Shown here: piece by piece, positions 1 through 64,000 of the stretch | Numbering within the stretch: position 1 is the stretch's first letter | Layout of the letters: every line of letters begins with the position of its first letter | Assembly (NCBI RefSeq): GCF_900119915.1 | Contig: NZ_LT635455.1 | Coordinates: 682,001-746,000 of the forward strand | Source of the DNA: Olsenella timonensis | Lineage (GTDB): Bacteria; Actinomycetota; Coriobacteriia; Coriobacteriales; Atopobiaceae | DNA length: 64,000 bases | Reading direction: 5' to 3' | Translations under genes and position numbers: made by a program | The notes under the pieces: model-generated | The model's database searches: none | Seen by the model: only the letters and a program-made list of their open reading frames with translations | What the model was told of the DNA's origin: nothing

Positions 1-1
1 C

Positions 2-343
2 GACGTCCTTCTCGCCGTGGGAGGGGAGGCGGCCGCCGAGCTTTACCTCCGGATGCGCACGCGGCTCCTGCGCCCGCGGACGGTGGTGTCGTATGACCGC
101 CTCGCCTTCTCGTATGCGCCCGGCAACGTGCGCGTGACGATCGACACGCGCCTGCGCGCCGGAATGAGCGTGGGTGACTTCCTGCGCCCGGACGCGCTCA
201 TGCTGCCCGTGGACCCGGGCCTCGCTATCCTCGAGGTCAAGTGGGACCGCTTTCTCCCCGACGTCGTCGCCGCGGCCGTCCAGCTCTCGGGCCGTCGGCA
301 CGTCTCGCACTCCAAGTACGCCGCCTGCCGCCGCCACGAGTAG
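2..343 (+). CDS. VTC-domain (polyphosphate polymerase-like) protein, 5' end outside window
   Basis: The reading frame is open from base 2, so the gene begins upstream of the window and only about 113 C-terminal residues are visible. The segment TIDTRLR, followed by ILEVKWD and a C-terminal HSKYAACR stretch, resembles the C-terminal half of the VTC tunnel domain, in which alternating basic and acidic residues bind the phosphate chain and metal. Family knowledge: bacterial VTC-domain proteins are commonly encoded beside DUF4956 membrane proteins and CotH proteins, and that order is present here. The bacterial substrate is not firmly settled; polyphosphate synthesis is the analogy from yeast Vtc4. 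The 50-base gap to the next gene suggests a shared transcript. Confidence 0.75.
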   Translation, partial: DVLLAVGGEAAAELYLRMRTRLLRPRTVVSYDRLAFSYAPGNVRVTIDTRLRAGMSVGDFLRPDALMLPVDPGLAILEVKWDRFLPDVVAAAVQLSGRRHVSHSKYAACRRHE

Positions 344-393
344 CGCCGTGATGCGATCCCGACCCCTCCGTCCCGGAACCTGAAGGAGAGCCG

Positions 394-1065
394 ATGACCT
401 TCCAGGACATCTTCACCTCGTCGTTTCTCGAGCGCGTGGACGCCGTGCCGCTGCTCGACATGGCACTTGCCCTGGTCCTGGCGTGCCTGGTGGGGCTCTT
501 CGTCGTCTTTGTCTACCGACGCACCTACTCGGGGGTCATGTACTCGGCGAGCTTCGGCGCGACCCTCGTCGCCCTCACGCTCGTCACCACCCTCGTGATC
601 CTGGCGGTCTCGAGCAACGTGCTTCTGTCCCTGGGCATGGTGGGCGCCCTGTCCATCGTGCGCTTCCGCACGCCGGTCAAGGAGCCGCTCGACATCGTCT
701 TCCTCTTCTGGTGCATCGCCGCGGGCATCGTCCTTGCCGCCGGGCTCATCCCGCTCGCGCTCCTGGGCAGCGCCTTCATCGGGGCGGTGCTGCTGGCGTT
801 CTCGGCGCGGCGCAACGTGGACCGTCCGTACCTGCTTGTGATGCGCGCGGCGTCCGAGGAGGTGGCTCAGGCGGCGGAGTCTCTGGTGCGCGAGCGCGCC
901 CGGGCCGCCTCGCTCAAGAGCAAGACCGTGGAGCCCGACTGCATAGAGCTCGACTTCGAGGTGCGCCTGCGCGGTGAGGACTCCACGCTCGTCGGCGAGC
1001 TCGCTGCCAGCGAGGGCGTCTCCAACGTCGCGCTCGTCTCCTACAACGGCGACTACCTGGGCTAG
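394..1065 (+). CDS. DUF4956 domain membrane protein
   Basis: This is a 223-residue protein. A short amphipathic N-terminus is followed by about four hydrophobic segments (roughly residues 20-40, 50-72, 77-95 and 103-130), then a soluble C-terminal domain of about 90 residues. The core SLGMVGALSIVRFRTPVKEP is typical of DUF4956. The ATG is preceded by AAGGAG seven bases upstream. It lies between the VTC-domain gene and a CotH gene, only two bases before the latter. DUF4956 has no proven biochemical role; its constant pairing with VTC and CotH proteins suggests a membrane partner of an extracytoplasmic phosphorylation or polyphosphate system. Confidence 0.85.
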   Translation: MTFQDIFTSSFLERVDAVPLLDMALALVLACLVGLFVVFVYRRTYSGVMYSASFGATLVALTLVTTLVILAVSSNVLLSLGMVGALSIVRFRTPVKEPLDIVFLFWCIAAGIVLAAGLIPLALLGSAFIGAVLLAFSARRNVDRPYLLVMRAASEEVAQAAESLVRERARAASLKSKTVEPDCIELDFEVRLRGEDSTLVGELAASEGVSNVALVSYNGDYLG

Positions 1066-1067
1066 CC

Positions 1068-2471
1068 GTGCTCGCCCGCCGATGGTCAACGGTCGTCTGC
1101 GCCCTCGCGCTCGTCGCGGCGTTCCTCGTCGCGGGGGCCTTCTATGCCGCCGGCGCCGCGGGCCTCATAGCCGTCGAGAAGGACGAGCCCGCCTACCTCT
1201 CGTTCTTCTCGGACGACCGTGTGCACGAGCTCGAGATATCCGTCGAGGACTGGGACGCGTTTCTCGCAGTCGCGCCCGAGGAGCGCTACGTGCGCGCGGA
1301 CGTGACCCTCGACGGCCACACGGTTCGCGGCGTCGGGCTGCGGGCCAAGGGCAACAACTCCCGGCGGCTCGTGGAGCAGGCTGGTCACGTGCGCTACGGG
1401 CTCAAGATCGAGTTCGACCACTACGAGGAGGGGCTCAGCTACCTGGGGCTCGACAAGCTCTCCCTGGACGCGTCGTTTCAGGACAACAGCTACCTCAAGA
1501 CCTACGTGGCGCTTGACATGATGGCGTTCATGGGCGTGCCCACGCCCGAGGCGAGCTTCGTGCAGGTGAGCGTCAACGGCCAGGTATGGGGCCTGTACCT
1601 GGCGGTGGAGGATCCCGAGGACGCCTTCGCGGAGCGCCTGTTCGGCGACGGCCACGGCATGCTCTACAAGCCGGACTATCGCCGGCTCTCCGACGAGAAC
1701 GCCGACGTCGCCCTGCGCTACGTGGGCGAGGACCCAGCGTGCTACGACAACATCCTGCGCACGGCGCGCTTCGACCTCGCCGCCGGGGACGCCGAGGAGC
1801 TCATCGGTGCGCTGCGGACGCTCTCGAGCGGCGAGAATATCGACAAGGTCGTGGACGTGGACGAGGTCCTGCGCTACTTCGCCGTCCAGTCCTTCGTGGT
1901 CAACCTCGACAGCTATCTGGGGCGCACCGGTCACAACTACCTGCTCTACGTGGAGGAGGGGCGTCTCTCCATGCTGCCGTGGGACTACAACCTGGCCTTC
2001 GGGACCTACGCGCTCGGGCGGGAGGAGCTGCCCGACGACGCCACGACCCATGTCAACCAGCCGATAGACACCCCGGCGCCCGGCGAGGTCATGCTGGGCA
2101 GGCCCCTCTACCACAACCTGCTGCTCGTTGACGGCTACCACGCTCGCTACCGCGAGCTCCTGGTCGAGCTTGTGAGCGGCTACTTCGAGAGCGGTCGCTT
2201 TGAGGCGGAGCTTGCGCGCGTGGCGCGGATGATCTCGCCGTACGTGGCGGTCGACCCCACGGCCTTTGTGAGCCACGCGGAGTTTCTGGAGGGCGTGGGT
2301 GCGCTGCGGGAGTTCTGCCTGCTGCGTGCCGAGAGCGTGCGCGCGCAGCTGGAGGGGCGGATTCCTGCCACCATCGCCGGCCAGGAGGAGGACCCGACCG
2401 CGCGCGTGGACGCCTCGCACGTGGACCTGCGTGATCTGGGTAGCCTCGAGGACCTGTTCGGGGGCGGGTGA
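1068..2471 (+). CDS. CotH kinase family protein
   Basis: This 467-residue protein starts at a GTG two bases after the DUF4956 stop. Residues 8-30 form a signal peptide or membrane anchor, so the rest is probably extracytoplasmic. CotH hallmarks are visible in order: GVGLRAKGNNSR, a KIEFDHY segment, LDKLSLDASFQDNSYLK, WGLYLAVEDPED (family consensus YxxVExxD) and SMLPWDYNLAFG, where the WD of the DFG-like metal-binding site sits. CotH of Bacillus is an atypical protein kinase that phosphorylates spore coat proteins. This organism is not expected to sporulate, so a surface-protein substrate is inferred. The end is convergent with the HAD gene, 14 bases away. Confidence 0.85.
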   Translation: MLARRWSTVVCALALVAAFLVAGAFYAAGAAGLIAVEKDEPAYLSFFSDDRVHELEISVEDWDAFLAVAPEERYVRADVTLDGHTVRGVGLRAKGNNSRRLVEQAGHVRYGLKIEFDHYEEGLSYLGLDKLSLDASFQDNSYLKTYVALDMMAFMGVPTPEASFVQVSVNGQVWGLYLAVEDPEDAFAERLFGDGHGMLYKPDYRRLSDENADVALRYVGEDPACYDNILRTARFDLAAGDAEELIGALRTLSSGENIDKVVDVDEVLRYFAVQSFVVNLDSYLGRTGHNYLLYVEEGRLSMLPWDYNLAFGTYALGREELPDDATTHVNQPIDTPAPGEVMLGRPLYHNLLLVDGYHARYRELLVELVSGYFESGRFEAELARVARMISPYVAVDPTAFVSHAEFLEGVGALREFCLLRAESVRAQLEGRIPATIAGQEEDPTARVDASHVDLRDLGSLEDLFGGG

Positions 2472-2485
2472 GAGGCCGTCGCTCC

Positions 2486-3319
2486 CTATGCGCGACGCGC
2501 CGCCAGCACCGCGTCGATCACCTGCGCCACGCCGCGCTCGTTGTTGGAGGGGATCTGGAAGTCGGCGAAGCGCTCCATGCGCTCATCCGCGTTGGCGACG
2601 AGGTAGCCGTGGCCCACGGCCTCGAGCATCTCGGCGTCGTTGTCCGTGTCTCCGCACGCCACGACGTCCGCCACGGAGATCCCCAGGTGATCGCAGAGCC
2701 GCGTGATGCCCACGCCCTTGTCGATGCCCCGGTTCATGACGTCGAGCCAGTCGACGCCCGCGCAGGTCACCGAGAGCCGCTCGCCAAAGGCAGGCGCGAA
2801 GCGCCCCTCGTAGGCGGCCGCCGAGTTGTTCTCGGGGAAGTAGACCGTGAACTTGTTGGCCTCCTCGCGGGCGGACGTGATGTCGTCCACGTAGAGGATC
2901 TCGTGGTAGTACTCGCGCAGGGCGGCGTCGTGGGGACGTCCCCACGTGGGCACGACGGCGCGCTCGAGCCCGCAGATCACCGGCACCGCCTCCGGCGCCC
3001 GCTCCAGCGTGAAGGAGACGAGCTCCGCGAGCACCGCCTCGTCGAGCAGGTCCTTGAAGACGACCTCGCCACGACAGGTTACCGCGCCGCCGTTGTCGGA
3101 GACGAACGCCATGTGGTCGCACGACGCGCCGAAGAGGTCCTGCAGGGTGTAGAGCGGACGGCCGCTCGCGACGGCAAAGAGCACGCCGGCCTCCTCGAGG
3201 GCGAGGATGCGTCCGGGCATGTCCCCAGGTATCGACTTGTCGTCAGCGAGCAGCGTGAAGTCCATGTCGCTCGCCACCAGGCGAACGCTCGTGAGGTCGT
3301 CCTCGAGGTAGCTTCTCAT
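2486..3319 (-). CDS. Cof-type HAD superfamily hydrolase
   Basis: I place the start at the ATG at 3319, which has GGAGGG five bases upstream; an in-frame upstream extension to 3355 lacks this. The 277-residue protein shows HAD motif I (ASDMDFTLL, with nucleophile Asp and second Asp), a motif II region (VASGR), and motifs III/IV (GDTDNDAEMLEAVG). A C2-type cap lies between them, as in Cof/YbiV sugar-phosphate and pyridoxal-phosphate phosphatases. Substrate cannot be read from sequence. It is divergent from the TrpR-like gene; a TAGAAT hexamer on the minus strand near 3356-3361 could be its -10. Confidence 0.85.
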   Translation of the reverse strand: MRSYLEDDLTSVRLVASDMDFTLLADDKSIPGDMPGRILALEEAGVLFAVASGRPLYTLQDLFGASCDHMAFVSDNGGAVTCRGEVVFKDLLDEAVLAELVSFTLERAPEAVPVICGLERAVVPTWGRPHDAALREYYHEILYVDDITSAREEANKFTVYFPENNSAAAYEGRFAPAFGERLSVTCAGVDWLDVMNRGIDKGVGITRLCDHLGISVADVVACGDTDNDAEMLEAVGHGYLVANADERMERFADFQIPSNNERGVAQVIDAVLAARRA

Positions 3320-3430
3320 CGTCCCTCCGGTCTCGTGTGGTCGGTCAGCGCACAATTCTAGCGCGGCGTCTGGCGCGAAGGCGCTTTAATGCGCTAAAGT
3401 GGTGGGCCAGGGACCCGACGGGAGGTGGCC

Positions 3431-3733
3431 ATGACCCAGGCGAGCAACACGGACGAGGGCGGGACGGGACGTCTGCTCGAGGCGCTCTGCTCGCTCGGGA
3501 GTGCGGACGAGGCCCGGGCGTTTCTCTCCGACCTCTGCACCCCCCGTGAGATAGAGGACCTCTCCCAGCGCCTGGAGGTCGCCACCATGCTTGCGGGAGG
3601 CGCCTCCTACCTGGACGTCTCCCATGCGACCGGCGCCTCCTCGACCACGGTCTCCCGCGTCTCGAAGTGCCTCAACGGCGCCGCGGGCGGCTACCGGATG
3701 GTGCTCGAGCGCCTCGACGGCCCGCGCGGCTGA
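3431..3733 (+). CDS. YerC/YecD family TrpR-related protein
   Basis: This 100-residue DNA-binding protein is related to the Trp repressor. The visible signature is CTPREIEDLSQRLEVATML followed by a helix-turn-helix, SYLDVSHATGASSTTVSRVSK. The ATG at 3431 is chosen over the GTG at 3425 because GGGAGG sits five bases before the ATG. YerC-type proteins are short, predicted transcription factors whose ligand is generally unknown. The upstream region holds an imperfect dyad, GCGCTTTAATGCGCTAAAG, near 3380-3400 that could be its own operator. It is monocistronic by position. Confidence 0.85.
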   Translation: MTQASNTDEGGTGRLLEALCSLGSADEARAFLSDLCTPREIEDLSQRLEVATMLAGGASYLDVSHATGASSTTVSRVSKCLNGAAGGYRMVLERLDGPRG

Positions 3734-3780
3734 CGGCCGGCGCCTCTCGCCCCGGGCCGCGTGCCGGGCGTACGATTCAT

Positions 3781-3901
3781 CGAGTGTACGAAATGACTGC
3801 TCGTTCCGCCTGACTCGGGCTTGTCTTGCCAGCATAAGCCCAGGTTGCAGCCCCTCGCATGCGCCTAGACATGGCAGAATATAAATCTTTTCGTACACTC
3901 G
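3781..3901. repeat. Paired-arm inverted repeat element, copy 1
   Basis: Left arm CGAGTGTACGAAA (3781-3793) and its exact reverse complement (3889-3901) enclose 95 bases, total span 121. The interior carries its own dyad, GGGCTT (3817-3822) with AAGCCC (3836-3841), and an AT-rich ATATAAAT patch just before the right arm. The right flank continues as CTCGGCGAGAGGGGC, a variant of the dispersed GGCGAGAAGG motif. The element occupies most of the gap between the TrpR-like gene and addB, 110 bases before the addB ATG. The rest of that gap shows no gene. Confidence 0.85.
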
Positions 3902-4011
3902 ACGCATGCGCTCGGCGAGAGGGGCGCGGGCGCCGGGGCCTGCCGGCGTTTCTGTCCGGCGTCTGCGGTAGGGTAGGATGTGTCGAGAAGAACCTCACGT
4001 CGGGAGGCCCC

Positions 4012-7000
4012 ATGCCGCCGAGCACCCTCACAGCAACAGACGAGCAGCTCGCCTCGCCCGAGCTTCTTGCCCGGGTGCGCTCCGCACTGGCGTCGGCTGG
4101 GCGGGCGGTCGTGCTCGTGCCGAGCTTCGCCCAGGCGCTCGACGTCCAGCGCGCCCTGGCCGAGAGCGGCCTTGCGCTCGGGACGACCGTGAGCACGCCT
4201 GCCGCCTGGGCGACCGAGCGCTGGGAGGTCTGGGGGGACGGGAGGCGTCCCGTGGACGGCCTCTCGCGCGACCTGCTGGCGGGGCGCGTGCTCTCGCGCG
4301 CCTGCTGGTGCCCGGGGTCCGCGCTCTCCGACACGCCGGGGACCGCGGGGCTTCTCGCGGACCTCGCGCGCGTGGGCCTGCCGTGGCTCGCGGACGCCGG
4401 GGTCGACCCGGACGGCACGACCGAGGCAGAGCGCGCGTTGGTCGCGCTTGTCGCCGATCTGGGCGAGGAGCTGCGCGCGGCGGGCCTCGTCGAGCTCTGC
4501 GAGGTCATGGACGAGCTGCCGCGCGCCCTCGCCGAGGCGGGCGTGGAGGTCCCGCCCGTCACCTTTGCGGGCTTCCCCTGGCTGAGCCGCGCCGAGCGCG
4601 CGCTCGCGGAGGGTCTTGCCGAGACGTCGGACGTCGCCGTCGTCGCGCCCGGCGACGCGGGGCGCGACGGCGCCCGCGCCCCCGAGCTCGCCGACCTCCT
4701 CGGCGCGCTCTTCCGTCCCGGGGAGCTCCCGCTCGCGCCCACGGGGGCGGTGCGGGTGCTGCTGCCGGCCGGCCCCTCGGCCGAGCCGGAGCTCGTCAGC
4801 CGTACGGTGGAGGGCCTGGCCGGGGAGGGCTGCGCCGACGTCGTGGTGGTCTCGCCGGACGTGGGGCGTGCCTGGCGTGAGCTCGCGCCGCGTCTCGTCG
4901 CCCGGGGCGTCTCCGTGCGCGCGCAGGTCACGTGCCCCATGGCGGAGCTGGGGGCGGGCAGGGCCTTTCTCGGCTACGCGCGCAGCGTCGCCCGGCTCAG
5001 CGAGCTGGCCCGCACGTGGCCCGCGGCGACCCCGGTCCCGGACGCCCCGCGCTCCGGCACCGTGCGCGTGGAGCTGCGGGACATGTCCTGGTGGCCGCCC
5101 CGCGAGCTCTCCGACTTCCTGATCTCGGACATCTCGCACATGGACGCCGCCCGGGCGCGGCGCCTGGACGCCGAGTGGCGCGCGAACCGGCTGCTCGTGC
5201 CCCCCGTGCTCCTGGGACAGCTGCGCTCCGAGCGCGTGGTGTCCCCGGAGGTCGCCGCCGCGACGCGCGAGCTGCTGCGCGGGAGGCTGGGCTCCGCCGC
5301 CTCCAAGCTGCTCATGCCCTACATGCAGGGTGACGCCGCCGCCTCGCCCGCCGCGCGCGAGGCGGTGATGGCTCTGGGGGCGGTTCTCGACGTCGCTCGC
5401 TCGCTGAAGGAGCTCGGCGTCACGGCTGATCCCGAGCGGCCCGGCGCCGTGTCGCTCGCCGAGCTCGTGACGCTCGCGGAGGAGGCGCTCGCGCGGTCGA
5501 GCGTCGTCCTGCGCCCGGAGCGCGCGGCCGCGGGCGCCCGCGCCACGGTCCGCGTCCTCGACCCGCTCGCCGCGAGCCGCCTCGCCCCCGCCTCCGTCGA
5601 CGCCCTCCTCGTGCTGGGCCAGACCTCGGTCGAGGCCGCCGTCTCCGAGCGGGACGACGCGCGCTCCCACATCCTGCGCGCCTGGGGCGTCGAGGAGCCC
5701 CCGAGCGCCATGGAGTCCGAGCGCGCGCGCTTCTCCGCCGTCGTCCGAGCGCCCCGCCGCGCACTCGTGCTGGAGCGCACGCTCTTCGGCGCGGACGGGC
5801 GGGAGTGCTACCCCTCCGTCATGCTCTCCGAGGTCATGGCCTGCTACGGCCTGGGCGCGGAGGCCACGGCGGACGAGGTCGCCCGTGCCCTGGGCGAGGG
5901 GGCCGTGCTCACCCGATCCGAGGCCCTTCTCGCCGAGAACGCGGCGCCGACGGGTCGCGCCGCCCCCGTCGCGGGCGAAGAGGTCCCCTCGGCTGCGGGG
6001 CGCATCGACGCGCGGGAGCGCTCGCTCGTCTCGCCCCCGCCCGAGGGCATGGCGCCCGAGGCGACGCGGCCCCTGCTCTCCGCCTCGCAGATCGAGAGCT
6101 ACCTCGAGTGTCCGTACAAGTGGTTCAGCCTGCGGCGGCTGCGCCTTCGCGACGCCGACGCCGGTTTCACGGGCGCCGAGATGGGGACCTTCGCCCACCG
6201 CGTGCTGGAGGTGAGCCGCGCGGAGCTCGTCGCCCGCGCCCGGGAGCGGCTCGAGGGCGGCCGCGCGCTCGCCGACCTGCGCGCCGCGCACGAGGGCACG
6301 ATGCAGCGCGAGGACTACCGCGAGGAGGCGGCGCGCCTCGTCGCCCGCGCCCAGGCCGAGCCCATGGTGCGCCTGCCGGGCTCCTCCGTGTCGCGCGCGG
6401 GGGGAGGGGCGGACCCGTGTGAGGCGAGGGCGGTGCTCGAGGAGGAGTTCGACGCCCACCTCTCGCACCAGTACCAGCTTGTCGGCGGGCGCAGGCCCCT
6501 GCCCCAGGCGCTCGTGCCGCACCTCGCGGGCGAGCACGGCCAGCTCGAGGGGCTCCGCCGGGACCTGGGCACGCTGCTCGACTTCGAGGGCGGCCTGTTC
6601 GAGGGGTTCGAGCCCCGCTTCTTCGAGTGGGGCTTCGGCCGCGGAGGTGCGCCGAAGGTGGAGTATGCGGGCGTCCTGCTCACGGGCACGGTGGACCGCA
6701 TCGACGTGGACGCGCACGGCCAGGCGGTCGTGATCGACTACAAGCACAAGTCCGACGCGGGCTTCGCCAGGGAGTACGACGCGTTCGCGGCGGGGGTCGA
6801 GCCGGGGTCCTTCTCGCTGCCCCGGCGCGTGCAGTCGCTCATCTACGCGCAGGTCGTGCGCAGGGCCTTCCCGGACCTCACGGTTCGGGCGGCCCTGTAC
6901 CTGTGCACCAAGGGCGCGCACGCCCTCGCCGGGGCCGTGGACGAGAACCTCGCGGACGTCGTCTTCGGAGAGAGAGGCCTCTCGTCCAGGCGCCTTCCGT

Positions 7001-7197
7001 CCGTGGCGGTGCCGCGAGGGGAGTCCTTCGGGCTCGCGGGCGCCCGAGGCATGGAGGCCCTGCTCGACGCCAGCGAGGAGGCCATCGCGCAGCGGATGGG
7101 GCGCCTGATGGAGGGAGACATCGAGGCCAACCCGATCGACGCCGAGGCCTGCCAGTTCTGCCCGGTGCTCAACTGCGAGAGGAGGCTGCGGAAGTGA
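4012..7197 (+). CDS. addB: AddB-like subunit of helicase-nuclease
   Basis: The 1061-residue product is the B subunit of the AddAB enzyme, which processes double-strand breaks for recombination. The ATG at 4012 is preceded by CGGGAGG; the frame is open further upstream without a better signal. The N-terminal half is a degenerate UvrD-like region in which I see no Walker A motif, as in many actinobacterial AddB proteins. The C-terminal nuclease has VVIDYKHKSD (PD-(D/E)XK core) and four candidate iron-sulfur cysteines: one in SYLECPYKWF and three in CQFCPVLNC at the extreme C-terminus. The stop overlaps the addA start. A paired-arm repeat lies upstream. Confidence 0.85.
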   Translation: MPPSTLTATDEQLASPELLARVRSALASAGRAVVLVPSFAQALDVQRALAESGLALGTTVSTPAAWATERWEVWGDGRRPVDGLSRDLLAGRVLSRACWCPGSALSDTPGTAGLLADLARVGLPWLADAGVDPDGTTEAERALVALVADLGEELRAAGLVELCEVMDELPRALAEAGVEVPPVTFAGFPWLSRAERALAEGLAETSDVAVVAPGDAGRDGARAPELADLLGALFRPGELPLAPTGAVRVLLPAGPSAEPELVSRTVEGLAGEGCADVVVVSPDVGRAWRELAPRLVARGVSVRAQVTCPMAELGAGRAFLGYARSVARLSELARTWPAATPVPDAPRSGTVRVELRDMSWWPPRELSDFLISDISHMDAARARRLDAEWRANRLLVPPVLLGQLRSERVVSPEVAAATRELLRGRLGSAASKLLMPYMQGDAAASPAAREAVMALGAVLDVARSLKELGVTADPERPGAVSLAELVTLAEEALARSSVVLRPERAAAGARATVRVLDPLAASRLAPASVDALLVLGQTSVEAAVSERDDARSHILRAWGVEEPPSAMESERARFSAVVRAPRRALVLERTLFGADGRECYPSVMLSEVMACYGLGAEATADEVARALGEGAVLTRSEALLAENAAPTGRAAPVAGEEVPSAAGRIDARERSLVSPPPEGMAPEATRPLLSASQIESYLECPYKWFSLRRLRLRDADAGFTGAEMGTFAHRVLEVSRAELVARARERLEGGRALADLRAAHEGTMQREDYREEAARLVARAQAEPMVRLPGSSVSRAGGGADPCEARAVLEEEFDAHLSHQYQLVGGRRPLPQALVPHLAGEHGQLEGLRRDLGTLLDFEGGLFEGFEPRFFEWGFGRGGAPKVEYAGVLLTGTVDRIDVDAHGQAVVIDYKHKSDAGFAREYDAFAAGVEPGSFSLPRRVQSLIYAQVVRRAFPDLTVRAALYLCTKGAHALAGAVDENLADVVFGERGLSSRRLPSVAVPRGESFGLAGARGMEALLDASEEAIAQRMGRLMEGDIEANPIDAEACQFCPVLNCERRLRK

Positions 7198-10100
7198 GCG
7201 GAGCGCTTGACCTCTCCGGCCTGAACGACCGCCAGCGCGCCATCGCCACGACCCTCGACGCGCCCCTCTTCGTGGAGGCGGGGGCGGGGTCGGGCAAGAC
7301 CTTCACGCTGACCCAGCGCATCGCCTGGGCGCTCTCCCCGGGGTCCGGCGCGGACGGCGCCCCGTTCCTGGGCGGCCTCGACGAGGTCCTGGTCATCACC
7401 TTCACCGAGGCCGCCGCGCGCGAGATCAAGGAGCGGACGAGAAGGACCCTGCGCTCGGCGGGCCTCGCCGATCAGGCGCTCGCCGTCGACGACGCCTGGA
7501 TCTCTACCATTCACGGGATGTGCTCGCGCATCCTGCACCGACACGCGCTCGACCTGGGGCTCGACCCGTCGTTTGCGGTGGTGGCGGACTCGGAGCGGGC
7601 GGCCCTGTTCGACCGCGCCATGGACGAGACCATGCGCGCGGCGCGCTCCGACGACGCCTTTGCGCCGCTGCTCGCCGCCTATGGCCTGGGGACGAGGGCG
7701 AGGGGTGACTACACGGGCGTGATGGGGCTCGTGGAGACGCTGGTGGGCGCCGGCTCCTCGTGCGCGGGCGGCGTCGACTCGCTCTCGCCCGAGGCCGTGA
7801 GCCCCGACTCGCTGGACGAGGCGCTGGGCGCCCTCGCGATGCGCGTGGAGGAGCTCGGCGCCTGCCGCCTCACGCCCGCCGCGCGCAGCAGGGTCGAGCC
7901 CGCGCTCGAGGCGCTGCGCGGCCTCCTGCGCCGCCCGCGCCGCGAGCGCACGCCCGAAGCCGTCTGCGCGACGGTCGGAGGCCTGTCCCTGCCCGCGGCG
8001 AGCGGTGCCGTCAAGGACGCGGTCAGGGCCGCAAAGGCGGCCCGCGCCCTCGCGCTCGCGGAGGCGCGCTTCTGCGCGGCCGCCCCGCACGCGGGCGCGC
8101 TGCTCGAGCTCGCCCGCCGCGTCGAGCGTCGCTACCGCGAGGTCAAGGACGAGAGCCGCTGCCTGGACAACGACGACCTCGTGCGCGAGGCGCTCCTCGC
8201 CGTGCGCGACAACGCCGAGGTGCGACGCGACTACGCGGGGCGCTTCCGCCTCGTGATGGTCGACGAGTTCCAGGACACGGACGAGACGCAGCTCGAGCTC
8301 ATCGGGCTTCTCGCCGGGGAGGACGGGGCGCACCTGTGCACGGTCGGAGACGCCCAGCAGTCGATCTATCGCTTCCGCGGGGCGGACGTGGGGGTGTTCC
8401 GCTCCCACGGCGAGCGCCTCGCCGAGGCGGGGAGCGTCCGCCTGGACACGAACTACCGCAGCCACGCGGACGTGCTCGCCTGCGTCGAGCGGGCGTGCGG
8501 CGGAGGCCCTGCGGCCCCCGGCGTGCTCGAGGGCTTCATGCACCTCGACGCCTGTCCCACGCGCGACGACAAGTACCGCGCCCGCGACCTGCCGCGCATC
8601 GACATAGAGGTGTGCCTCGGGCGCGGGGTGGCGGGCCGCCCGAGCAAGCACCAGGTGGCGACGATGGCCGCCCAGGTGGCGGACGCCCTCGCGCGCTACC
8701 GCTCCCACGGGGAGCGCGCCGGTGACATGGCGCTGCTGCTGGGCGTGACGACCAACGCCGACCTCTACATCGACGCCATCCGGGCGCGCGGGATGGAGTG
8801 CGTGGTCACGGGCGGCTCGACCTTCACCGCCACGGACGAGGTCAAGGTCATGTGCGCGCTGCTGCACACCCTGGCGAACCCTGCGGACACGCAGTCCGGC
8901 CTCTTCCCGCTGCTGGCGAGCGAGATGTTCGGCCTCGACGCGAACGACTTCTGCGAGCTGGGGTCGCGCGCGCAGGACAAGCTCGACGCGCCCACAAAGC
9001 GCGGAATCGACCGCGGGCTGTCCACGATGGAGTTCTACGGCGGGCACGAGCCGTCGATGCGGCTCTCTCGCGCGCACGAGGTGCTCTCGCGCGCCCTCGA
9101 GCAGGTGCGCTGGCGCGGGGTGGCGGACGTGTGCGCGGACGCGGTCCGCGACTCCGGCTGGCTCGCGCGGCTCGAGGCCGGCGGCGCCGCCGGGCGCGCC
9201 CGGGCGGCCAACGTGCTCGCCGCCGTGCGCTACGTGCGCGACCTCACGGAGGGCCTGGGCCTCGGCGCCGCCCGCGCCGCGACGGAGTTCGACGCGTGGC
9301 TGCGCGTGGCGAAGGTGCCGCCGGCGTCGCTCGCCGGCGGCGACGGCTCCGCCGGGGACGGGACGGTGCGCGTCATGACGATCCACGCCTCCAAGGGCCT
9401 CGAGTTCGGGGTCTGCGCGGTTGCGGAGTGCTGGTCGCGCCCGCAGTCCGAGGCGGCCGTGGCGCTCGGCCCCCTGCGGGGAGGGGCCCGCTCCTTCGTG
9501 CTCCGCCCCCGCGACGACGACCGCAAGCTCGCCGGGCTTCTCGGCGAGATCGAGGGCGAGGAGCTCGAGCCGGGCGCGGGCGGCTGGGGGCGGATGCCGC
9601 TCGCGGCGCGCTACGCCGCCCTCCGCGCCGACGACGAGGCGGCGGACGCCCAGGAGCGCGCGCGTCTGCTCTACGTTGCCATGACGCGCGCCCGCGGGGC
9701 GCTCGTCCTGGGGGTCAGCGCGGCGAGCGGCAAGGAGGGCACGCCGTCGTCGGCGCTCGCCGCCGGGGCGCTCGCCGCCCTCCTCGGCGACGCCGGGGCC
9801 GTCGCGGCGGGGGAGACCTCGCCCGACTACGGCGGCGGCGAGCCCGCCCGCCTGCGCTGCGGCGAGGTGAGCGCGGAGGGCAGGGGGGCGGGCAGGACGG
9901 GCGAGGCGACCTCGGGCGGGACGCTCGAGGGCTTTGACGGGCCGCTCCCGGAGCGCGCCGCGGACGTGGTCCGCCTGGGCGCGCTGCCCGCCGGCGCTCC
10001 GGAGTCGGTCGCCGCCCCCGAGCCGTTTGCGCTCTACGAGATGTTCGCCCCCGCCGAGCCGCCCGAGGGCTCCTGGCGCGCCCGCGAGGGGGTCTTCAGC

Positions 10101-10706
10101 TACTCGAGCGTGCACGCCCTCCTCGCGACGGCCCCCTCGTCCACGCGCCGGCAGCGGGCGGCGGAGGACGCCGGCGAGGCATGTGCCGAGGATGCCGACC
10201 GCGCCACGAACCTCGGGTCTGCCTTCCACGAGCTCGCCCAGGCGATGGTGGAGTCCGGGCGGCCCGCCGACGGGGCCCGAGTGGCGGCGCAGGTGCGTCG
10301 CTGGCACCTGTCCGACCGCGCGGCGGGGCGCCTGCGCGAGGCGCTCGGGCGCTGGGAGCGCTCCGCTCTGCGCGCGGAGGCGCTCTCGTGGCCGCTCGTG
10401 CGTGCCGAGGTGCCGTTCTTCCAGCCGCGGCCGGACTCCCCGCACGGAGACTACCTCGAGGGGGCGATGGACCTGCTCTGCACGGACGCCTCCGGGAGGC
10501 GGGCCCTCGTGGTGGACTACAAGACGGGCGACAGGGGCCTCGAGCCCGCGGAGGTTCGCGAGCGCCACGCGATGCAGGCGGAGTTCTACGCGGGCGTCCT
10601 TCTCGCCGAGGGCTATGACCACGTGGAGTGCGCCTTCGTGTGCGTGGAGCGCGACGACCCCGACGACCCCGGCGAGCCCCTCGTCGCCCGCTACGCCTTC
10701 GGGTAG
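7194..10706 (+). CDS. addA: AddA-like UvrD-family helicase-nuclease
   Basis: A GTG at 7194 overlaps the addB stop (GTGA) and has GGAGG ten bases upstream, giving 1170 residues. UvrD/SF1 motifs appear in order: Walker A AGAGSGKTFTLTQRI near residue 22, VDEFQDTDETQ (Walker B), GDAQQSIYRFRGAD, NYRSH, MTIHASKGLEFG and YVAMTRARGALVLG. The C-terminal RecB-type nuclease has ALVVDYKTGD. AddA supplies the motor and one nuclease, cutting the strand opposite to that cut by AddB. The protein is rich in Ala and Arg, as expected for this base composition. Nothing is missing. Confidence 0.93.
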   Translation: MSGALDLSGLNDRQRAIATTLDAPLFVEAGAGSGKTFTLTQRIAWALSPGSGADGAPFLGGLDEVLVITFTEAAAREIKERTRRTLRSAGLADQALAVDDAWISTIHGMCSRILHRHALDLGLDPSFAVVADSERAALFDRAMDETMRAARSDDAFAPLLAAYGLGTRARGDYTGVMGLVETLVGAGSSCAGGVDSLSPEAVSPDSLDEALGALAMRVEELGACRLTPAARSRVEPALEALRGLLRRPRRERTPEAVCATVGGLSLPAASGAVKDAVRAAKAARALALAEARFCAAAPHAGALLELARRVERRYREVKDESRCLDNDDLVREALLAVRDNAEVRRDYAGRFRLVMVDEFQDTDETQLELIGLLAGEDGAHLCTVGDAQQSIYRFRGADVGVFRSHGERLAEAGSVRLDTNYRSHADVLACVERACGGGPAAPGVLEGFMHLDACPTRDDKYRARDLPRIDIEVCLGRGVAGRPSKHQVATMAAQVADALARYRSHGERAGDMALLLGVTTNADLYIDAIRARGMECVVTGGSTFTATDEVKVMCALLHTLANPADTQSGLFPLLASEMFGLDANDFCELGSRAQDKLDAPTKRGIDRGLSTMEFYGGHEPSMRLSRAHEVLSRALEQVRWRGVADVCADAVRDSGWLARLEAGGAAGRARAANVLAAVRYVRDLTEGLGLGAARAATEFDAWLRVAKVPPASLAGGDGSAGDGTVRVMTIHASKGLEFGVCAVAECWSRPQSEAAVALGPLRGGARSFVLRPRDDDRKLAGLLGEIEGEELEPGAGGWGRMPLAARYAALRADDEAADAQERARLLYVAMTRARGALVLGVSAASGKEGTPSSALAAGALAALLGDAGAVAAGETSPDYGGGEPARLRCGEVSAEGRGAGRTGEATSGGTLEGFDGPLPERAADVVRLGALPAGAPESVAAPEPFALYEMFAPAEPPEGSWRAREGVFSYSSVHALLATAPSSTRRQRAAEDAGEACAEDADRATNLGSAFHELAQAMVESGRPADGARVAAQVRRWHLSDRAAGRLREALGRWERSALRAEALSWPLVRAEVPFFQPRPDSPHGDYLEGAMDLLCTDASGRRALVVDYKTGDRGLEPAEVRERHAMQAEFYAGVLLAEGYDHVECAFVCVERDDPDDPGEPLVARYAFG

Positions 10707-10755
10707 CCCCCCGTACGCCGAGGCGACCCGACCGTCGGCCCCCCACTTGCATATA

Positions 10756-10786
10756 ACTTGTACATGGTCTGCCCAGTTGGTGTATC
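10756..10786 (+). promoter_or_regulatory. Promoter and operator of the GntR regulator gene
   Basis: TTGTAC (10758-10763) is a -35 candidate, 17 bases before TGTATC (10781-10786). The -35 lies inside ACTTGTACATGG, a half-conserved copy of the palindrome found before the PTS operon at 11718. This suggests autoregulation by the GntR protein. The -10 is a weak match. Confidence 0.45.
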
Positions 10787-10822
10787 GTCTCCCCGGAGGG
10801 AAGCTTTTGGGAGGGGTGCACC

Positions 10823-11593
10823 GTGGTAGGGAGCTCGCTCGGGGAGACACGGCTCGCGAAGGGGCCCGCGGGGTCCTCGCGCGCCACCCTCTACAACCAG
10901 CTCGCCGACATCCTGCGGGAGAAGATCTACGCGCGCGAGTGGGGGGTTCGCAGCAAGATCCCCTCCGAGCACGAGCTCATGGAGCTCTTTGGCGTCGCGC
11001 GCGGCACCGTGCGCCGCGCCCTCAAGACGCTCGTCGACGAGGGCCTGCTCGTGCAGCAGCACGGGCGCGGCACCTTCGTCGCGGAGCCCGGGCTCTCGCA
11101 TCCCGGCGGCACGCGCCCGTTCTCGTTCGCCGCGTCGCTTGCCGAGCGCGGCAGGGCCTTCGTCACGCGCGTCGTGGACAAGGTCCTCGTGGACGCCCCG
11201 GCGAGCGTCGCCTACGAGCTCGAGATAGACCCCGGCACCACGGTCATGTACCTGCGACGCGTCCGCAGCGTCGACGGCGTTCCGGTCGTGTGCCAGGAGA
11301 GCTGGTCGCCCGTCTCGGAGTGCCCCGGCCTCTTCGACGCCGACTTCGCCACGGAGTCGATGTTCGACGCCGTTCAGCGCTGCTCGGGCAGGCGGATCAA
11401 GTACGCGCACGTGCGCTACTCCGCCCGGGTCGCGGGAAACGAGCACTCCGAGCTGCTGGCCTGCGACGAGCAGACCCCGCTGCTGGTCCTCGAGCAGGTC
11501 ATCCGCCTGGATGACGGCACGCCCATCGAGTGGAGCAGCACCTGGCTCGGCCTCGGGCAGTCGGTCGAGGGGGACGCCGTCCAGCCCGACTAG
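10823..11593 (+). CDS. GntR/HutC family transcriptional regulator
   Basis: This 256-residue protein starts at GTG with GGGAGGGG upstream. Residues about 24-90 form the winged helix: LYNQLADILREKIY, then IPSEHELMELFGVARGTVRRAL and GLLVQQHGRGTFVAEPG. The C-terminal two thirds form a UTRA ligand domain (PFSFAASLAERG ... VMYLRRVRSVDGVPV ... EWSSTWL), which in this family binds a phosphorylated sugar or related effector. It stands 203 bases before a galactitol-type PTS operon and shares an ACTTGTACA motif with that promoter, so it is inferred to be the local repressor, with the imported sugar phosphate as inducer. Confidence 0.9.
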   Translation: MVGSSLGETRLAKGPAGSSRATLYNQLADILREKIYAREWGVRSKIPSEHELMELFGVARGTVRRALKTLVDEGLLVQQHGRGTFVAEPGLSHPGGTRPFSFAASLAERGRAFVTRVVDKVLVDAPASVAYELEIDPGTTVMYLRRVRSVDGVPVVCQESWSPVSECPGLFDADFATESMFDAVQRCSGRRIKYAHVRYSARVAGNEHSELLACDEQTPLLVLEQVIRLDDGTPIEWSSTWLGLGQSVEGDAVQPD

Positions 11594-11691
11594 CGCTCGT
11601 CTCGCCCTCGGACAACCAATCCGCTCACCTAGAATCCGTGCCCGTCCACGGACCTCACGCTTTCTACACATTTACTAGAGGTATCGGAAAC

Positions 11692-11747
11692 GGTATACCA
11701 ATACTTGTCCATAGACGCTTGTACAAGTGTCACAGGAACATCATAAT
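11692..11747 (+). promoter_or_regulatory. Promoter and GntR operator of the galactitol-type PTS operon
   Basis: The palindrome CTTGTACAAG (11718-11727) covers a -35 box, TTGTAC (11719-11724), followed after exactly 17 bases by CATAAT (11742-11747). A half site, ACTTGTCC, lies at 11703-11710, and a second palindrome, GGTATACC, at 11692-11699. The arrangement fits repression by blocking the -35. The rest of the 203-base gap shows no gene. Confidence 0.6.
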
Positions 11748-11796
11748 ACGTGACGTTCGCGCACCGGAGCGCCCGTTGGAACCCTAGGGAGGAAGC

Positions 11797-12501
11797 ATGG
11801 AAAAAGTCCAGCTCAGAACACCGTTCTTTGTGGTCAACCCCAAGTCCTACCTCTATGGCGAGGAGATTCTCAAGCTCGCCAAGTACACCGACCAGCTCGC
11901 CGAGAAGTACGACTTTGACGTCCTGTTCACGGCGCAGCTGATCGACCTCCCGCGCATCATCGACGAGTGCCCGCACCTCATCCCGTGCGCGCAGAACATG
12001 GAGAGCCTCAAGCCCGGTCGCGGCATGGGCCACGTCCTCCCGGAGGCGCTCGCCGCCGCCGGCGTGAAGGCGACGTTCCTCAACCACGCCGAGAACCCCG
12101 CCACGGCCCACGAGCTCGCCGCCACCATCGCGCGCGCCAACGAGCTGGGCATCCTGACCGTCGTCTGCGCCGACTCCGTGGAGGAGGGCGAGTGGATCGC
12201 CGGCCTCGAGCCCGACGTGATGGTCTGCGAGCTCACGAGCCTCATCGGTACCGGCCAGGTCGCCGGCGAGGACTACATGCGCGGCTCCACCGAGGCGGTC
12301 AAGCGCGTGTCCCCGTCCACGAAGGTCCTCCAGGCCGCCGGCATCTCCAGCGGCCAGAACGTCTATGACGCCATCAGGTACGGAGCGGACGGCACGGGCG
12401 GAACGTCCGGCATCGTCGCCGCCGCCGACCCGTTCGCGACCCTCGACGAGATGTTCGAGGCGCTCGACCGTGCCCGCACCGACTTCTGCAAGGAGGCGTA
12501 G
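11797..12501 (+). CDS. Triosephosphate isomerase-like TIM-barrel protein
   Basis: This 234-residue protein is related to triosephosphate isomerase. Aligning by eye, the catalytic lysine motif is NPKS (near residue 14), the histidine motif is FLNHAEN (near 94) instead of GHSERR, and the glutamate motif is CELTSLIGTG (near 146) instead of YEPVWAIGTG. The catalytic set K/H/E is therefore kept while the surroundings differ from housekeeping TpiA. In a PTS operon it probably isomerises the phosphorylated sugar or a C3/C4 product before or after aldol cleavage. First gene of the operon; GGAGG upstream of ATG; four bases before yjbQ. Confidence 0.75.
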   Translation: MEKVQLRTPFFVVNPKSYLYGEEILKLAKYTDQLAEKYDFDVLFTAQLIDLPRIIDECPHLIPCAQNMESLKPGRGMGHVLPEALAAAGVKATFLNHAENPATAHELAATIARANELGILTVVCADSVEEGEWIAGLEPDVMVCELTSLIGTGQVAGEDYMRGSTEAVKRVSPSTKVLQAAGISSGQNVYDAIRYGADGTGGTSGIVAAADPFATLDEMFEALDRARTDFCKEA

Positions 12502-12504
12502 GAG

Positions 12505-13026
12505 ATGGCAGTCTACAAGGAGAAGCTCGAGATGCAGACGCTCGCCGGCAAGCCCACGTACGTGGACATCACGGAGGGCGTGCGCGGCGCCGTCGAGGCG
12601 TCCGGCATCAAGGAGGGCATTGCCGTCGTGATCTCGTGCCACACGACCTGCGCGGTGTTCTCGGAGGAGTACGACCACGACCACACCCCTGCCGGCGACA
12701 CGTTCCTCCAGGCCGACCTCTCGGACGGCCTCGAGAGGATCTTCCCCGAGCAGCACGACTGGAGCACGTACCGCTATCCCGGCATCCAGCACTTCGAGGA
12801 GGTCGAGACCTGGCCCAACCTCGACTCGTGGCTGCCCGGCGGCGACCGCACGATGCTCTGGAACGGCGACGCCCACCTGCGCTCGACGCTCATCGGCAGC
12901 AACCAGACCTTCGAGGTCGAGGACGGCAAGCTGCAGATGAACGGTCTCGCGAGCATCTACTTCGTCGACTTCGACCGCACCCGCGAGCGCACGCGCAAGG
13001 CAAAGGTCATCGTCATCGGCGAGTAG
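12505..13026 (+). CDS. YjbQ-family protein (UPF0047)
   Basis: This 173-residue protein belongs to the YjbQ/UPF0047 family. GVRGAVEASGIKEGIAVVISCHTTCAVFSEEY corresponds to the usual V..SGI..G....FxxHTTA block, cited here by its first half only; further on HLRSTLIGSNQTF matches the usual H..A.L.G.S. region. E. coli YjbQ has weak thiamine-phosphate synthase activity, but the true function is unresolved. Its place between a TIM homologue and PTS components is unusual and suggests a role on a phosphorylated carbohydrate. ATG is preceded by GGAGGCGTAGGAG; 85 bases separate it from the EIIB gene. Confidence 0.8.
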   Translation: MAVYKEKLEMQTLAGKPTYVDITEGVRGAVEASGIKEGIAVVISCHTTCAVFSEEYDHDHTPAGDTFLQADLSDGLERIFPEQHDWSTYRYPGIQHFEEVETWPNLDSWLPGGDRTMLWNGDAHLRSTLIGSNQTFEVEDGKLQMNGLASIYFVDFDRTRERTRKAKVIVIGE

Positions 13027-13111
13027 CCCCCCGGACCTTCGGCGCGCCGCGCCTCGCGGGCGCCTAGAATTGGTTGCGTCGTTCGACCGTCGCTCGTGAA
13101 AGGAGCACCCC

Positions 13112-13396
13112 ATGAAGAAGATCGTCCTCGCATGCGGTTCCGGCATCGCCACCTCCACCGCCGTCGCCAACAAGGTCTCCACCTTCCTTGACGAGAACGG
13201 CATGGCCGGCACCTACAACATCGTCCAGTGCGCCATCGCCGAGGCCCCCAGCCAGTGCGCCGACGCAGCCCTGCTGATCTCCACCACCGTGGCCCCGGCG
13301 GGCATCACCTGCCCGTACGTGAGCGGCATCCCGTTCCTCACGGGCATGGGCGCCGCCCAGGCCCAGCAGCAGATCCTGGACATCCTGAGCAAGTAG
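13112..13396 (+). CDS. PTS galactitol-type EIIB
   Basis: A 94-residue cytoplasmic phosphocarrier. The phosphorylated cysteine is Cys9 in VLACGSGIATST, which matches the GatB loop. It accepts phosphate from the EIIA encoded at 16617 and passes it to sugar held by the EIIC. GAAAGGAG precedes the ATG. A TAGAAT hexamer at about 13063 in the 85-base gap could be an internal promoter, but no convincing -35 is seen. Confidence 0.9.
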   Translation: MKKIVLACGSGIATSTAVANKVSTFLDENGMAGTYNIVQCAIAEAPSQCADAALLISTTVAPAGITCPYVSGIPFLTGMGAAQAQQQILDILSK

Positions 13397-13479
13397 TCGT
13401 GCAGGAGGTGCGCGCCGCTTCCCGATCGAGTGGCGCGCGCCTTGGCGGATAGCATCGTAAGTAGGAGAGAGAGGGAGAG

Positions 13480-14886
13480 ATGGACGCAATTCTTGCATTC
13501 TTCACCTTCATCCAGGGACTCGGCGTCAGCGTCATGATGCCGATCCTGCTTACCATCTTCGGCACCGTCCTGGGCGCCGGCTTTGGTAAGAGCCTCAAGG
13601 CCGGCCTCACCGTCGGCGTCGGCTTCATCGGCCTGAACCTGGTCATCAACAACGTCCTCGGCACGAGCCTCGCGCCCGCCGTCGAGGCCATGACCGAGCG
13701 CTTCGGCCTCGCGCTGAGCATCATCGACGTGGGCTGGCCCGCCTCCTCGGCCATCGCCATGGGCTCCACCGTCGGCCTGTTCATCATCCCGCTGGGCCTC
13801 GTGGTGAACATCCTCATGCTCGTCACCAACACCACCCAGACGATCGACGTCGACATCTGGAACTACTGGCACTTCGCCTTCACCGGCTCCATCGTCGCCA
13901 TCATCACCGGCGACATCATGCTCGGCTTTGCCGCGGCCGTCATCAACATGGTCGTGGTCCTGATCCTCGGCGACATCACCGCGCCCCAGGTCGAGAAGTC
14001 CCTCGGCATGCCCGGCGTCTCGCTGCCCCACGGCTTCACCGCCGCGTTCGCCCCGATCGCCATGCTCGTCAACTGGGTCATCGACAAGATCCCCGGCGTC
14101 CGTGACATCAACCTCGACGTCGAGTCCATGCAGAAGAAGTTCGGCGTCTTCGGCGAGCCCCTCATGGTCGGCACCGTGATCGGCCTCATCATCGGCTGCG
14201 TCGCCTACTTCGACCCGGCTGACGTCGCCGCCTCCGTGACCACGATCCTCACCCTGGGCGTGTCCCTCGGCGCCGTGCTCGTGCTCATCCCGCGTATGGC
14301 CGCCCTGCTGATGGAGGGCCTGCTCCCCATCTCCGACGCCGCCTCCGCGTTCATGCAGAAGCACTTCGCCACCCGCGGCAAGATCTACATCGGCCTCGAC
14401 TCCGCCGTCGGCGTCGGCCACCCCGTGACCCTGTCGCTCGCCCTGATCCTGATCCCGGTCATGCTGCTGCTCGCCGTCATCCTGCAGCCGCTCGGCAACC
14501 AGGTCATCCCGTTCGGCGACCTCTCCACCGCGACCTACATGCTCGTTCTCATCACCCCGATCGTGAACCAGAACGGCTTCCGCGGCCTGATCGTCGGCAT
14601 CATCGTCCTGTCCGTCGGCCTGCTCATCTCCACCTACATGGCCCCGTTCCAGACCGCCGCTGCGCTGCAGTCCGGCTTTGACGTCGCCTCCTATGCGGGC
14701 AGCTCCGACGCCCTCATCTCCTCGCTGTGCGACGGCGCCAACCCGCTGACGTTCATCTTCGTCTTCCTGGCCAACATCAACGGCTGGGTGTGCGTCGGCG
14801 TCACCGGCGTCCTGGCCGTCGTCTTCGCCATCTGGAACCGCATGCGCATCCTCAAGGAGGCCAAGGAGCTCCACGAGGAGGCGTAA
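13480..14886 (+). CDS. PTS galactitol-type EIIC permease
   Basis: A 468-residue membrane protein with about eleven or twelve hydrophobic segments, matching GatC. Recognisable are the start (FFTFIQGLGVSVMMPILLT), VGWPASSAIAMGSTVG, and the conserved loop RGKIYIGLDSAVGVGHP near residue 305. Substrate specificity of this family covers galactitol and several pentitols or hexoses and cannot be fixed from sequence. It lies 83 bases after EIIB, with GAGAGGGAGAG before the ATG. Confidence 0.92.
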   Translation: MDAILAFFTFIQGLGVSVMMPILLTIFGTVLGAGFGKSLKAGLTVGVGFIGLNLVINNVLGTSLAPAVEAMTERFGLALSIIDVGWPASSAIAMGSTVGLFIIPLGLVVNILMLVTNTTQTIDVDIWNYWHFAFTGSIVAIITGDIMLGFAAAVINMVVVLILGDITAPQVEKSLGMPGVSLPHGFTAAFAPIAMLVNWVIDKIPGVRDINLDVESMQKKFGVFGEPLMVGTVIGLIIGCVAYFDPADVAASVTTILTLGVSLGAVLVLIPRMAALLMEGLLPISDAASAFMQKHFATRGKIYIGLDSAVGVGHPVTLSLALILIPVMLLLAVILQPLGNQVIPFGDLSTATYMLVLITPIVNQNGFRGLIVGIIVLSVGLLISTYMAPFQTAAALQSGFDVASYAGSSDALISSLCDGANPLTFIFVFLANINGWVCVGVTGVLAVVFAIWNRMRILKEAKELHEEA

Positions 14887-14951
14887 GCACCCCTTGACAG
14901 TCACGCTCGGCCGGGGCTCCTGCACCCCCGGCGCCTGAGAGAGAACTGCCC

Positions 14952-14997
14952 GGAGGCCCGCGATCGCACGTCGTTTAGGCTGCGGTGGCGGGCCTCC
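14952..14997. repeat. 10-bp inverted repeat between EIIC and the next gene
   Basis: GGAGGCCCGC (14952-14961) and GCGGGCCTCC (14988-14997) could form a stem with a 26-base loop, 36 bases before the next start codon. It may reduce read-through or protect the EIIB-EIIC message. No T-run follows. A TTGACA hexamer at 14894-14899 lacks a matching -10. Confidence 0.5.
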
Positions 14998-15032
14998 CAC
15001 CAACCATGACGGTACGGACGACAAGGAGGACC

Positions 15033-15644
15033 GTGAGCGAGAGCACCCAGACCGAGGCGGCGAGCGCCCCGGGAGACGAGCTCGCCCGAGCCGAGCGCAC
15101 CTACACCTACGACGACCACCGCTATCTCTTCGACGTCCAGATAACGGGCGTCGTCGGGGCCGTGGCCGCCGTCGCCGGCGTCGTCATGATCGCCCTGAAC
15201 TTCCTCGCGCTCATCGGTGCCGTGGCGGTTGTCGTCGGCCTCTACACGGCGTTCAACACCTACGTCGCGCACTGCTACCCCCGGACGGTCACGCTGGGCG
15301 AGCAGGACCTCGAGCTCGAGTCGTTCGGTCGTCGCGACGTCTTCCCCATCGCCGACATCACGCGCCTCCAGGTTCGGGAGAACACCCGCGTCCTGGCGGT
15401 CTACGTGCGCATCAACGGCGGTGGCCTCCTGCGCGGCCGCTACTTCGTGGGGTGCGGCGACATGACAGACGAGCGCGGCGAGAAGGCACGCGAGCTCTTC
15501 GACTTCTTCCTCGACACGGAGGCGCGGCTCGACCCCGACAGCCTCCGCGTGCGCGCCCGGCGCCAGTCGCCCTCCTCCGACGCCGCGGCGACGTCCCCCA
15601 AGGGCGCGTCCCGCAAGAAGGGGCGCGGCAGACGCCGCCGCTGA
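15033..15644 (+). CDS. Two-helix membrane protein with PH-like domain, unknown function
   Basis: The GTG at 15033 is chosen because AAGGAGGA precedes it; the frame is open upstream. The 203-residue product has a charged N-terminus, two hydrophobic segments (about residues 38-80), then a beta-rich domain (VTLGEQDLELESFGRRDVF, with DITRLQVRENTR) reminiscent of bacterial PH-like/YcxB domains. The tail is very basic (KKGRGRRRR), probably binding membrane phospholipid or nucleic acid. No defined family recognised. It sits inside the PTS operon. A second small protein with the same layout is encoded at 28123-28686 beside another carbohydrate cluster. Confidence 0.6.
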   Translation: MSESTQTEAASAPGDELARAERTYTYDDHRYLFDVQITGVVGAVAAVAGVVMIALNFLALIGAVAVVVGLYTAFNTYVAHCYPRTVTLGEQDLELESFGRRDVFPIADITRLQVRENTRVLAVYVRINGGGLLRGRYFVGCGDMTDERGEKARELFDFFLDTEARLDPDSLRVRARRQSPSSDAAATSPKGASRKKGRGRRRR

Positions 15645-15701
15645 ACCGATTCACACAGACAGGCGCCCGCCTGCGGGCGGGCAGACGAAAGGAGTGCCAG
15701 C

Positions 15702-16589
15702 ATGCTCGTCAACCTTCGCGACATCTGCGCCATCGCCGAGCAGAACAACATGGCGATCGCGTCGTTCAACGCCCCGAGCTTCGAGGCGTGCCGCGCCACC
15801 ATCGACGCGGCCGAGGCAACGGGCTACCCCGTGATCCTCTCGCACGCCGAGGCGCACGAGTCCATCATGCCGCTCGACGCCATGGGCCCGGCCATGGTCG
15901 CGCTCGCGGAGCGCTCGAGCGCCCTTGTCTGCGTCCACCTCGACCACTGCGAGCACCTCTCCTACATGCGCCGCGCCCTCGAGATGGGCTTCACCGGCGC
16001 CATGTACGACGGCTCCATGGAGCCCTACGAGGTCAACGTCGAGAACTCCGCCCGCGCCGCGGCCATGTGCCACGACTACGACTGCGGCCTGGAGTGCGAG
16101 CTCGGCTCGATGGGCTCGCGCGAGGGCGGCGCGTCGGCCGAGGGCGGCACCGCCGAGGAGGCCGGGGCCGTCTACACCGACCCCGACCAGGCCCGCGAGT
16201 TCATCGAGGCCACCGCGCTCGACATCCTCGCCTGCTCGTTCGGCACGGTGCACGGCCTCTACAAGGGCGAGCCGCACCTGAGCTTCGACGTGCTCGGCGC
16301 CATCCGCGACCGCATCAAGGTGCCCCTGGTCATGCACGGCGGGTCGGGCGTCTCCGACGAGGACTACGTCAAGGCCATCAACGCCGGCATCCGCAAGGTC
16401 AACTACTACACCTACGGTGCCAAGTTCGCCGGCGAGGCCGCCGCGGAGACGGTCGAGCGCATCCGCACCTCCGGCTCCGGCCAGCCCGTCTACTGGCACG
16501 ACCTGACCTGCGCCGCCTACGACCGCCTGGTCGAGGACTTCACCTCGGTCATCAAGGTCTTCGCCAACGGCGCCGAGCCGCTCGCCTAG
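15702..16589 (+). CDS. Class II (ketose-bisphosphate) aldolase, GatY-like
   Basis: The 295-residue zinc aldolase has the metal histidines in CVHLDHCEH and VMHGGSGVS and a GTVHGLYKG segment that binds substrate phosphate. This matches tagatose/fructose-bisphosphate aldolases of the GatY/KbaY/FbaA class. In this operon it should split the imported sugar phosphate or bisphosphate into triose products. No sugar-alcohol dehydrogenase (GatD) or dedicated kinase is encoded in the operon. AAAGGAG precedes the ATG; EIIA follows after 27 bases. Confidence 0.88.
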   Translation: MLVNLRDICAIAEQNNMAIASFNAPSFEACRATIDAAEATGYPVILSHAEAHESIMPLDAMGPAMVALAERSSALVCVHLDHCEHLSYMRRALEMGFTGAMYDGSMEPYEVNVENSARAAAMCHDYDCGLECELGSMGSREGGASAEGGTAEEAGAVYTDPDQAREFIEATALDILACSFGTVHGLYKGEPHLSFDVLGAIRDRIKVPLVMHGGSGVSDEDYVKAINAGIRKVNYYTYGAKFAGEAAAETVERIRTSGSGQPVYWHDLTCAAYDRLVEDFTSVIKVFANGAEPLA

Positions 16590-16616
16590 CAACCCGAGAA
16601 AGGGAGGATCCCCAGC

Positions 16617-17099
16617 ATGTCTGCAGTCGACACCAGCCTGTTCACCCCCGAGCTCGTCTTCTTCGACTTCGAGGCCGCCGACCGCGAGGAGTTCTTCGCC
16701 AAGCTCGGCGATGAGCTCAAGAGCCGCGGCTACGTCAAGGACACGTGGTACGAGGCCATCACCACGCGCGAGAAGAACTACCCGACGGGCCTTGCCTGCG
16801 AGGCGGTCCAGGTGGCCATCCCGCACACCGACCCCGAGCACCTCGAGAAGCCCTACATCGCCGTGATCCGCCCGAAGAGCCCCGTCGACTTCGAGCCGAT
16901 GGGCGGCATCGGCGACACGGTCCACGCCGAGCTCATCATCAACCTCGGTCTTCTCGCCCACGCCAACGACCAGGTGGCCGTCCTGCAGGCCCTCATGATG
17001 GTCTTCATGGACGACGCCGCGGTGGCCGACGTCCTGGCGCAGACCACGCCCGAGGGCATGGTCGAGACCATGGTCAAGTACTGCGGTCGCGAGCAGTAG
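16617..17099 (+). CDS. PTS EIIA, fructose/galactitol type
   Basis: A 160-residue cytoplasmic phosphocarrier. The active-site histidine is in AVQVAIPHTDPEHLE, the EIIA-Fru/GatA signature. It takes phosphate from HPr and gives it to the EIIB encoded at 13112. GAAAGGGAGG precedes the ATG. It is the last gene of the operon; a strong hairpin follows at 17121. Confidence 0.9.
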   Translation: MSAVDTSLFTPELVFFDFEAADREEFFAKLGDELKSRGYVKDTWYEAITTREKNYPTGLACEAVQVAIPHTDPEHLEKPYIAVIRPKSPVDFEPMGGIGDTVHAELIINLGLLAHANDQVAVLQALMMVFMDDAAVADVLAQTTPEGMVETMVKYCGREQ

Positions 17100-17120
17100 G
17101 GCGCGGTCGCGCCCCGTCCC

Positions 17121-17154
17121 GGCACCCCCGCGGCCCCGTTGCCGCGGGGGTGCC
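17121..17154 (+). terminator. Hairpin terminator after the galactitol-type PTS operon
   Basis: GGCACCCCCGCGG (17121-17133) pairs perfectly with CCGCGGGGGTGCC (17142-17154) across an 8-base loop. The following bases are C-rich and end in GTCT, so it is not a classic T-run terminator, but its place and strength fit one in a GC-rich genome. Confidence 0.7.
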
Positions 17155-17329
17155 CCCGTCTGACGCACATGTGTTCCGACTGAGGATTTTTCGGGCGGTC
17201 TAGCTGCGGTGACACACTGCGCCGCAGATGGGGGCGGTGTCGCGCCGCAGCGCCGGGGCAGCGCCTTCGGCTATCCTAGGTGACAGCAATCCGACGCGGA
17301 CCCTCATCAAGCTGACGGGAGCTTGCCCC

Positions 17330-20300
17330 ATGGCATTCGTCCACCTGCACAACCACTCCGACTTCTCGATCCTCGACGCCGCGACGCGCGTCTCGGACAT
17401 GGTGGAGCGGGCGGTCGAGCTGGGCATGCCGGCGCTCGCCCTCACCGACCACGGCTACATGTTCGGCATCCCGGACTTCGACATGGCGTGCCGATCCTAC
17501 AACGACGCGCAGAAGGACATGGGCCAGTGGCGCCACGACCTCGAGTGCTTCCAGAAGGGCTGGGAGCTCGAGGAGCCCGCGCCCGACGCCCCCGACGCCG
17601 CCCCGCATGACCGCGTCCACGCCCAGTGGGCCTCCGACGTGCGCGTCTGGAACGAGACCCACGACCTCGAGGCCGTCCGCGCGAACCGTCCCTCCCTGCT
17701 CATCAAGCCGATCTTTGGCTGCGAGGCCTACTTCATCACCGACGACTGCATCGAGAAGGGCACCCGCCAGCACCGCTACCACCTGATCCTGCTGGCCAAG
17801 AACGAGACCGGCTACGTCAACCTCATGAAAATGATGAGCGAGGCCGCGTCGGGCGACATGTTCTACTACTACCCGCGCACCACGCTCGACATGCTGCGCC
17901 GCTACCACGAGGGCATCATCTGCACCTCGGCGTGCGTCTCCGGCATCATCCCGCGCATGTACTTCGACGGCCGCCCCGACGAGGCGCGCCGCTGGGCCCT
18001 CACCTACAAGGAGATCTTCGGCGACGACTTCTACCTCGAGGTCCAGGACCACGGCCTGGCCGACCCGGCATGGGGGGGCTTCACCGACCGCACGCTCTCC
18101 GAGCAGATCGTGCGCCTGGGCGCCGAGCTCGGCATCAAGGTCGTCGCCACCAACGACAACCACTACCTCACGCGCGACGACGCGCCCACCCAGGACGTCC
18201 TGTCCTGCATCGGCACCGCCTCGCGCCTGGACGACGAGAACCGCAAGCGCATGACGGGCACCGAGTTCTACCTCAAGAGCGAGGATGAGATGCGCGAGCT
18301 CTTCTCGTGGGCGCCCGAGGTCGTCGACAACACGCTCGAGGTCGCCGAGAAGTGCAACTACGAGCTCGACTGGACGCACATGTACCTCCCCAAGTTCCCG
18401 GACCTCGAGCCCGGGGAGACCTCGGAGGAGCGCTTCCGCAAGGAGTGCGAGGAGGGCCTCGCCCGCCGCTACGGCGACGACTGGCGCGAGCTCACGGTCG
18501 GCGGCGAGAACGTGCGCGAGCGCTTTGAGTACGAGTACAAGGTCATCTGCGAGAAGGGCTTCGCCGACTACTTCCTGATCGTCCAGGAGTACGTGCGCTG
18601 GGCCAAGAGGAACGGCATCGGCGTCGGCCCCGGGCGAGGCTCGGCGGCGGGCGCCATCGTGGCCTACGCGATGGACATCACCACGTTCGACCCGCTCGAG
18701 AACGGCCTCATGTTCGAGCGCTTCCTCTCCCCGCAGCGCTCCGAGATGCCCGACATCGACATGGACTTCGACGACGAGCGCCGCCTCGAGGTCGTGGAGC
18801 ACGTCCGCCAGCTCTACGGCCCCGAGCGCGTCTGCCACGTCATCACCTACTCCACGATCAAGGCCAAGCAGGCCATCAACGACGCGGCGCGCGTGCTGGG
18901 GTTCCCCGTCTGGCAGGGCCAGAAGCTCTCCAAGATGCTCACCAACGACCCCAAGCTCACGCTCGGCAACGCCCTGCACAAGAGCGAGAAGCACCCCGAC
19001 CAGTACTCGCCCGACTTCGAGGCGGCCTACACCGACGACGCCGACATGCGCCGCATCATCGACGCCGCCCTCTCGATCGAGGGGCTCCACCGCGGCGAGG
19101 GCGTCCACGCCTGCGCCGTGCTGATCACGCCCACGCCCGTCAACGACCACGTCCCCACCAAGGTCGACACCAAGGGCGGCGTCGAGATCACCCAGTACGA
19201 GGGCCACTCGGTCGCTGACATGGGCCTGCTCAAGATGGACTTCCTGGGCCTGCGCACCCTGACGGTCATCTCCAAGGCGCTCGCCAACATAAAGGCCAAC
19301 TACGGCATCGACATCAACGTCGACGAGATCCCCTTCGACGACCCGGAGATCTTCAGGCTCATGCGCGAGGGCCGCACCGCCGGCGTCTTCCAGATCGAGT
19401 CCGCGGGCATGACCTCCACGATCAAGAACATGCGGCCGACCGAGTACAAGCAGGTCGTGGCTCTTATCGCCCTCTACCGACCGGGCCCGCTCGGCGCCGG
19501 CATGGTCACGAGCTACATCAACCGCATGAACGGTCGCGAGGAGGCCGTCTCCTACGACCCGCGCCTCGACGACATCCTGGGCGAGACCTACGGCACCATG
19601 GTCTACCAGGAGCAGGTCATGAAGATCTCGATGAAGATGTCGGGCTTCTCGGCGGGCGAGTCGGACAGCCGCATCAGAAAGCCCGTGGCCAAGAAGAAGA
19701 TCAAGCTCCTCACCTCCACGGTGTTCCACTGGGACGACGGCAAGGACGAGACGACCTACGACCACTGGATGAACGGCGCCGTCACCAACGGCTACACCAA
19801 GGAAATCGCCCAGCGCATCTGGGACGACGTCCTGGAGTTCGCGTCGTACGCGTTCAACAAGAGCCACTCGGCGGGCTACGCCATCCTCGTCATGCAGACG
19901 GCGTGGCTCAAGGCCCACTACCCCAAGGAGTACATGGCGTCGGTGCTCACGTCCTACATGGGCAAGACCGACAAGATCGTCCACTACGTCACGGCCTACC
20001 GCCACGAGGGCGTCGCCATCCTCCCGCCCGACATCAACGAGTCCGGCCGCGACTTCACGGCCGTCCCCGAGGGCGTGCGCTTCGGCTTTGCCGGCATCCG
20101 CGGCGTGGGCGAGGGCGTGGGCGAGGCCATCATGGAGGAGCGCGAGAAGAACGGGCCCTTCAGGAACCTCCACGACTTCGTCGACCGCATGGACACGGCC
20201 CAGGCCAACCGCCGCGTGGTCGAGGCCCTGATCTGCTCGGGCGCCTTCGACTCGACGGGCTACACGCGCATGCAGCTCATGCGCTTCGTCGACAAGACCA

Positions 20301-21160
20301 ACCCCGAGAACATCATCGACGCGGCCACGCGCCGCCAGAAGGTGCGCGCGAGCGGGCAGATATCGCTCTTCGACCTCTTTGGCGACGTGGAGGGCTCCGG
20401 CTTCGAGGAGGAGGTCCCCGAGCCCGACGGCGTGGAGTGGGACCGCTCGGTCAAGCTCGCGAAGGAGCACGAGGTCCTCGGCCTCTACGTCTCCGACCAC
20501 CCGCTGCGCCCCTACGAGTACGCGCTCGCCAAGAACCGCGACTACACGGTCGCCGACATCGAGGTGGCGGAGGAGTACGCCGACGCATCGGGCGCCGTCC
20601 ACGAGCGCTTCAGGGTGCCCGAGGGAAAGGTCATCCGCCTCGCCGGCATGGTCTCGGCCGTGCAGAAGAAGACCACCAAGAACGGCGACTCCATGGCCAT
20701 CGTCACGCTGGAGGACATGGAGGGCGAGGTCACGCTCGTCGTCTTCCCCAAGCTCTACAAGAAGTGCGCCGCCACGCTCGCCGGCCAGGTCGACGAGGAG
20801 ACGGGCGAGAGCGCGGGCGACGTCTTCGTGAAGGTGGAGGGCAAGCTCGAGCGATCCGACCGCGGCAACCAGATAATCTGCATGGCCGTGGAGCCGCTCG
20901 TCCTGGACGAGAAGTCCAACCGCCCCAAGGTCCTTGAGGTCAACATCCCGGCGGCCCTGCTCACGCGCCCCTACATGGACAGCCTCGGCGAGGTGCTCGG
21001 GCGCTACCCCGGCCTCGACCATGTGGAGCTGCGCGTGGAGGCCACCTCCGGCGACGTGATGCGCATGGAGCTGCCCTGTCGCATCGACGCGCGCAATATG
21101 GTCCTTCTCGCCGAGATGGTCGACCTCGTAGGCCGTCAGGGCAAGGTGCTCGTGGCGTAG
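17330..21160 (+). CDS. dnaE: DNA polymerase III alpha subunit
   Basis: The ATG at 17330 (GGGAG upstream) gives 1276 residues. The N-terminal PHP domain opens with FVHLHNHSDFSILDAA; the polymerase core has GPGRGSAAGAIVAYA and the catalytic PDIDMDFDDERR; tandem HhH and an OB-fold lie C-terminally. Compared with typical DnaE, the PHP domain carries an insertion of roughly 60-70 residues (about residues 60-125) between FDMACRSYNDAQK and KPIFGCEAYF. The insertion is rich in Pro, Asp and Trp. The 230-base gap upstream holds the preceding terminator and a small CTGCGG/CCGCAG dyad. It is convergent with the next gene, 11 bases away. Confidence 0.95.
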   Translation: MAFVHLHNHSDFSILDAATRVSDMVERAVELGMPALALTDHGYMFGIPDFDMACRSYNDAQKDMGQWRHDLECFQKGWELEEPAPDAPDAAPHDRVHAQWASDVRVWNETHDLEAVRANRPSLLIKPIFGCEAYFITDDCIEKGTRQHRYHLILLAKNETGYVNLMKMMSEAASGDMFYYYPRTTLDMLRRYHEGIICTSACVSGIIPRMYFDGRPDEARRWALTYKEIFGDDFYLEVQDHGLADPAWGGFTDRTLSEQIVRLGAELGIKVVATNDNHYLTRDDAPTQDVLSCIGTASRLDDENRKRMTGTEFYLKSEDEMRELFSWAPEVVDNTLEVAEKCNYELDWTHMYLPKFPDLEPGETSEERFRKECEEGLARRYGDDWRELTVGGENVRERFEYEYKVICEKGFADYFLIVQEYVRWAKRNGIGVGPGRGSAAGAIVAYAMDITTFDPLENGLMFERFLSPQRSEMPDIDMDFDDERRLEVVEHVRQLYGPERVCHVITYSTIKAKQAINDAARVLGFPVWQGQKLSKMLTNDPKLTLGNALHKSEKHPDQYSPDFEAAYTDDADMRRIIDAALSIEGLHRGEGVHACAVLITPTPVNDHVPTKVDTKGGVEITQYEGHSVADMGLLKMDFLGLRTLTVISKALANIKANYGIDINVDEIPFDDPEIFRLMREGRTAGVFQIESAGMTSTIKNMRPTEYKQVVALIALYRPGPLGAGMVTSYINRMNGREEAVSYDPRLDDILGETYGTMVYQEQVMKISMKMSGFSAGESDSRIRKPVAKKKIKLLTSTVFHWDDGKDETTYDHWMNGAVTNGYTKEIAQRIWDDVLEFASYAFNKSHSAGYAILVMQTAWLKAHYPKEYMASVLTSYMGKTDKIVHYVTAYRHEGVAILPPDINESGRDFTAVPEGVRFGFAGIRGVGEGVGEAIMEEREKNGPFRNLHDFVDRMDTAQANRRVVEALICSGAFDSTGYTRMQLMRFVDKTNPENIIDAATRRQKVRASGQISLFDLFGDVEGSGFEEEVPEPDGVEWDRSVKLAKEHEVLGLYVSDHPLRPYEYALAKNRDYTVADIEVAEEYADASGAVHERFRVPEGKVIRLAGMVSAVQKKTTKNGDSMAIVTLEDMEGEVTLVVFPKLYKKCAATLAGQVDEETGESAGDVFVKVEGKLERSDRGNQIICMAVEPLVLDEKSNRPKVLEVNIPAALLTRPYMDSLGEVLGRYPGLDHVELRVEATSGDVMRMELPCRIDARNMVLLAEMVDLVGRQGKVLVA

Positions 21161-21171
21161 GGGGGCGCGGC

Positions 21172-21756
21172 CTAGGGGCGCGGCAGACCGCGCAGCCAGG
21201 CGAGGTAGGCGGCGGCGCTCTCCTCGAGCTCGTCGTCGGTGAGGCCCCCCTCGGTGCCAAAGAGCGCGAACGGCTCGGCCGCGCAGGTCGCGCCGACGTA
21301 GTTGGCCGTCGCACGGAAGGGGACGATCACCTCGCTCGGCGTGAAGCCGACGGCGCCCTCGCGGCGATAGTTGGCCTCGACGTCGCCGGCGCTCATGGCC
21401 ACGGCAAATCGCTTCCCCGCGAGCATGCGCCCGGGCTCGCCGGGCCTCGCCGCCTCGCTCCCGTAGGCCCAGCCGAGCCCGTAGACCTCGTCGGTCCAGG
21501 TGCGCAGCAGCGCCGGGGCGCTGTACCAGTAGACCGGGAACTGGAAGACGATCGTGTCGTGCGTGGCGAGCGCGGCGCGCTCCGCCTCGACGTCCCCCTC
21601 GCCGAGCGTGCCGGCGGGGTAGAGCGCGTAGAGGTCGCGCACGACGAACTCGTCCGGGTGCGCGGCGAGCTCGCGGGCCCAGCGCCGGTTGACGCGGCTC
21701 GTGCCGGACAGGTCGGGGTGGGCGACGATCACGAGCGTGCGCGGGTCTGCGGACAT
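21172..21756 (-). CDS. Flavodoxin-like NAD(P)H oxidoreductase (KefF/MdaB-like)
   Basis: The ATG at 21756 is chosen because AAGGGAG precedes it; an upstream in-frame ATG exists at 21807. The 194-residue protein begins TLVIVAHPDLSGTSRVNRRW and contains FQFPVYWYSAPALLRTWTDE and the GKRFAVAMSAG segment, the hallmarks of flavodoxin-2/NQO-like FMN or FAD quinone reductases. It probably reduces quinones or other electrophiles. It is transcribed alone, divergent from the gene at 21941. Confidence 0.85.
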   Translation of the reverse strand: MSADPRTLVIVAHPDLSGTSRVNRRWARELAAHPDEFVVRDLYALYPAGTLGEGDVEAERAALATHDTIVFQFPVYWYSAPALLRTWTDEVYGLGWAYGSEAARPGEPGRMLAGKRFAVAMSAGDVEANYRREGAVGFTPSEVIVPFRATANYVGATCAAEPFALFGTEGGLTDDELEESAAAYLAWLRGLPRP

Positions 21757-21940
21757 GACGGCTCCCTTCGTCGGGCAGCGGATGCGTGCGCTCCACCGTT
21801 TTACCATTCCCGGGCGACGCCCGCGCCCCTCGGCTTAGCGAAGGGCCCAAAGGGGTACGAGAGACGCGGCGGAGGGCCGGGGGCGCCGGGCGGGGCGGCT
21901 GTGCGACAATGAGGGGGCGAGAAGGACGAGAGGGGAGCAG

Positions 21941-23773
21941 ATGAGGATTGCGATCGCGCAGGTCGCCACGCGGGCGGGAGACTTCGAGGCGACGGCCGAC
22001 CGGATGGTCGAGATGTCCCGCCGCGCCGCGGACGCCGGGGCCGACCTGCTGGTGTTTCCGGCGGCGGCGCTCTGTGGGGTCACGCCGGTGCCGCGGTCGG
22101 ACCACGAGGGGTTCCTGCTCGACCTCATGGAGTGCCTGCTGCGCCTGATCGACGAGCTCGCGTGCCCGTGCCTGGTCCCCGTGCTGATCGACGCCGACGA
22201 GACGGCGCTGCCCGAGGCCCTGCTCGTCGACGGGGGGGAGGTCAGGCCCGTGCGCCTCGCGGCTCGCCTCGAGGCGATGGCGTCGGGCGACGAGGACGCA
22301 CAGGCCGTCGACGCCCTGTGCGAGCTGCCCTTCCGCGGCGCCCGGCTCGGTGTCGCCTTCACCTACGACGACCTCGACGCCTACGACGACTACGACTACG
22401 ACGTCGACGTGATCGTGTTCCTCTCGGGCTACGGGTTTGCCGTCGACGACCCGTCGAGCGCGCTCGGCACCTCGCTCACGGAGGGGCGCTTCCTCGCCGA
22501 CGCCGAGGCGACGGGCGCCTGGATCGTGGGCGTGGGGTCGCTCGGCTGCTACGACACGCAGGTCTTCTGTGGGTCGAGCTTCGTGCTCGCGCCCTGGGGC
22601 GAGCTGGCGGCGCAGGCCCCCACGTTCGAGGAGGACCTGCTCGTCTGCGACGTGGACCCCTCGGCCGAGGGGCCGCTCTCCGACCCCGTGACGCCGGAGG
22701 TGTACGACGCGCCGCTCATGACCTGGGGCGCGCTCGGGATCGGCCTCTCGTCGCTCGTCCGGGAGACGGGCTCGACCGGAGCCTGCGTCGCGGTGACGGG
22801 CGAGCTCGCGCCGATGCTCGCGGCGACGCTGGCCGTCGACGCCCTCGGCCCCACCAACGTGAGCGCCGTCGTGGCGCAGGGGACGGGCCCCGAGCGCGAC
22901 GCAGACGCCCTGGCGCTCGTGCGCGCGCTGCGCCTCGCCGACGACGACGTGGAGCTCGTCGACGTGGGGGGCGCCGCAGACCCGGACGCCGCGCACGACC
23001 TGCTCGCCTGTCGCCTCGCCGCGCTCGCGCGCCGCACGGGCCGCGTCCCGCTCGGCACGCTCGACAAGACCGGGCGCGCGCTCGAGGACGCGCCGGTGCG
23101 GGCGGGGGTGGCGCGCGTCGAGCCCTTCGCCGACGTCTATCGCTCAGACCTGCTCGCGCTCGCGCGCACGCGCGCCGCGATTTCTCCGGTCATCCCCCCG
23201 GCGGCGCTCGCGCGCTTCGACGTCCCCGACGTGGCGGGCGAGGGCGGCCCCGACTCCGCCGAGGTCCGGCTCGGCCTCGTCGACCTGGTGCTCTCGAGCC
23301 ACCTCGAGTGGGAGCTCCCCGTCTCCGACATCGTCGCCGAGCGCGGCCATGCCGAGGAGGTCGCCGCCATCGTGAGCCGCCTGCACGACCTCGAGGCGTC
23401 GCGCCCGGCCCGCCCGCTCTCGCCCACGCTCTCCTCGCGCACGCTCGACGAGGCGCGCCTCGCGACGGGGCTCGCCTGGCGCGACCGCCCGCGGGACGAG
23501 CGCGAGCGCCTGGAGGCGCGCGTCGGGGAGCTCGCCGACGCCGACGGCGGCCCCGCCCGCCCGGCTCCGTCGGGCTCCGCCGAGCCCGGAGGCGCCCCGA
23601 CGGAGCCTCCCGAGGGGGAGATCCGCGACCTCATGGGCTACCTGCGCGACTTCTCGGCGGGCGGCGCGTTCTCCTCGATGGGCGGGTCGCAGCGCCCGGA
23701 GGCGGGCGGACGGCACGAGGGCGGGACGCACCCGAGCGCGCCCTCCTGGAACGGGCCCTTCTCCGAGAACTGA
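21941..23773 (+). CDS. NAD synthetase (NadE)-like two-domain protein with lost catalytic motifs
   Basis: The 610-residue protein follows glutamine-dependent NadE in layout: an N-terminal nitrilase-fold amidase (about 1-245) and a C-terminal synthetase fold (about 260-510), then a disordered Pro/Gly tail. Sequence neighbourhoods align (ADLLVFPAAALCG, FEEDLLVCDVD, AATLAVDALGPTNVS, FADVYRSDLLALAR). The nitrilase catalytic Glu is Ala (FPAAA for FPELA), the Cys of ICEDLW is replaced (FTYDDLD), the usual Lys is not seen, and the ATP loop SGGxDS is TGELAP. It is therefore probably not an active NAD synthetase. ATG follows GAGGGGAGCAG. RuvCAB follow after 55 bases, from their own promoter. Confidence 0.75.
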   Translation: MRIAIAQVATRAGDFEATADRMVEMSRRAADAGADLLVFPAAALCGVTPVPRSDHEGFLLDLMECLLRLIDELACPCLVPVLIDADETALPEALLVDGGEVRPVRLAARLEAMASGDEDAQAVDALCELPFRGARLGVAFTYDDLDAYDDYDYDVDVIVFLSGYGFAVDDPSSALGTSLTEGRFLADAEATGAWIVGVGSLGCYDTQVFCGSSFVLAPWGELAAQAPTFEEDLLVCDVDPSAEGPLSDPVTPEVYDAPLMTWGALGIGLSSLVRETGSTGACVAVTGELAPMLAATLAVDALGPTNVSAVVAQGTGPERDADALALVRALRLADDDVELVDVGGAADPDAAHDLLACRLAALARRTGRVPLGTLDKTGRALEDAPVRAGVARVEPFADVYRSDLLALARTRAAISPVIPPAALARFDVPDVAGEGGPDSAEVRLGLVDLVLSSHLEWELPVSDIVAERGHAEEVAAIVSRLHDLEASRPARPLSPTLSSRTLDEARLATGLAWRDRPRDERERLEARVGELADADGGPARPAPSGSAEPGGAPTEPPEGEIRDLMGYLRDFSAGGAFSSMGGSQRPEAGGRHEGGTHPSAPSWNGPFSEN

Positions 23774-23811
23774 CGCCCCGCGCCGGTTGTGGTAGCATAG
23801 AACGGACGTTC
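23770..23811 (+). promoter_or_regulatory. ruvCAB promoter with LexA-type SOS box
   Basis: CTGACG (23770-23775) and TAGCAT (23793-23798), 17 bases apart, form a candidate promoter overlapping the preceding stop. Immediately downstream, GAACGGACGTTC (23800-23811) fits the Gram-positive/actinobacterial LexA consensus GAAC-RNRY-GTTC exactly. Position over the start site fits repression by LexA and induction by DNA damage. Confidence 0.65.
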
Positions 23812-23828
23812 GCATCGAAGGGGGGCGC

Positions 23829-24335
23829 ATGGTCATTCTCGGCATAGACCCGGGCCTGGCCCACACGGGCTGGGGCGTCGTGGAGACGCGCGGGTCGGCA
23901 TGTCGAGCGCGTGCGTACGGCTGCGTGACCACGACCGCCGGCGAGCCGATCGACGTGCGCCTCGGCAGGATCTGCCGCACCCTGGCAGACGTCATCGAGC
24001 GCTACGGCCCCACCGAGCTCGCCATCGAGAGCATCTACTTCGGGGAGAACACCAAGTCCGCCATCGCCACCGCCCAGGCGCGCGGCGCGGCGATCGTGGC
24101 CTGCTCGACGGCGGGCCTCAAGGTGGGGGAGTACACCCCCATGCAGATAAAGCAGGCCGTCGTCGGCACCGGTGCGGCAGACAAGCACCAGGTGGCGTAC
24201 ATGGTGAGGAGCGTGCTCGTGCTCGACCACGAGCCGCGCCCCGACCACGCCGCCGACGCGCTGGCGGCCGCCGTGTGTCACGCCAACGTCACCCGCACGA
24301 AGAGCCTGAGTGAGTCGAGGAGGGTCCTCACGTGA
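23829..24335 (+). CDS. ruvC: Holliday junction resolvase RuvC
   Basis: A 168-residue endonuclease that cuts Holliday junctions symmetrically. Catalytic acidic residues are visible in ILGIDPGLAHTGWGV (Asp), AIESIYFGENTKSA (Glu) and DHAADALA (the C-terminal acidic pair). The spacer segment MQIKQAVVGTGAADKHQV is typical. The stop overlaps the ruvA start. A LexA-type box lies 18 bases before the ATG. Confidence 0.95.
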   Translation: MVILGIDPGLAHTGWGVVETRGSACRARAYGCVTTTAGEPIDVRLGRICRTLADVIERYGPTELAIESIYFGENTKSAIATAQARGAAIVACSTAGLKVGEYTPMQIKQAVVGTGAADKHQVAYMVRSVLVLDHEPRPDHAADALAAAVCHANVTRTKSLSESRRVLT

Positions 24336-24964
24336 TAGTCCAGCTGAGCGGCACGCTTCTGGAGGTCACGCCGTCCCGCGTCGTGATGGACGTGGGGGGC
24401 GTGGGCTTTGAGCTCGGCGTCTCGTCCACCACCGCTGCCTCGCTGCCGCACGCGGGCGAGGCGGGCGTCACCGTCCTCGTGCGCATGATCGTCCGCGAGG
24501 ACGCGATGGAGCTCTACGGCTTTGCCACGCGGGAGGAGCGCGCGCTCTTCGACCAGCTGCGCGCGATCTCCGGGGTGGGCCCCAAGCTCGCGCTCTCCGT
24601 CCTCTCCACGTTCTCGCCCGGCGCGCTCGCGCAGGTCGTCGTTGGGCAGGACGCCGCGCGCATGGCGCAGGTCCCGGGCGTGGGCCGCAAGAAGGCGAGC
24701 CGCCTGCTCGTGGAGCTCTCCGACGTCTTCTCCAAGAACGCCGAGCTCAGAGGACTGGTCGGCCTCTCCGACCCCGACCAGTCGCTGCCGCTTCCCTCCG
24801 CCCCCTCCGGCGGCGTGGGGGCCGAGGCCACCGAGGCGCTCCTCTCCATGGGCTTCACGCCGCAGGAGGCCGAGCTCGCGCTCGAGGGCCATACGGAGGC
24901 CGGAGCCGTCACCATCGAGCAGGTGCTCGCCTACGCGCTCCGTCGCCTGGGGAGTGGTCGCTGA
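24332..24964 (+). CDS. ruvA: Holliday junction branch-migration subunit RuvA
   Basis: The GTG at 24332 overlaps the ruvC stop. The 210-residue protein has the N-terminal OB domain ([20 protein letters not shown]), two helix-hairpin-helix motifs ([15 protein letters not shown] and [16 protein letters not shown]) and a C-terminal helical domain III that contacts RuvB. RuvA tetramers hold the junction and load RuvB rings. Confidence 0.95.
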
Positions 24965-26016
24965 TGTGGGAGTCGAGCGAGAAGGACCTCTTCGCCGACG
25001 CGGCGTCGCGCCACGGCGCCCCGCGCGACGTCACGGGGGAGCTCACGGCGGACGACCTCGACCAGGACCGCACCCTGCGCCCGCGGACGCTCGACGAGTA
25101 CATCGGCCAGGAGCGCGTGCGCGAGAACCTGCGCGTGCTCATCCAGGCAGCGCGCGACCGCGGCGAGTCCCTCGACCACGTGATCTTCTCGGGCCCTCCG
25201 GGCCTCGGCAAGACCACGCTCGCCGGCATCGTGGCAAACGAGATGGGCGCCAAGATGCACACGACCTCCGGCCCGGCCATCGAGCGCGCCGGCGACCTCG
25301 CCGCCATCCTCACCAACCTCGAGGAGGGCGACGTCCTGTTCGTTGACGAGATACACCGCCTCAACCACCAGATCGAGGAGATCCTCTACCCTGCCATGGA
25401 GGACTTCTTCCTGGACATCGTGATCGGCAAGGGCCCGGCGGCGCGCTCGATCCGCATCGACGTCCCGCACTTCACGCTCGTGGGCGCGACCACGCGCACC
25501 GGCCTGCTCACGGGGCCGCTCCGCGACCGCTTCGGCATCTCGTATCGCCTGGACTACTACACCCCCGCCGAGCTCGCCGTCATCGTGGGCCGTTCGGCGC
25601 GCATCCTCGGCGTGGGCATCGACCCCGAGGGCGCCGCGGAGATCGCCTCGCGCTCGCGCGGCACGCCGCGCCTCGCCAACCGCCTGCTCAAGCGCGTTCG
25701 CGACTACGCCCAGGTCAAGCGCGAGGGATCCATCACCGCGGACGTGGCGGCGGAGGCGCTCGAGTTCTTCGAGATAGACGCCCTCGGCCTGGACACCATG
25801 GACGTCCGCATCCTCACGGCCCTCTGCGAGACGTTCCGCGGCCGGCCCGTGGGCCTCACCACGGTGGCGAGCGCCGTATCGGAGGACCCGGCGACGCTCG
25901 AGGACGTCTACGAGCCCTACCTCCTGCAGTGCGGCCTCATCGTCCGCACCCCGCAGGGGCGCCAGGCGACCCTCGCGGCCTTCGACCACCTCGGCCTCGA
26001 GCCGCCGGCGCGCTAG
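24964..26016 (+). CDS. ruvB: Holliday junction branch-migration ATPase RuvB
   Basis: A 350-residue AAA+ motor; its ATG overlaps the ruvA stop. Walker A is [12 protein letters not shown], Walker [11 protein letters not shown], sensor 1 LVGATTRTG, arginine finger region GPLRDRFG; a winged helix forms the C-terminus. N-terminal [15 protein letters not shown] is the family signature. The 156-base convergent gap to the PfkB-like gene holds a CCTTCTCGCC motif (26034-26043) but no clear terminator hairpin. Confidence 0.96.
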
Positions 26017-26172
26017 GGGCCGCGGCGGCGCGTCCTTCTCGCCTCAGGAAAACAGCGCGTCGTCCTCCCTCGCTACGTTGTTTTGGGTATACGCTCCGGT
26101 TCGCCTTCCTCGAAACAGTTCTGGAGAGGGGGCGACGAGGTCACCCTAATCCGCCGGGCAGCTCGAAACGAC

Positions 26173-27177
26173 CTACTGACGGATGCTCGGCTGGAATCCG
26201 GCGGCAAGTAGCGAGGCGATGTCCTTCTCCGTGGCGGAGGAGTAGTCGCCGTAGATCGTGGCCTTGTACGCGCTCGACATGGTGGCGTAGTCAACGATAA
26301 ACTGGGGGTCCCACCCGCAATGTTCTCCATGCACAATTGCGGCGGAGAACACGCTTCCGCAGCTCGAGATGTCGGCAACGGAGACCTGCTGGGTGCTGGA
26401 GAGCCAGGCCTCCTCGCGCGTGACCGTGGCACCGCGGATGGCGGCAAAGTCGTAGCGGTCGACGTTTCGCGTGACGGTGGAGATGCCGCGTAGCGGGTAG
26501 TCGGCGAGCATCCCCTTCGCCCAACTGAGGCAGTAGTCGAAGACGGCGTCGGCCTCCACCTGCGCGCCCTCGTAGCCAATGATGTCGTCCTCGGAGGCTA
26601 TGAGCAGGTCGACGTCGGAGAGCAGCGAGCCGATTTTGCGCTGCGCGTTCTGGGACGAACCCCACATTGTTTTGCGGTAGTTGAGATCCATCACGGTGTG
26701 AATGCCGCGACCCTTGGATGCGGCGAGGCCCTCCTTGCACGCGAGGAACATCTCCTCCGAAATCGCCGGCGCGACGCCCGAGAAGAATAGGACCTCGATG
26801 CCGTTGAGCAGGTGGTCCCAGTCGAAGTCAGTGTGCAGCGCGTTTGCCATCGCGGTGTCAGAGCGGTCATAGGTGACGACGCTCGGGCGAATGGAAAGGC
26901 CGCGCTCGGAGAAGTAGAGTCCCATGCGGTCGTCCGAGCGAATGACGCGGGAGGTGTCAACGCCGTAGCGCGTGAGCGTCATGAGGGCGTTGGAGCCGAG
27001 ATGGTTGCTCGACAGTTTGGTGGCAAAGGCCACGCTCTCGCCCTGCTGCGCAAGCGTGACGGCAACGACGGTCTCTGCGCCGCAGTACGAGATGCTAAGG
27101 TTGAGGGCGGAGTCGAGCCGCTCGTGGTTCAGGGTCGCGAGCCTCATCAGAGGCTCGCCGAAGCAAAGGATGCTCAC
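26173..27177 (-). CDS. PfkB-family (KDG kinase-like) protein with altered active site
   Basis: The GTG at 27177 abuts the upstream AEC stop. The 334-residue protein resembles 2-keto-3-deoxygluconate kinases (MSILCFGEPLMRL; VMDLNYRKTMW; LIASEDDI). The usual GGAExN substrate motif reads YCGAETVV, and the C-terminal DTTGAGDAF motif, which holds the anion hole and catalytic Asp, reads DISSCGSVF, so the catalytic Asp is replaced by Ser. It may be inactive, use different chemistry, or bind sugar as a sensor. Base composition is less GC-rich than in neighbouring ruv genes. Last gene of a three-gene operon. Confidence 0.7.
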   Translation of the reverse strand: MSILCFGEPLMRLATLNHERLDSALNLSISYCGAETVVAVTLAQQGESVAFATKLSSNHLGSNALMTLTRYGVDTSRVIRSDDRMGLYFSERGLSIRPSVVTYDRSDTAMANALHTDFDWDHLLNGIEVLFFSGVAPAISEEMFLACKEGLAASKGRGIHTVMDLNYRKTMWGSSQNAQRKIGSLLSDVDLLIASEDDIIGYEGAQVEADAVFDYCLSWAKGMLADYPLRGISTVTRNVDRYDFAAIRGATVTREEAWLSSTQQVSVADISSCGSVFSAAIVHGEHCGWDPQFIVDYATMSSAYKATIYGDYSSATEKDIASLLAAGFQPSIRQ

Positions 27178-28104
27178 CTAGACTCCCATCACGATGACGA
27201 GCGTGGTCATGATGACCACGCCGAGAAGCACGGTCAGCGCGTTCGCCATGCCCGCGAGCCCCTCGTCGCCCCCGGCCCAGAGCGTGTAGAGCGGTCCGGT
27301 GGAGGCGGCCGGCGCCCACGCGAGGACGATGACGACCTGACGGACGACTCCCTCGAAGGGCAGAACGAACAGAGCTGCGACGGTGAGGAGGGCGGAGCAG
27401 GCCAGGCGCCAGCCGAGCAGGCGCGCAAGCTCGACCGCCTTCCTCCCATCAACGCTGAACCTTATCATAAGTCCAATCATGAACATGGACAGGAACGCGT
27501 TGGCGTCGGCAATCGGACTGATGAGCGTGATGACTTGCTCCGGCAGGCGCCCCCCGGCAAGGCCCATCGCGATCAGCACCACGTAGCAGTCGAACGGAAC
27601 GGAGGAGAAGAGCGTACGCGCGAACACCCGGAGGCGGTCGCTGAGGCGATCGTGGTTGGTGCCGAGGACAAGCGAGCGGATAAGCGCCCAGGTGCCTCCC
27701 GTCCCCATGAGCGAGTTCCCGGCGTCAAACAGGCACGTCGAGACGACGCCAGCGGCGGGAAAGAAGGCTTGGATGAAGGAGAGTGCGAAGCAGCCTATGT
27801 TGAGGCCACAGACGTTGGCCTGCTGGAAGATGCGCTCCTCGAGCGGACGCGAGCGGTAGACGACATAAGAGGCGAAGAACGGAATCACGTTGGCGAGAAA
27901 GCCCAGGATGATGAGGCCCAACAGCGTCGGTTGGAGCTCGGCGGACTGAAACGCGCGCACGATGGCGCAGGGGAGCGTGAGATTGAAGACGATGCGTGAG
28001 ATGACTCGGTCGGCACCCTCGCCGAACTTCCCGCTGCGAGATGCCGCGATGCCGACGACGATGATGAGGACGAACGAGGAAACCTTGACGATGACGTCGA
28101 GCAT
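27178..28104 (-). CDS. AEC family transporter
   Basis: A 308-residue membrane protein with about ten hydrophobic segments in two halves, matching the auxin efflux carrier family. Typical features are VVGIAASRSGKF with FNLTLPCAIVRAF in the first half and GLMIRFSVDGRKAVELARLLGW in the second. Bacterial members export or import small organic acids such as malate or malonate. The stop is contiguous with the GTG of the PfkB-like gene, so the two are translationally coupled; substrate unknown. Confidence 0.88.
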   Translation of the reverse strand: MLDVIVKVSSFVLIIVVGIAASRSGKFGEGADRVISRIVFNLTLPCAIVRAFQSAELQPTLLGLIILGFLANVIPFFASYVVYRSRPLEERIFQQANVCGLNIGCFALSFIQAFFPAAGVVSTCLFDAGNSLMGTGGTWALIRSLVLGTNHDRLSDRLRVFARTLFSSVPFDCYVVLIAMGLAGGRLPEQVITLISPIADANAFLSMFMIGLMIRFSVDGRKAVELARLLGWRLACSALLTVAALFVLPFEGVVRQVVIVLAWAPAASTGPLYTLWAGGDEGLAGMANALTVLLGVVIMTTLVIVMGV

Positions 28105-28122
28105 GCGGACGCTCTCCTAGCG

Positions 28123-28686
28123 CTAGTACTTGGGCTTTCTGACCTTCGAGACCTTTTCGGGGCAGAAGTGACGGACAGCGGCGAGGCCGTCTGCGGCAGT
28201 GAGGCGCTCGGTGGCCTTCTTAAACTGGATGCGGATGGGGGCAAAGCCAGCGTCGAGGTTCGCCTGTGCGAGGCGTCTCGGCGCGCGTCCAAGCGAGGCC
28301 ATCCAGGCGTCACGGTCACGCGGCTCCACGCACATGAACGTATCGTCTTTGAGCTTGAGCAGGTAGACCTCGGCGATGTCATCCCAGGCGATGAAGCCAT
28401 GTGCCATGCCTCCGGTATGGTCGGTGATGCCTGCTGCGTCAATGACGATGGCGTCGCGTCTCAAGATTGCCTTGCGGAAGCTGGAGACGATGAGCCATAG
28501 CGAGAAGGGGAGGCCAAGGCACCCCAGCAGCGCGCGCATGAGCAGTGGGTTGTCAGCGTGGGGGATGGGCTGGGTGAGCGCAAGTAGCGCAGCTGCGAAC
28601 ATACACAGGCCCATGCAGCCGTAGATTGCAGGCAGCAGGACCTTGTTCCTGATGACGAGCTCTCCCGAGCCTTTCGTCTTGGACAT
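28123..28686 (-). CDS. Small membrane protein with PH-like domain, unknown function
   Basis: The ATG at 28686 is chosen because AGAGGAAC precedes it; the frame extends to 28767. The 187-residue product has two hydrophobic segments (about residues 17-67) and a soluble domain with ILRRDAIVIDAAGITDHTGG, WDDIAEVYLLKL and a basic C-terminus (KVSKVRKPKY). No named family recognised; the layout resembles the protein at 15033-15644. It is the first gene of the operon with the AEC transporter and PfkB-like protein, 18 bases before the former. Confidence 0.6.
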   Translation of the reverse strand: MSKTKGSGELVIRNKVLLPAIYGCMGLCMFAAALLALTQPIPHADNPLLMRALLGCLGLPFSLWLIVSSFRKAILRRDAIVIDAAGITDHTGGMAHGFIAWDDIAEVYLLKLKDDTFMCVEPRDRDAWMASLGRAPRRLAQANLDAGFAPIRIQFKKATERLTAADGLAAVRHFCPEKVSKVRKPKY

Positions 28687-28945
28687 ACCCGTTCCTCTCG
28701 CTGTAAGCCAGCCCTGTCTCGGCGAACGATAGCAAACGTTGGCAGCGTGGCATGTCTTCTCGTTCAAAATATGTAGAAATCATGAATAGATGTGCTAAAT
28801 ATCGTATAAACGAAATATAAATAGAACATATACAGAACAAATCATGTAGATAACATGGAATAGCGCTAAAAAGACGCGTTAGATCAGTAAAAAACTATGG
28901 AGGAAATATGATTACGTCATGTTGACCTCCACAGGAGTAGAAGCC
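28687..28945. other. AT-rich divergent intergenic region up to the IS insertion point
   Basis: About 259 bases, strikingly AT-rich between about 28770 and 28920 compared with the rest of the window. It should hold promoters for the minus-strand operon and, before the IS inserted, for the PTS operon at 30484. Many A/T hexamers make individual -10 boxes ambiguous. A strong Shine-Dalgarno-like GGAGGAAAT with ATG at 28908 leads only to a five-codon frame. No gene is supported. Confidence 0.5.
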
Positions 28946-28986
28946 TGAACTGCGCCCCAAAACTTGGACGCGATAAATCATAACCG

Positions 28987-29904
28987 CTAGGCGGCCTCCC
29001 GAAGGGCCTGCTCCCGGAACTCCACCGGGGTCAGGCCCTTCAGCCTGACCTGGCGCCTCACGTGGTTCCAGTGGTGGATGTAGGCCTCGAGGTCCGCCTT
29101 GAACTCCTCGAACGTGTCCCAGTCGCGCCCGCGGAGGAACTCGTCCTTGATGTGCCCGAACACCTGCTCGGTGGCGCCGTTGTCGATGCAGTTGCCCTTG
29201 CGCGACATGCTCTGGGCGATCCCCATCCCCTCGAGCGCGGCGACGAACTCGGCGTGCTGGTACTGCCAGCCCATGTCCGTCTGCATGACCGGGCTGGCCC
29301 ACCCGGGCTTGGCCTCCGCGAGCATGGAGAGCATCTCGCGCTGCTGCTCGAGGTCGGGGTGCTCCGAGATCGAGTGCGCCACGATCTCCTTGCTCCCGAA
29401 GTCGTACACCGGCGCGAGGTAGGCCTTGCCGAAGGAGAGCCTGAACTCGGTGACGTCGGTGCCCATCTTCTGCCACGGGCCGTCCGCGGAGAAGTCGCGC
29501 CCGAGCACGTTCTCGAAGGTCTCGCCGACGACGCCCCTGTACGAGTTGTACCTGTGGTAGTCGGTCTCGCGGCGGATGCCGCAGCGCAGGCCCATCTCGC
29601 GCATCATCTTGAGGACGGTCTTGTCGGCTACGCGGGCGCCGTCCACGGCCCGCAGCTCCATCGCGACCTGGCGGTGGCCGACGCCGTTCGGGAGCCTCCC
29701 GAAGATCTCGGCGACCCTGTCCCGGAGCTCCGGCCTGGTCGGGGCCTTGGGGTGCGCGAGCGCGTAATAGTACGTGGACCTGGCGAGGCCGGCGGCCTCC
29801 AGCAGGTCGGCCAGGTCGTGCCCCAGCCCTGAAAGCTCGGCGACCGCTAGGGCCTTCTCCCGCCTCGGGAGCGCAGCTCCGCCTTCAGGGCTATCGATTT
29901 TTTT
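28987..29904 (-). CDS. IS3-family transposase OrfB (DDE catalytic part, made by -1 frameshift)
   Basis: The frame has no good start of its own. After the slippery A7 run the -1 frame reads KKIDSPEGG and continues for about 300 residues. An HTH_21 segment (LARSTYYYAL) is followed by the integrase core with Asp in GTDVTEF, Asp in QTDMGWQYQHAEF and Glu in NGATEQVFGHIKDE: the DD(35)E triad is intact. The fused OrfAB is expected to be the active transposase. Confidence 0.9.
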   Translation of the reverse strand, partial: KKIDSPEGGAALPRREKALAVAELSGLGHDLADLLEAAGLARSTYYYALAHPKAPTRPELRDRVAEIFGRLPNGVGHRQVAMELRAVDGARVADKTVLKMMREMGLRCGIRRETDYHRYNSYRGVVGETFENVLGRDFSADGPWQKMGTDVTEFRLSFGKAYLAPVYDFGSKEIVAHSISEHPDLEQQREMLSMLAEAKPGWASPVMQTDMGWQYQHAEFVAALEGMGIAQSMSRKGNCIDNGATEQVFGHIKDEFLRGRDWDTFEEFKADLEAYIHHWNHVRRQVRLKGLTPVEFREQALREAA

Positions 29905-30362
29905 AGGTACGCCACCTGCGCCTCGAGCTTGCGGACGCGCTCCTCGAGCTCCTGCTCGCGGGTCCTCGGCGCGCCCGTCGCGCCGGACCCCCTCGGCCTG
30001 CCCCTGGGCCTCGGCCTGAGCGCCTCGGCGCCGCCCTCGCGGTACAGCCTGCACCACTGCCTCAGCGGCGTCGCGCTCGCGATGCCGAAGCGCTCCATCG
30101 CCTCGGGCCCGGCCATCCCGCCGTCGACCACGGCGCGCGCCGCGGCGACCTTGGTCTCGTAGTCGTACCTCGCCTGTTTCCCGCCCATCTTGAGGAGCAG
30201 CTCCGTCCCGCCGGCCCTGTACTTCTCCAGCCATCTTCTCACGGCCTCGTGGGGCACGCCAAGCGCGGCGCCGATCGCGCGGCGGCCGAGGCCCGCGTCG
30301 TGGAGCCGGGCGGCCTCGAGGCGGAGCGACTCGTCGTGCCTGCATCTCAGATCCAATGCCAT
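29847..30362 (-). CDS. IS3-family transposase OrfA
   Basis: A 171-residue DNA-binding protein with two helix-turn-helix units (GLGRRAIGAALGVPHEAVRRWL near residue 25, cited here by position 25-46, and GPEAMERFGIASATPLRQW), a basic linker rich in RPRGRPRG, and a C-terminal leucine-zipper segment (EQELEERVRKLEAQVAYLKK). It recognises the IS ends. The frame runs through seven consecutive A residues at 29904-29898, where a -1 shift leads into OrfB. Confidence 0.9.
   Translation of the reverse strand: MALDLRCRHDESLRLEAARLHDAGLGRRAIGAALGVPHEAVRRWLEKYRAGGTELLLKMGGKQARYDYETKVAAARAVVDGGMAGPEAMERFGIASATPLRQWCRLYREGGAEALRPRPRGRPRGSGATGAPRTREQELEERVRKLEAQVAYLKKSIALKAELRSRGGRRP
29898..29904 (-). promoter_or_regulatory. 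Programmed -1 frameshift site (A7) of the IS
   Basis: On the minus strand the codons CTA AAA AAA TCG of OrfA become AAA AAA ATC in the OrfB frame. The A AAA AAA heptamer is the standard slippery sequence of IS3-family elements. I did not resolve a stimulatory hairpin. Confidence 0.75.
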
Positions 30363-30483
30363 AAAAAGCCTCCCATTCCTCGGACTTCAATTTCCATGTC
30401 CAAGAAATGGGAGGCAGTTCAGCCCGAGGGTGGGGCCAGGAGGCGGGCAGGGTTGGCTCCAGAGAGATTGAGAGGGGGTAAGC

Positions 30484-30810
30484 ATGGCAGACAAGAAGTA
30501 CATCGTCGGTGTCACCGCATGCCAGATTGGCATCGCCCACACCTTCATGGCGGCTGATTCTCTTAAAACCGCTATCGAGGCCGCAGGCTGCGAGGCAAAG
30601 ATCGAGACGCAGGGCGCCACGGGCATGGAGAACGTGATCACCGAGGAGGATCTTGCTCGTGCGGACGCGGCCATCATCGCTGCTGACGTCAAGATCAAGA
30701 ACCCTGAGCGCTTTGATCCCATTCCTACGCTCAGCTGCAAGACGAAAGAAGTCATGACGGTTGAGACCGCTGCTTCGGTCGTGGAAGAAGTATTGGAGGC
30801 AATTAGCTAA
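30484..30810 (+). CDS. PTS fructose-type EIIB
   Basis: A 108-residue EIIB with the phosphorylated cysteine in VGVTACQIGIAHTFMAA (Cys13), the exact EIIB-Fru signature. GAGAGGGGGTAAGC precedes the ATG. The stop overlaps the EIIC start (TAATG). No EIIA is encoded in this operon; the nearest fructose-type EIIA is at 43094. Its promoter region is separated from it by the IS at 28946-30421. Confidence 0.93.
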   Translation: MADKKYIVGVTACQIGIAHTFMAADSLKTAIEAAGCEAKIETQGATGMENVITEEDLARADAAIIAADVKIKNPERFDPIPTLSCKTKEVMTVETAASVVEEVLEAIS

Positions 30811-31934
30811 TGGCTGAGATTCAGCGTAAGGGTGCCAAGAAGAAGAGCCAGGCGTCCATCGCTTGGGACGCCGTGCTCACGGGCATCTCCTACATGATTC
30901 CGTTTATCGTCGGTGGCGGTGTGCTCGAGGGCATCGCCAAGGCCATGGGCGGCTACAACATCGCCGCGGACATGGCCGCCGTGGGTGACTACACGCTCTA
31001 CACCCCTGCGATGGTAGTCTACGCAATTGGCGCCGCCATCTTTGACGTGTCGGTGCCTATCATCGGTGCCTACATCGGCTGGGCCATGGCCGACAAGCCC
31101 GGTCTCGCTCCCGGCTTTGCCGTTGGTGTCATCTCCAACACCATCAAGGCTGGCTTCCTTGGCGCTGTGCTCGGCGGCCTCATCGCCGGATACATCACCA
31201 TATGGCTCAAGGGCCTCTCGAAGAAGGTCCCGAACGACGTGAGCTCAGTCTTCCCGATTCTGCTCATTCCGGTGTTCTCCACGGCGCTCACCTCTCTTGT
31301 GATGTGGTACATCGTGGGCGTGCCCATCAGCTGGCTCATGGGCATCATTACCAGTGCCCTTACCAACCTGCAGGGCGTTGGCGGCTTTGTATTCGGCGCC
31401 GCTATCGGTGCGGGTATGTCCACTGACCAGGGCGGCCCGATCTCCAAGGCCGTCGCCCTCGTTGCCAACGGACTCAACGCCGACGGCATCCTCGGCCCGG
31501 CAGCCTGCAAGATGTGTGGCGGCATGCAGAACCCGCTTGGCGTCTGCATAGCCCAGATCATCGACCGCTTCACCGGCAAGAAGAAGTTCACCGACAAGGA
31601 GCGTTCGACCACCATCTCCGGCCTCGTCCTGGCCTGCTGCTACATCCAGGAGTACGTCATCCCGTTCCTCGTGCAGGACACCTGGCGCTGCCTCGTCCCC
31701 TGCCTGATTGGAGGCGCGATCTCCGGTGGCCTCTGCGGTTACTTCGCACTCGAGTCCGCAGCCGTGCACGGTGGCGTGTTTGTCGTCGCCATGATGAGCA
31801 ACCCGCTCCAGTTCATCCTGTTCTGGTTCGCAGGCGCCCTCGTCACCGGCGTCCTCTACTTCCTGCTCCGCAAGCCGGTGGATCAGGAGGCAGACATGGC
31901 TGGCAACGGCGTCCTCGACAAGCTGCTCGGCTAG
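30810..31934 (+). CDS. PTS fructose-type EIIC permease
   Basis: A 374-residue membrane protein with about nine or ten hydrophobic segments. Family marks are SYMIPFIVGGGVLEGIAKAM near the N-terminus and GFVFGAAIGAGMSTDQGGPI in the middle. It transports and, with EIIB, phosphorylates a hexose, probably fructose or a related ketose. In many bacteria EIIB and EIIC are fused; here they are separate and overlap by one base. Confidence 0.92.
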   Translation: MAEIQRKGAKKKSQASIAWDAVLTGISYMIPFIVGGGVLEGIAKAMGGYNIAADMAAVGDYTLYTPAMVVYAIGAAIFDVSVPIIGAYIGWAMADKPGLAPGFAVGVISNTIKAGFLGAVLGGLIAGYITIWLKGLSKKVPNDVSSVFPILLIPVFSTALTSLVMWYIVGVPISWLMGIITSALTNLQGVGGFVFGAAIGAGMSTDQGGPISKAVALVANGLNADGILGPAACKMCGGMQNPLGVCIAQIIDRFTGKKKFTDKERSTTISGLVLACCYIQEYVIPFLVQDTWRCLVPCLIGGAISGGLCGYFALESAAVHGGVFVVAMMSNPLQFILFWFAGALVTGVLYFLLRKPVDQEADMAGNGVLDKLLG

Positions 31935-31949
31935 TACCACCTGTTCTGA

Positions 31950-31976
31950 GGCGGGGGAGGCGGCACCTCCCCCGCC
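31950..31976 (+). terminator. Hairpin between EIIC and aldolase genes
   Basis: GGCGGGGGAGG (31950-31960) pairs with CCTCCCCCGCC (31966-31976) over a 5-base loop, followed by CATTTCT. This is a good intrinsic terminator or attenuator that would lower expression of the aldolase and glycerate kinase relative to the transporter. Confidence 0.7.
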
Positions 31977-32036
31977 CATTTCTAAGATTCGGGCCAGGTG
32001 GCCCACATGGGAAATGGGCATAGAGGAGGACCCACC

Positions 32037-32927
32037 ATGTACGTCTCTATGAGAGAAATGCTTCAGCACGCCAGCATCAACCACTATGCCATCCCGGCAC
32101 CCAACTGCCCGGACCTCAACATGGTTCGCGCCGCGCTCGCCGCAGCGGAGACCGAGAAGTCCGCTCTGATCATCGACGTTTCCCCACGACAGATTCGGAT
32201 GAACGCCATCCCCGAGGCCTTCGTCCCCATGGTCGAGGCCCTAGCGGAGCCCCTGAACGTCCCCGTGGCCCTCAACCTCGACCACGGCGCGGAGTTCGAG
32301 GACATCTGCCGCTGCATCAAGGCTGGTTTCTCGAGCGTCATGTGCGACGCCTCCAGCCTGCCCTTCGAGGAAAACATCCGCCGCGTCCAGCAGGTCGTGG
32401 CGTTCGCGCATGCCCACGGCGCCTCCGTCGAGGCGGAGCTTGGCCACGTCGGTCAGGCCGCCGACGGCGACGGTCGCTCCGATGACATGTATACCAAGGT
32501 CGAGATGGCCGTCGAGTTCGTCGAGCGCACCGGCTGCGACGCGCTCGCGGTGGCCATCGGCACCGCTCACGGCAAGTATCCGGCCGACTACGTGCCCACG
32601 CTCGACTTCGGTCGCCTCGCCGAGATCAAGGAGGCTCTCGGCGAGGACTACCCGCTCGTGCTTCACGGTGGGTCCGGCGCCGGCGACGATAACTTCCGCC
32701 GCGCCGTCGAGGGCGGCATAAACAAGGTCAACCTCTGGACTGACTACTCGGCCGCCTACGTGTCCGCCCTGCGCGAGTACATGGCCGAGAACGAGCGTCC
32801 GGACTACCTGCTCCTCTCCGTTGCCGCGGAGGAGAAGGCCACCGAGTGGCTCGCCCGCTACATGCGTCTCTTTGGCTCCTCGGGCCGCTACCAGTTTGGT
32901 GACGGCAAGGTGGAGGAGACGGACTAG
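32037..32927 (+). CDS. Class II fructose-bisphosphate aldolase family protein
   Basis: The ATG at 32037 has GAGGAGGA upstream; the frame is open earlier. The 296-residue zinc aldolase carries metal-binding histidines in ALNLDHGAEFEDI, EAELGHVG, AIGTAHGKYP and VLHGGSGAGDD, matching class II ketose-bisphosphate aldolases. It differs clearly from the GatY-like protein at 15702. With a fructose-type PTS and glycerate kinase it probably cleaves a ketose 1-phosphate or bisphosphate to dihydroxyacetone phosphate and an aldehyde. The glycerate kinase gene follows after five bases. Confidence 0.88.
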   Translation: MYVSMREMLQHASINHYAIPAPNCPDLNMVRAALAAAETEKSALIIDVSPRQIRMNAIPEAFVPMVEALAEPLNVPVALNLDHGAEFEDICRCIKAGFSSVMCDASSLPFEENIRRVQQVVAFAHAHGASVEAELGHVGQAADGDGRSDDMYTKVEMAVEFVERTGCDALAVAIGTAHGKYPADYVPTLDFGRLAEIKEALGEDYPLVLHGGSGAGDDNFRRAVEGGINKVNLWTDYSAAYVSALREYMAENERPDYLLLSVAAEEKATEWLARYMRLFGSSGRYQFGDGKVEETD

Positions 32928-32932
32928 TCACC

Positions 32933-34087
32933 ATGGCACGCTTCGTCTTTGCATGCGACTCGTTCAAGGGGACGATCTCGTCGGCACGCGCGGCGAAGCT
33001 GCTCGAGGCCGAGGCGCACTCGACGTTTCCCGACGTCGAGTGCCTCGGCCTTGGTGTGGCTGACGGGGGCGAGGGCACGGTTGACGCCGTCGTCGCCGCC
33101 ACGGGCGGCACGCTCGTCTCGACCGAGGTCGAGGGGCCGCTCGGCGCGCCCGTGACCGCGTCTTACGGTCTGCTCCCCGGCGGGCGCGCGGTCATCGAGA
33201 TGGCCGCGGCGTCCGGCATCACGCTCGTGCCGCGCGAGGAGCTCGACCCGCTCCGGGCGAGCACCTGCGGCACGGGGCAGCTCGTGCTCGACGCGCTCGA
33301 ACGCGGCGCCACGGACGTATCGCTCGCCATCGGCGGCTCGGCCACCAATGACGGCGGCATGGGCTTCGCCCGCGCCCTGGGCGCGCGCTTCCTCGACGCC
33401 CGCGGCGTCGAGCTCGCCGGCTGCGGCGCCGACCTCGAGTGCGTGGCGGCCGTCGACCTCTCCGGCCTCGATCCCCGCATCGCCAGCGCCCGATTCCACG
33501 TGATGTGCGACGTCGACAACCCGCTCGTGGGAGAGCGCGGGGCAACCCTCGTCTTTGGCCCGCAGAAGGGCGCCTCGCCCGAGGCGCTCGGGCGCCTGGA
33601 GGCGGGCATGACCTCCTACGCGTCCGTCCTCGAGCGCTCCTTCGGCGTGCCCGTCGCCCATGAGCCGGGCATGGGGGCGGCCGGGGGCCTCGGCGCCGCG
33701 GCGCGCCTGTTCCTCGACGCCAAGGTGGTCCCCGGCGTGGAGTGGGTGCTCGACCTCGTTGGTCTGGACGCCGCGCTCGAGGGCGCCAGCCTCTGCGTGA
33801 CGGGCGAGGGACATGCGGACGCCCAGTCCGCTCACGGAAAGGTCATAAGCGGCGTCGCGGCGCGCTGCCGAGAGGCGGGCGTGCCCTGCGTCGCCATCGT
33901 CGGCGGCATGGACGCGAGCGCCACGGAGCTTCTCGGCTGCGGCGTCGACGCGCTCGTGCCCACGGTGATCGACGCCTCGTCCCTCGAGGACGTGCTCGCG
34001 CACGCCGAGGAGAACTTCGTCCTTGCGGCGAGAAGGACCTTCTCGCTGCTTCGCATCGGCGGGCAGTGGGGAGGTGGGGACGCATGA
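32933..34087 (+). CDS. Glycerate kinase
   Basis: A 384-residue enzyme of the GlxK/GarK type that phosphorylates D-glycerate, usually to 2-phosphoglycerate. Visible are FVFACDSFKGTISSARAAK at the N-terminus, VADGGEGTVDA, IGGSATNDGGMGFARALG and the C-terminal VTGEGHADAQSAHGKVISG. With the preceding aldolase it could salvage the carbon of glyceraldehyde once oxidised to glycerate. The stop overlaps the next ATG (ATGA). Confidence 0.9.
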   Translation: MARFVFACDSFKGTISSARAAKLLEAEAHSTFPDVECLGLGVADGGEGTVDAVVAATGGTLVSTEVEGPLGAPVTASYGLLPGGRAVIEMAAASGITLVPREELDPLRASTCGTGQLVLDALERGATDVSLAIGGSATNDGGMGFARALGARFLDARGVELAGCGADLECVAAVDLSGLDPRIASARFHVMCDVDNPLVGERGATLVFGPQKGASPEALGRLEAGMTSYASVLERSFGVPVAHEPGMGAAGGLGAAARLFLDAKVVPGVEWVLDLVGLDAALEGASLCVTGEGHADAQSAHGKVISGVAARCREAGVPCVAIVGGMDASATELLGCGVDALVPTVIDASSLEDVLAHAEENFVLAARRTFSLLRIGGQWGGGDA

Positions 34088-35709
34088 TCCGCGGCACCGC
34101 GTGCTGGAACCGCGCGCTGCAGTGCGGCATGTCCCCGCAGGAGTTCGGCGGTCGCCCCGTGACCACCTTCGACGACCTGCCCCAGAGCCTCTACCACATG
34201 CTGCTCGCCACCGCCCGTCGCACCCCCGACGCCACGGCGATCGTGGACGACTGGCACCGGGTCACGTCCTTCTCGGCGCTCCTTGGCCACGTGGATGCGC
34301 TGGCGGGGCACCTCGCGACGCAGGGCGTGGCGCGCGGGAGCCACGTCGGCCTGCTCATGCACGCCGACCTCGAGTTCGCCGTGTCGCTCTTCGCCATCGC
34401 GAAGCTCGGCGCCGTGTGCGTGCCCATCCCCACCAAGTACCGCGAGCCGGAGGTCCTCTCGCTCGTGCGCGCGGCCGACCTCGCCGCGCTCGTGGCGGGG
34501 GAGGAGTTCGCCGCCTGGTCGCCCTCCTTCGACGAGCTGGGCACGCGCGTGGTGTGGTCGCGCGGCGTCGCGGAGGGCTACGGCTTCTCCGGGCTCGCCG
34601 GCGAGGACGTCCCAGCAGCGGGCACGCCCACGGACCCCGTGATCATGATGTTCACGAGCGGCACCACCTCCGCCGCCAAGGGCGTGGTCCTGCGCAACTA
34701 CAACGTCTGCCACGCGGCTATGGTCTACGCGCGCCTCATGGGCACCACGCCCGAGGACCGCTGCCTCATCCCCATCCCCATCTACCACGTGACCGGGCTC
34801 ATCGCGCTTCTCGTCCAGTTTGTCTACGTGGGTGCCGCCACCTACCTGCACCGGCTCTTCGACGCGCGGCGCGTGCTCGCCTGCGTGCGCGACGACGAGA
34901 TCACCTACCTGCACGGCTCGCCCACCTCCTTCGCCGAGCTCCTGCCGCTGCGCGGCGAGTTCCCCGAGCTGCCGAGCGTCCGCGCGATGCTCTCGGGCTC
35001 GAGCTACGAGCCGCTGCCCGCCATGCGCGCCTTCCACGAGTGGATGCCCACGGCAACCTTCCAGGTGGTCTACGGCATGACCGAGACCTCCTCGCCGGCG
35101 CTGCTGTTCCCGCTGGACTCGCCCACCTCCGTCTACGCGGGCGCCACGGGCAAGCCCGTGCCGGGCGTCGACGCCAAGATCGTGGACGAGGCCGGCTCCG
35201 AGGTCGCGCCCGGCGAGACGGGCGAGCTCGTGCTCCGCGGCGCCTGCGTCACCGAGGGCTACTACCGAGACGTCGCCCCCGGTCCCGACGCCGAGGGCTG
35301 GCTCGCCACCGGGGACATGGCCCGCGCCAACGCCGAGGGCATGGTCTGGGTGGTGGACCGCAAGAAGGACATGATCAACCGCGGCGGCGAGAAGGTCTGG
35401 TGCTCGGCGCTCGAGGAGGTCGTCTGCGAGCTGCCGTTCGTCTCGGCCTGCTGCGTCGCCGGCATCCCGGACGAGCTCTACGGCGAGGTCCCCGTGGCCG
35501 CAGTGGTCGCCGCGCCCGGCTCCGCCCCCACCGAGCGCTCGCTCCAGGACGCCCTCAAGGGGCGCATCGCCCACTTCAAGATCCCCGTCCACGTGGTCTT
35601 CGTGGACGCGATCCCCACCACGCGCGGGGACAAGCCGGACCGCCGGGCGGTCCGCGCCCTCGTGCTCGAGTCGCTCAAGTCCACGTCTGACGCGAAAGAG
35701 GAGAGGTAG
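34084..35709 (+). CDS. AMP-forming acyl-CoA synthetase / acid-CoA ligase
   Basis: A 541-residue adenylate-forming enzyme. Core motifs: P-loop MMFTSGTTSAAKGVVL, A5 YGMTETSSPA, A7 WLATGDMA, A8 DRKKDMINRGGEKV, and a C-terminal TRGDKPDRRAV with the catalytic Lys. It activates a carboxylic acid with ATP and CoA. The neighbours (CoA-transferase, 3-hydroxyacyl-CoA dehydrogenase, thiolase) suggest a short- or medium-chain acid such as 3-hydroxybutyrate. It overlaps the glycerate kinase stop and is followed after three bases by the CoA-transferase gene. Confidence 0.88.
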   Translation: MIRGTACWNRALQCGMSPQEFGGRPVTTFDDLPQSLYHMLLATARRTPDATAIVDDWHRVTSFSALLGHVDALAGHLATQGVARGSHVGLLMHADLEFAVSLFAIAKLGAVCVPIPTKYREPEVLSLVRAADLAALVAGEEFAAWSPSFDELGTRVVWSRGVAEGYGFSGLAGEDVPAAGTPTDPVIMMFTSGTTSAAKGVVLRNYNVCHAAMVYARLMGTTPEDRCLIPIPIYHVTGLIALLVQFVYVGAATYLHRLFDARRVLACVRDDEITYLHGSPTSFAELLPLRGEFPELPSVRAMLSGSSYEPLPAMRAFHEWMPTATFQVVYGMTETSSPALLFPLDSPTSVYAGATGKPVPGVDAKIVDEAGSEVAPGETGELVLRGACVTEGYYRDVAPGPDAEGWLATGDMARANAEGMVWVVDRKKDMINRGGEKVWCSALEEVVCELPFVSACCVAGIPDELYGEVPVAAVVAAPGSAPTERSLQDALKGRIAHFKIPVHVVFVDAIPTTRGDKPDRRAVRALVLESLKSTSDAKEER

Positions 35710-35712
35710 CTC

Positions 35713-37305
35713 ATGGCAGCAAACGCCCTCGCGGCAACCTTCGTCACCCCGGAGGAGGTGGCCGCCTCCATTCCCGACGGCGCCACGATCTGCACGATCG
35801 GCATGACGCTCGTCTCGGCATCCGAGTCCAACCTCAAGGCCATCGAGCAGCGCTTCCTGGAGACCGGACATCCCTGCGGCCTCATGCTGCTGCACTCCTG
35901 CGGCCAGTCCGACCGGGCTCGCGGCATCCAGCACCTCGCGCACGAGGGCCTGGTGACGCGCATCATCGGCAGCCACTGGGGCCTGCAGCCGCGCTGGATG
36001 GACATGATCGCCAACAACCAGGTCGAGGCCTACTGCCTGCCGCAGGGCCAGATCGCCCAGCTCTACCGCTCCATGGCGTGCGGGCTTCCGGGCAAGATGA
36101 GCAAGGTCGGCCTGGGCACCTTCATCGACCCGCGCATCGAGGGCGGCAAGATGAACGAGCGCACCAAGGAGCTCCCGGACATCTCCGAGGTCATCGAGCT
36201 CCACGGCGAGGAGTACATGTTCTACCACGAGGTCCCCATCGACGTGTGCCTGATCCGTGGCACCACCTGCGACGAGATGGGCAACCTCACCACCACCGAC
36301 GAGGCCATGAAGCTCGAGGTCTTCAACGCCGTGCTCGCCACCAAGCGCTACGGCGGCCAGGTCATCGCGCAGGTGCGCGAGGTCGCCCAGACCGGAACGA
36401 TCAACCCCAAGGACGTGACCGTGCCGGGCGTGTTCATCGACAAGGTGGTGGTCTGCCCCAACCCGGAGGAGGACCACCGCATGACTTCGTCCATCTACTT
36501 CGACCCATCCTACGTGGGCAAGCTCCGCGTGCCCGCCTCCGCGGTGGAGCCGGCGCCCTTCAACGAGCGCAAGTTCATCGCCCGCCGCGGCTGCAAGGAG
36601 CTCTACCCGGGCTGCGTGGTCAACCTCGGCACGGGCATCCCCAACGACATGGTGGGCCGGGTCGCCGCCGAGGAGGGCGTCTCCGACCAGGTGATGATCA
36701 CCGTCGAGAGCGGCATCTACGGTGGCGTCCAGCTCGGCGGCATCGACTTCGGCATCGGGCAGAACCTGCTCGCCATGGTGAGCCACCCCGAGCAGTTCGA
36801 CTACTACGACGGCGCGGGCGTCGACGTGACCTACATGGGCATGGGCGAGCTCGACGGCGAGGGCAACGTCAACTCCACGAAGATGGGCCCGCGCTGCGCC
36901 GGCGCCGGCGGCTTCGTGGACATCACGCAGAACGCCAAGACTGTCGTGTTTCTCGGCACCTTCACCGCCAAGGGCGCGCGCTACGACTTCTCGGACGGCA
37001 GGCTCACCATCCTGCAGGAGGGTGCCATCAGGAAGATGGTCTCCCGCGTGGGGCAGCTCTCCTTCAACGGCCCGGCGGCGCGCGAGAAGGGCCAGCGCGT
37101 CGTGGTGGTCACGGAGCGTGCGGTCTTCGAGCTCGTGCCGGAGGGCGTCATGCTCACCGAGATCGCCCCGGGCGTGGACCTCCAGACGCAGGTCCTTGAC
37201 ATGATGGACTTCTCGCCCATCGTCTCGCCGGACCTGCGCGAGATGGACGCCGCCCTCTTCCGCACGGACGGGCCGTGCGGGCTCGCCGAGTCGTTCGGCG
37301 CATAG
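35713..37305 (+). CDS. Acetate/propionate CoA-transferase (YdiF-like)
   Basis: A 530-residue class I CoA-transferase in which the A and B halves are fused. The N-terminal half has GATICTIGMTLV and the C-terminal half NLGTGIPNDMVG and ITVESGIYGGVQLGG, where the Glu forms the glutamyl-CoA thioester. It moves CoA between acyl-CoA and acetate or other short acids. Coupling to the dehydrogenase and thiolase genes suggests exchange with acetoacetate, 3-hydroxybutyrate or butyrate. GAGGAGAGGTAGCTC precedes the ATG. Confidence 0.9.
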   Translation: MAANALAATFVTPEEVAASIPDGATICTIGMTLVSASESNLKAIEQRFLETGHPCGLMLLHSCGQSDRARGIQHLAHEGLVTRIIGSHWGLQPRWMDMIANNQVEAYCLPQGQIAQLYRSMACGLPGKMSKVGLGTFIDPRIEGGKMNERTKELPDISEVIELHGEEYMFYHEVPIDVCLIRGTTCDEMGNLTTTDEAMKLEVFNAVLATKRYGGQVIAQVREVAQTGTINPKDVTVPGVFIDKVVVCPNPEEDHRMTSSIYFDPSYVGKLRVPASAVEPAPFNERKFIARRGCKELYPGCVVNLGTGIPNDMVGRVAAEEGVSDQVMITVESGIYGGVQLGGIDFGIGQNLLAMVSHPEQFDYYDGAGVDVTYMGMGELDGEGNVNSTKMGPRCAGAGGFVDITQNAKTVVFLGTFTAKGARYDFSDGRLTILQEGAIRKMVSRVGQLSFNGPAAREKGQRVVVVTERAVFELVPEGVMLTEIAPGVDLQTQVLDMMDFSPIVSPDLREMDAALFRTDGPCGLAESFGA

Positions 37306-37351
37306 GACACACCCCAGGAACCACTGGTCAAGCAGAGAAAGGGAGCAAGCA

Positions 37352-38203
37352 ATGGAGAACGTCAAGGTAGCGGTCATCGGCAGCGGCCTCATGGGAGGCG
37401 GCATCGCGCAGGCGTGCGCGCAGGCGGGGCTCACCGTCGTCAACCTCGACATCGCGCAGGAGCCGCTCGACAAGGCCCAGGCGCTCGTCGCCGGCCTCAT
37501 GCAGAAGAAGGTCGCCAAGGGCAAGATGACCCAGGAGGAGTGCGACGCCGTGCTCGGCTGCCTCTCCTACTCGACCGACTACGCCCAGCTCGCCGGTGCC
37601 AAGTACGTGATCGAGGCCGTCCCCGAGCGCCTCGACCTCAAGCAGGCCACCTTCAAGCAGATCGACGCCAACGCCGACGAGGGCGCCGTCCTTCTCACCA
37701 ACACCTCGGGCATCGACATCGACGAGATCGCCGCCGCCACGAGCCGCCCCGAGTCCGTCCTGGGCATGCACTTCTTCTATCCCGCGCCGGTCATGAAGCT
37801 CGTGGAGATCATCCGCGGCGAGAAGACCTCCGACGCGGCCTACGAGGCCACCCGCGAGCTGGCCGAGGCCATCGGCAAGACGGCCGTGTCCGCGCCCAAC
37901 ACCCCCGGCTTCATCGTCAACCGCATCATCAACCCCTACGAGAACATGGGCGCCTGGCTCGTCTCCGAGGGCGTGTCCCCGGCCGACGTCGACACGGCCA
38001 TGAAGCTCGCCTGCAACCACCCGATGGGCCCCTGCGAGCTCATGGACTTCTCGGGCATCGACGTGGTCTACGCCTCCCTCATGAACCTCTACGAAGGCTA
38101 CGACCACGACGACCTCTATCGCCCCGCCCCGATCTTCAAGGAGCTGCTCGACGCCGGCAAGCTGGGCCGCAAGTCCGGCCACGGCTTCTACGACTACGAG
38201 TAG
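37352..38203 (+). CDS. hbd: 3-hydroxybutyryl-CoA dehydrogenase
   Basis: The 283-residue length is normal for the family. The NAD-binding Rossmann loop is VAVIGSGLMGGGIAQACAQAG; the catalytic His lies in MHFFYPAPVMKLVEII and the substrate-side Asn in TPGFIVNRIINPYENMG. It interconverts acetoacetyl-CoA and (S)-3-hydroxybutyryl-CoA. AAAGGGAGC precedes the ATG. No crotonase or acyl-CoA dehydrogenase gene lies nearby. Confidence 0.93.
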   Translation: MENVKVAVIGSGLMGGGIAQACAQAGLTVVNLDIAQEPLDKAQALVAGLMQKKVAKGKMTQEECDAVLGCLSYSTDYAQLAGAKYVIEAVPERLDLKQATFKQIDANADEGAVLLTNTSGIDIDEIAAATSRPESVLGMHFFYPAPVMKLVEIIRGEKTSDAAYEATRELAEAIGKTAVSAPNTPGFIVNRIINPYENMGAWLVSEGVSPADVDTAMKLACNHPMGPCELMDFSGIDVVYASLMNLYEGYDHDDLYRPAPIFKELLDAGKLGRKSGHGFYDYE

Positions 38204-38258
38204 CTCCCGGCGAGAAGAACCCCGGTCCGCATCCGTTCAGGAAGGAAGAGCAAGGAAC

Positions 38259-39476
38259 ATGAGCAACCGCACCTTTGACAAGCGCCCCGACGACATCGTC
38301 ATCGTCTCCGGCGCCCGCACCCCGATCGCCAAGTTCGGGGGCAGCCTCAAGACCGTCTCGGCCATCGACATGGGCGCCCTCGTCGTGGGCGAGGCCGTGA
38401 AGCGCGCCGGGATCGAGCCGGCCGCCGTCGACGAGTGCATCATCGGCCAGGTGGGCTCCTGGGGCCCCAACGGCTTCGTCGCCCGCGCCATCAGCCTCAA
38501 GGCGGGCCTGCCCAACGAGACCTGCGCCTACTCCGTGAACCGCCAGTGCGGCTCCGGCCTGCAGTCCATCGCCGACGGCATCATGGAGATCCAGACCGGC
38601 CAGGCCGAGGTCGTGGTCGCCGGCGGCTCCGAGAGCCTCTCGCAGCTCCCGTACTACGTGACCGACGCCCGCTGGGGCGCCCGCATGGGCCACAAGCAGT
38701 TCGAGGACGGCGTGATCGACATCCTCACCTGGCCGCTCGACATGTCCCACAACGGCGTCACCGCCGAGAACGTGGCCAAGAAGTACAACGTGAGCCGCGA
38801 GGAGCAGGACGCCTTCGCCGCCCGCAGCCAGCAGCGCGCCTGCAAGGCCGTCGCGGACGGCGTCTTTGACGACGAGATCGTGCCCGTTGAGGTCAAGGGC
38901 CGCAAGGGCGCCGTCACCGTCTTCGACACCGACGAGGGCCCGCGCGAGGGCGTGACCGCCGAGAGCCTGGGCAAGCTGCGCCCCTGCTTCGTCTTCGACG
39001 GCACGGGCACCGTCACCGCCGGCAACTCCTCGTCCCTGAACGACGCCGCGGCCGCCGTGGTCATCATGACCCGCGCCAAGGCCGAGGAGCTCGGCTGCAC
39101 CCCGATGGTCGCCATCCGCGGCTTCGCCATCGCCGGCTACGACGCCTCCCTCATGGGCTACTCGCCGTACTTCTCGTCCAAGAAGCTGGCCGAGAAGCTC
39201 GAGCTCGACCTCGCCGCCATCGACTTCTTTGAGATCAACGAGGCCTTCGCCTCCCAGGCCTACGCCGTTGCCCGCGACCTGGGTCTCGACCAGGAGAAGG
39301 TCAACATCTACGGCGGCGGCATCTCGCTCGGCCACCCCATCGGGGCCACCGGCACGATCCTTGCGATCAAGTGCGCCTACGAGCTCGCGGTGCGTCACCC
39401 CGAGAAGCGCGACGCCATGGTCTCCATGTGCATCGGCGGCGGCCAGGGCATCTCGATGTACTTCACCGCGGAGTAG
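38259..39476 (+). CDS. Acetyl-CoA acetyltransferase (thiolase)
   Basis: A 405-residue biosynthetic-type thiolase. The nucleophilic Cys is in VNRQCGSGLQS, the catalytic His in GGGISLGHPIGATG and the second Cys in MCIGGGQG. It condenses two acetyl-CoA to acetoacetyl-CoA or runs in reverse. It lies 55 bases after hbd; AGGAAGAGCAAGGAAC precedes the ATG. Confidence 0.95.
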   Translation: MSNRTFDKRPDDIVIVSGARTPIAKFGGSLKTVSAIDMGALVVGEAVKRAGIEPAAVDECIIGQVGSWGPNGFVARAISLKAGLPNETCAYSVNRQCGSGLQSIADGIMEIQTGQAEVVVAGGSESLSQLPYYVTDARWGARMGHKQFEDGVIDILTWPLDMSHNGVTAENVAKKYNVSREEQDAFAARSQQRACKAVADGVFDDEIVPVEVKGRKGAVTVFDTDEGPREGVTAESLGKLRPCFVFDGTGTVTAGNSSSLNDAAAAVVIMTRAKAEELGCTPMVAIRGFAIAGYDASLMGYSPYFSSKKLAEKLELDLAAIDFFEINEAFASQAYAVARDLGLDQEKVNIYGGGISLGHPIGATGTILAIKCAYELAVRHPEKRDAMVSMCIGGGQGISMYFTAE

Positions 39477-39526
39477 GCGCCCGCCCGCTCATTCCGCCAC
39501 GTCTTTCGAGAAAGGACTCAGCCAGT

Positions 39527-40717
39527 ATGGTCAACTTCGAGTATCTCGTTCCGACTAAGGTCGTCTTCGGCAAGGACACCGAGTGCGAGACCGGTCGGCT
39601 CATCAAGGAGTTCGGCGGCACGAAGGCCCTCATCCACTGGGGCGGCGACTACGTCCGCGACACCGGGCTTCTCGACCGCATCGAGAAGAGCATGGACGAG
39701 GCCGGCGTCTCCTACGTCGAGTTCGACGGCGTCGTGCCCAACCCGCGCCTGTCGCTCGTGAAGGAGGGCGTGGAGCTGTGCCGTCGCGAGGGCGTGGACT
39801 TCATCCTCGCCATCGGCGGCGGCTCGGCCATCGACTCCTCCAAGGCGATCGCCTACGGCCTCGCCAACGACTTCGACCTGGAGGACCTCTTCCTCCACAA
39901 GGTGTCCACCGACAAGATCGCCAAGCTCGGTGCCGTCTCCACGCTCGCCGGCACCGGCTCGGAGACCTCCAACTCCACCGTCATCGACATCGACACGATG
40001 GGCGAGAAGGTCCTCAAGCGCTCTTACAACCACGAGTGCGCCCGCCCGCTCTTTGCCATCATGAACCCCGAGCTCACCTATTCGCTGCCCGCCTTCCAGA
40101 CGGCTGCGCCGGGTGCGGACATCATGATGCACACGATGGAGCGCTACTTCACCGTGGAGAAGCACACCGAGCTCACCGACGCGATTTCCGAGGGCCTTAT
40201 GCGTACCGTGAAGACCGCCGTGCCAGCCGCGCTCGCCAACCCCACGAGTTACGAGGCCCGCGCCAACCTCATGTGGGCCGGCTCGCTCTCGCACTGCGGC
40301 CTCACCGGCACCGGCACCGTAGGCGACTTCGCCTGCCACGCCATCGGTCAGGAGCTGGGCGCGATGTTCGACATGGCCCACGGCGTGAGCCTCACGGCAA
40401 TCTGGTCCACCTGGGCCAAGTACGTCATGGGCGTGCGCCCGGAGCGCTTCGCACAGTTTGGCGTTGAGGTTTTCGGCGTGGTGAACGACTTCGACGACCC
40501 GCGCGCCACGGCGCTGCGCGGCATCGACGCATGGGACCAGTGGTGCCACTCGATCAACATGCCCACCTCGCTCTCCGAGGCGGGCGTGAGCCCCACCGAC
40601 GAGCAGATCCACGAGATGGCCGTCTCCGCCGTGGAGGCCCGTGGTGGCGACCACGCCGGCGCCTTCATGGAGCTGCACGTGGAGGACATCGAGCAGATTC
40701 TCAAGAACGCCCGCTAG
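39527..40717 (+). CDS. Iron-containing alcohol dehydrogenase (butanol dehydrogenase-like)
   Basis: The ATG at 39527 has GAAAGGA upstream; the frame is open earlier. The 396-residue protein starts FEYLVPTKVVFGKDTE, binds NAD(P) through AIGGGSAIDSSKAIAYGL, and has metal ligands in FQTAAPGADIMMHTMERY, DFACHAIGQELG and FDMAHGVSLT. This is the BdhA/YqdH branch. It probably disposes of reducing power by reducing an aldehyde such as butyraldehyde or a hydroxy-aldehyde. Last gene of the acyl-CoA operon. Confidence 0.9.
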   Translation: MVNFEYLVPTKVVFGKDTECETGRLIKEFGGTKALIHWGGDYVRDTGLLDRIEKSMDEAGVSYVEFDGVVPNPRLSLVKEGVELCRREGVDFILAIGGGSAIDSSKAIAYGLANDFDLEDLFLHKVSTDKIAKLGAVSTLAGTGSETSNSTVIDIDTMGEKVLKRSYNHECARPLFAIMNPELTYSLPAFQTAAPGADIMMHTMERYFTVEKHTELTDAISEGLMRTVKTAVPAALANPTSYEARANLMWAGSLSHCGLTGTGTVGDFACHAIGQELGAMFDMAHGVSLTAIWSTWAKYVMGVRPERFAQFGVEVFGVVNDFDDPRATALRGIDAWDQWCHSINMPTSLSEAGVSPTDEQIHEMAVSAVEARGGDHAGAFMELHVEDIEQILKNAR

Positions 40718-40799
40718 AGCGAGTAGACGGGAACACTGGCGGGATTCATGGCGCGAGACATCCGGTCCCGCGCCCCTTTGCTCTAGGGGGAGAGGTTCT

Positions 40800-41774
40800 A
40801 TGAGTGGCAGGTCTTGTTCGGTTTGCACAGTTGACGCCGGTCCTTGGGGGAGCGACGGGTTCTTCCAGCCGCGCGTCCGTCTGGCCGGAAAGTGTGATCG
40901 CTACATTCTGTCAAACGGCGTCGAGCTCCCCTGTCTCGGGTTTGGTACCTATATGATTCCAAACGACGGAACAGGGGAGCGAGCCATACGATTCGCACTG
41001 GACGCTGGTTTTCGCCATATTGACACTGCCGCTCAGTATGGCAACGAGGACCTGGTTGGCCGCGTCATTGCCGAGTCGTCGGTGCCACGCGGCGAAATCT
41101 TCATCACCAGCAAGCTTCGCAACGTCGACCAGGGCCATGACGAGGCTCTTGCCGCCTTCGAGCGCACGTGCGCCGACCTCGGCACGGACTACCTCGACCT
41201 CTACCTGATCCACTGGCCCAAGGTCGGCGGGCATGAGGATGAGTGGAAGGAGCGCGTGTGGGATAGCTGGCGTGCCTTCGAGGAGCTCTATGCCGCTGGT
41301 CGCGTTCGCGCCATTGGCGTCTCCAACTTTCTCGTTGACCACCTCAACGTTCTGCTCGAGAGGGCGAGTGTGATGCCGCACGTGGACCAGATCGAGCTCA
41401 ACCCGACCTATCAGCAGCGTGAGACAGTTGCATGGTGCCGCAGTCATGGCATTCAGCTCGAGGCCTGGGCGCCTCTTGGTCGCGGCAAGATCGTATGTGA
41501 CAAGCGCATTCAGGCGCTTGCGGAGGGGCATGGTAAGGACGTGGCGCAGGTATGTGTCCGCTGGGCGCTTCAACACGGGTACGTTACGATGCCAAAGTCC
41601 ACGCATGAGGCACGTATCTGCTCCAACGCAGAGGTCTTCGACTTCGAGCTGACGGGTGAGGAGATGGCAGTGCTCGACGGAATGGACACTGTCGACAACT
41701 ACACCTTCCACCCGGATCGGCTCGAGGAGTGGGCCGTCCGCGTGGCGCAAGCTCATGCCGAGTCGGGGGTGTAG
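40800..41774 (+). CDS. Aldo/keto reductase
   Basis: The 324-residue protein starts at the ATG at 40800, with GGGGGAGAGG upstream. It has the catalytic tetrad Asp and Tyr in HIDTAAQYGNED, Lys in FITSKLRNVD and His in YLIHWPKVGG; the NADPH site is MPKSTHEARICSN. The N-terminus is about 35 residues longer than usual. Base composition is visibly less GC-rich here than in the upstream operon, as also in the MFS gene one base downstream, so the pair may have arrived together. Confidence 0.9.
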   Translation: MSGRSCSVCTVDAGPWGSDGFFQPRVRLAGKCDRYILSNGVELPCLGFGTYMIPNDGTGERAIRFALDAGFRHIDTAAQYGNEDLVGRVIAESSVPRGEIFITSKLRNVDQGHDEALAAFERTCADLGTDYLDLYLIHWPKVGGHEDEWKERVWDSWRAFEELYAAGRVRAIGVSNFLVDHLNVLLERASVMPHVDQIELNPTYQQRETVAWCRSHGIQLEAWAPLGRGKIVCDKRIQALAEGHGKDVAQVCVRWALQHGYVTMPKSTHEARICSNAEVFDFELTGEEMAVLDGMDTVDNYTFHPDRLEEWAVRVAQAHAESGV

Positions 41775-41775
41775 C

Positions 41776-43035
41776 GTGACGGGTCCCTCTGTTGAGGCGC
41801 ACCGCATCCTCGTACTTCTTGTCGGCATGCTGGTCCTGCTCCTTCTTGGTCTGATTTACGCCTACTCGGTGCTTCTCGCCCCGTTGAAGGTTGCCTTTAG
41901 CTGGGACGTCTCGGGCATGACGCTCGTTTTCTCCCTGTCAATCGTCTCCTTTACGCTTGGCTGTCTGGTCTCGGGAGAGATCGAGCGCCGTGGGCACGCA
42001 CGCCGTGGCCTCTTGCTTGGCGCAATGCTGCTGCTGTTTGGCTTTCTCGGGACGAGTACGGTGAGCGGCGACGTCAGCCTGGTGTTGACGTGCGCCTTCT
42101 ATGGACTGGTGGCAAGCCTGGGCATAGGCATCGTCTACAACGTGGTCATACCAACAGTGACGGCATGGTTTCCGGACCGCTGCGGGCTTGCTCAGGGCGT
42201 GAGCCTCATGGGCTTTGGCGCAGGCGGCTTCGTGCTCGGACCGGTGGTCACTCAGCTTTACGTACTGCTCGACTGGCATGTCGTGCTGCTGGGGCTGGGA
42301 GTGTCGATGACGGCGATCGTGCTTGCGAGTGCGATGGTGATGCGCCCGCCGAGCGGGGGAGATCTCACGGGCGTTTCGGTGACCTCGGCGGCGGGGGCGC
42401 ACGACCCCGCGCGTGAGACGAACGTTCGCGAAATGATGCGCGAGAGGACGTTCTGGCTGCTTTACGCGTTTTTGTTCCTGCTTGGCGGCGTGGGTATGGG
42501 CGTGACCGGCATAGGACGCGAGTTGCCGCTCGCGCTCGGCGTCGACGACATGGCCGCCGCGTTTGTTATCGGCTTCGTCAATATCGGCAGCGGCGTTGGA
42601 AGGCTTGGCGGTGGCATAATTCTTGACCGTGCGGGTCGTGCGAACACGATGTGTGCGATTGCCTGCGTGGGGGCAGTGGCCCCTGCGCTCATGATCGGCT
42701 CGCTTGTCCTGGGCTCAGTTCCGCTGCAGGTGGCCGCATGCCTGCTTACGGGTATTACCTGGGGCGCCGCTGTCGTGAGCATGCCGTATGTGACGCGAAC
42801 CGAGTGGGGTCAGCGGAACATGGCGGAGAACATGGCGGTCGTGAACACTTACAGCATTCCGGGGGCGGTGGTCGGGTCCTGGGGCGCAGGTCTCTTCTCG
42901 ACCCTCATGGGCTCTTTTGTCCCGACACTGCTCGTAATGTGTTTCATGGGAGTGGGAAGCCTGTTCGTTGCGTATGAAATGCGTGATGCCGCCGAGCGTC
43001 CTTCTCGCCCCGCACGTCGCGAGTCTGGGATATGA
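41776..43035 (+). CDS. MFS transporter, OFA (oxalate/formate antiporter)-like
   Basis: I place the start at GTG 41776, one base after the reductase stop; upstream in-frame ATG codons would overlap the reductase gene. The 419-residue protein has 12 hydrophobic segments. GLIYAYSVLLAPLKVAFSW and VIPTVTAWFPDRCGLAQGVS match the OFA subfamily, whose members exchange small mono- or dicarboxylates. It is probably coexpressed with the aldo/keto reductase; the substrate could be a hydroxy or keto acid, by inference only. Confidence 0.82.
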   Translation: MTGPSVEAHRILVLLVGMLVLLLLGLIYAYSVLLAPLKVAFSWDVSGMTLVFSLSIVSFTLGCLVSGEIERRGHARRGLLLGAMLLLFGFLGTSTVSGDVSLVLTCAFYGLVASLGIGIVYNVVIPTVTAWFPDRCGLAQGVSLMGFGAGGFVLGPVVTQLYVLLDWHVVLLGLGVSMTAIVLASAMVMRPPSGGDLTGVSVTSAAGAHDPARETNVREMMRERTFWLLYAFLFLLGGVGMGVTGIGRELPLALGVDDMAAAFVIGFVNIGSGVGRLGGGIILDRAGRANTMCAIACVGAVAPALMIGSLVLGSVPLQVAACLLTGITWGAAVVSMPYVTRTEWGQRNMAENMAVVNTYSIPGAVVGSWGAGLFSTLMGSFVPTLLVMCFMGVGSLFVAYEMRDAAERPSRPARRESGI

Positions 43036-43093
43036 TAGGGGCTGTTAAGTCGCCAGGCGCTGTCTGCCTGCCGCCACGTTGCAAAGGAGAGCC

Positions 43094-43552
43094 ATGAGCC
43101 AGTTCGTCACCGAGAAGAGCGTCTTCGTCAACCAGAACCTCGAGTCGCGCGAGGCGCTGCTGCGCTTCGTCTCCGACAAGGCCGCCGAGTTCGGCATCAC
43201 CGACAACGCCGATGCCGTCTACGACGCCTTCATGGCGCGCGAGGCCATGGGCGAGACCGGCATGACCGACGGCTTTGCCGTGCCGCACGCCAAGTCCGAC
43301 GACATCAAGGACGCCGCGGTCATCGTCGTGAAGAACGCCGCGCCGCTCGAGTGGCCCAGCTTTGACGAGAAGCCCGTCGACGTGGCGATCGCCCTGCTCG
43401 TCCCCGGTGGCGAGGCCGGCACCACCCACATAAAGCTCCTCTCCAAGACCGCCGTCCTGCTCATGAGGGACGAGTTCAAGAACCTCGTTCACGGCACCGA
43501 CGACGCGGCGGCCATCGCGAGCGCCATCAACGCCGGCATCGACGAGGAGTAG
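43094..43552 (+). CDS. PTS fructose-type EIIA (orphan)
   Basis: A 152-residue EIIA with the phosphohistidine in GFAVPHAKSDD, the EIIA-Fru signature. AAAGGAGAGCC precedes the ATG; an upstream in-frame ATG at 43079 lacks this. No EIIB or EIIC adjoins it. The matching EIIB/EIIC pair lacking an EIIA lies 11 kb upstream (30484-31934), so this is the likely donor for it. TATGAT near 43032 could be a -10. A terminator hairpin follows. Confidence 0.9.
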   Translation: MSQFVTEKSVFVNQNLESREALLRFVSDKAAEFGITDNADAVYDAFMAREAMGETGMTDGFAVPHAKSDDIKDAAVIVVKNAAPLEWPSFDEKPVDVAIALLVPGGEAGTTHIKLLSKTAVLLMRDEFKNLVHGTDDAAAIASAINAGIDEE

Positions 43553-43579
43553 GCGCGCGTACCCACTCGCTCATCAGCA

Positions 43580-43605
43580 GGCCCCGTCGGCATGCCGGCG
43601 GGGCC
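43580..43605 (+). terminator. Hairpin terminator after orphan EIIA
   Basis: The stem pairs GGCCCCG (43580-43586) with CGGGGCC (43599-43605), extended by CGG/CCG around a CAT-centred loop. TCGTCAT follows. It separates the EIIA and DJ-1 genes. Confidence 0.65.
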
Positions 43606-43623
43606 TCGTCATAGGGAGGCACC

Positions 43624-44205
43624 ATGTTCAAGCAGGCAAGTGACGCGCGCGTGGCCGTGTTCGTGGCACCGGGGCTCGAGGAGATCGAGGGTCTCACGGT
43701 GGTCGACGTCCTCTTTCGCGCCGGCATCCCGTGCGACACCGTGGCCGTCACGCCCGAGCGCCAGGTGACGTCCTCGCACGAGGTGACCATCGTGTGCGAC
43801 CGCTCCGTCCGCGACGAGGGCTTCTCGTTCGACGACTACGACATGCTCGTCCTGCCGGGCGGCATTCCCGGGACCCCCAACCTACGTGCCTGCAAGCCGC
43901 TCTGCGCCGCGCTGCGCGATTTCGCGGCGGCCGGTCGCGCGCTCGCCGCGATCTGCGCGGCGCCGTCGATTCTCGCCGAACTCGGCCTGCTCGAGGGCCG
44001 TCGCGCCACGGCCAACCCCGGCTTCCAGCACGTCCTCGCCGAGCACGGCGCCGAGCTCGTGGCAAACGACCCCGTCGTGGTGGACGGCAGCCTGATCACG
44101 AGCCAGGGAGCGGGCACGGCCATGCTGTTCGGCCTCGAGATCGTGCGCCACTTCCTTGGTGACGATGCCGTAGCCCGCGTGGCGGAGGGCGTCGTCCTTC
44201 GCTAG
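43624..44205 (+). CDS. DJ-1/PfpI (YajL-like) family protein
   Basis: A 193-residue protein of the DJ-1 family. The nucleophile-elbow cysteine is in ALAAICAAPSILAELG and the conserved Glu in PGLEEIEGLTVVDVL; GGIPGTPNLRA is the typical loop. Members act as protein or methylglyoxal-adduct repair enzymes, or have glyoxalase-like activity. GGGAGGC precedes the ATG. It is transcribed alone, bounded by the terminator at 43580 and a paired-arm repeat downstream. Confidence 0.87.
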   Translation: MFKQASDARVAVFVAPGLEEIEGLTVVDVLFRAGIPCDTVAVTPERQVTSSHEVTIVCDRSVRDEGFSFDDYDMLVLPGGIPGTPNLRACKPLCAALRDFAAAGRALAAICAAPSILAELGLLEGRRATANPGFQHVLAEHGAELVANDPVVVDGSLITSQGAGTAMLFGLEIVRHFLGDDAVARVAEGVVLR

Positions 44206-44223
44206 GCGCCGCGACCGCACGGC

Positions 44224-44248
44224 CCTTCTCGCCTGCGCCCTTCTCGCC
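44224..44248 (-). repeat. Two GGCGAGAAGG motif copies at the left edge of the nuclease-like unit
   Basis: CCTTCTCGCC occurs at 44224-44233 and 44239-44248, 15 bases apart, just before the left arm of copy 2. On the minus strand these are GGCGAGAAGG, the same unit that is tandemly repeated eight times on the plus strand at 45758-45861, so the nuclease-like unit is bordered by inverted versions of the same repeat. Confidence 0.7.
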
Positions 44249-44258
44249 CGCCCTTTCC

Positions 44259-44386
44259 CGCCGAGTGTACGAAAGTGCTCCGTCTCCCCGCATCTCGGAA
44301 GCGCATGATATAACTGTTATCAGTAAAAAATATCTGATAACATTAATACGTGTGAAGACACGGGAGCGAGTTTCGTACACTCGGCG
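44259..44386. repeat. Paired-arm inverted repeat element, copy 2
   Basis: 16-bp perfect arms at 44259-44274 and 44371-44386 contain the shared 13-bp core CGAGTGTACGAAA (44262-44274) and its complement (44371-44383; core span 122). The interior is AT-rich and holds a perfect 9-bp dyad, TGTTATCAG (44315-44323) and CTGATAACA (44334-44342), plus TATAAC and TTAATA hexamers that could be -10 boxes. The right arm ends 36 bases before the ATG of the nuclease-like gene. Confidence 0.88.
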
Positions 44387-44422
44387 AGAGCCGGTCTCGC
44401 ATGGGGCGGGACGGAGGGGGCG

Positions 44423-45601
44423 ATGCGCGTGGACTCGGTCATCTGCGGGGCTTCGGCATTTGCCTTCTGGCGCGTGCCGCCGCTGGTGAAGAAGATCTCC
44501 GAGCTCAGCCTCGGCAGCGAGGGGCTTCCGGTTCCCTTTGACCGTCTGCGGAGGGTCCGTGCCGCCCTGATGGAGGAGCTTCCGCTCTGGCGCTACGATC
44601 CGTCCGCCGCTCACGCCGGGCGGCCGATCCTGTTGGAGGGCGCCGAGGGGATTCTCGTCAATCTCGGCGCCCTTGCCGCCGGCGTGAGCCCACCCGTTGA
44701 CGTGCTGGTTGGCACGCGGGAGGAGCGTCGGCCGTCGGGCCTGGTCAGGCCGCACGTCGTTGCGCCCTCGCTGAGCGACGGCGAGCTCGTCTGGGCGGGG
44801 AGTCGTCTGAGCGTCACCTCCCCGGCGCTCACGCTGCTGCTCGTCGCGCCCACGCTCTCGCTTCCGCGTCTCGTCATGGCCGCCTCGGAGCTGTGCGGGA
44901 CGTTCAGCGCCTACCGCGCTCCCGCCCCGGTGCGCGAGCTTCTCGAGGAGCTCGCGCGACGGGACGAGCTTCCCGCCCTCGGCGGCTGGCGCCCGGTGCT
45001 CGACCGCGAGGGGCGCCTCACCGACCTCTGGTCGCGGCCGCCCCTCGCCACGCCGGCCGACCTCGCGAGCCTTGCGGAGCGTGCGAGGGGCAGGCGCGGT
45101 TGCCGCGCGCTGGCGGCCGCGTCGCGGCTCGTGGTGCCGGGCGCAGCGTCTCCCCTCGAGGTGCAGACGGGCATGCTGCTCGGGCTTGACCCCGGGCTCG
45201 GCGGGGAGGGGCTCGGCGGGTTCACCCACAACGCGCGCCTGGCGCTCGGCGCGCGAGCCCGTGCGCTCGCCGGAAGGGGGAGCTGCTACTGCGACATCTT
45301 CTGGGATGGAGAGGGCACCCGCCCGCCGGTCGACCTCGAGTGCCAGAGCGGCCTGTTCCACGCCGACGAGCGAGGGGCCCTGTCCGACGCCGACCGCTCC
45401 CTCGCGCTTGCGAGCATGGGCGTCGAGGTCCTCGAGGTGACGCGCGCCCAGCTCACGAACATGCGCCGCTTTGACGCCCTCGCCCGGATGGTCGCGGAGA
45501 AGCTGGGGCGGGAGGTGCCCGCCCGCACCCCGGAGTTCCTCCGCCTGCGCGCCGCGCTGCGACGGGAGGTTCTTGTCGACATGAGGTCGATCGTCGACTG
45601 A
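44423..45601 (+). CDS. AbiEi-like / PD-(D/E)XK-like coriobacterial protein, function unknown
   Basis: A 392-residue protein; the ATG has GGAGGGGG upstream. It resembles a family I know mainly from Coriobacteriia. The N-terminus SVICGASAFAFWRVPP matches the S..TAL..WR.P opening of AbiEi-antitoxin-like proteins, and SLPRLVMAASELCGTFSAY matches the usual LSL.EL...G.ELCG.Y block. The C-terminal part (about 285-370) looks like a Vsr/DUF559-type nuclease core: Asp in CYCDIFWDG, then LECQSGLFH in place of the usual E.D/E.Q, and LASMGVEVLEVTRAQL. Catalysis is unproven. It is alone between two paired-arm repeats (copies 2 and 3), which suggests those repeats are its binding or mobilisation sites. Confidence 0.6.
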   Translation: MRVDSVICGASAFAFWRVPPLVKKISELSLGSEGLPVPFDRLRRVRAALMEELPLWRYDPSAAHAGRPILLEGAEGILVNLGALAAGVSPPVDVLVGTREERRPSGLVRPHVVAPSLSDGELVWAGSRLSVTSPALTLLLVAPTLSLPRLVMAASELCGTFSAYRAPAPVRELLEELARRDELPALGGWRPVLDREGRLTDLWSRPPLATPADLASLAERARGRRGCRALAAASRLVVPGAASPLEVQTGMLLGLDPGLGGEGLGGFTHNARLALGARARALAGRGSCYCDIFWDGEGTRPPVDLECQSGLFHADERGALSDADRSLALASMGVEVLEVTRAQLTNMRRFDALARMVAEKLGREVPARTPEFLRLRAALRREVLVDMRSIVD

Positions 45602-45625
45602 CCCGGGACCACGCGTATGCCCGCC

Positions 45626-45746
45626 CTCGCCGAGTGTACGAAACTCACCCGCATGCGGTCGTCTGCGGAGCGGATCTGCCGGCATTTCCGCAGGTCGCCG
45701 ATTATCCAGACACGTCGGGTGTGCGGAGTTTCGTACACTCGGCGAG
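45626..45746. repeat. Paired-arm inverted repeat element, copy 3
   Basis: The longest arms of the family: 21 bp perfect, 45626-45646 and 45726-45746, containing the 13-bp core (45631-45643 and 45729-45741; core span 111). The interior is GC-richer than in copy 2 and has a 7-bp dyad, CTGCGGA (45663-45669) with TCCGCAG (45687-45693). It begins 24 bases after the nuclease-like gene stop. The right arm merges into the 13-bp tandem array. Confidence 0.9.
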
Positions 45747-45757
45747 GAAGGGCAAGC

Positions 45758-45861
45758 GAGAAGGGCAGGCGAGAAGGGCAGGCGAGAAGGGCGGACGAGA
45801 AGGGCGGACGAGAAGGGCGGACGAGAAGGGCGGACGAGAAGGGCGAGCGAGAAGGGCGGCG
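45758..45861 (+). repeat. 13-bp tandem repeat, eight units, GAGAAGGGCNNNC
   Basis: Units start at 45758, 45771, 45784, 45797, 45810, 45823, 45836 and 45849: two GAGAAGGGCAGGC, four GAGAAGGGCGGAC, then GAGAAGGGCGAGC and GAGAAGGGCGGCG. The right arm of copy 3 leads in through GAGGAAGGGCAAGC. The period of 13 is not a multiple of three, and no start or coding signal accompanies it. It fills most of the 361-base gap before argC; the remainder holds a weak promoter. Confidence 0.9.
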
Positions 45862-45962
45862 GCTCGCGGCCGCATGTGACAAGCAGGTGACGGCGCCTTG
45901 ACGCGCCCCCGCGCGCGTGCCATCGTCTGCGTGGAAGATTCGCGACGGGGGAGGTTGCTGCG

Positions 45963-47039
45963 ATGGAGCGCGTGCGGGCATGTGTCGTGGGGGCCACGGG
46001 ATATGCGGGGGTCGAGCTGTGCCGCCTCGTCCTCTCCCATCCCGCGCTGGAGCTCGCGATGGCCACGGACCGCAAGGAGGCGGGCACGCGCCTCGACGCC
46101 GTCTACCCCTCGCTCGCCGGCTGCTGCGACGTGACCCTGTCGCTCCCCGAGCCCGACGCCATCGCCGGGGCGGCCGACGTCGCCTTCCTCGCCGTGCCGC
46201 ACACCGCGAGCCTGGAGCTCACGCCGGGCCTGCTGGCGCGCGGCGTCGACGTGATCGACCTCTCCGCCGACTATCGCCTGCACGACCCTGCCGTCTACGA
46301 GGCCTGGTACGCCACGCCGCACACCTCGCCTGAGCTGCTCTCGCGCACCGTGTACGGCCTGCCCGAGCTCTTCCGTGACGGCGTGCGGGCGCTCGCCGCG
46401 CGCCGTCGCGCCGGAGAGGCCGTGCTCGTCGCCGTTCCGGGCTGCTACCCCACGGCGACGGCGCTCGCCGCAGCTCCGGCGCTGGCATCCGGCGTCGCGA
46501 CCGGCGACCTCGTGATCGCCGACGCCATCTCCGGCGTCTCCGGCGCGGGTCGCGGCTGCAACGCGCGCACCCACTTCTGCCACGCCAACGAGTCCGTGGA
46601 GGCCTACGGCGTTGCCAAGCACCGCCACACGCCGGAGATTGAGCAGACGCTCTCCGAGGTGGTCGGCCGCGAGATGTCCGTCGTCTTCACGCCGCATCTG
46701 GCGCCGCTCACCCGCGGGCTGCTCTCGACCGTCTACCTGGAGGCGGCGCCCGACGTGACCGCCGAGGACGTCCGGGCCGCCTACGAGCGCGCCTACGAGG
46801 ACGAGCCGCTGGTCACGGTGCTGCCGTCCGGTCAGATGCCCGCCACCGCCTCGGTGGCAGCCACCGCGCGCGCCCAGGTGGGCGTGGCGCTCGACGCGCG
46901 GCGACGACGCACGATCGTCGCGTCGTGCGCGATCGACAACCTCGGGAAGGGCGCGGCCGCGCAGGCCGTCCAGTGCGCCAACGTCGTGCTGGGGCTTCCC
47001 GAGACGACGGGGCTCCTCGCCCCGGCGCCCCTCATCTGA
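45963..47039 (+). CDS. argC: N-acetyl-gamma-glutamyl-phosphate reductase
   Basis: A 358-residue NADPH-dependent enzyme, third step of arginine synthesis. The cofactor loop is VVGATGYAGVELCRL, the catalytic Cys is in VAVPGCYPTATAL and the His in PHLAPLTRGLLST. GGGGGAGG precedes the ATG. A weak promoter, TTGACG (45898-45903) and CATCGT (45921-45926) with a 17-base spacer, lies 36 bases upstream; no clear ARG box was found. First gene of argCJBD. Confidence 0.95.
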   Translation: MERVRACVVGATGYAGVELCRLVLSHPALELAMATDRKEAGTRLDAVYPSLAGCCDVTLSLPEPDAIAGAADVAFLAVPHTASLELTPGLLARGVDVIDLSADYRLHDPAVYEAWYATPHTSPELLSRTVYGLPELFRDGVRALAARRRAGEAVLVAVPGCYPTATALAAAPALASGVATGDLVIADAISGVSGAGRGCNARTHFCHANESVEAYGVAKHRHTPEIEQTLSEVVGREMSVVFTPHLAPLTRGLLSTVYLEAAPDVTAEDVRAAYERAYEDEPLVTVLPSGQMPATASVAATARAQVGVALDARRRRTIVASCAIDNLGKGAAAQAVQCANVVLGLPETTGLLAPAPLI

Positions 47040-47063
47040 CCAGCTACCACGGAGAAGGACCTC

Positions 47064-48350
47064 ATGACCGACATATCCCCGCTTGCAGTGCCCGCGGCGC
47101 CCGACGCGCCCGAGGCCTGCGGCTTTGCCTCCTGCGAGGGTGGCGTCTGCGCCGCGGCGGGAATCTCCGCCGCCGGCGTCTCCGCCGGCTTCCGCAGGAA
47201 CCCCGAGCGACTCGACCTGGCCCTCGTCGTCGCCGACGAGCCCTGCGTCGCCGCCGCAACCTTCACCACCAACCGCTTCTGCGCGGCGCCCGTCACGGTG
47301 AGCCGCGCCCACGCCGCCGACGGGCGCGCCCGCGCCGTCGTGCTCAACTCCGGCAACGCCAACGCGGCGACCGGCGAGGACGGCCTGGCGTGCGCCGAGC
47401 GCGCCTGCGAGCGCGTCGCCGCCGAGCTGGGCTGCGACCCGGACGACGTGCTCGTGTGCTCCACGGGCGTGATCGGCGTGCCGCTGCCGTGGGAGCCCTA
47501 CGAGGCGGGCGTGCCCGCCGTCGCGGCCGCGCTCTCCCACGACGCGCGTGGCGCCCACGACGCCGCCTGTGCCGTCATGACCACCGACACGGTGCCCAAG
47601 GAGGTCTCGCTCTCGGGGATCATCCCGCAGCGGGACGGCTCCGAGCGGACCGTCCGCGTGGGCGGCTTCGTCAAGGGCTCGGGCATGATCCAGCCCAACA
47701 TGGCGACGATGCTCGCGGTGCTCGCCACCGACGCCCCGCTCACCGTCGACGCCGCCCGCGACGCCCTGCGCGCCGCCGTGGGCCAGAGCTTCAACAAGGT
47801 GACCGTGGACTCCGACACCTCCACCAACGACACCTGCATCCTGCTCGCCACGGGCGCCGCCGGCGGCGAGCCGATCGACCGCGCGCACCCGGCGTATCCA
47901 GCCGTGGCCGCGGCCGTGCGCGCCGCGTGCGTGGACCTCGCGCGCAGGATAGCCGCGGACGGGGAGGGCTCGACCAAGCTCGTTACCGTGACCGTCACGG
48001 GTGCCTCCAGCGACGCCGACGCGGACGCCGTGGCGCGTGCCGTGGCAAACTCGCCGCTGGTCAAGACCGCCATCTTCGGCCATGACGCCAACTGGGGCCG
48101 CGTGGCCGCCGCCGCCGGAAAGTGCGGCGTGCCCTTCGACCAGCGCGCCGTCGACATCGACTTCCTCGGCGTGCCGGTGTGCCGCGGCGGCCTCACCGTG
48201 CCGATGGACGAGGAGGACATGCTCCGCCGCTTCGAGGCGCCGGAGATCCCGATCACCGTCGACCTCGGCATGGGGGAGCGCAGCACCCGCGTGTGGACCT
48301 GCGACCTCACCCACGACTACGTTACGATCAACGGCGACTACCGGACGTAG
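47064..48350 (+). CDS. argJ: Bifunctional glutamate N-acetyltransferase / ornithine acetyltransferase
   Basis: A 428-residue protein that transfers acetyl from N-acetylornithine to glutamate, making the pathway cyclic. The self-cleavage site is Ala-Thr in GMIQPNMATMLAVLATDA; the Thr becomes the nucleophile of the beta chain. The oxyanion region is VCSTGVIGVPLP. The N-terminus is about 25 residues longer than usual, with several Cys and Ala residues. No argA is needed with argJ. Confidence 0.94.
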   Translation: MTDISPLAVPAAPDAPEACGFASCEGGVCAAAGISAAGVSAGFRRNPERLDLALVVADEPCVAAATFTTNRFCAAPVTVSRAHAADGRARAVVLNSGNANAATGEDGLACAERACERVAAELGCDPDDVLVCSTGVIGVPLPWEPYEAGVPAVAAALSHDARGAHDAACAVMTTDTVPKEVSLSGIIPQRDGSERTVRVGGFVKGSGMIQPNMATMLAVLATDAPLTVDAARDALRAAVGQSFNKVTVDSDTSTNDTCILLATGAAGGEPIDRAHPAYPAVAAAVRAACVDLARRIAADGEGSTKLVTVTVTGASSDADADAVARAVANSPLVKTAIFGHDANWGRVAAAAGKCGVPFDQRAVDIDFLGVPVCRGGLTVPMDEEDMLRRFEAPEIPITVDLGMGERSTRVWTCDLTHDYVTINGDYRT

Positions 48351-48406
48351 CCGGCAGGGCCGGGACGACCCTACGTTCTTCTCGCCAGCGTACCTAAGGA
48401 GCAGAC

Positions 48407-49282
48407 ATGAAGCAGCGCGACCGACAGGAGCGGGACGCCGCGGCCTCCAAGGTCGACGTCCTGAACGAGGCCCTGCCGTGGATCCATCGCAGCGCGGGCA
48501 AGACCTTCGTCATCAAGTACGGCGGCTCGGCCATGGAGGACCCCGAGCTCTGCCGCCAGGTGGTGGCCGACATCGAGATGCTCAAGCTGCTGGGGATCCG
48601 CATCGTGCTCGTCCACGGCGGGGGCAAGGCGATCAGCGCCCACGTCCGCGCCCTCGACCTGCCGGTGCAGTTCAAGGGCGGCCTGCGCGTGACCGACGAC
48701 GCCACGATGGAGGCCGTCCGCGAGGTGCTCGTGGGCAAGGTCAACCAGGACCTCGTCTGGGCGCTCAACGAGTACGGCCACAACGCGGTGGGCATCTCCG
48801 GCGCCGACGGCAAGACGCTCAAGGCCGAGCAGATTGACCCCGAGCTTGGCCGCGTGGGCCGCATCCGGGAGGTCGACCCGAGCCTGATCGAGACCATCCT
48901 CGAGGACGGCTACATCCCAGTCGTGGCGACGGTGGGCTGCGCGCCGGACGGCTTCTACAACATCAACGCGGACGTGGCCGCCGGCAAGATCGCCGAGGCG
49001 ATGGGCGCCGACAAGCTCATCTACCTCACGGACGTCGACGGACTCTACGGCGACGTCAACGACGAGGACTCCCTCATCCAGACCCTCACGCGCGCGGAGA
49101 CCCACATGCTGCTGGAGTCCGGCGAGCTCGACGGCGGCATGCTGCCCAAGATCCGCTCGATCGCGGAGGCGCTCGACGGCGGCGTGTCGGAGGTGGTCAT
49201 CCTCAACGGGACCTTCCCGCACTCCCTGCTTCTCGAGATCTTCACCGACGCCGGCTGCGGTACCATGTTCACCAGGGACTAG
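48407..49282 (+). CDS. argB: Acetylglutamate kinase
   Basis: A 291-residue amino-acid kinase. ATP-binding KYGGSAMED near residue 30, the substrate loop VLVHGGGKAISAHV, and YNINADVAAGKIAEAMGADK are all present. The final AGCGTMFTRD tail and N-terminal helix resemble arginine-inhibited hexameric forms. AAGGAGCAGAC precedes the ATG. A TTCTTCTCGCC motif sits in the 56-base gap to argJ. Confidence 0.95.
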   Translation: MKQRDRQERDAAASKVDVLNEALPWIHRSAGKTFVIKYGGSAMEDPELCRQVVADIEMLKLLGIRIVLVHGGGKAISAHVRALDLPVQFKGGLRVTDDATMEAVREVLVGKVNQDLVWALNEYGHNAVGISGADGKTLKAEQIDPELGRVGRIREVDPSLIETILEDGYIPVVATVGCAPDGFYNINADVAAGKIAEAMGADKLIYLTDVDGLYGDVNDEDSLIQTLTRAETHMLLESGELDGGMLPKIRSIAEALDGGVSEVVILNGTFPHSLLLEIFTDAGCGTMFTRD

Positions 49283-49302
49283 CGTCGGGGAAGGAGCACC
49301 TG

Positions 49303-50565
49303 ATGTCCACAGACGAGAAGAACGACGTCACGTCGGCCGTCACGCCGGAGGAGCGTCAGCTCGACGACGCCTACGTGATGCACACCTACGCCCGGCTGGG
49401 CGTTGAGTTCGTGGAGGGGCGCGGCGCCACGCTGGTGGACGCCGCCGGGCGCGAGTACATCGACCTTCTCGGCGGCATCGGCTGCGCGAGCCTGGGCCAC
49501 GCCCACCCCGCCGTGGTCGAGGCCCTGCGCGAGCAGGCCGGGCGCGTCTGGCAGACGAGCAACTACTTCTATGCCGCCGGGCGCGGCGAGCTGGCCGCGG
49601 CGCTGTCGGCCCTGCTCTCCACCACGACCGACGAGGGCGGCCACGAGATGGGCTCCACCGGGACCCACTGGAAGACGTTCTTCGCCAACTCGGGCGCCGA
49701 GGCCAACGAGGGCGCCATCAAGCTCGCCCGCCGCTGGGGCGAGACCCGCCTCGACGGCGCGAGCGCCATCGTGACCGCGCGCCAGAGCTTCCACGGCCGC
49801 ACCCTGGCGACGCTCGCCGCCACCGGCCAGGACCGGTTCCACCGCAGCTTCCGGCCGCTGCCCGAGGGCTTCGTGTCGGTGCCGCTGAACGACATCTACA
49901 CCCTGCGCGAGCGCGTGGAGCGCGGGGGCGTGTGCGCCGTCATGCTCGAGTGCGTGCAGGGCGAGGGCGGCGTGTGGAACGCCAACTACGACTACCTGCG
50001 CGACGTGCGCGAGCTCTGCTCCGAGAAGGGCCTCCTGCTGATCTGCGACGAGGTCCAGACCGGCTTCTACCGCTGCGGCTCGCCGTTCTGCTACCAGCGC
50101 TCCGGGATCGAGCCGGACGTCGTGGCCATGGCCAAGGGCATCGCGGACGGATTCCCCATGGGTGCGGTTGCGGCGCGCGCCGAGGTCGCCGACCTGCTGC
50201 AGCCCGGCGACCACGGCTCCACCTTCGGCGGCAGCCCGCTCGCCTGCGCGGTGGCGCTCGCCTGCGTGAACACGCTCGTGGACGAGGAGATGGGCGAGCA
50301 CGTGCTCTCCGTCGGACGCCACCTGCGCCACCGCCTCACTGCCATGGACCACGTCACTGAGGTGCGCGGTCACGGCCTCATGCGCGGCGCCCAGCTCGAC
50401 GCGCCGATCGCGTCGCAGCTTGTGGAGGAGGGCCTGGCCGAGGGCCTGGTCATGAACCACGTGGGCGACTCCATCCTGCGCTTCCTGCCGCCGCTCGTGA
50501 TCACCGCCGAGGAGGTCGACGAGGCCTGCGACCGTCTCGAGGCGCTCATCGGCCGCCTGGGGTAG
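49303..50565 (+). CDS. argD: Acetylornithine aminotransferase
   Basis: A 420-residue class III PLP aminotransferase. FANSGAEANEGAIKLAR, LICDEVQTGFYRCG (PLP Asp) and AMAKGIADGFPMGAV (Schiff-base Lys) are in the expected order. It makes N-acetylornithine and closes the operon; argF, argG and argH are not in the window. AAGGAGCACCTG precedes the ATG. A very strong hairpin follows. Confidence 0.95.
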   Translation: MSTDEKNDVTSAVTPEERQLDDAYVMHTYARLGVEFVEGRGATLVDAAGREYIDLLGGIGCASLGHAHPAVVEALREQAGRVWQTSNYFYAAGRGELAAALSALLSTTTDEGGHEMGSTGTHWKTFFANSGAEANEGAIKLARRWGETRLDGASAIVTARQSFHGRTLATLAATGQDRFHRSFRPLPEGFVSVPLNDIYTLRERVERGGVCAVMLECVQGEGGVWNANYDYLRDVRELCSEKGLLLICDEVQTGFYRCGSPFCYQRSGIEPDVVAMAKGIADGFPMGAVAARAEVADLLQPGDHGSTFGGSPLACAVALACVNTLVDEEMGEHVLSVGRHLRHRLTAMDHVTEVRGHGLMRGAQLDAPIASQLVEEGLAEGLVMNHVGDSILRFLPPLVITAEEVDEACDRLEALIGRLG

Positions 50566-50584
50566 AGCGGTTTCCACGACGGAA

Positions 50585-50624
50585 GCGACGGCGAGCCCGG
50601 GGACTGCCCCGGGCTCGCCGTCGC
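50585..50624 (+). terminator. Strong hairpin terminator after argD
   Basis: An 18-bp perfect stem (50585-50602 with 50607-50624) and a 4-base loop ACTG, followed by ATTGTT. It ends the argCJBD transcript and could act on both strands between convergent genes. Confidence 0.85.
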
Positions 50625-50652
50625 ATTGTTCCGCCAATTGTCCCTGAGACAG

Positions 50653-50772
50653 TTTTAGGCAGTTTATTCCGTACCCACGAAGTATCCCCCATTCGTCAGG
50701 TAAAAGAAGAGCAGGTAGAGAATTGCTACCTGCTCGGTGATACTTCTGTACCTGAGCATAAACTGCCTAAAA
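50653..50772. repeat. Nested inverted-repeat element, 120 bp
   Basis: Three concentric dyads: outer 15-bp arms TTTTAGGCAGTTTAT (50653-50667) and complement (50758-50772); middle GAAGTATC (50679-50686) and GATACTTC (50739-50746); inner GAGCAGGTAG (50709-50718) and CTACCTGCTC (50726-50735) around a 7-base loop. It lies between argD and the convergent MFS gene and is AT-rich for this genome. It could fold as a long hairpin RNA or be a small non-autonomous mobile element. Its size and layout match the other paired-arm elements but the arm sequence differs. Confidence 0.85.
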
Positions 50773-50802
50773 GTGTAAATGCGACACGATCGACGCTCGC
50801 GC

Positions 50803-52032
50803 CTACGCCTCAGTGCGCTCGGGAACGCGCAGCATCGTGACAAACCCCACGACGAAGAGCACCGCGATCGAGAGCACGCCGAGGCTTGAGTTCCCGGTGA
50901 GCGCGGTGAACGTGCCCACGAGAAACGTTCCCAGGATGGCGGCGTACTTGCCGAAGATGTCGAAGAACCCAAAGTACTCGTTGGCGCGCTCCTTGGGGCA
51001 GAGCTTGCCGAACTCGCTGCGTGAGAGCGCCTGGATGCCGCCCTGGAACATGCCCACGAGGATTGCCAGGAACCAGAACTCCGCCGCAGAGCGCAGGAAG
51101 AACGCAGCGAAGAGCGTGATGCCAAAGTACGCGGCGATCGCGATCAGCAGCATGCGCCGCGTCCCGTACCTGGACGAGAGGCGCCCGTAGATGATGGCGG
51201 AGGGGAAGGCCACGAACTGCGTCACCAGGAGGGCCAGCACGAGCTGCGTGGAGTCGATGCCCAGCTCGGTGCCGTAGCTCGTGGAGAGCTTGATGATGGT
51301 GTGGACGCCGTCGATGTAGAAGAAGTACGCGATCATGTAGTAGCGGATCGCGCGGTTTGCCCAGATCTCGCGCAGCGTGCCGGCCAGGCCGCGAATCGCG
51401 TTCGTCACGGCGTGCGGCGCGCGCGGCTTGTAGTGGAGCTGCTTCACGTTCTTGAGCAGGGGCACGGTGAAGGCGGCCCACCAGACGGCGGTGATGCAGA
51501 ACGCGATCTGCATGGCCGTCTGCAGCGTGATGCCCAGCGCCTCGTAGCCCAGGACTACGCCCAGGCAGGCGATGAAGGGCACGCAGCTGCCGATGTAGCC
51601 CCAGGCATAGCCGGCCGAGGAGATCTCGTCCATGCGCTCGTCGGTGGTGGTGTCGACGAGCAGCGCGTCATAGAAGACCATCGAGGAGTTGAGCGCCACG
51701 GAGGAGATCACGTAGATGACGAGAAACGCGAGCGCCGTGGTCACGAAGCCGAGCGCCACCGTCGCAACGACGCCCGTGCCCACGCAGCCCACGATGAACT
51801 TCTTCTTCATGCCCTGCATGTCGGCGATCGAGCCGAGGACGGGCATGAGCAGGGCGATAATCAGCGACGCCACCGTCTCCGCGTAGCTCCACGCCACGAC
51901 CACGCCGCCGTCGGGGGAGAGCGAGGAGAAGTAGATGGGGATCACGCTCGTGGCGAGAAGGACGAGCGCGGAGTTGCCCACGTCGTAGACGATCCAGCTC
52001 TTCTCGGCCTTGGTCATCTTCTGGTGCGCCAT
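50803..52032 (-). CDS. MFS transporter, UMF1/Atg22-like
   Basis: A 409-residue membrane protein with about 12 hydrophobic segments. SWIVYDVGNSALVLLATSV at the N-terminus and PVLGSIADMQGMKKKFI match the Atg22-like (UMF1) branch; LSRSEFGKLCPKERANEYFG is the usual central loop. In yeast Atg22 exports vacuolar amino acids; the bacterial substrate is unknown. GGAAAGGAAGCAC precedes the ATG. Transcribed leftwards towards argD. Confidence 0.87.
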   Translation of the reverse strand: MAHQKMTKAEKSWIVYDVGNSALVLLATSVIPIYFSSLSPDGGVVVAWSYAETVASLIIALLMPVLGSIADMQGMKKKFIVGCVGTGVVATVALGFVTTALAFLVIYVISSVALNSSMVFYDALLVDTTTDERMDEISSAGYAWGYIGSCVPFIACLGVVLGYEALGITLQTAMQIAFCITAVWWAAFTVPLLKNVKQLHYKPRAPHAVTNAIRGLAGTLREIWANRAIRYYMIAYFFYIDGVHTIIKLSTSYGTELGIDSTQLVLALLVTQFVAFPSAIIYGRLSSRYGTRRMLLIAIAAYFGITLFAAFFLRSAAEFWFLAILVGMFQGGIQALSRSEFGKLCPKERANEYFGFFDIFGKYAAILGTFLVGTFTALTGNSSLGVLSIAVLFVVGFVTMLRVPERTEA

Positions 52033-52149
52033 GTGCTTCCTTTCCTGCGACGCCGCAACATGTCCATGTTACGCGTCCGCAGCGCCCGGCGCAGGTAAGA
52101 AGTGGGTAAGCGCAGGCGCTCGAGCGTCTCGCCATAGGTAAGGAGACCC

Positions 52150-52335
52150 ATGAACGTGGAAGACCTCATCGCCCGTATGACGCTCGAGCAGAAGTGCGCG
52201 CTGCTCTCGGGGGCGACGGAGTTCACCACCCGTCCCTTCCCGGCGCTCGGCATTCCCGAGCTGCGCTTCTCGGACGGCCCGAGCGGGCTGCGCAAGCAGG
52301 CGGGCGCGTCCGACCACCTGGGGCTCAACCCGTCT
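52150..52335 (+). pseudogene. 5' remnant of a GH3 beta-glucosidase gene
   Basis: The first 62 codons read like the N-terminus of a glycoside hydrolase family 3 beta-glucosidase: MTLEQKCALLSGATEF and LRFSDGPSGLRKQ, then HLGLNPS. Normal enzymes continue for about 700 residues; here the homology ends abruptly at about 52335 and non-coding repeats begin at 52351. AAGGAGACCC still precedes the ATG. The frame stays open further, but that translation is Arg-rich and unrelated. No 3' remnant is seen before the next gene. Confidence 0.75.
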
Positions 52336-52350
52336 CCGTGCGCGCCTGGA

Positions 52351-52426
52351 CCCGCCGAGACGGAGCGGATGCGGAAAACGGCGCCCCTGGAGGGCCGATT
52401 TTCCGTAGTTGCTCCGTCTCGGCGGG
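52351..52426. repeat. 16-bp inverted repeat at the GH3 break point
   Basis: CCCGCCGAGACGGAGC (52351-52366) and its exact complement (52411-52426) enclose 44 bases containing GGAAAACGGC and GCCGATTTTCC, which pair with one bulge. Downstream, GGCGGGTTTGGGTTCGG occurs at 52421 and again near 52463, in G/T-rich DNA up to about 52540. No gene is seen between 52336 and 52583 apart from the remnant's tail. CATAAT at about 52549 may serve the next gene. Confidence 0.8.
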
Positions 52427-52583
52427 TTTGGGTTCGGCGGTCTGGGTTCAGCGGGTGGAGGAGGCGGGTTTGGGTTCGGGTTGCTTGGGTACGGCTGGCG
52501 GGGGGCGGACGTCGGTGGGCGAGGGGAACGGCGTGCCGTGGAATGGGGCATAATCGAGAGAGACCACGACGAAAGGGCCCTCG

Positions 52584-53549
52584 ATGCCTGCCATCCTCAC
52601 GCATGACCTCTTCGGTCGCGGCGTCCTCGAGGACGCCGCCAGCCTCCTCAAGATGCGCTCCGTCGACGAGCGCGACGCATTCCTCCTGGGCAACCAGGGC
52701 CCGGACCCGCTCTTCTACCTCGCGATCGACCCGCTCATGCACAAGTGGCGCCCGCTCGGCAACGCCCTGCACGAGGCCGCGCCCGCAGAGGTCCTGCTCG
52801 CCATGCGGGAGGCCGCGCTGCGCCTGGAGGGCCGCGAGCGCTCCGTCGCGCGCGCCTACGTGGCCGGCTTCGCCTGCCACTGGCTGCTCGACTCCACGGT
52901 GCACCCCTTCGTCTACTTCTGGCAGAACGGCATCACCTCGGCGGGCGTGAGCGGCCTCGACGAGGCGGCCGCCCCGCGAGTTCACGCGGAGATAGAGCGC
53001 GACCTCGACGAGATGGTGCTCTTCTCGACGACCGGGCGCACGGTCGAGCGCTGGCGCCCGCACGAGCGGACCCTCGCCGCCTCGCGCCCCGTCCTCGCCG
53101 CGATTGACAAGCTCTACTTCTACGCGGCGCTCTGGGTCTTCGAGCGCGCGATCGACCCGCGCACGTTCTCCACCGCGGTGCGCGAGTTCCGTCTCGTCCA
53201 GCGCGTCTTTGACTCGCCCTCGGGCGGCAAGCGCCGGCTCCTGGGCACCGTGGAGCGCCTGGCGACGCGCCAGCGCTTCTCGCTCGTGTGCTCGATGTCG
53301 CATCGCGTGCGCCCGGAGGACACCTCCGACTTTGACAACCGCGAGCGCCGCCCGTGGGAGAACCCCTTCACCCACGAGGTCTCCACGGCGAGCTTCTGGG
53401 ACCTCTTCGACGCCGCCCGCGCCCGCGTGCTGCCCGTCCTGGACGAGCTGCTCTCGGCGGAGCTGGACCTGGACGGCGCCCGCGGGCTCACGGCGGACCT
53501 CAACTTCGAGGGCGCCCCCACCCCGCCCGGCGAGAAGATCGCGTGGTAG
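52584..53549 (+). CDS. Zinc-dependent phospholipase C-like protein
   Basis: A 321-residue protein resembling the Zn-dependent PLC/S1-P1 nuclease-like family found widely in Gram-positive anaerobes. THDLFGRGV (first His and Asp), LGNQGPDPLFY and GFACHWLLDSTVHPFVY contain the expected metal-binding His/Asp pattern. No signal peptide, so it is probably cytoplasmic, and the actual substrate is uncertain. GAAAGGG precedes the ATG. The stop overlaps the vsr start region. Confidence 0.8.
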   Translation: MPAILTHDLFGRGVLEDAASLLKMRSVDERDAFLLGNQGPDPLFYLAIDPLMHKWRPLGNALHEAAPAEVLLAMREAALRLEGRERSVARAYVAGFACHWLLDSTVHPFVYFWQNGITSAGVSGLDEAAAPRVHAEIERDLDEMVLFSTTGRTVERWRPHERTLAASRPVLAAIDKLYFYAALWVFERAIDPRTFSTAVREFRLVQRVFDSPSGGKRRLLGTVERLATRQRFSLVCSMSHRVRPEDTSDFDNRERRPWENPFTHEVSTASFWDLFDAARARVLPVLDELLSAELDLDGARGLTADLNFEGAPTPPGEKIAW

Positions 53550-54073
53550 CGCACGCGCGCGTCCCCGAGGCGTCCTCGGAGGCGACGCGCCACGTCATGC
53601 AGGCCAACCGCTCGAAGAACACCTCCCCCGAGCTCAGGGTCCGCGCCGCCCTGCGCGCCGTCGGGCTCACCGGCTACCGCCTCCACTGGAAGGGCGCGCC
53701 GGGCAAGCCCGACGTGTGCTTCCCGGGAAGGCGCGTGGCGATCCAGGTGAACGGCTGCTTCTGGCACCGATGCCCGCACTGCTCGCCCTCCCGACCCAAG
53801 ACGCACCCCGAGTTCTGGGAGGAGAAGTTCGCGCGCAACCGGGCGCGCGACGAGCGCAACGCCCGCCTCATGCTGGAGCAGGGGTGGACGCTGCTCGTTG
53901 TGTGGGAGTGCCAGCTCGCCCGCGGCCGCCTCGAGGCCACGATGGCGCGCGTCGTCTCGGAGGTGCGCGCCGCCGGGGAGGGCAGGCTGCCGGCGCACGT
54001 GGTCGACGTCGGGGCGCCCCCCGCCTGGCGCCTGCGGCTGGCGCGGGCGCGGCGGAGGGCGCGCCGCCGCTAG
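53543..54073 (+). CDS. vsr: Very short patch repair endonuclease (Vsr)
   Basis: I place the start at GTG 53543, which overlaps the upstream stop; ATG at 53597 would remove part of the family N-terminus. About 176 residues. RHVMQANRSKNTSPELRVR, LHWKGAPGKPDVCFPGRRVA (catalytic Asp) and VNGCFWHRCPHCS (catalytic His and zinc ligands) are hallmarks. Vsr nicks 5' of T in T:G mismatches arising from deaminated 5-methylcytosine. No cytosine methyltransferase gene is in the window, so it is an orphan locally. The C-terminus is unusually Arg-rich. Confidence 0.9.
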   Translation: MVAHARVPEASSEATRHVMQANRSKNTSPELRVRAALRAVGLTGYRLHWKGAPGKPDVCFPGRRVAIQVNGCFWHRCPHCSPSRPKTHPEFWEEKFARNRARDERNARLMLEQGWTLLVVWECQLARGRLEATMARVVSEVRAAGEGRLPAHVVDVGAPPAWRLRLARARRRARRR

Positions 54074-54178
54074 GGGACGCGGGACCGCTCACCTGCGCGT
54101 GCGCCCCCGCGCGGCGCGGGTGGTGCTAGGCTGGTCCGGACGGGCGAGAAGAGCGACGAGTCATCGAGGGGGTCGGTC

Positions 54179-54958
54179 ATGGCGACCTACGTGTTCTCCG
54201 ACGTGCACGGGCACCGTGCCACGCTCGAGCGCGCCCTCGAGCGCGTCTCGCCGGGGGCGGGAGACTCGATCTTCTGCCTGGGCGACATGATCGACCGCGG
54301 GCCTGACCCGGTGGGCGTGCTGCGCCTCGTGCGGGGCCTGCCGAACGCGACGGCGCTCCTCGGCAACCACGAGGACCTGATGCTCGAGTGCCTGCACGAC
54401 GAGTCCGACGCGCTCGCGGCCATGAACTGGGCCATCAACGGCGGCGCCGTCACCTCCGAGGGCCTCGCGAAGCTGCCGGCAGGGGAGCTCGAGGAGCTGC
54501 TGGGATGGGTCCGGGACCGTCCTCGCAGCGCCCGGGTTCGCGTGGGCGGGCGGCTCTACCTGCTGGCGCACGCGGGCGTGAACCCGGGCGTCGTCACCCC
54601 CGAGGCCTGGGACGACGACGCTGCCGCAGCCTACCTCGCCGCGCAGAGCGCCGAGGACCTCACGTGGATCCGCGAGGAGTTCTGGGGCGCCCCGCACGGC
54701 CTCTCGGGAGAGGACGGGACCGGGCCGGTGGTGGTGGCCGGTCACACGCCGACCCCCTACCTCGAGCGCATGGCCTGCGAGCTCGACCGCAGCCCGGTCG
54801 GCGACGACGGCCTCGCGCGCATGGTCCGCGCGGGCGCCGAGCGGGACCGCTGGGACGTCGACTGCGGCGCCGCGGGCGGCGCCGGCTTTGGCCAGGTGCT
54901 CGTGCTGCGCCTCGACGACGGCGAGGAGTTCTACGAGCCCGTCCTCGAGGGGGAGTAG
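54179..54958 (+). CDS. Metallophosphoesterase (PPP-family-like phosphatase)
   Basis: A 259-residue calcineurin-type phosphoesterase. Metal-site blocks are in order: YVFSDVHGHRATLERAL, CLGDMIDRGPDPVGVL, LLGNHEDLML, LLAHAGVNPG and VVAGHTPTPYL. It resembles bacterial PrpA/ApaH-like Ser/Thr phosphatases or dinucleoside polyphosphatases. GAGGGGGTC precedes the ATG; a TAGGCT near 54126 may be its -10, and a GGCGAGAAG motif is at 54143. The SGNH-GNAT fusion gene follows after five bases. Confidence 0.85.
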   Translation: MATYVFSDVHGHRATLERALERVSPGAGDSIFCLGDMIDRGPDPVGVLRLVRGLPNATALLGNHEDLMLECLHDESDALAAMNWAINGGAVTSEGLAKLPAGELEELLGWVRDRPRSARVRVGGRLYLLAHAGVNPGVVTPEAWDDDAAAAYLAAQSAEDLTWIREEFWGAPHGLSGEDGTGPVVVAGHTPTPYLERMACELDRSPVGDDGLARMVRAGAERDRWDVDCGAAGGAGFGQVLVLRLDDGEEFYEPVLEGE

Positions 54959-54963
54959 CGAGG

Positions 54964-56757
54964 ATGCCGACCGGGGTCGTCGCGTCCGCGGCGGATTATC
55001 TTCACGGGGCGGTCGACGTCGTCGACGTCGGGGACGGCTGGGTTCGCCCGTCGCGCCTCTCGGCCGCGCAGCTGCGCGCGCTGGGCAGCGTCCGCGCCTG
55101 GCACCCGGGGCTCTACCGGCAGATGGCCGCCTGCACGGCGGGCGTGACCGTCGAGTTCGAGACCAGCGCCGGGGAGGTCTCGCTCGAGCTGCGCGTGGGG
55201 GCGGTCCCGCCCGCCACGGCCTCCGTCCTGGCCGACGTGGCACGGCACACGGGCGTCGAGCCGGGGCGCCCCGACGCCGTCTACGCGGACGTCGGCGGGC
55301 GTCACCTGGGCCCGCTCCTGCCCGGCGAGGACGGCCTTCTCACCCTGGACCTCGCCGACCCGGACGCCGCCGTCCTGACCCTACCGGGGCTCGGCGAGCC
55401 GCAGCGGGTGCGCGTGTGGCTGCCCTGCCTGGCTCCCTGCGAGGTGCGCTCCGTGATCACGGACGGCGCCCCGGCGGCTCCGGTCGCCGCGAGGCCCGTG
55501 CTGCTCGTGCTCGGCGACTCGATCGCGCAGGGCTTCTGGGCGGAGGACGCGTCGCGCACGTGGCCGGCGCTTCTCGCCGAGCACCTCGGCCTCGACCTCG
55601 TGAACCAGGGCGTGTGCGGCCAGGTCTTCCAGCCCGGGACGCTCGCGGGCCTCGAGGGCGTTGACGTGGCGGCCGTGGTCGTCGAGTTTGGCGAGAACTA
55701 TCGCTTCGAGCCGTGCGACGAGGGGTCCGTGGCGCGCGACGTGCGCTCCTACCTGGACGAGGTCGCCGCGTCCTGGCCCGAGGCACCCGTCTGGGTCCTC
55801 ACGACGCCCCCGCACCTGGAGGTCGCCTATCCCACGCACCCGCGCAGCTGCGCCGCGGCGGTCGACCGCATCGTCGCCGACGCCGTGGCGCCCCGCGAGC
55901 AGATGCGGCTCGTCGACGCCTCCGCCCTGCTCGACCGCCACCTCCTGCCGCGCCTCCTGGCCGACGGGTCTGATCACCCGGGCCCCGAGGGGCAGCTCAT
56001 GCTCGCGCGGCGGCTCGCCTTCGTGATGGACGCCACCGCCGACGACGAGGCGACGCGCCGCGAGCGCGCGCTCGCGATCGCGCGGGGCGCCGGCGACGAG
56101 GCGCTGCCCGTGGCCGACGCGCTCTCGCGCGGCGCGGGCGACGTGCGCCTCGCCGATGAGGGGGCGGTGATCGTGGACGTCCCGGACGGCGTCCGCCTCG
56201 TCTGGGCGCGCGACCGCGCCCTCGTGGGCCGTGCGCTCGAGTGCCTGGGCGCGGCGCCGGTGAGCTGCGTCTGCGGCGGGCGCCCCGTGGCGCGTGAGGC
56301 CGCGCGCGCCGTGCGGGGCAAGGCGCGCGCCTGCGAGCTCGTCGTGTGGCGCCGGCGCGAGCCGCCCGAGCCCGACGACGCTCGCGACCTGCGCACGCTC
56401 ACGCCCGCCTATGCCGGCGCCATCCTCGAGCGCTACAGCCACCCCGAGTACCTGCGCCCCGGCGAGCTGGAGGCGCTCCTCGCCGCCGGGCGCGTGATCG
56501 GCGGCTTTGAGGACGGGAGGCTCGTGGGGTTTGTCGGCGAGCACCCGCACGGGGCGATGGGCATGCTCGAGGTCGTCGAGGGGGCACGGCGTCGCGGCTG
56601 GGGCCGGGCCCTCGCCGCGGCGAAGGTCCGCCAGCTCCTGGGGGAGGGCAGGCTGCCCTGGGCCGAGGTGTGGCCCGAAAACAGGGCGTCGCTCGCGCTG
56701 GAGCGGGCGATGGGCTTCGAGGTCCTGGAGGGCGGCCGGCTCTGGTACGTTTCCTAG
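54964..56757 (+). CDS. SGNH hydrolase fused to GNAT acetyltransferase
   Basis: The ATG at 54964 (AGCGAGG upstream) gives 597 residues. Residues about 1-170 form a beta-sandwich like the N-terminal domain of some SGNH esterases. The GDSL/SGNH domain (about 177-360) has VLGDSIAQGFWAED (Ser) and DGSDHPGPEGQLML (Asp-x-x-His). The C-terminal part (about 370-597) ends in a GNAT fold: GARRRGWGRALAAAKVRQLL is the acetyl-CoA loop, WPENRASLALERAMGFE the closing segment. The combination suggests an enzyme that deacylates and reacylates a carbohydrate or a small molecule; no signal peptide. Confidence 0.8.
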   Translation: MPTGVVASAADYLHGAVDVVDVGDGWVRPSRLSAAQLRALGSVRAWHPGLYRQMAACTAGVTVEFETSAGEVSLELRVGAVPPATASVLADVARHTGVEPGRPDAVYADVGGRHLGPLLPGEDGLLTLDLADPDAAVLTLPGLGEPQRVRVWLPCLAPCEVRSVITDGAPAAPVAARPVLLVLGDSIAQGFWAEDASRTWPALLAEHLGLDLVNQGVCGQVFQPGTLAGLEGVDVAAVVVEFGENYRFEPCDEGSVARDVRSYLDEVAASWPEAPVWVLTTPPHLEVAYPTHPRSCAAAVDRIVADAVAPREQMRLVDASALLDRHLLPRLLADGSDHPGPEGQLMLARRLAFVMDATADDEATRRERALAIARGAGDEALPVADALSRGAGDVRLADEGAVIVDVPDGVRLVWARDRALVGRALECLGAAPVSCVCGGRPVAREAARAVRGKARACELVVWRRREPPEPDDARDLRTLTPAYAGAILERYSHPEYLRPGELEALLAAGRVIGGFEDGRLVGFVGEHPHGAMGMLEVVEGARRRGWGRALAAAKVRQLLGEGRLPWAEVWPENRASLALERAMGFEVLEGGRLWYVS

Positions 56758-56902
56758 GCGCTGCCCCGCCCGTCCGACTTCATCAAAGGTCCACACAAAA
56801 CGAGCCCGCTGGCGGCAATCTTTGTCTTTGTCCGCGCCAACACCTACAATGCGCGTGCTGCGCATGACGCGCATGCTGCGAAAGGACAGAAACGAGGAAA
56901 CC

Positions 56903-58294
56903 ATGAGCAACCTCCGCTGCCGCGCGCTCGAGGACGAGTACCTCGGCATCCTGCGCGACCTTGACGGAGACGCCGAGGGCCGCGCCCTCGCCGCGACCTA
57001 CCTCGCCTCCGCCCATCCCGTGGCAAACCGCGAGGGCACCCCGACCTGGGCGCTCACGCCCAAGGTCCTCTCGAGCGCGGAGCTGGGCATCCTGCGCGAG
57101 GCGGCAGAGACGTTCGGCCGCATCCTCGAGAAGGTCACGGCGCGCTTCCGCTCGGACGCCGACCTGCGCGCCCGCTTCGGCCTGCCGACCGAGCTGGAGG
57201 AGCTCGCGCTCGTCCCCACCGGATACGACCGCAACGTCCCCTTCGCCCGCGTGGACGTGCTCTTTGACGAGGAGACCGGGGACTTCACGCTCGTCGGCGC
57301 CGCGACCGACAGCTCGCTCGGCATGACCTCCTCCGTGGAGGTGACGCGCGCGGTCCAGCTCACCGAGGCGTACCGCCGCTTCGCCGAGCTCCACCCCGGC
57401 ATCGAGACCTTCGACGTCACGGGCGGCGTGATCGACGCGCTGCGAGAGACCTACCAGTCCTGGGCGAACGCCGACACGGGCACCAGGCACCCCGAGCGGC
57501 CCGCGGTGGGCATCGTCGACTATCCCGAGAGCGCCACGGCGAGCGAGTTCGCCGACATCGTGGAGCGCCTCGCCGACGAGGGCGTCTTCGCGCGCCTCGT
57601 GGACATCCGCGACCTGCGCATCGAGGAGGCTGGCGGGATCTACCGGCTGGTCGACTCCCAGGGACCGATCGCCTGCGTCTACCGTCGCGTCCTGCTCTCG
57701 GAGATGGTCGAGAAGCCCTGCGAGGGCGCCCGGGCGCTCGTGGAGGCGGCCCGCCGCGGCCTCGCCTGCGTGATTGGCGGCTTTGGCACCTGGCCGGTCT
57801 CCACCAACGCCCTGTTCGCGGTGCTCTCCTCCGACGCCATGGAGGACGTGCTCGACCACGAGGAGCTCGCGTTCGTCCGCGCGCACGTCCCCGAGACGCA
57901 CGTGCTCGACCGCACCTCCGACCTCGCGCCGTACCTCGCCGAGCCCGAGCGCTGGCTCGCCCGCCCTGCCGGCGCCTACCGCGCCAACGAGGCGGTCGCC
58001 GGCGCCTCGTGCGCCGACCGAGACGACTGGTGGCGCATCCTGCTCGGCTGTGCCGAGGAGGGCGGCGTCGTCCAGGCCATGGGCACGCCCTGCCGCTCGA
58101 GCGTGGTGCTGGGCGCCCCGGCGGTGGGGGACGACGGCCACCGCGCGGGCGAGGCCGTCGAGGTGGAGAACATCCTCGGGCTGTTCCTCTTCCGCGGCGA
58201 GTTTGGCGGCGTCTACGCACGTGGCGGCTACGACGGCGCGATCGGCCCCTGGTCCAACCGTGTGACCATGGGCTGCCTCGTGGCGCGCGACTAG
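56903..58294 (+). CDS. Circularly permuted ATP-grasp-like protein (glutathionylspermidine synthase-related)
   Basis: The ATG at 56903 has GAGGAAACC upstream. The 463-residue protein resembles permuted ATP-grasp ligases: PFARVDVLFDEETGDF, GIVDYPES, then IACVYRRVLLSEMVE, GFGTWPVSTNALFAVLSS and HEELAFVRAHVPETHVLDR follow the order seen in glutathionylspermidine-synthase-like enzymes. The usual metal-binding E-x-N of the family (for example EINAR) is not clear to me, so activity is uncertain. TACAAT near 56845 may be a -10. The dGTPase-like gene follows after eight bases. Confidence 0.6.
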   Translation: MSNLRCRALEDEYLGILRDLDGDAEGRALAATYLASAHPVANREGTPTWALTPKVLSSAELGILREAAETFGRILEKVTARFRSDADLRARFGLPTELEELALVPTGYDRNVPFARVDVLFDEETGDFTLVGAATDSSLGMTSSVEVTRAVQLTEAYRRFAELHPGIETFDVTGGVIDALRETYQSWANADTGTRHPERPAVGIVDYPESATASEFADIVERLADEGVFARLVDIRDLRIEEAGGIYRLVDSQGPIACVYRRVLLSEMVEKPCEGARALVEAARRGLACVIGGFGTWPVSTNALFAVLSSDAMEDVLDHEELAFVRAHVPETHVLDRTSDLAPYLAEPERWLARPAGAYRANEAVAGASCADRDDWWRILLGCAEEGGVVQAMGTPCRSSVVLGAPAVGDDGHRAGEAVEVENILGLFLFRGEFGGVYARGGYDGAIGPWSNRVTMGCLVARD

Positions 58295-58302
58295 GGGCCG
58301 CC

Positions 58303-59553
58303 ATGAGCGAGCCTGCCGTCAACCCGCTTGCCCCCGGGCTCACGGGTCGCCTCTCCGAGCGCGCGGCCGCGCTCGTCTCGGAGCGCCTGGCTTCGGGCAG
58401 GCTGTCGCCCTACGCCTGCCGGGACGCCTCCGCCATCCGCCGCGACCCGTGCGAGCGCGACCGCGACACGGCGCTGCGCCCCGCATTCGTGCGCGACGCC
58501 GAAAAGGTCGTGCACCTGCCGGCCTACAACCGCCTGGCGGGCAAGACCCAGGTCTTCTCGTTCCGCGCCAACGACGACCTCGCGCGGCGCGGCCTGCACG
58601 TGCAGCTCGTGGCGCGCGTGGCCCGGGACATCGGCCGCGCCCTCGGGCTCAACCTCGACCTCATCGAGGCCATCGCGCTCGCCCACGACCTCGGGCACAC
58701 GCCGTTCGGCCACGCCGGCGAGCGCTTCCTGAACGACGTCTATCACGAGCGCACGGGACGATGGTTCTTTCACAACGTCCAGAGCGTGCGCGTGATGGAC
58801 GAGCTGGCGGGTCGCAACGTGAGCCTGCAGACGCTCGACGGGGCGCTCTGCCACAACGGCGAGTTCGAGCTCCAGCGCTTCGAGACGAGCGGACTGGCCG
58901 AGTTCGACACCTTCGAGCGCGTGGTCGCCTCGTGCTGGGAGCGCGGGGACGAGGCGATTGCGCACCTGCGCCCGATGACGCTCGAGGGGTGTGTCGTGCG
59001 CGTGTCCGACATCATCGCCTACGTGGGCAAGGACCGCCAGGACGCCATCCGTGCCGGCCTCTGCGACGAGGTGACCTTCGACGACGGCCTGGGCGGCGCC
59101 TACAACGCCTGGGCGCTCTCCGCCTTCGTCGCCGACGTCGTGGAGAACAGCGTCGGGGAGGACCACCTGGCCATGAGCGAGGAGGGCTTCGCCGAGATGC
59201 GCCGTGCCAAGCGCGAGAACTACGAGAAGATCTACGGGGCCGGCGAGGTCAACGGCGACTTCTCCGCCGAGATCGCCGAGCTCTTCTCGGCGCTCTACGA
59301 CCGCGAGCTGGCGGCGCTGTCGGCCGGCGACGAGTCCGCGGCCATCTTCGCCCACCACGTGGCCCCGCTCGAGCGGCGCCTGGCGTTCTACGGGCGCAGC
59401 TACGACTGGGAGAGCGACCCCGACCGCACGGTGGTGGACTTCATCTCCTCGATGACCGACGACTACTTCGTCGCCACCTGCGTCGCGGCGTTCCCGAGCG
59501 CCGCCGGGCTCTTTCCGAGCCGCGGGTACTTCTCGCCCGGCGTGCGGGCGTAG
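58303..59553 (+). CDS. dGTPase-like HD-domain triphosphohydrolase
   Basis: A 416-residue deoxynucleotide triphosphohydrolase. RDPCERDRDTALRPAF and HLPAYNRLAGKTQVF form the N-terminal signature; the HD motif is IALAHDLGHTPFGHAGE, and LDGALCHNGEFELQ and VRVSDIIAYVGKDRQDA complete the metal and substrate site. It cleaves dNTPs to nucleosides plus triphosphate and may tune pools or resist phage. The last 30 residues contain a CTTCTCGCC motif in the DNA. The 311-base gap after it holds paired-arm copy 4. Confidence 0.87.
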   Translation: MSEPAVNPLAPGLTGRLSERAAALVSERLASGRLSPYACRDASAIRRDPCERDRDTALRPAFVRDAEKVVHLPAYNRLAGKTQVFSFRANDDLARRGLHVQLVARVARDIGRALGLNLDLIEAIALAHDLGHTPFGHAGERFLNDVYHERTGRWFFHNVQSVRVMDELAGRNVSLQTLDGALCHNGEFELQRFETSGLAEFDTFERVVASCWERGDEAIAHLRPMTLEGCVVRVSDIIAYVGKDRQDAIRAGLCDEVTFDDGLGGAYNAWALSAFVADVVENSVGEDHLAMSEEGFAEMRRAKRENYEKIYGAGEVNGDFSAEIAELFSALYDRELAALSAGDESAAIFAHHVAPLERRLAFYGRSYDWESDPDRTVVDFISSMTDDYFVATCVAAFPSAAGLFPSRGYFSPGVRA

Positions 59554-59635
59554 GGCCCGCACGCGGTGCCGCCCGAGGTCCTTCTCGCCCGCCGACCCGC
59601 GCTGCCGACTCCGCGCTTCTGGCCCTGCTTTTCGC

Positions 59636-59747
59636 CGAGTGTACGAAACTGACGCAGGGGTGCTCTGTAATGATATTGTATAAGATTATCTATACGTGAT
59701 ATTGGATTAATACCTTCTGCACCGCACCGAGGAGTTTCGTACACTCG
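59636..59747. repeat. Paired-arm inverted repeat element, copy 4
   Basis: 15-bp perfect arms (59636-59650 and 59733-59747), with the shared 13-bp core at 59636-59648 and 59735-59747, core span 112. The interior is AT-rich with GTATA/TATAC around AGATTATC (near 59668-59685) and TATAAG/TAATAC hexamers. The right arm is followed by a partial duplication: ACACTCGCTGCAAG at 59741 and ACACTCGCCGCAAG at 59757. A CCTTCTCGCC motif lies upstream at 59580. The remaining gap up to rarA shows no gene. Confidence 0.88.
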
Positions 59748-59864
59748 CTGCAAGATACACTCGCCGCAAGCCGGAGGGGGCGGTTCCCAGACGCCGTCGC
59801 GACAAGGTCGGGTTTTTCCGGGCGGCTGGTGGCGCCCCGGCCCGCTGGCGTACAATCGCATGCC

Positions 59865-61259
59865 ATGGACACCCTCTTCACGCACATAGAGAACGCCCGC
59901 CGGGACGAGAACGCGCCGCTCGCCGCCCGCATGCGCCCCACCACGCTCGAGGGCTTCGTCGGTCAGGCGAAGGCCGTCGGCCCGGGGTCGTGGCTGCGGC
60001 GCGCCATCGAGCACGACACGCTCTCGTCGGTCATCCTCTACGGCCCGGCGGGCACGGGCAAGACGACGCTCGCGCGCATCGTCGCGAGCTCCACGCACGC
60101 CGAGTTCGTCGAGGTCAGCGCCGTCACGGGAACGGTCAAGGACCTGCGCCGAGAGATCGAGGCCGCCAGGAGCCGCCTGCTCTCGCTCGGTCGGCGCACC
60201 ATCCTCTTCGTCGACGAGATACACCGCTTCAACCGTGGCCAGCAGGACGCGCTGCTGCACGCGGTGGAGGACCGCACGGTCGTGCTCGTCGGGGCAACGA
60301 CCGAGAACCCCTACTTCGAGGTCAACTCCGCGCTCATCAGCCGCAGCCGCGTGGTGGAGCTCGAGCCGCTCGACGACGACTCGCTCCGCGAGCTCATACG
60401 GCGGGCCCTCGCCGACGAGCGCGGCCTCGCGGGCCGCTTTGCGCTCGCGCCCGAGGCGGAGGACGAGATCGTGACGCTCGCCGGCGGCGACGGCCGCGCC
60501 GCGCTCACCTCGCTCGAGCTCGCGAGCCAGATGGTCGATCCCCCGAGCGGGGAGGAGGGCGACGGCTCGCCGCTCCTCATCACCGCCGAGCACGTGCTCG
60601 AGGCCAACCCTCGCCGTGGGCTCTCCTACGACAAGTCCGGCGACATGCACTACGACGTCATCTCCGCGTTCATCAAGTCGATGCGCGGGAGCGACCCGGA
60701 CGCGGCGCTCTACTGGCTCGCCCGCATGCTCGACGCGGGCGAGGACCCCAAGTTCATCGCGCGTCGCATCATGATCTGCGCCTCCGAGGACGTCGGCAAC
60801 GCGGACCCGCAGGCGCTGCTGGTCGCGCACGCCGCCTTCCGCGCCACCGAGGTCATCGGCATGCCCGAGTGCCGCATCAACCTCGCCCAGGCCGCGACCT
60901 ACCTCGCGCTCGCGCCCAAGTCGAACGCCGCCGAGGCCGGCATCGACGCCGCCCTCGACGAGGTGCGCCGCGGGCCTCGTCGGGAGGTGCCGAGCTACCT
61001 GCGCGACCGCCACCGCCCCGGGTCCGACGAGTACGGCCCCTACCTCTACCCGCACAACTACCCGAGCGGCTGGGTCTCGCAGCGCTACCTCCCCGAGGGG
61101 CTCGAGCGGGGCTGCTTCTACCATGCGAGCGGGCGCGGCTGGGAGGCGTGGCGCGAGGAGGCCATCGGCCGGGAGCGGGCGGAGTCCGCCGAGCAGCCGG
61201 CCGCCGGTCGCTCTTTCCCGTCAGGCCCCGCTCCCGGAGCGGCCGCAGACGACGGGTAG
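59865..61259 (+). CDS. rarA: Replication-associated recombination protein A (RarA/MgsA)
   Basis: A 464-residue AAA+ ATPase of the clamp-loader clade. PLAARMRPTTLEGFVGQ, Walker A YGPAGTGKTTLARIV, Walker [19 protein letters not shown] and VGATTENPYFEVNSALISR are diagnostic; the C-terminal tetramerisation region has YPHNYPSGWVSQRYLPEG. It acts at stalled forks. The ATG has no Shine-Dalgarno, and TACAAT (59851-59856) ends only eight bases upstream, so the mRNA may be leaderless or nearly so. Paired-arm copy 4 ends 117 bases upstream. Confidence 0.94.
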   Translation: MDTLFTHIENARRDENAPLAARMRPTTLEGFVGQAKAVGPGSWLRRAIEHDTLSSVILYGPAGTGKTTLARIVASSTHAEFVEVSAVTGTVKDLRREIEAARSRLLSLGRRTILFVDEIHRFNRGQQDALLHAVEDRTVVLVGATTENPYFEVNSALISRSRVVELEPLDDDSLRELIRRALADERGLAGRFALAPEAEDEIVTLAGGDGRAALTSLELASQMVDPPSGEEGDGSPLLITAEHVLEANPRRGLSYDKSGDMHYDVISAFIKSMRGSDPDAALYWLARMLDAGEDPKFIARRIMICASEDVGNADPQALLVAHAAFRATEVIGMPECRINLAQAATYLALAPKSNAAEAGIDAALDEVRRGPRREVPSYLRDRHRPGSDEYGPYLYPHNYPSGWVSQRYLPEGLERGCFYHASGRGWEAWREEAIGRERAESAEQPAAGRSFPSGPAPGAAADDG

Positions 61260-61352
61260 GCACGGTCGGGCCGGCCGCGTTCGTCCCGCCGGGGTTTGGG
61301 TAGAATGTACGGTCAAGGCACCGTGCCCGATTTCCGTCCCGAGGAGGGCGCA

Positions 61353-61922
61353 ATGACACCAGAGTCCGTTCTTCCGATTGTCCTGATCGTGCTGGCGGCG
61401 GCCGGCATCTGGGCCGTGGTCGAGGCCGCGCTCACGATGCGCTCCGCGCGCCGGGACGTGAGCTCCCTCACCGCGTCGGCCCGCGAGGTGGTCGAGCAGG
61501 CGCAGCCCGTGGTGGCAAAGCTCGACGGCCTCATGGACGAGCTCGAGCCCGCGGCGAAGCGCGTGACGCCGCTGCTCGAGAAGGCCGAGGTCGCCGTCGG
61601 CGAGGCGACCGTCTCGCTGGACCGGGTGAACGGCATCCTCGAGGACGTCTCGTCAGTCTCCGGCGCGGCGTCGAGCGTGACCGGCGCGGTCAAGGGCGTC
61701 GCCGAGAGCGCGGCGAGCGGCGTCGCCGGCGTGGTCTCGCGCCTGCGCGGGGAGACGGGCGCCGAGGCGGCCGCGCTCCTCGACGGCCGCGCGCCCGAGG
61801 GGACGAGGGCCCCCGCCGAGGAGCCCGCCGCGCCCACGCGCTACGTCGACTACGGCGAGGTGGCTCCGTCGGCCGCCCCCGAGAAGACCGACGCGTCCGA
61901 TGCCGTCGAGGAGGGCGAGTGA
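61353..61922 (+). CDS. DUF948 domain protein
   Basis: The ATG at 61353 has GAGGAGGGC upstream. The 189-residue protein has one N-terminal membrane helix (about residues 5-27), a predicted coiled coil with heptads (about 28-110), and a low-complexity acidic C-terminus. This matches DUF948 proteins, often near stress sigma factors; function unknown. A TAGAAT at about 61302 may be its -10. The stop overlaps the next ATG (TGATG). Confidence 0.8.
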   Translation: MTPESVLPIVLIVLAAAGIWAVVEAALTMRSARRDVSSLTASAREVVEQAQPVVAKLDGLMDELEPAAKRVTPLLEKAEVAVGEATVSLDRVNGILEDVSSVSGAASSVTGAVKGVAESAASGVAGVVSRLRGETGAEAAALLDGRAPEGTRAPAEEPAAPTRYVDYGEVAPSAAPEKTDASDAVEEGE

Positions 61923-62293
61923 TGACCGAGAAGCGCGTGTCCCTGTGCGTTCCCGCGGAGGCGTCGTTCGCACGCACCGTCCGCATGACCGCCTCCGCGC
62001 TCGCGGTGGCGGCCGGGATCGAGAGCGTGGAGGACGTCGAGGACGTCAAGATGATCGCCGACGAGGGGTTCGTCTACGCCTGCGCCACGGCGCCGGAGGT
62101 CGTCGAGGTGAGCTTCGCGCTCGCGGCGGGCGAGGTCGCCATGGACTTCTCCCTCGGCGCATCCGCGCCCGACGACGACTCCGTCGAGCTCGTCCGGGTG
62201 CTGCTCTCCGCGCTCTGCGACGAGTTCGACCTCTCCGACGACGGCGCCAGGCTGCACCTCCTGCGCGCGACCGGCGGCTCCGATGACGAGTAG
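61922..62293 (+). CDS. RsbW-like anti-sigma/ATP-binding protein
   Basis: ATG 61922 overlaps the DUF948 stop; GTG at 61919 is the alternative. The 123-residue protein begins VSLCVPAEASFARTVRMTAS, typical of HATPase_c_2 anti-sigma factors, and its place directly before a SigB-like gene supports that role. The N-box, normally E-x-x-x-N-A, reads DEGFVYACA, and I see no clear DxGxG loop, so kinase activity is doubtful. No RsbV-like antagonist is encoded nearby. The sigma gene starts inside its last codons. Confidence 0.72.
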   Translation: MTEKRVSLCVPAEASFARTVRMTASALAVAAGIESVEDVEDVKMIADEGFVYACATAPEVVEVSFALAAGEVAMDFSLGASAPDDDSVELVRVLLSALCDEFDLSDDGARLHLLRATGGSDDE

Positions 62294-63104
62294 GGCTCGC
62301 ACCGACGGCACCGCCGCGCGCCCCGCGCGCCGCGCTCCCCAGGGGCGCGTCGCCTGGGACAAGGACCGCACGCGCGAGCTGTTCCGCCGCTACAAGGGGC
62401 AGGGCGACGCTGAGGCGCGCGACCAGCTCATCATGAGCCACCTCAACCTCGTGCGGTTCCTCGCGTCCAAGTTCAAGAACCGCGGCGAGGCGCTCGACGA
62501 CCTCGTCCAGGTCGGCACGATCGGCCTCATCAAGGCCATCGACCGCTTTGACCCGGAGCGCGGGCTGGAGTTCACCACCTACGCCACGCCCACGATCATG
62601 GGGGAGATCAAGCGCCACTTCCGCGACAAGGGCTGGTCGGTGCGCGTGCCGCGCCGCCTGCAGGAGCTCTCCGCGAAGGTCAACCAGGCCACCGACGAGC
62701 TCACCAACCAGCTGCAGCACAGCCCCTCGGTGGCGGAGATCGCCGAGCGGCTGGGCGTCACGGTCGACGAGGTGCTCGAGGCGATGGAGTCCTCGAGCGC
62801 CTACAGCTCGGTGCCGCTCGAGGGCGGGGGGTCGGAGGGGGACGACGAGGCGCCGTCCGTGATCGACCACTACGCCACCGAGGACGCCGACCTCGCCGCC
62901 TCCGATGACCGCATCGTGCTCGAGGAGGCCATCGCGGACTTCTCGCCCCGCGAGCGCGACGTCATCCGCATGCGCTTCGTGGACGGCCTCACGCAGGTCG
63001 AGATTGCGGAGCGCCTCGGCGTCTCGCAGGTGCAGGTGTCGAGGCTGCTGCGCCGCACCCTGCGCCGCATCCAGGACAAGATCGACCCGGAGGGTCTCGC
63101 GTAG
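62283..63104 (+). CDS. SigB/SigF/SigG-type sigma factor
   Basis: A 273-residue sigma-70 family protein of group 3. Region 2 has ARDQLIMSHLNLVRFLA and DLVQVGTIGLIKAIDRFDP; region 3 VPRRLQELSAKVNQATDEL; region 4 RERDVIRMRFVDGLTQ then EIAERLGVSQVQVSRLLRR. It overlaps the RsbW-like gene by 11 bases, the usual anti-sigma/sigma coupling. It likely directs a general-stress or envelope regulon. Confidence 0.9.
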   Translation: MTSRARTDGTAARPARRAPQGRVAWDKDRTRELFRRYKGQGDAEARDQLIMSHLNLVRFLASKFKNRGEALDDLVQVGTIGLIKAIDRFDPERGLEFTTYATPTIMGEIKRHFRDKGWSVRVPRRLQELSAKVNQATDELTNQLQHSPSVAEIAERLGVTVDEVLEAMESSSAYSSVPLEGGGSEGDDEAPSVIDHYATEDADLAASDDRIVLEEAIADFSPRERDVIRMRFVDGLTQVEIAERLGVSQVQVSRLLRRTLRRIQDKIDPEGLA

Positions 63105-63154
63105 GCGTCCCGGCGCGGCCGGCCCCGGGCCACCGCGGGACAGGAGAGGAAGAC

Positions 63155-64000
63155 ATGTCTGCGAAGCCGCGTGCGGCACGATACGAGAAGTGGCGCCTCC
63201 GCGCGACGGTGGCGTGGGCCATCGTGGGCGCGGCCCTGGTCTTCCTGCTCGCGGTGCGCGGGCTCGCCGTGGTCGGCCAGGCCGTCGAGCTCCTGCTGGT
63301 GGGCACGATCGTGGGCTACGTCTGCAGCCCGCTCACCAACTTCCTGGAGGACCGCAGGGTCCCGCGGGGCGTCGCCGTGCTCGTGTCGCTCGTCGTGGTG
63401 GTCGCTGCCATCGCCGTGGTCGTCGCGCTGTTCATGGGGCCCTTCCTGCGCGAGTTCGTCACGCTCCTGCGCAACGTCCCGTCCTACTTCACGCAGGCGC
63501 AGTCGGCGCTCGAGGCCTTCTGGGACACGTTTGGCTCTGCGAGCGGCGGCAACGTCGCGAACGCCGTGAACTCCTTCGTGAGCGTGCTCGTCGACGCGGG
63601 CACGCAGGTCGCCTCCGACCTCGCGCGCCAGCTCTCCACGGGCCTCGTGACGAGCATCACCGACCTCGCCGGCCACCTCGTGACGATCTTCCTCGCGCTC
63701 ATCCTCGCGTACTGGTTCGCGCTCGACTACCCCAAGATCATGCGCGAGTTCGCCGTGATCGCGGGTCCCGACTACGACGACGAGCTCGTCCTGAGCCTCG
63801 CCGTCCTGTCGCGCTCGGTGGGCGGCTACATGCGCGGCACCCTCATCACGTCGCTCGCCAACGGCGTCATGGTCGCCGCCGGGCTCGCGCTCATTGGCCA
63901 CCCCTACGCCGGGCTTCTCGGCATCGCCACCTTCGTCCTGCACTTCGTGCCCGTGGTCGGCCCGATGCTCTCCTCGCTCTCCGCGGTCCTGCTCGCCCTC
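63155..64000 (+). CDS. AI-2E family transporter, 3' end outside window
   Basis: The ATG at 63155 has CAGGAGAGGAAGAC upstream; the frame is open to the last base (282 codons). It has at least five hydrophobic segments. GTIVGYVCSPLTNFLEDRRV, ILAYWFALDYPKIMREF and the final HFVPVVGPMLSS match the AI-2E (PerM/TqsA) family. These export small molecules or act as Na+/H+ antiporters; specificity unknown. It lies 50 bases after the sigma factor gene. Confidence 0.87.
   Translation, partial: MSAKPRAARYEKWRLRATVAWAIVGAALVFLLAVRGLAVVGQAVELLLVGTIVGYVCSPLTNFLEDRRVPRGVAVLVSLVVVVAAIAVVVALFMGPFLREFVTLLRNVPSYFTQAQSALEAFWDTFGSASGGNVANAVNSFVSVLVDAGTQVASDLARQLSTGLVTSITDLAGHLVTIFLALILAYWFALDYPKIMREFAVIAGPDYDDELVLSLAVLSRSVGGYMRGTLITSLANGVMVAAGLALIGHPYAGLLGIATFVLHFVPVVGPMLSSLSAVLLAL

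Follow-up and report, generated by a model that had tools for sequence, protein, structure and literature searches.

We analysed a 64-kb stretch of DNA (64,000 nt; hereafter the window) that corresponds to positions 682001-746000 of the single contig (C1) of the Olsenella timonensis genome (2.18 Mb, 99.25% complete). The window contains, at positions 21941-23773, a gene encoding a NadE-like pseudoenzyme of 610 aa, designated here nadX, which was identified from its ORF, from Pfam and NCBIfam profiles, from a PDB sequence match and from an AlphaFold model. This gene and the other features described below lie on the plus strand unless indicated otherwise. The frame of nadX comprises 610 codons, from ATG to TGA, and is preceded, just 5′ of the ATG, by a purine-rich ribosome site, GAGAGGGGAGC, in agreement with the earlier description of an intact frame with a good ribosome site. 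The starts and N-terminal ends used throughout were picked by pattern, so the first residues of the proteins are less sure than the remainder.

A promoter-like sequence, TGTGCGACAAT (21900-21910), is located upstream of nadX, where a generic sigma-70 scan detected no promoter; 28 of the 30 genus loci have the form TGTGNNACAAT before the gene. The usual upstream neighbour within the family is dnaE (17228-21160), encoding the alpha subunit of DNA polymerase III. In the window, a gene for a flavodoxin-fold oxidoreductase (21172-21807, minus strand) is placed in antisense orientation between dnaE and nadX. By tblastn this gene was detected in 8 of 73 loci, apparently from about five species, many of the loci covering only 1.5 kb upstream.

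The nadX gene is followed by ruvC (23829-24335), ruvA (24332-24964) and ruvB (24964-26016). The place directly before ruvCAB, noted in the first inspection of the sequence, is real and conserved. In the family of the source genome (denoted f1), 37 of 40 loci have ruvCAB after nadX in the same orientation; of the three exceptions, L061 is inverted and L042 and L068 lack ruvC within the stretch covered, and all three keep the C-terminal tail described below. In a second family, f3, ruvC follows nadX in 14/14 loci and ruvB in 13, the stretch of the remaining one (L100) ending early; dnaE was observed upstream in 4/14. Among the 43 named loci, ruvC is found within 3 kb after nadX in every case and dnaE precedes it in 39, three of the other four ending at a contig edge. 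Farther downstream in the window there is an integrase-core transposase gene (rve, HTH_21) of an insertion sequence (28987-30540, minus strand), with a second, overlapping frame at 29847-30362.

Between nadX and ruvC we found a conserved sequence, GAACGGACGTTC (23800-23811), which we take to be a LexA box of the Gram-positive type. The pattern GAACNNNNGTTC occurs in this intergenic position in 66 of 71 f1 loci and in all 14 f3 loci. It has one match in the window, with 0.65 expected by chance, so the evidence for the box lies in its conservation. In 86 loci, no exact GAACNNNNGTTC, which would mark a member of the SOS regulon, occurs in the sequence before nadX (up to 400 bases). Judging from these sites, ruvCAB look damage-inducible in f1 and f3 and are probably under a damage-controlled promoter of their own, with nadX outside that control. 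The position of the SOS-type box thus does not support shared transcription or control of nadX and ruvCAB.

Fold and active sites of NadX

Comparison with protein families showed that NadX has the two-domain layout of glutamine-dependent NAD synthetases, as had been proposed from the sequence. It matches Pfam CN_hydrolase (3e-15) and, with 17.4 bits, falls below the 21-bit cut-off of Pfam NAD_synthase; its score against NCBIfam PRK13981 is 98.5 bits, the cut-off being 479. The best PDB match by sequence is 5kha, a glutamine-dependent NAD synthetase (1.1e-18). An AlphaFold model built with 44 sequences (pLDDT 84.3, pTM 0.83) is ordered over approximately residues 1-530, with pLDDT below 50 for residues 536-556 and 572-610 and a helix at 558-571. 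When this model was compared with known structures using Foldseek and VIA-align, NadE structures ranked first (3n05, E value 2.9e-29), and the predicted core of residues 1-517 superposes on 3n05 over 468 residues with Z 29.7 and an rmsd of 3.2.

The catalytic residues of both domains have been lost. In alignment with canonical NadE, the Glu-Lys-Cys triad of the glutaminase (nitrilase) domain is replaced by Ala, Ala and Thr: (i) codon 41 (22061-22063) specifies Ala in place of Glu, (ii) residues 105-113 (22253-22279), which correspond to the stretch with the catalytic Lys, contain no Lys, and (iii) codon 141 (22361-22363) specifies Thr in place of Cys. The ATP loop of the synthetase domain, SGGIDS in canonical NadE, reads TGELAP in NadX (residues 286-291; 22796-22813). 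The replacements reported in the sequence-only reading (the amidase Glu and Cys, and TGELAP for SGGxDS) were thereby reproduced. Its further statement that no catalytic Lys is evident is true for the glutaminase site only, because the synthetase site has been retained in part: Lys376-Thr377 (23066-23071), a remnant of the NKSE loop, is present in 85/85 proteins (71 of f1 and 14 of f3). In NadX the Asn and Glu of this loop are replaced by Asp and Gly, and with the ATP loop also lost the protein does not qualify as an NH3-dependent NAD synthetase. Catalytic residues at shifted positions were ruled out by three alignments, and none was restored by alignment with NadE of known structure.

Of the 71 f1 and 14 f3 proteins, none has a complete SGGxDS or any of the three triad residues, whereas the glutaminase residues and SGGxDS are all retained in 6/6 canonical NadEs from other orders. 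Individual letters of the ATP loop persist in f1 to differing degrees (first Gly 61/71, last Ser 59/71, Asp 6/71), and the variants found among the dead forms include TGELAP, DGSLxS, DGTLSS and TGDLPS. Asp398 and Arg411 are conserved in all rows of two alignments (69/69 and 32/32), and Tyr400 also remains. In the N-terminal domain of the 85 proteins, Gln7, Trp194 and Ser213 are invariant, and Glu231 (83), Asp156 (80) and Asp170 (79) are nearly so; no Cys or Lys reaches 90% conservation in this domain. The best explanation of these replacements is that the body of NadX no longer makes NAD.

The search for a second, intact nadE in the same genome was successful. It encodes a protein of 653 aa (the region C1:1728035-1728610 falls within its gene), in which, read residue by residue, LPE (FPE-like), KTHIPTY, CED and SGGLDS are intact. 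Judged by its length, this protein is PRK02628-like. A frame of 650-1000 codons, distinct from nadX and matching NAD_synthase with E values of 6e-26 to 6e-32, was found in all f1 (22/22) and f3 (7/7) genomes searched.

The conserved C-terminal tail

The strongest feature of NadX, which was missed in the sequence-only reading, is its C-terminus. Beyond the predicted fold, the protein carries a predicted tail helix, DLMGYLRDF (23627-23653), conserved above both flanking stretches, and terminates in the motif W-x-x-P-F-S-x-N-COOH (23747-23770), whose F, S and N are invariant in the loci read. These loci came from 30 of the 31 genomes of the genus, from 40 of the 102 matched genomes elsewhere in the family and from 14 of the f3 matches. 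An exact F-S-x-N end after a disordered linker was present in all 70 f1 loci first read, and one further f1 protein (L098) ends in GLFSNN. The same end was seen in 14/14 f3 proteins (e.g. FFSQN, FFSLN), while FSEN terminates the protein of all 43 named loci, many species of which are apparently shared with the other genomes read. The fragments of the genus genome G028 were outside this reading, and L060, which was omitted from the 69-row alignment for its N-terminus, ends in PFSEN. The share of rows equal to the reference is 0.13 and 0.24 in the linker columns, 0.53 in the helix stretch, 0.78 in the last eight columns and 1.00 for F, S and N.

This constraint acts on the protein, since the invariant residues are specified by synonymous codons (TTC or TTT for Phe, TCN or AGC for Ser, AAC or AAT for Asn). 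A cause at the DNA level, such as overlap with the ruvC promoter, was considered and rejected, given this codon variation and the varying distance to the SOS box. In a control set of 40 f1, 13 f3 and one f5 loci, F, S and N were found in 54/54 NadX proteins; in the same loci the last residue varies in DnaE (37), RuvC (51), RuvA (51) and RuvB (50). A Gly fourth from the end occurs in 50/51 RuvA proteins, so a single conserved residue near a protein end is not unusual. The end is also preserved in the highly divergent NadX of G047 (L205, 2142-5397; E value 2.3e-29), a frame of 1085 codons with a long acidic insert, which ends in NPFSIN and is followed by ruvC.

Within the source genome, PFSEN followed by a stop (with TCN serine codons) was found nowhere besides nadX. 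The looser DNA pattern FSxN-stop, also with TCN serine codons only, gave three matches, compared with four for a reversed control: (i) nadX, (ii) a membrane-like frame of 120 codons ending in FSGN and (iii) one match without an FSxN frame of 60 codons. With PFSEN-stop unique and FSGN ending one frame, these counts lend no support to FSxN as a general C-terminal tag.

Distribution, relatives and the probable order of losses

The query P0001 produced matches in all 31 genomes of the genus (in G028 split into two pieces on separate contigs) and in 133 of the 140 genomes of the family; addition of G047 by a profile raised the latter number to 134. A class-wide search matched 284/296 genomes, a total that includes canonical and short NadE. 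We infer that f3 is the Coriobacteriaceae (Collinsella-like) and f2 the Eggerthellaceae. In four family genomes without a match (G034, G040, G045, G063) the completeness is 57-82%. In a fifth, G039 (79% complete), nadX was not found beside ruvC or dnaE, though both of these are present; either a real loss or a missing contig may account for this. In G056, listed as 99% complete, none of nadX, ruvC and dnaE was found, and the stretch carrying them is probably missing or masked; joint loss of nadX and ruvC as a sign of a functional link was therefore dropped.

The ratio dN/dS of nadX among relatives is 0.046-0.395, i.e. below 0.4 in 24/24 close pairs, and that of ruvC is 0.012-0.246 in 14 of 15 pairs (14 pairs gave a ruvC). 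The gene is constrained, yet it evolves faster than ruvC and selection on it is weaker. Together with the conservation in two families, these values confirm the earlier view that nadX is kept under selection. Pseudogene decay is ruled out by the low ratios and by the presence of the gene in 134/140 genomes. NadX combines a retained fold (as predicted), lost catalytic residues and a gene under selection, as expected of a pseudoenzyme.

The relatives of NadX in other families form an apparent series. Canonical NadEs of other orders end in NR[YF]xG and have no tail (6/6). The two proteins read from f4 and f2-g54 have a dead glutaminase site and an intact SGGIDS, and lack the tail. In f6, FPE and CED are absent from 21/21 proteins, SGG[IL]DS is present in 21/21 and NKSE, by a strict pattern, in 18/21; the 20 proteins with a stop all end in hydrophobic-x-x-Asn (FLDN, FLAN, ISAN, ILEN and others). 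No match was obtained in 4/33 f6 genomes, and some of the matches are weak. One f6 tail reads DLMGMLRDWERPEGWGWLDN, compared with DLMGYLRDF...WNGPFSEN in NadX, and the two are read, from this similarity, as being of common descent.

The family f5, to which L088 belongs, is mixed. The protein of G316 keeps SGGIDS and TGNKSE and ends in IFSKN. That of G388, recovered in two pieces on two contigs (L189 and L191), has AGDLDS and CDKT, ends in LFSKN and, by these motifs, is dead at both sites like the f1 and f3 forms; G387 gave a weak, unrelated match only. A tree of 44 rows (G388 excluded; L087 and L101 with untrimmed N-termini) separated f1 and f3 from the 11 other rows at 100/100, with G316 nearest. 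The tailed protein is the sole NadE-type match found in G316 and in G353 (f6), while G332 (f6) has a second one, of 300 codons. The f6 family (L101, L103, L170-L188) appears to use a glutaminase-dead NadE, which in G353 is the sole NAD synthetase found; with a dead glutaminase domain, ammonia would be the donor.

Since glutaminase-dead, synthetase-intact relatives carry a related tail, the tail was probably gained before the synthetase was lost, which suggests that its job dates back to a stage at which the protein was an active NAD synthetase. The tail-less forms of f4 and f2-g54 make a single gain uncertain, as it would require later losses. The dead form of G388 within a mixed family indicates either repeated loss of the synthetase or a family label that does not track the gene.

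Proposed role and comparison with known systems

The loss of both active sites in a gene that is kept, and always with the same end in the loci read, suggests that NadX works by binding another protein rather than by catalysis. We consider it somewhat probable (roughly 0.55) that NadX is a pseudoenzyme platform with a C-terminal docking peptide for another protein. The NadE-like body would serve as the folded platform, and the flexible linker would present the docking peptide, i.e. the helix LGxLRDF followed by W..PF-S-x-N-COOH, for recognition by that protein. Its origin may have involved four steps: (i) loss of the glutaminase site, with the synthetase still active, in an ancestor of the order, (ii) addition of the tail to a protein that was still an NAD synthetase, (iii) transfer of NAD synthesis to a PRK02628-like NadE, with decay of the synthetase site, and (iv) retention of the protein owing to the binding of a partner by its tail and body. 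The invariant end, the flexible linker and the lack of a conserved Cys or Lys in the N-terminal domain favour binding or scaffolding. Against a docking platform, the tail is modelled at low confidence and no candidate partner was found; the neighbours of the tailed forms of f5 and f6 (desulfoferrodoxin, D-Tyr-tRNA deacylase, an EamA transporter, a metallo-beta-lactamase fold protein and a histidine kinase) gave no hint of one. It had been suggested that the gene is kept for another role, perhaps sensing or scaffolding. With no catalytic residues restored and another NadE at hand this interpretation is supported, and for the role itself we infer a scaffold or sensor.

A related proposal, which we regard as tentative, is that NadX is an order-specific adaptor, an early NAD synthetase of the Coriobacteriales having gained the docking module for a second job before its catalytic sites decayed. 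The module would consist of the helix and of hydrophobic-x-x-Asn-COOH, with the FSxN end acting as the ligand of a receptor; after another NadE took over, the sites may have decayed, perhaps more than once, leaving the adaptor role alone. If true, this would represent a stepwise, traceable change from enzyme to scaffold via a moonlighting stage.

It is unlikely that the dead protein is a regulatory partner that enters mixed assemblies with, or controls, the other NadE or an NAD or nitrogen enzyme. Such a role would agree with the regular presence of another NadE-like frame, and NadE is already known to be regulated by proteins, e.g. by PII, which relieves the inhibition of NadE by NAD (PMC7196632). 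However, the intact NadE of the source genome belongs to a different subtype and is not a close paralogue, which makes mixed oligomers less natural, and the scanned genes beside nadX in the window are not NAD genes.

We think it quite unlikely that NadX is a ligand sensor, with the tail signalling that a nucleotide, pyrophosphate or NaAD has bound to what is left of the synthetase site. The remnants leave room for sensing: Lys376-Thr377, Asp398 and Arg411 lie in stretches that bind substrates in NadE, and the set of kept residues (Lys376, Thr377, Asp398, Tyr400, Arg411, Asp156, Asp170, Ser213 and Glu231) would be compatible with the binding of a ligand or with an altered activity. The ATP loop nevertheless varies among the dead forms, and the same residues could be retained for folding.

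A partner of DNA replication or of Holliday-junction processing, which would account for the conserved location of nadX after dnaE and ahead of ruvCAB, is improbable. The linkage to ruvC is strong in f1, f3 and the named loci, but the SOS-type box separates nadX from ruvC with none upstream of nadX, the gene has its own promoter-like site in the genus, and the three exceptional f1 loci, one inverted and two lacking ruvC within the stretch covered, still possess the tail. Moreover, in the three genomes tested (G316, G353 and G332) the tailed, synthetase-intact form lies on a contig other than that of ruvC. It is very improbable that NadX has acquired a new activity based on relocated residues, in spite of the kept (predicted) fold and the conserved Asp, Ser, Glu, Lys and Arg residues, given that every Cys and Lys in the N-terminal domains falls short of 90% conservation.

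Whichever protein would bind the docking platform, the doubly dead NadE homologue is real. It is an old, conserved protein that ends in an invariant peptide and has apparent intermediates among its relatives. Pseudoenzymes are often known as end points only. For NadX the surviving series comprises the intact tail-less enzyme, glutaminase-dead forms without and with a tail, and the fully dead form with a tail, which makes it possible to ask whether the loss of catalysis preceded or followed the gain of a binding role. The invariant C-terminus also makes the partner directly findable. Naming by domain may label NadX an NAD synthetase and lead to misleading metabolic models of Coriobacteriales. 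A literature search, in which most subscription papers were not covered, retrieved no paper on NAD synthetase in Coriobacteriia, as a pseudoenzyme or beside ruvC, and in a broader search (NadE, nitrilase pseudoenzymes, ruvC with Coriobacteriales genera) no title or beginning of an abstract described this protein. NAD synthetases have been classified in PMC3376133, a paper in which none of the terms inactive, degenerate, paralog and pseudogene occurs.

Among known systems, the nearest structures to NadX are glutamine-dependent NadEs of the PRK13981 type (3n05, 5kha and 4f4h), with which it shares the domain order, the predicted fold of residues 1-517 and core homology. Unlike these enzymes, it lacks the glutaminase residues and the ATP loop, scores under the family cut-offs and has about 80 additional C-terminal residues, mostly disordered in the model. 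The other NadE of the genome has two Pfam domains in common with NadX but differs in its intact catalytic motifs and its end (WLAELEAL, without FSxN). The relatives from f6 and G316, which belong to the same order, share the dead glutaminase and the hydrophobic-x-x-Asn tail and differ in their intact synthetase motifs. Hubs of the SSB type consist of a folded body, a disordered, variable linker and an invariant C-terminal tip. Their fold is unrelated to that of NadX and their tip sequence is different, but the same arrangement of a body, a variable linker and invariant last residues is recognizable in the sequence and predicted model of NadX.
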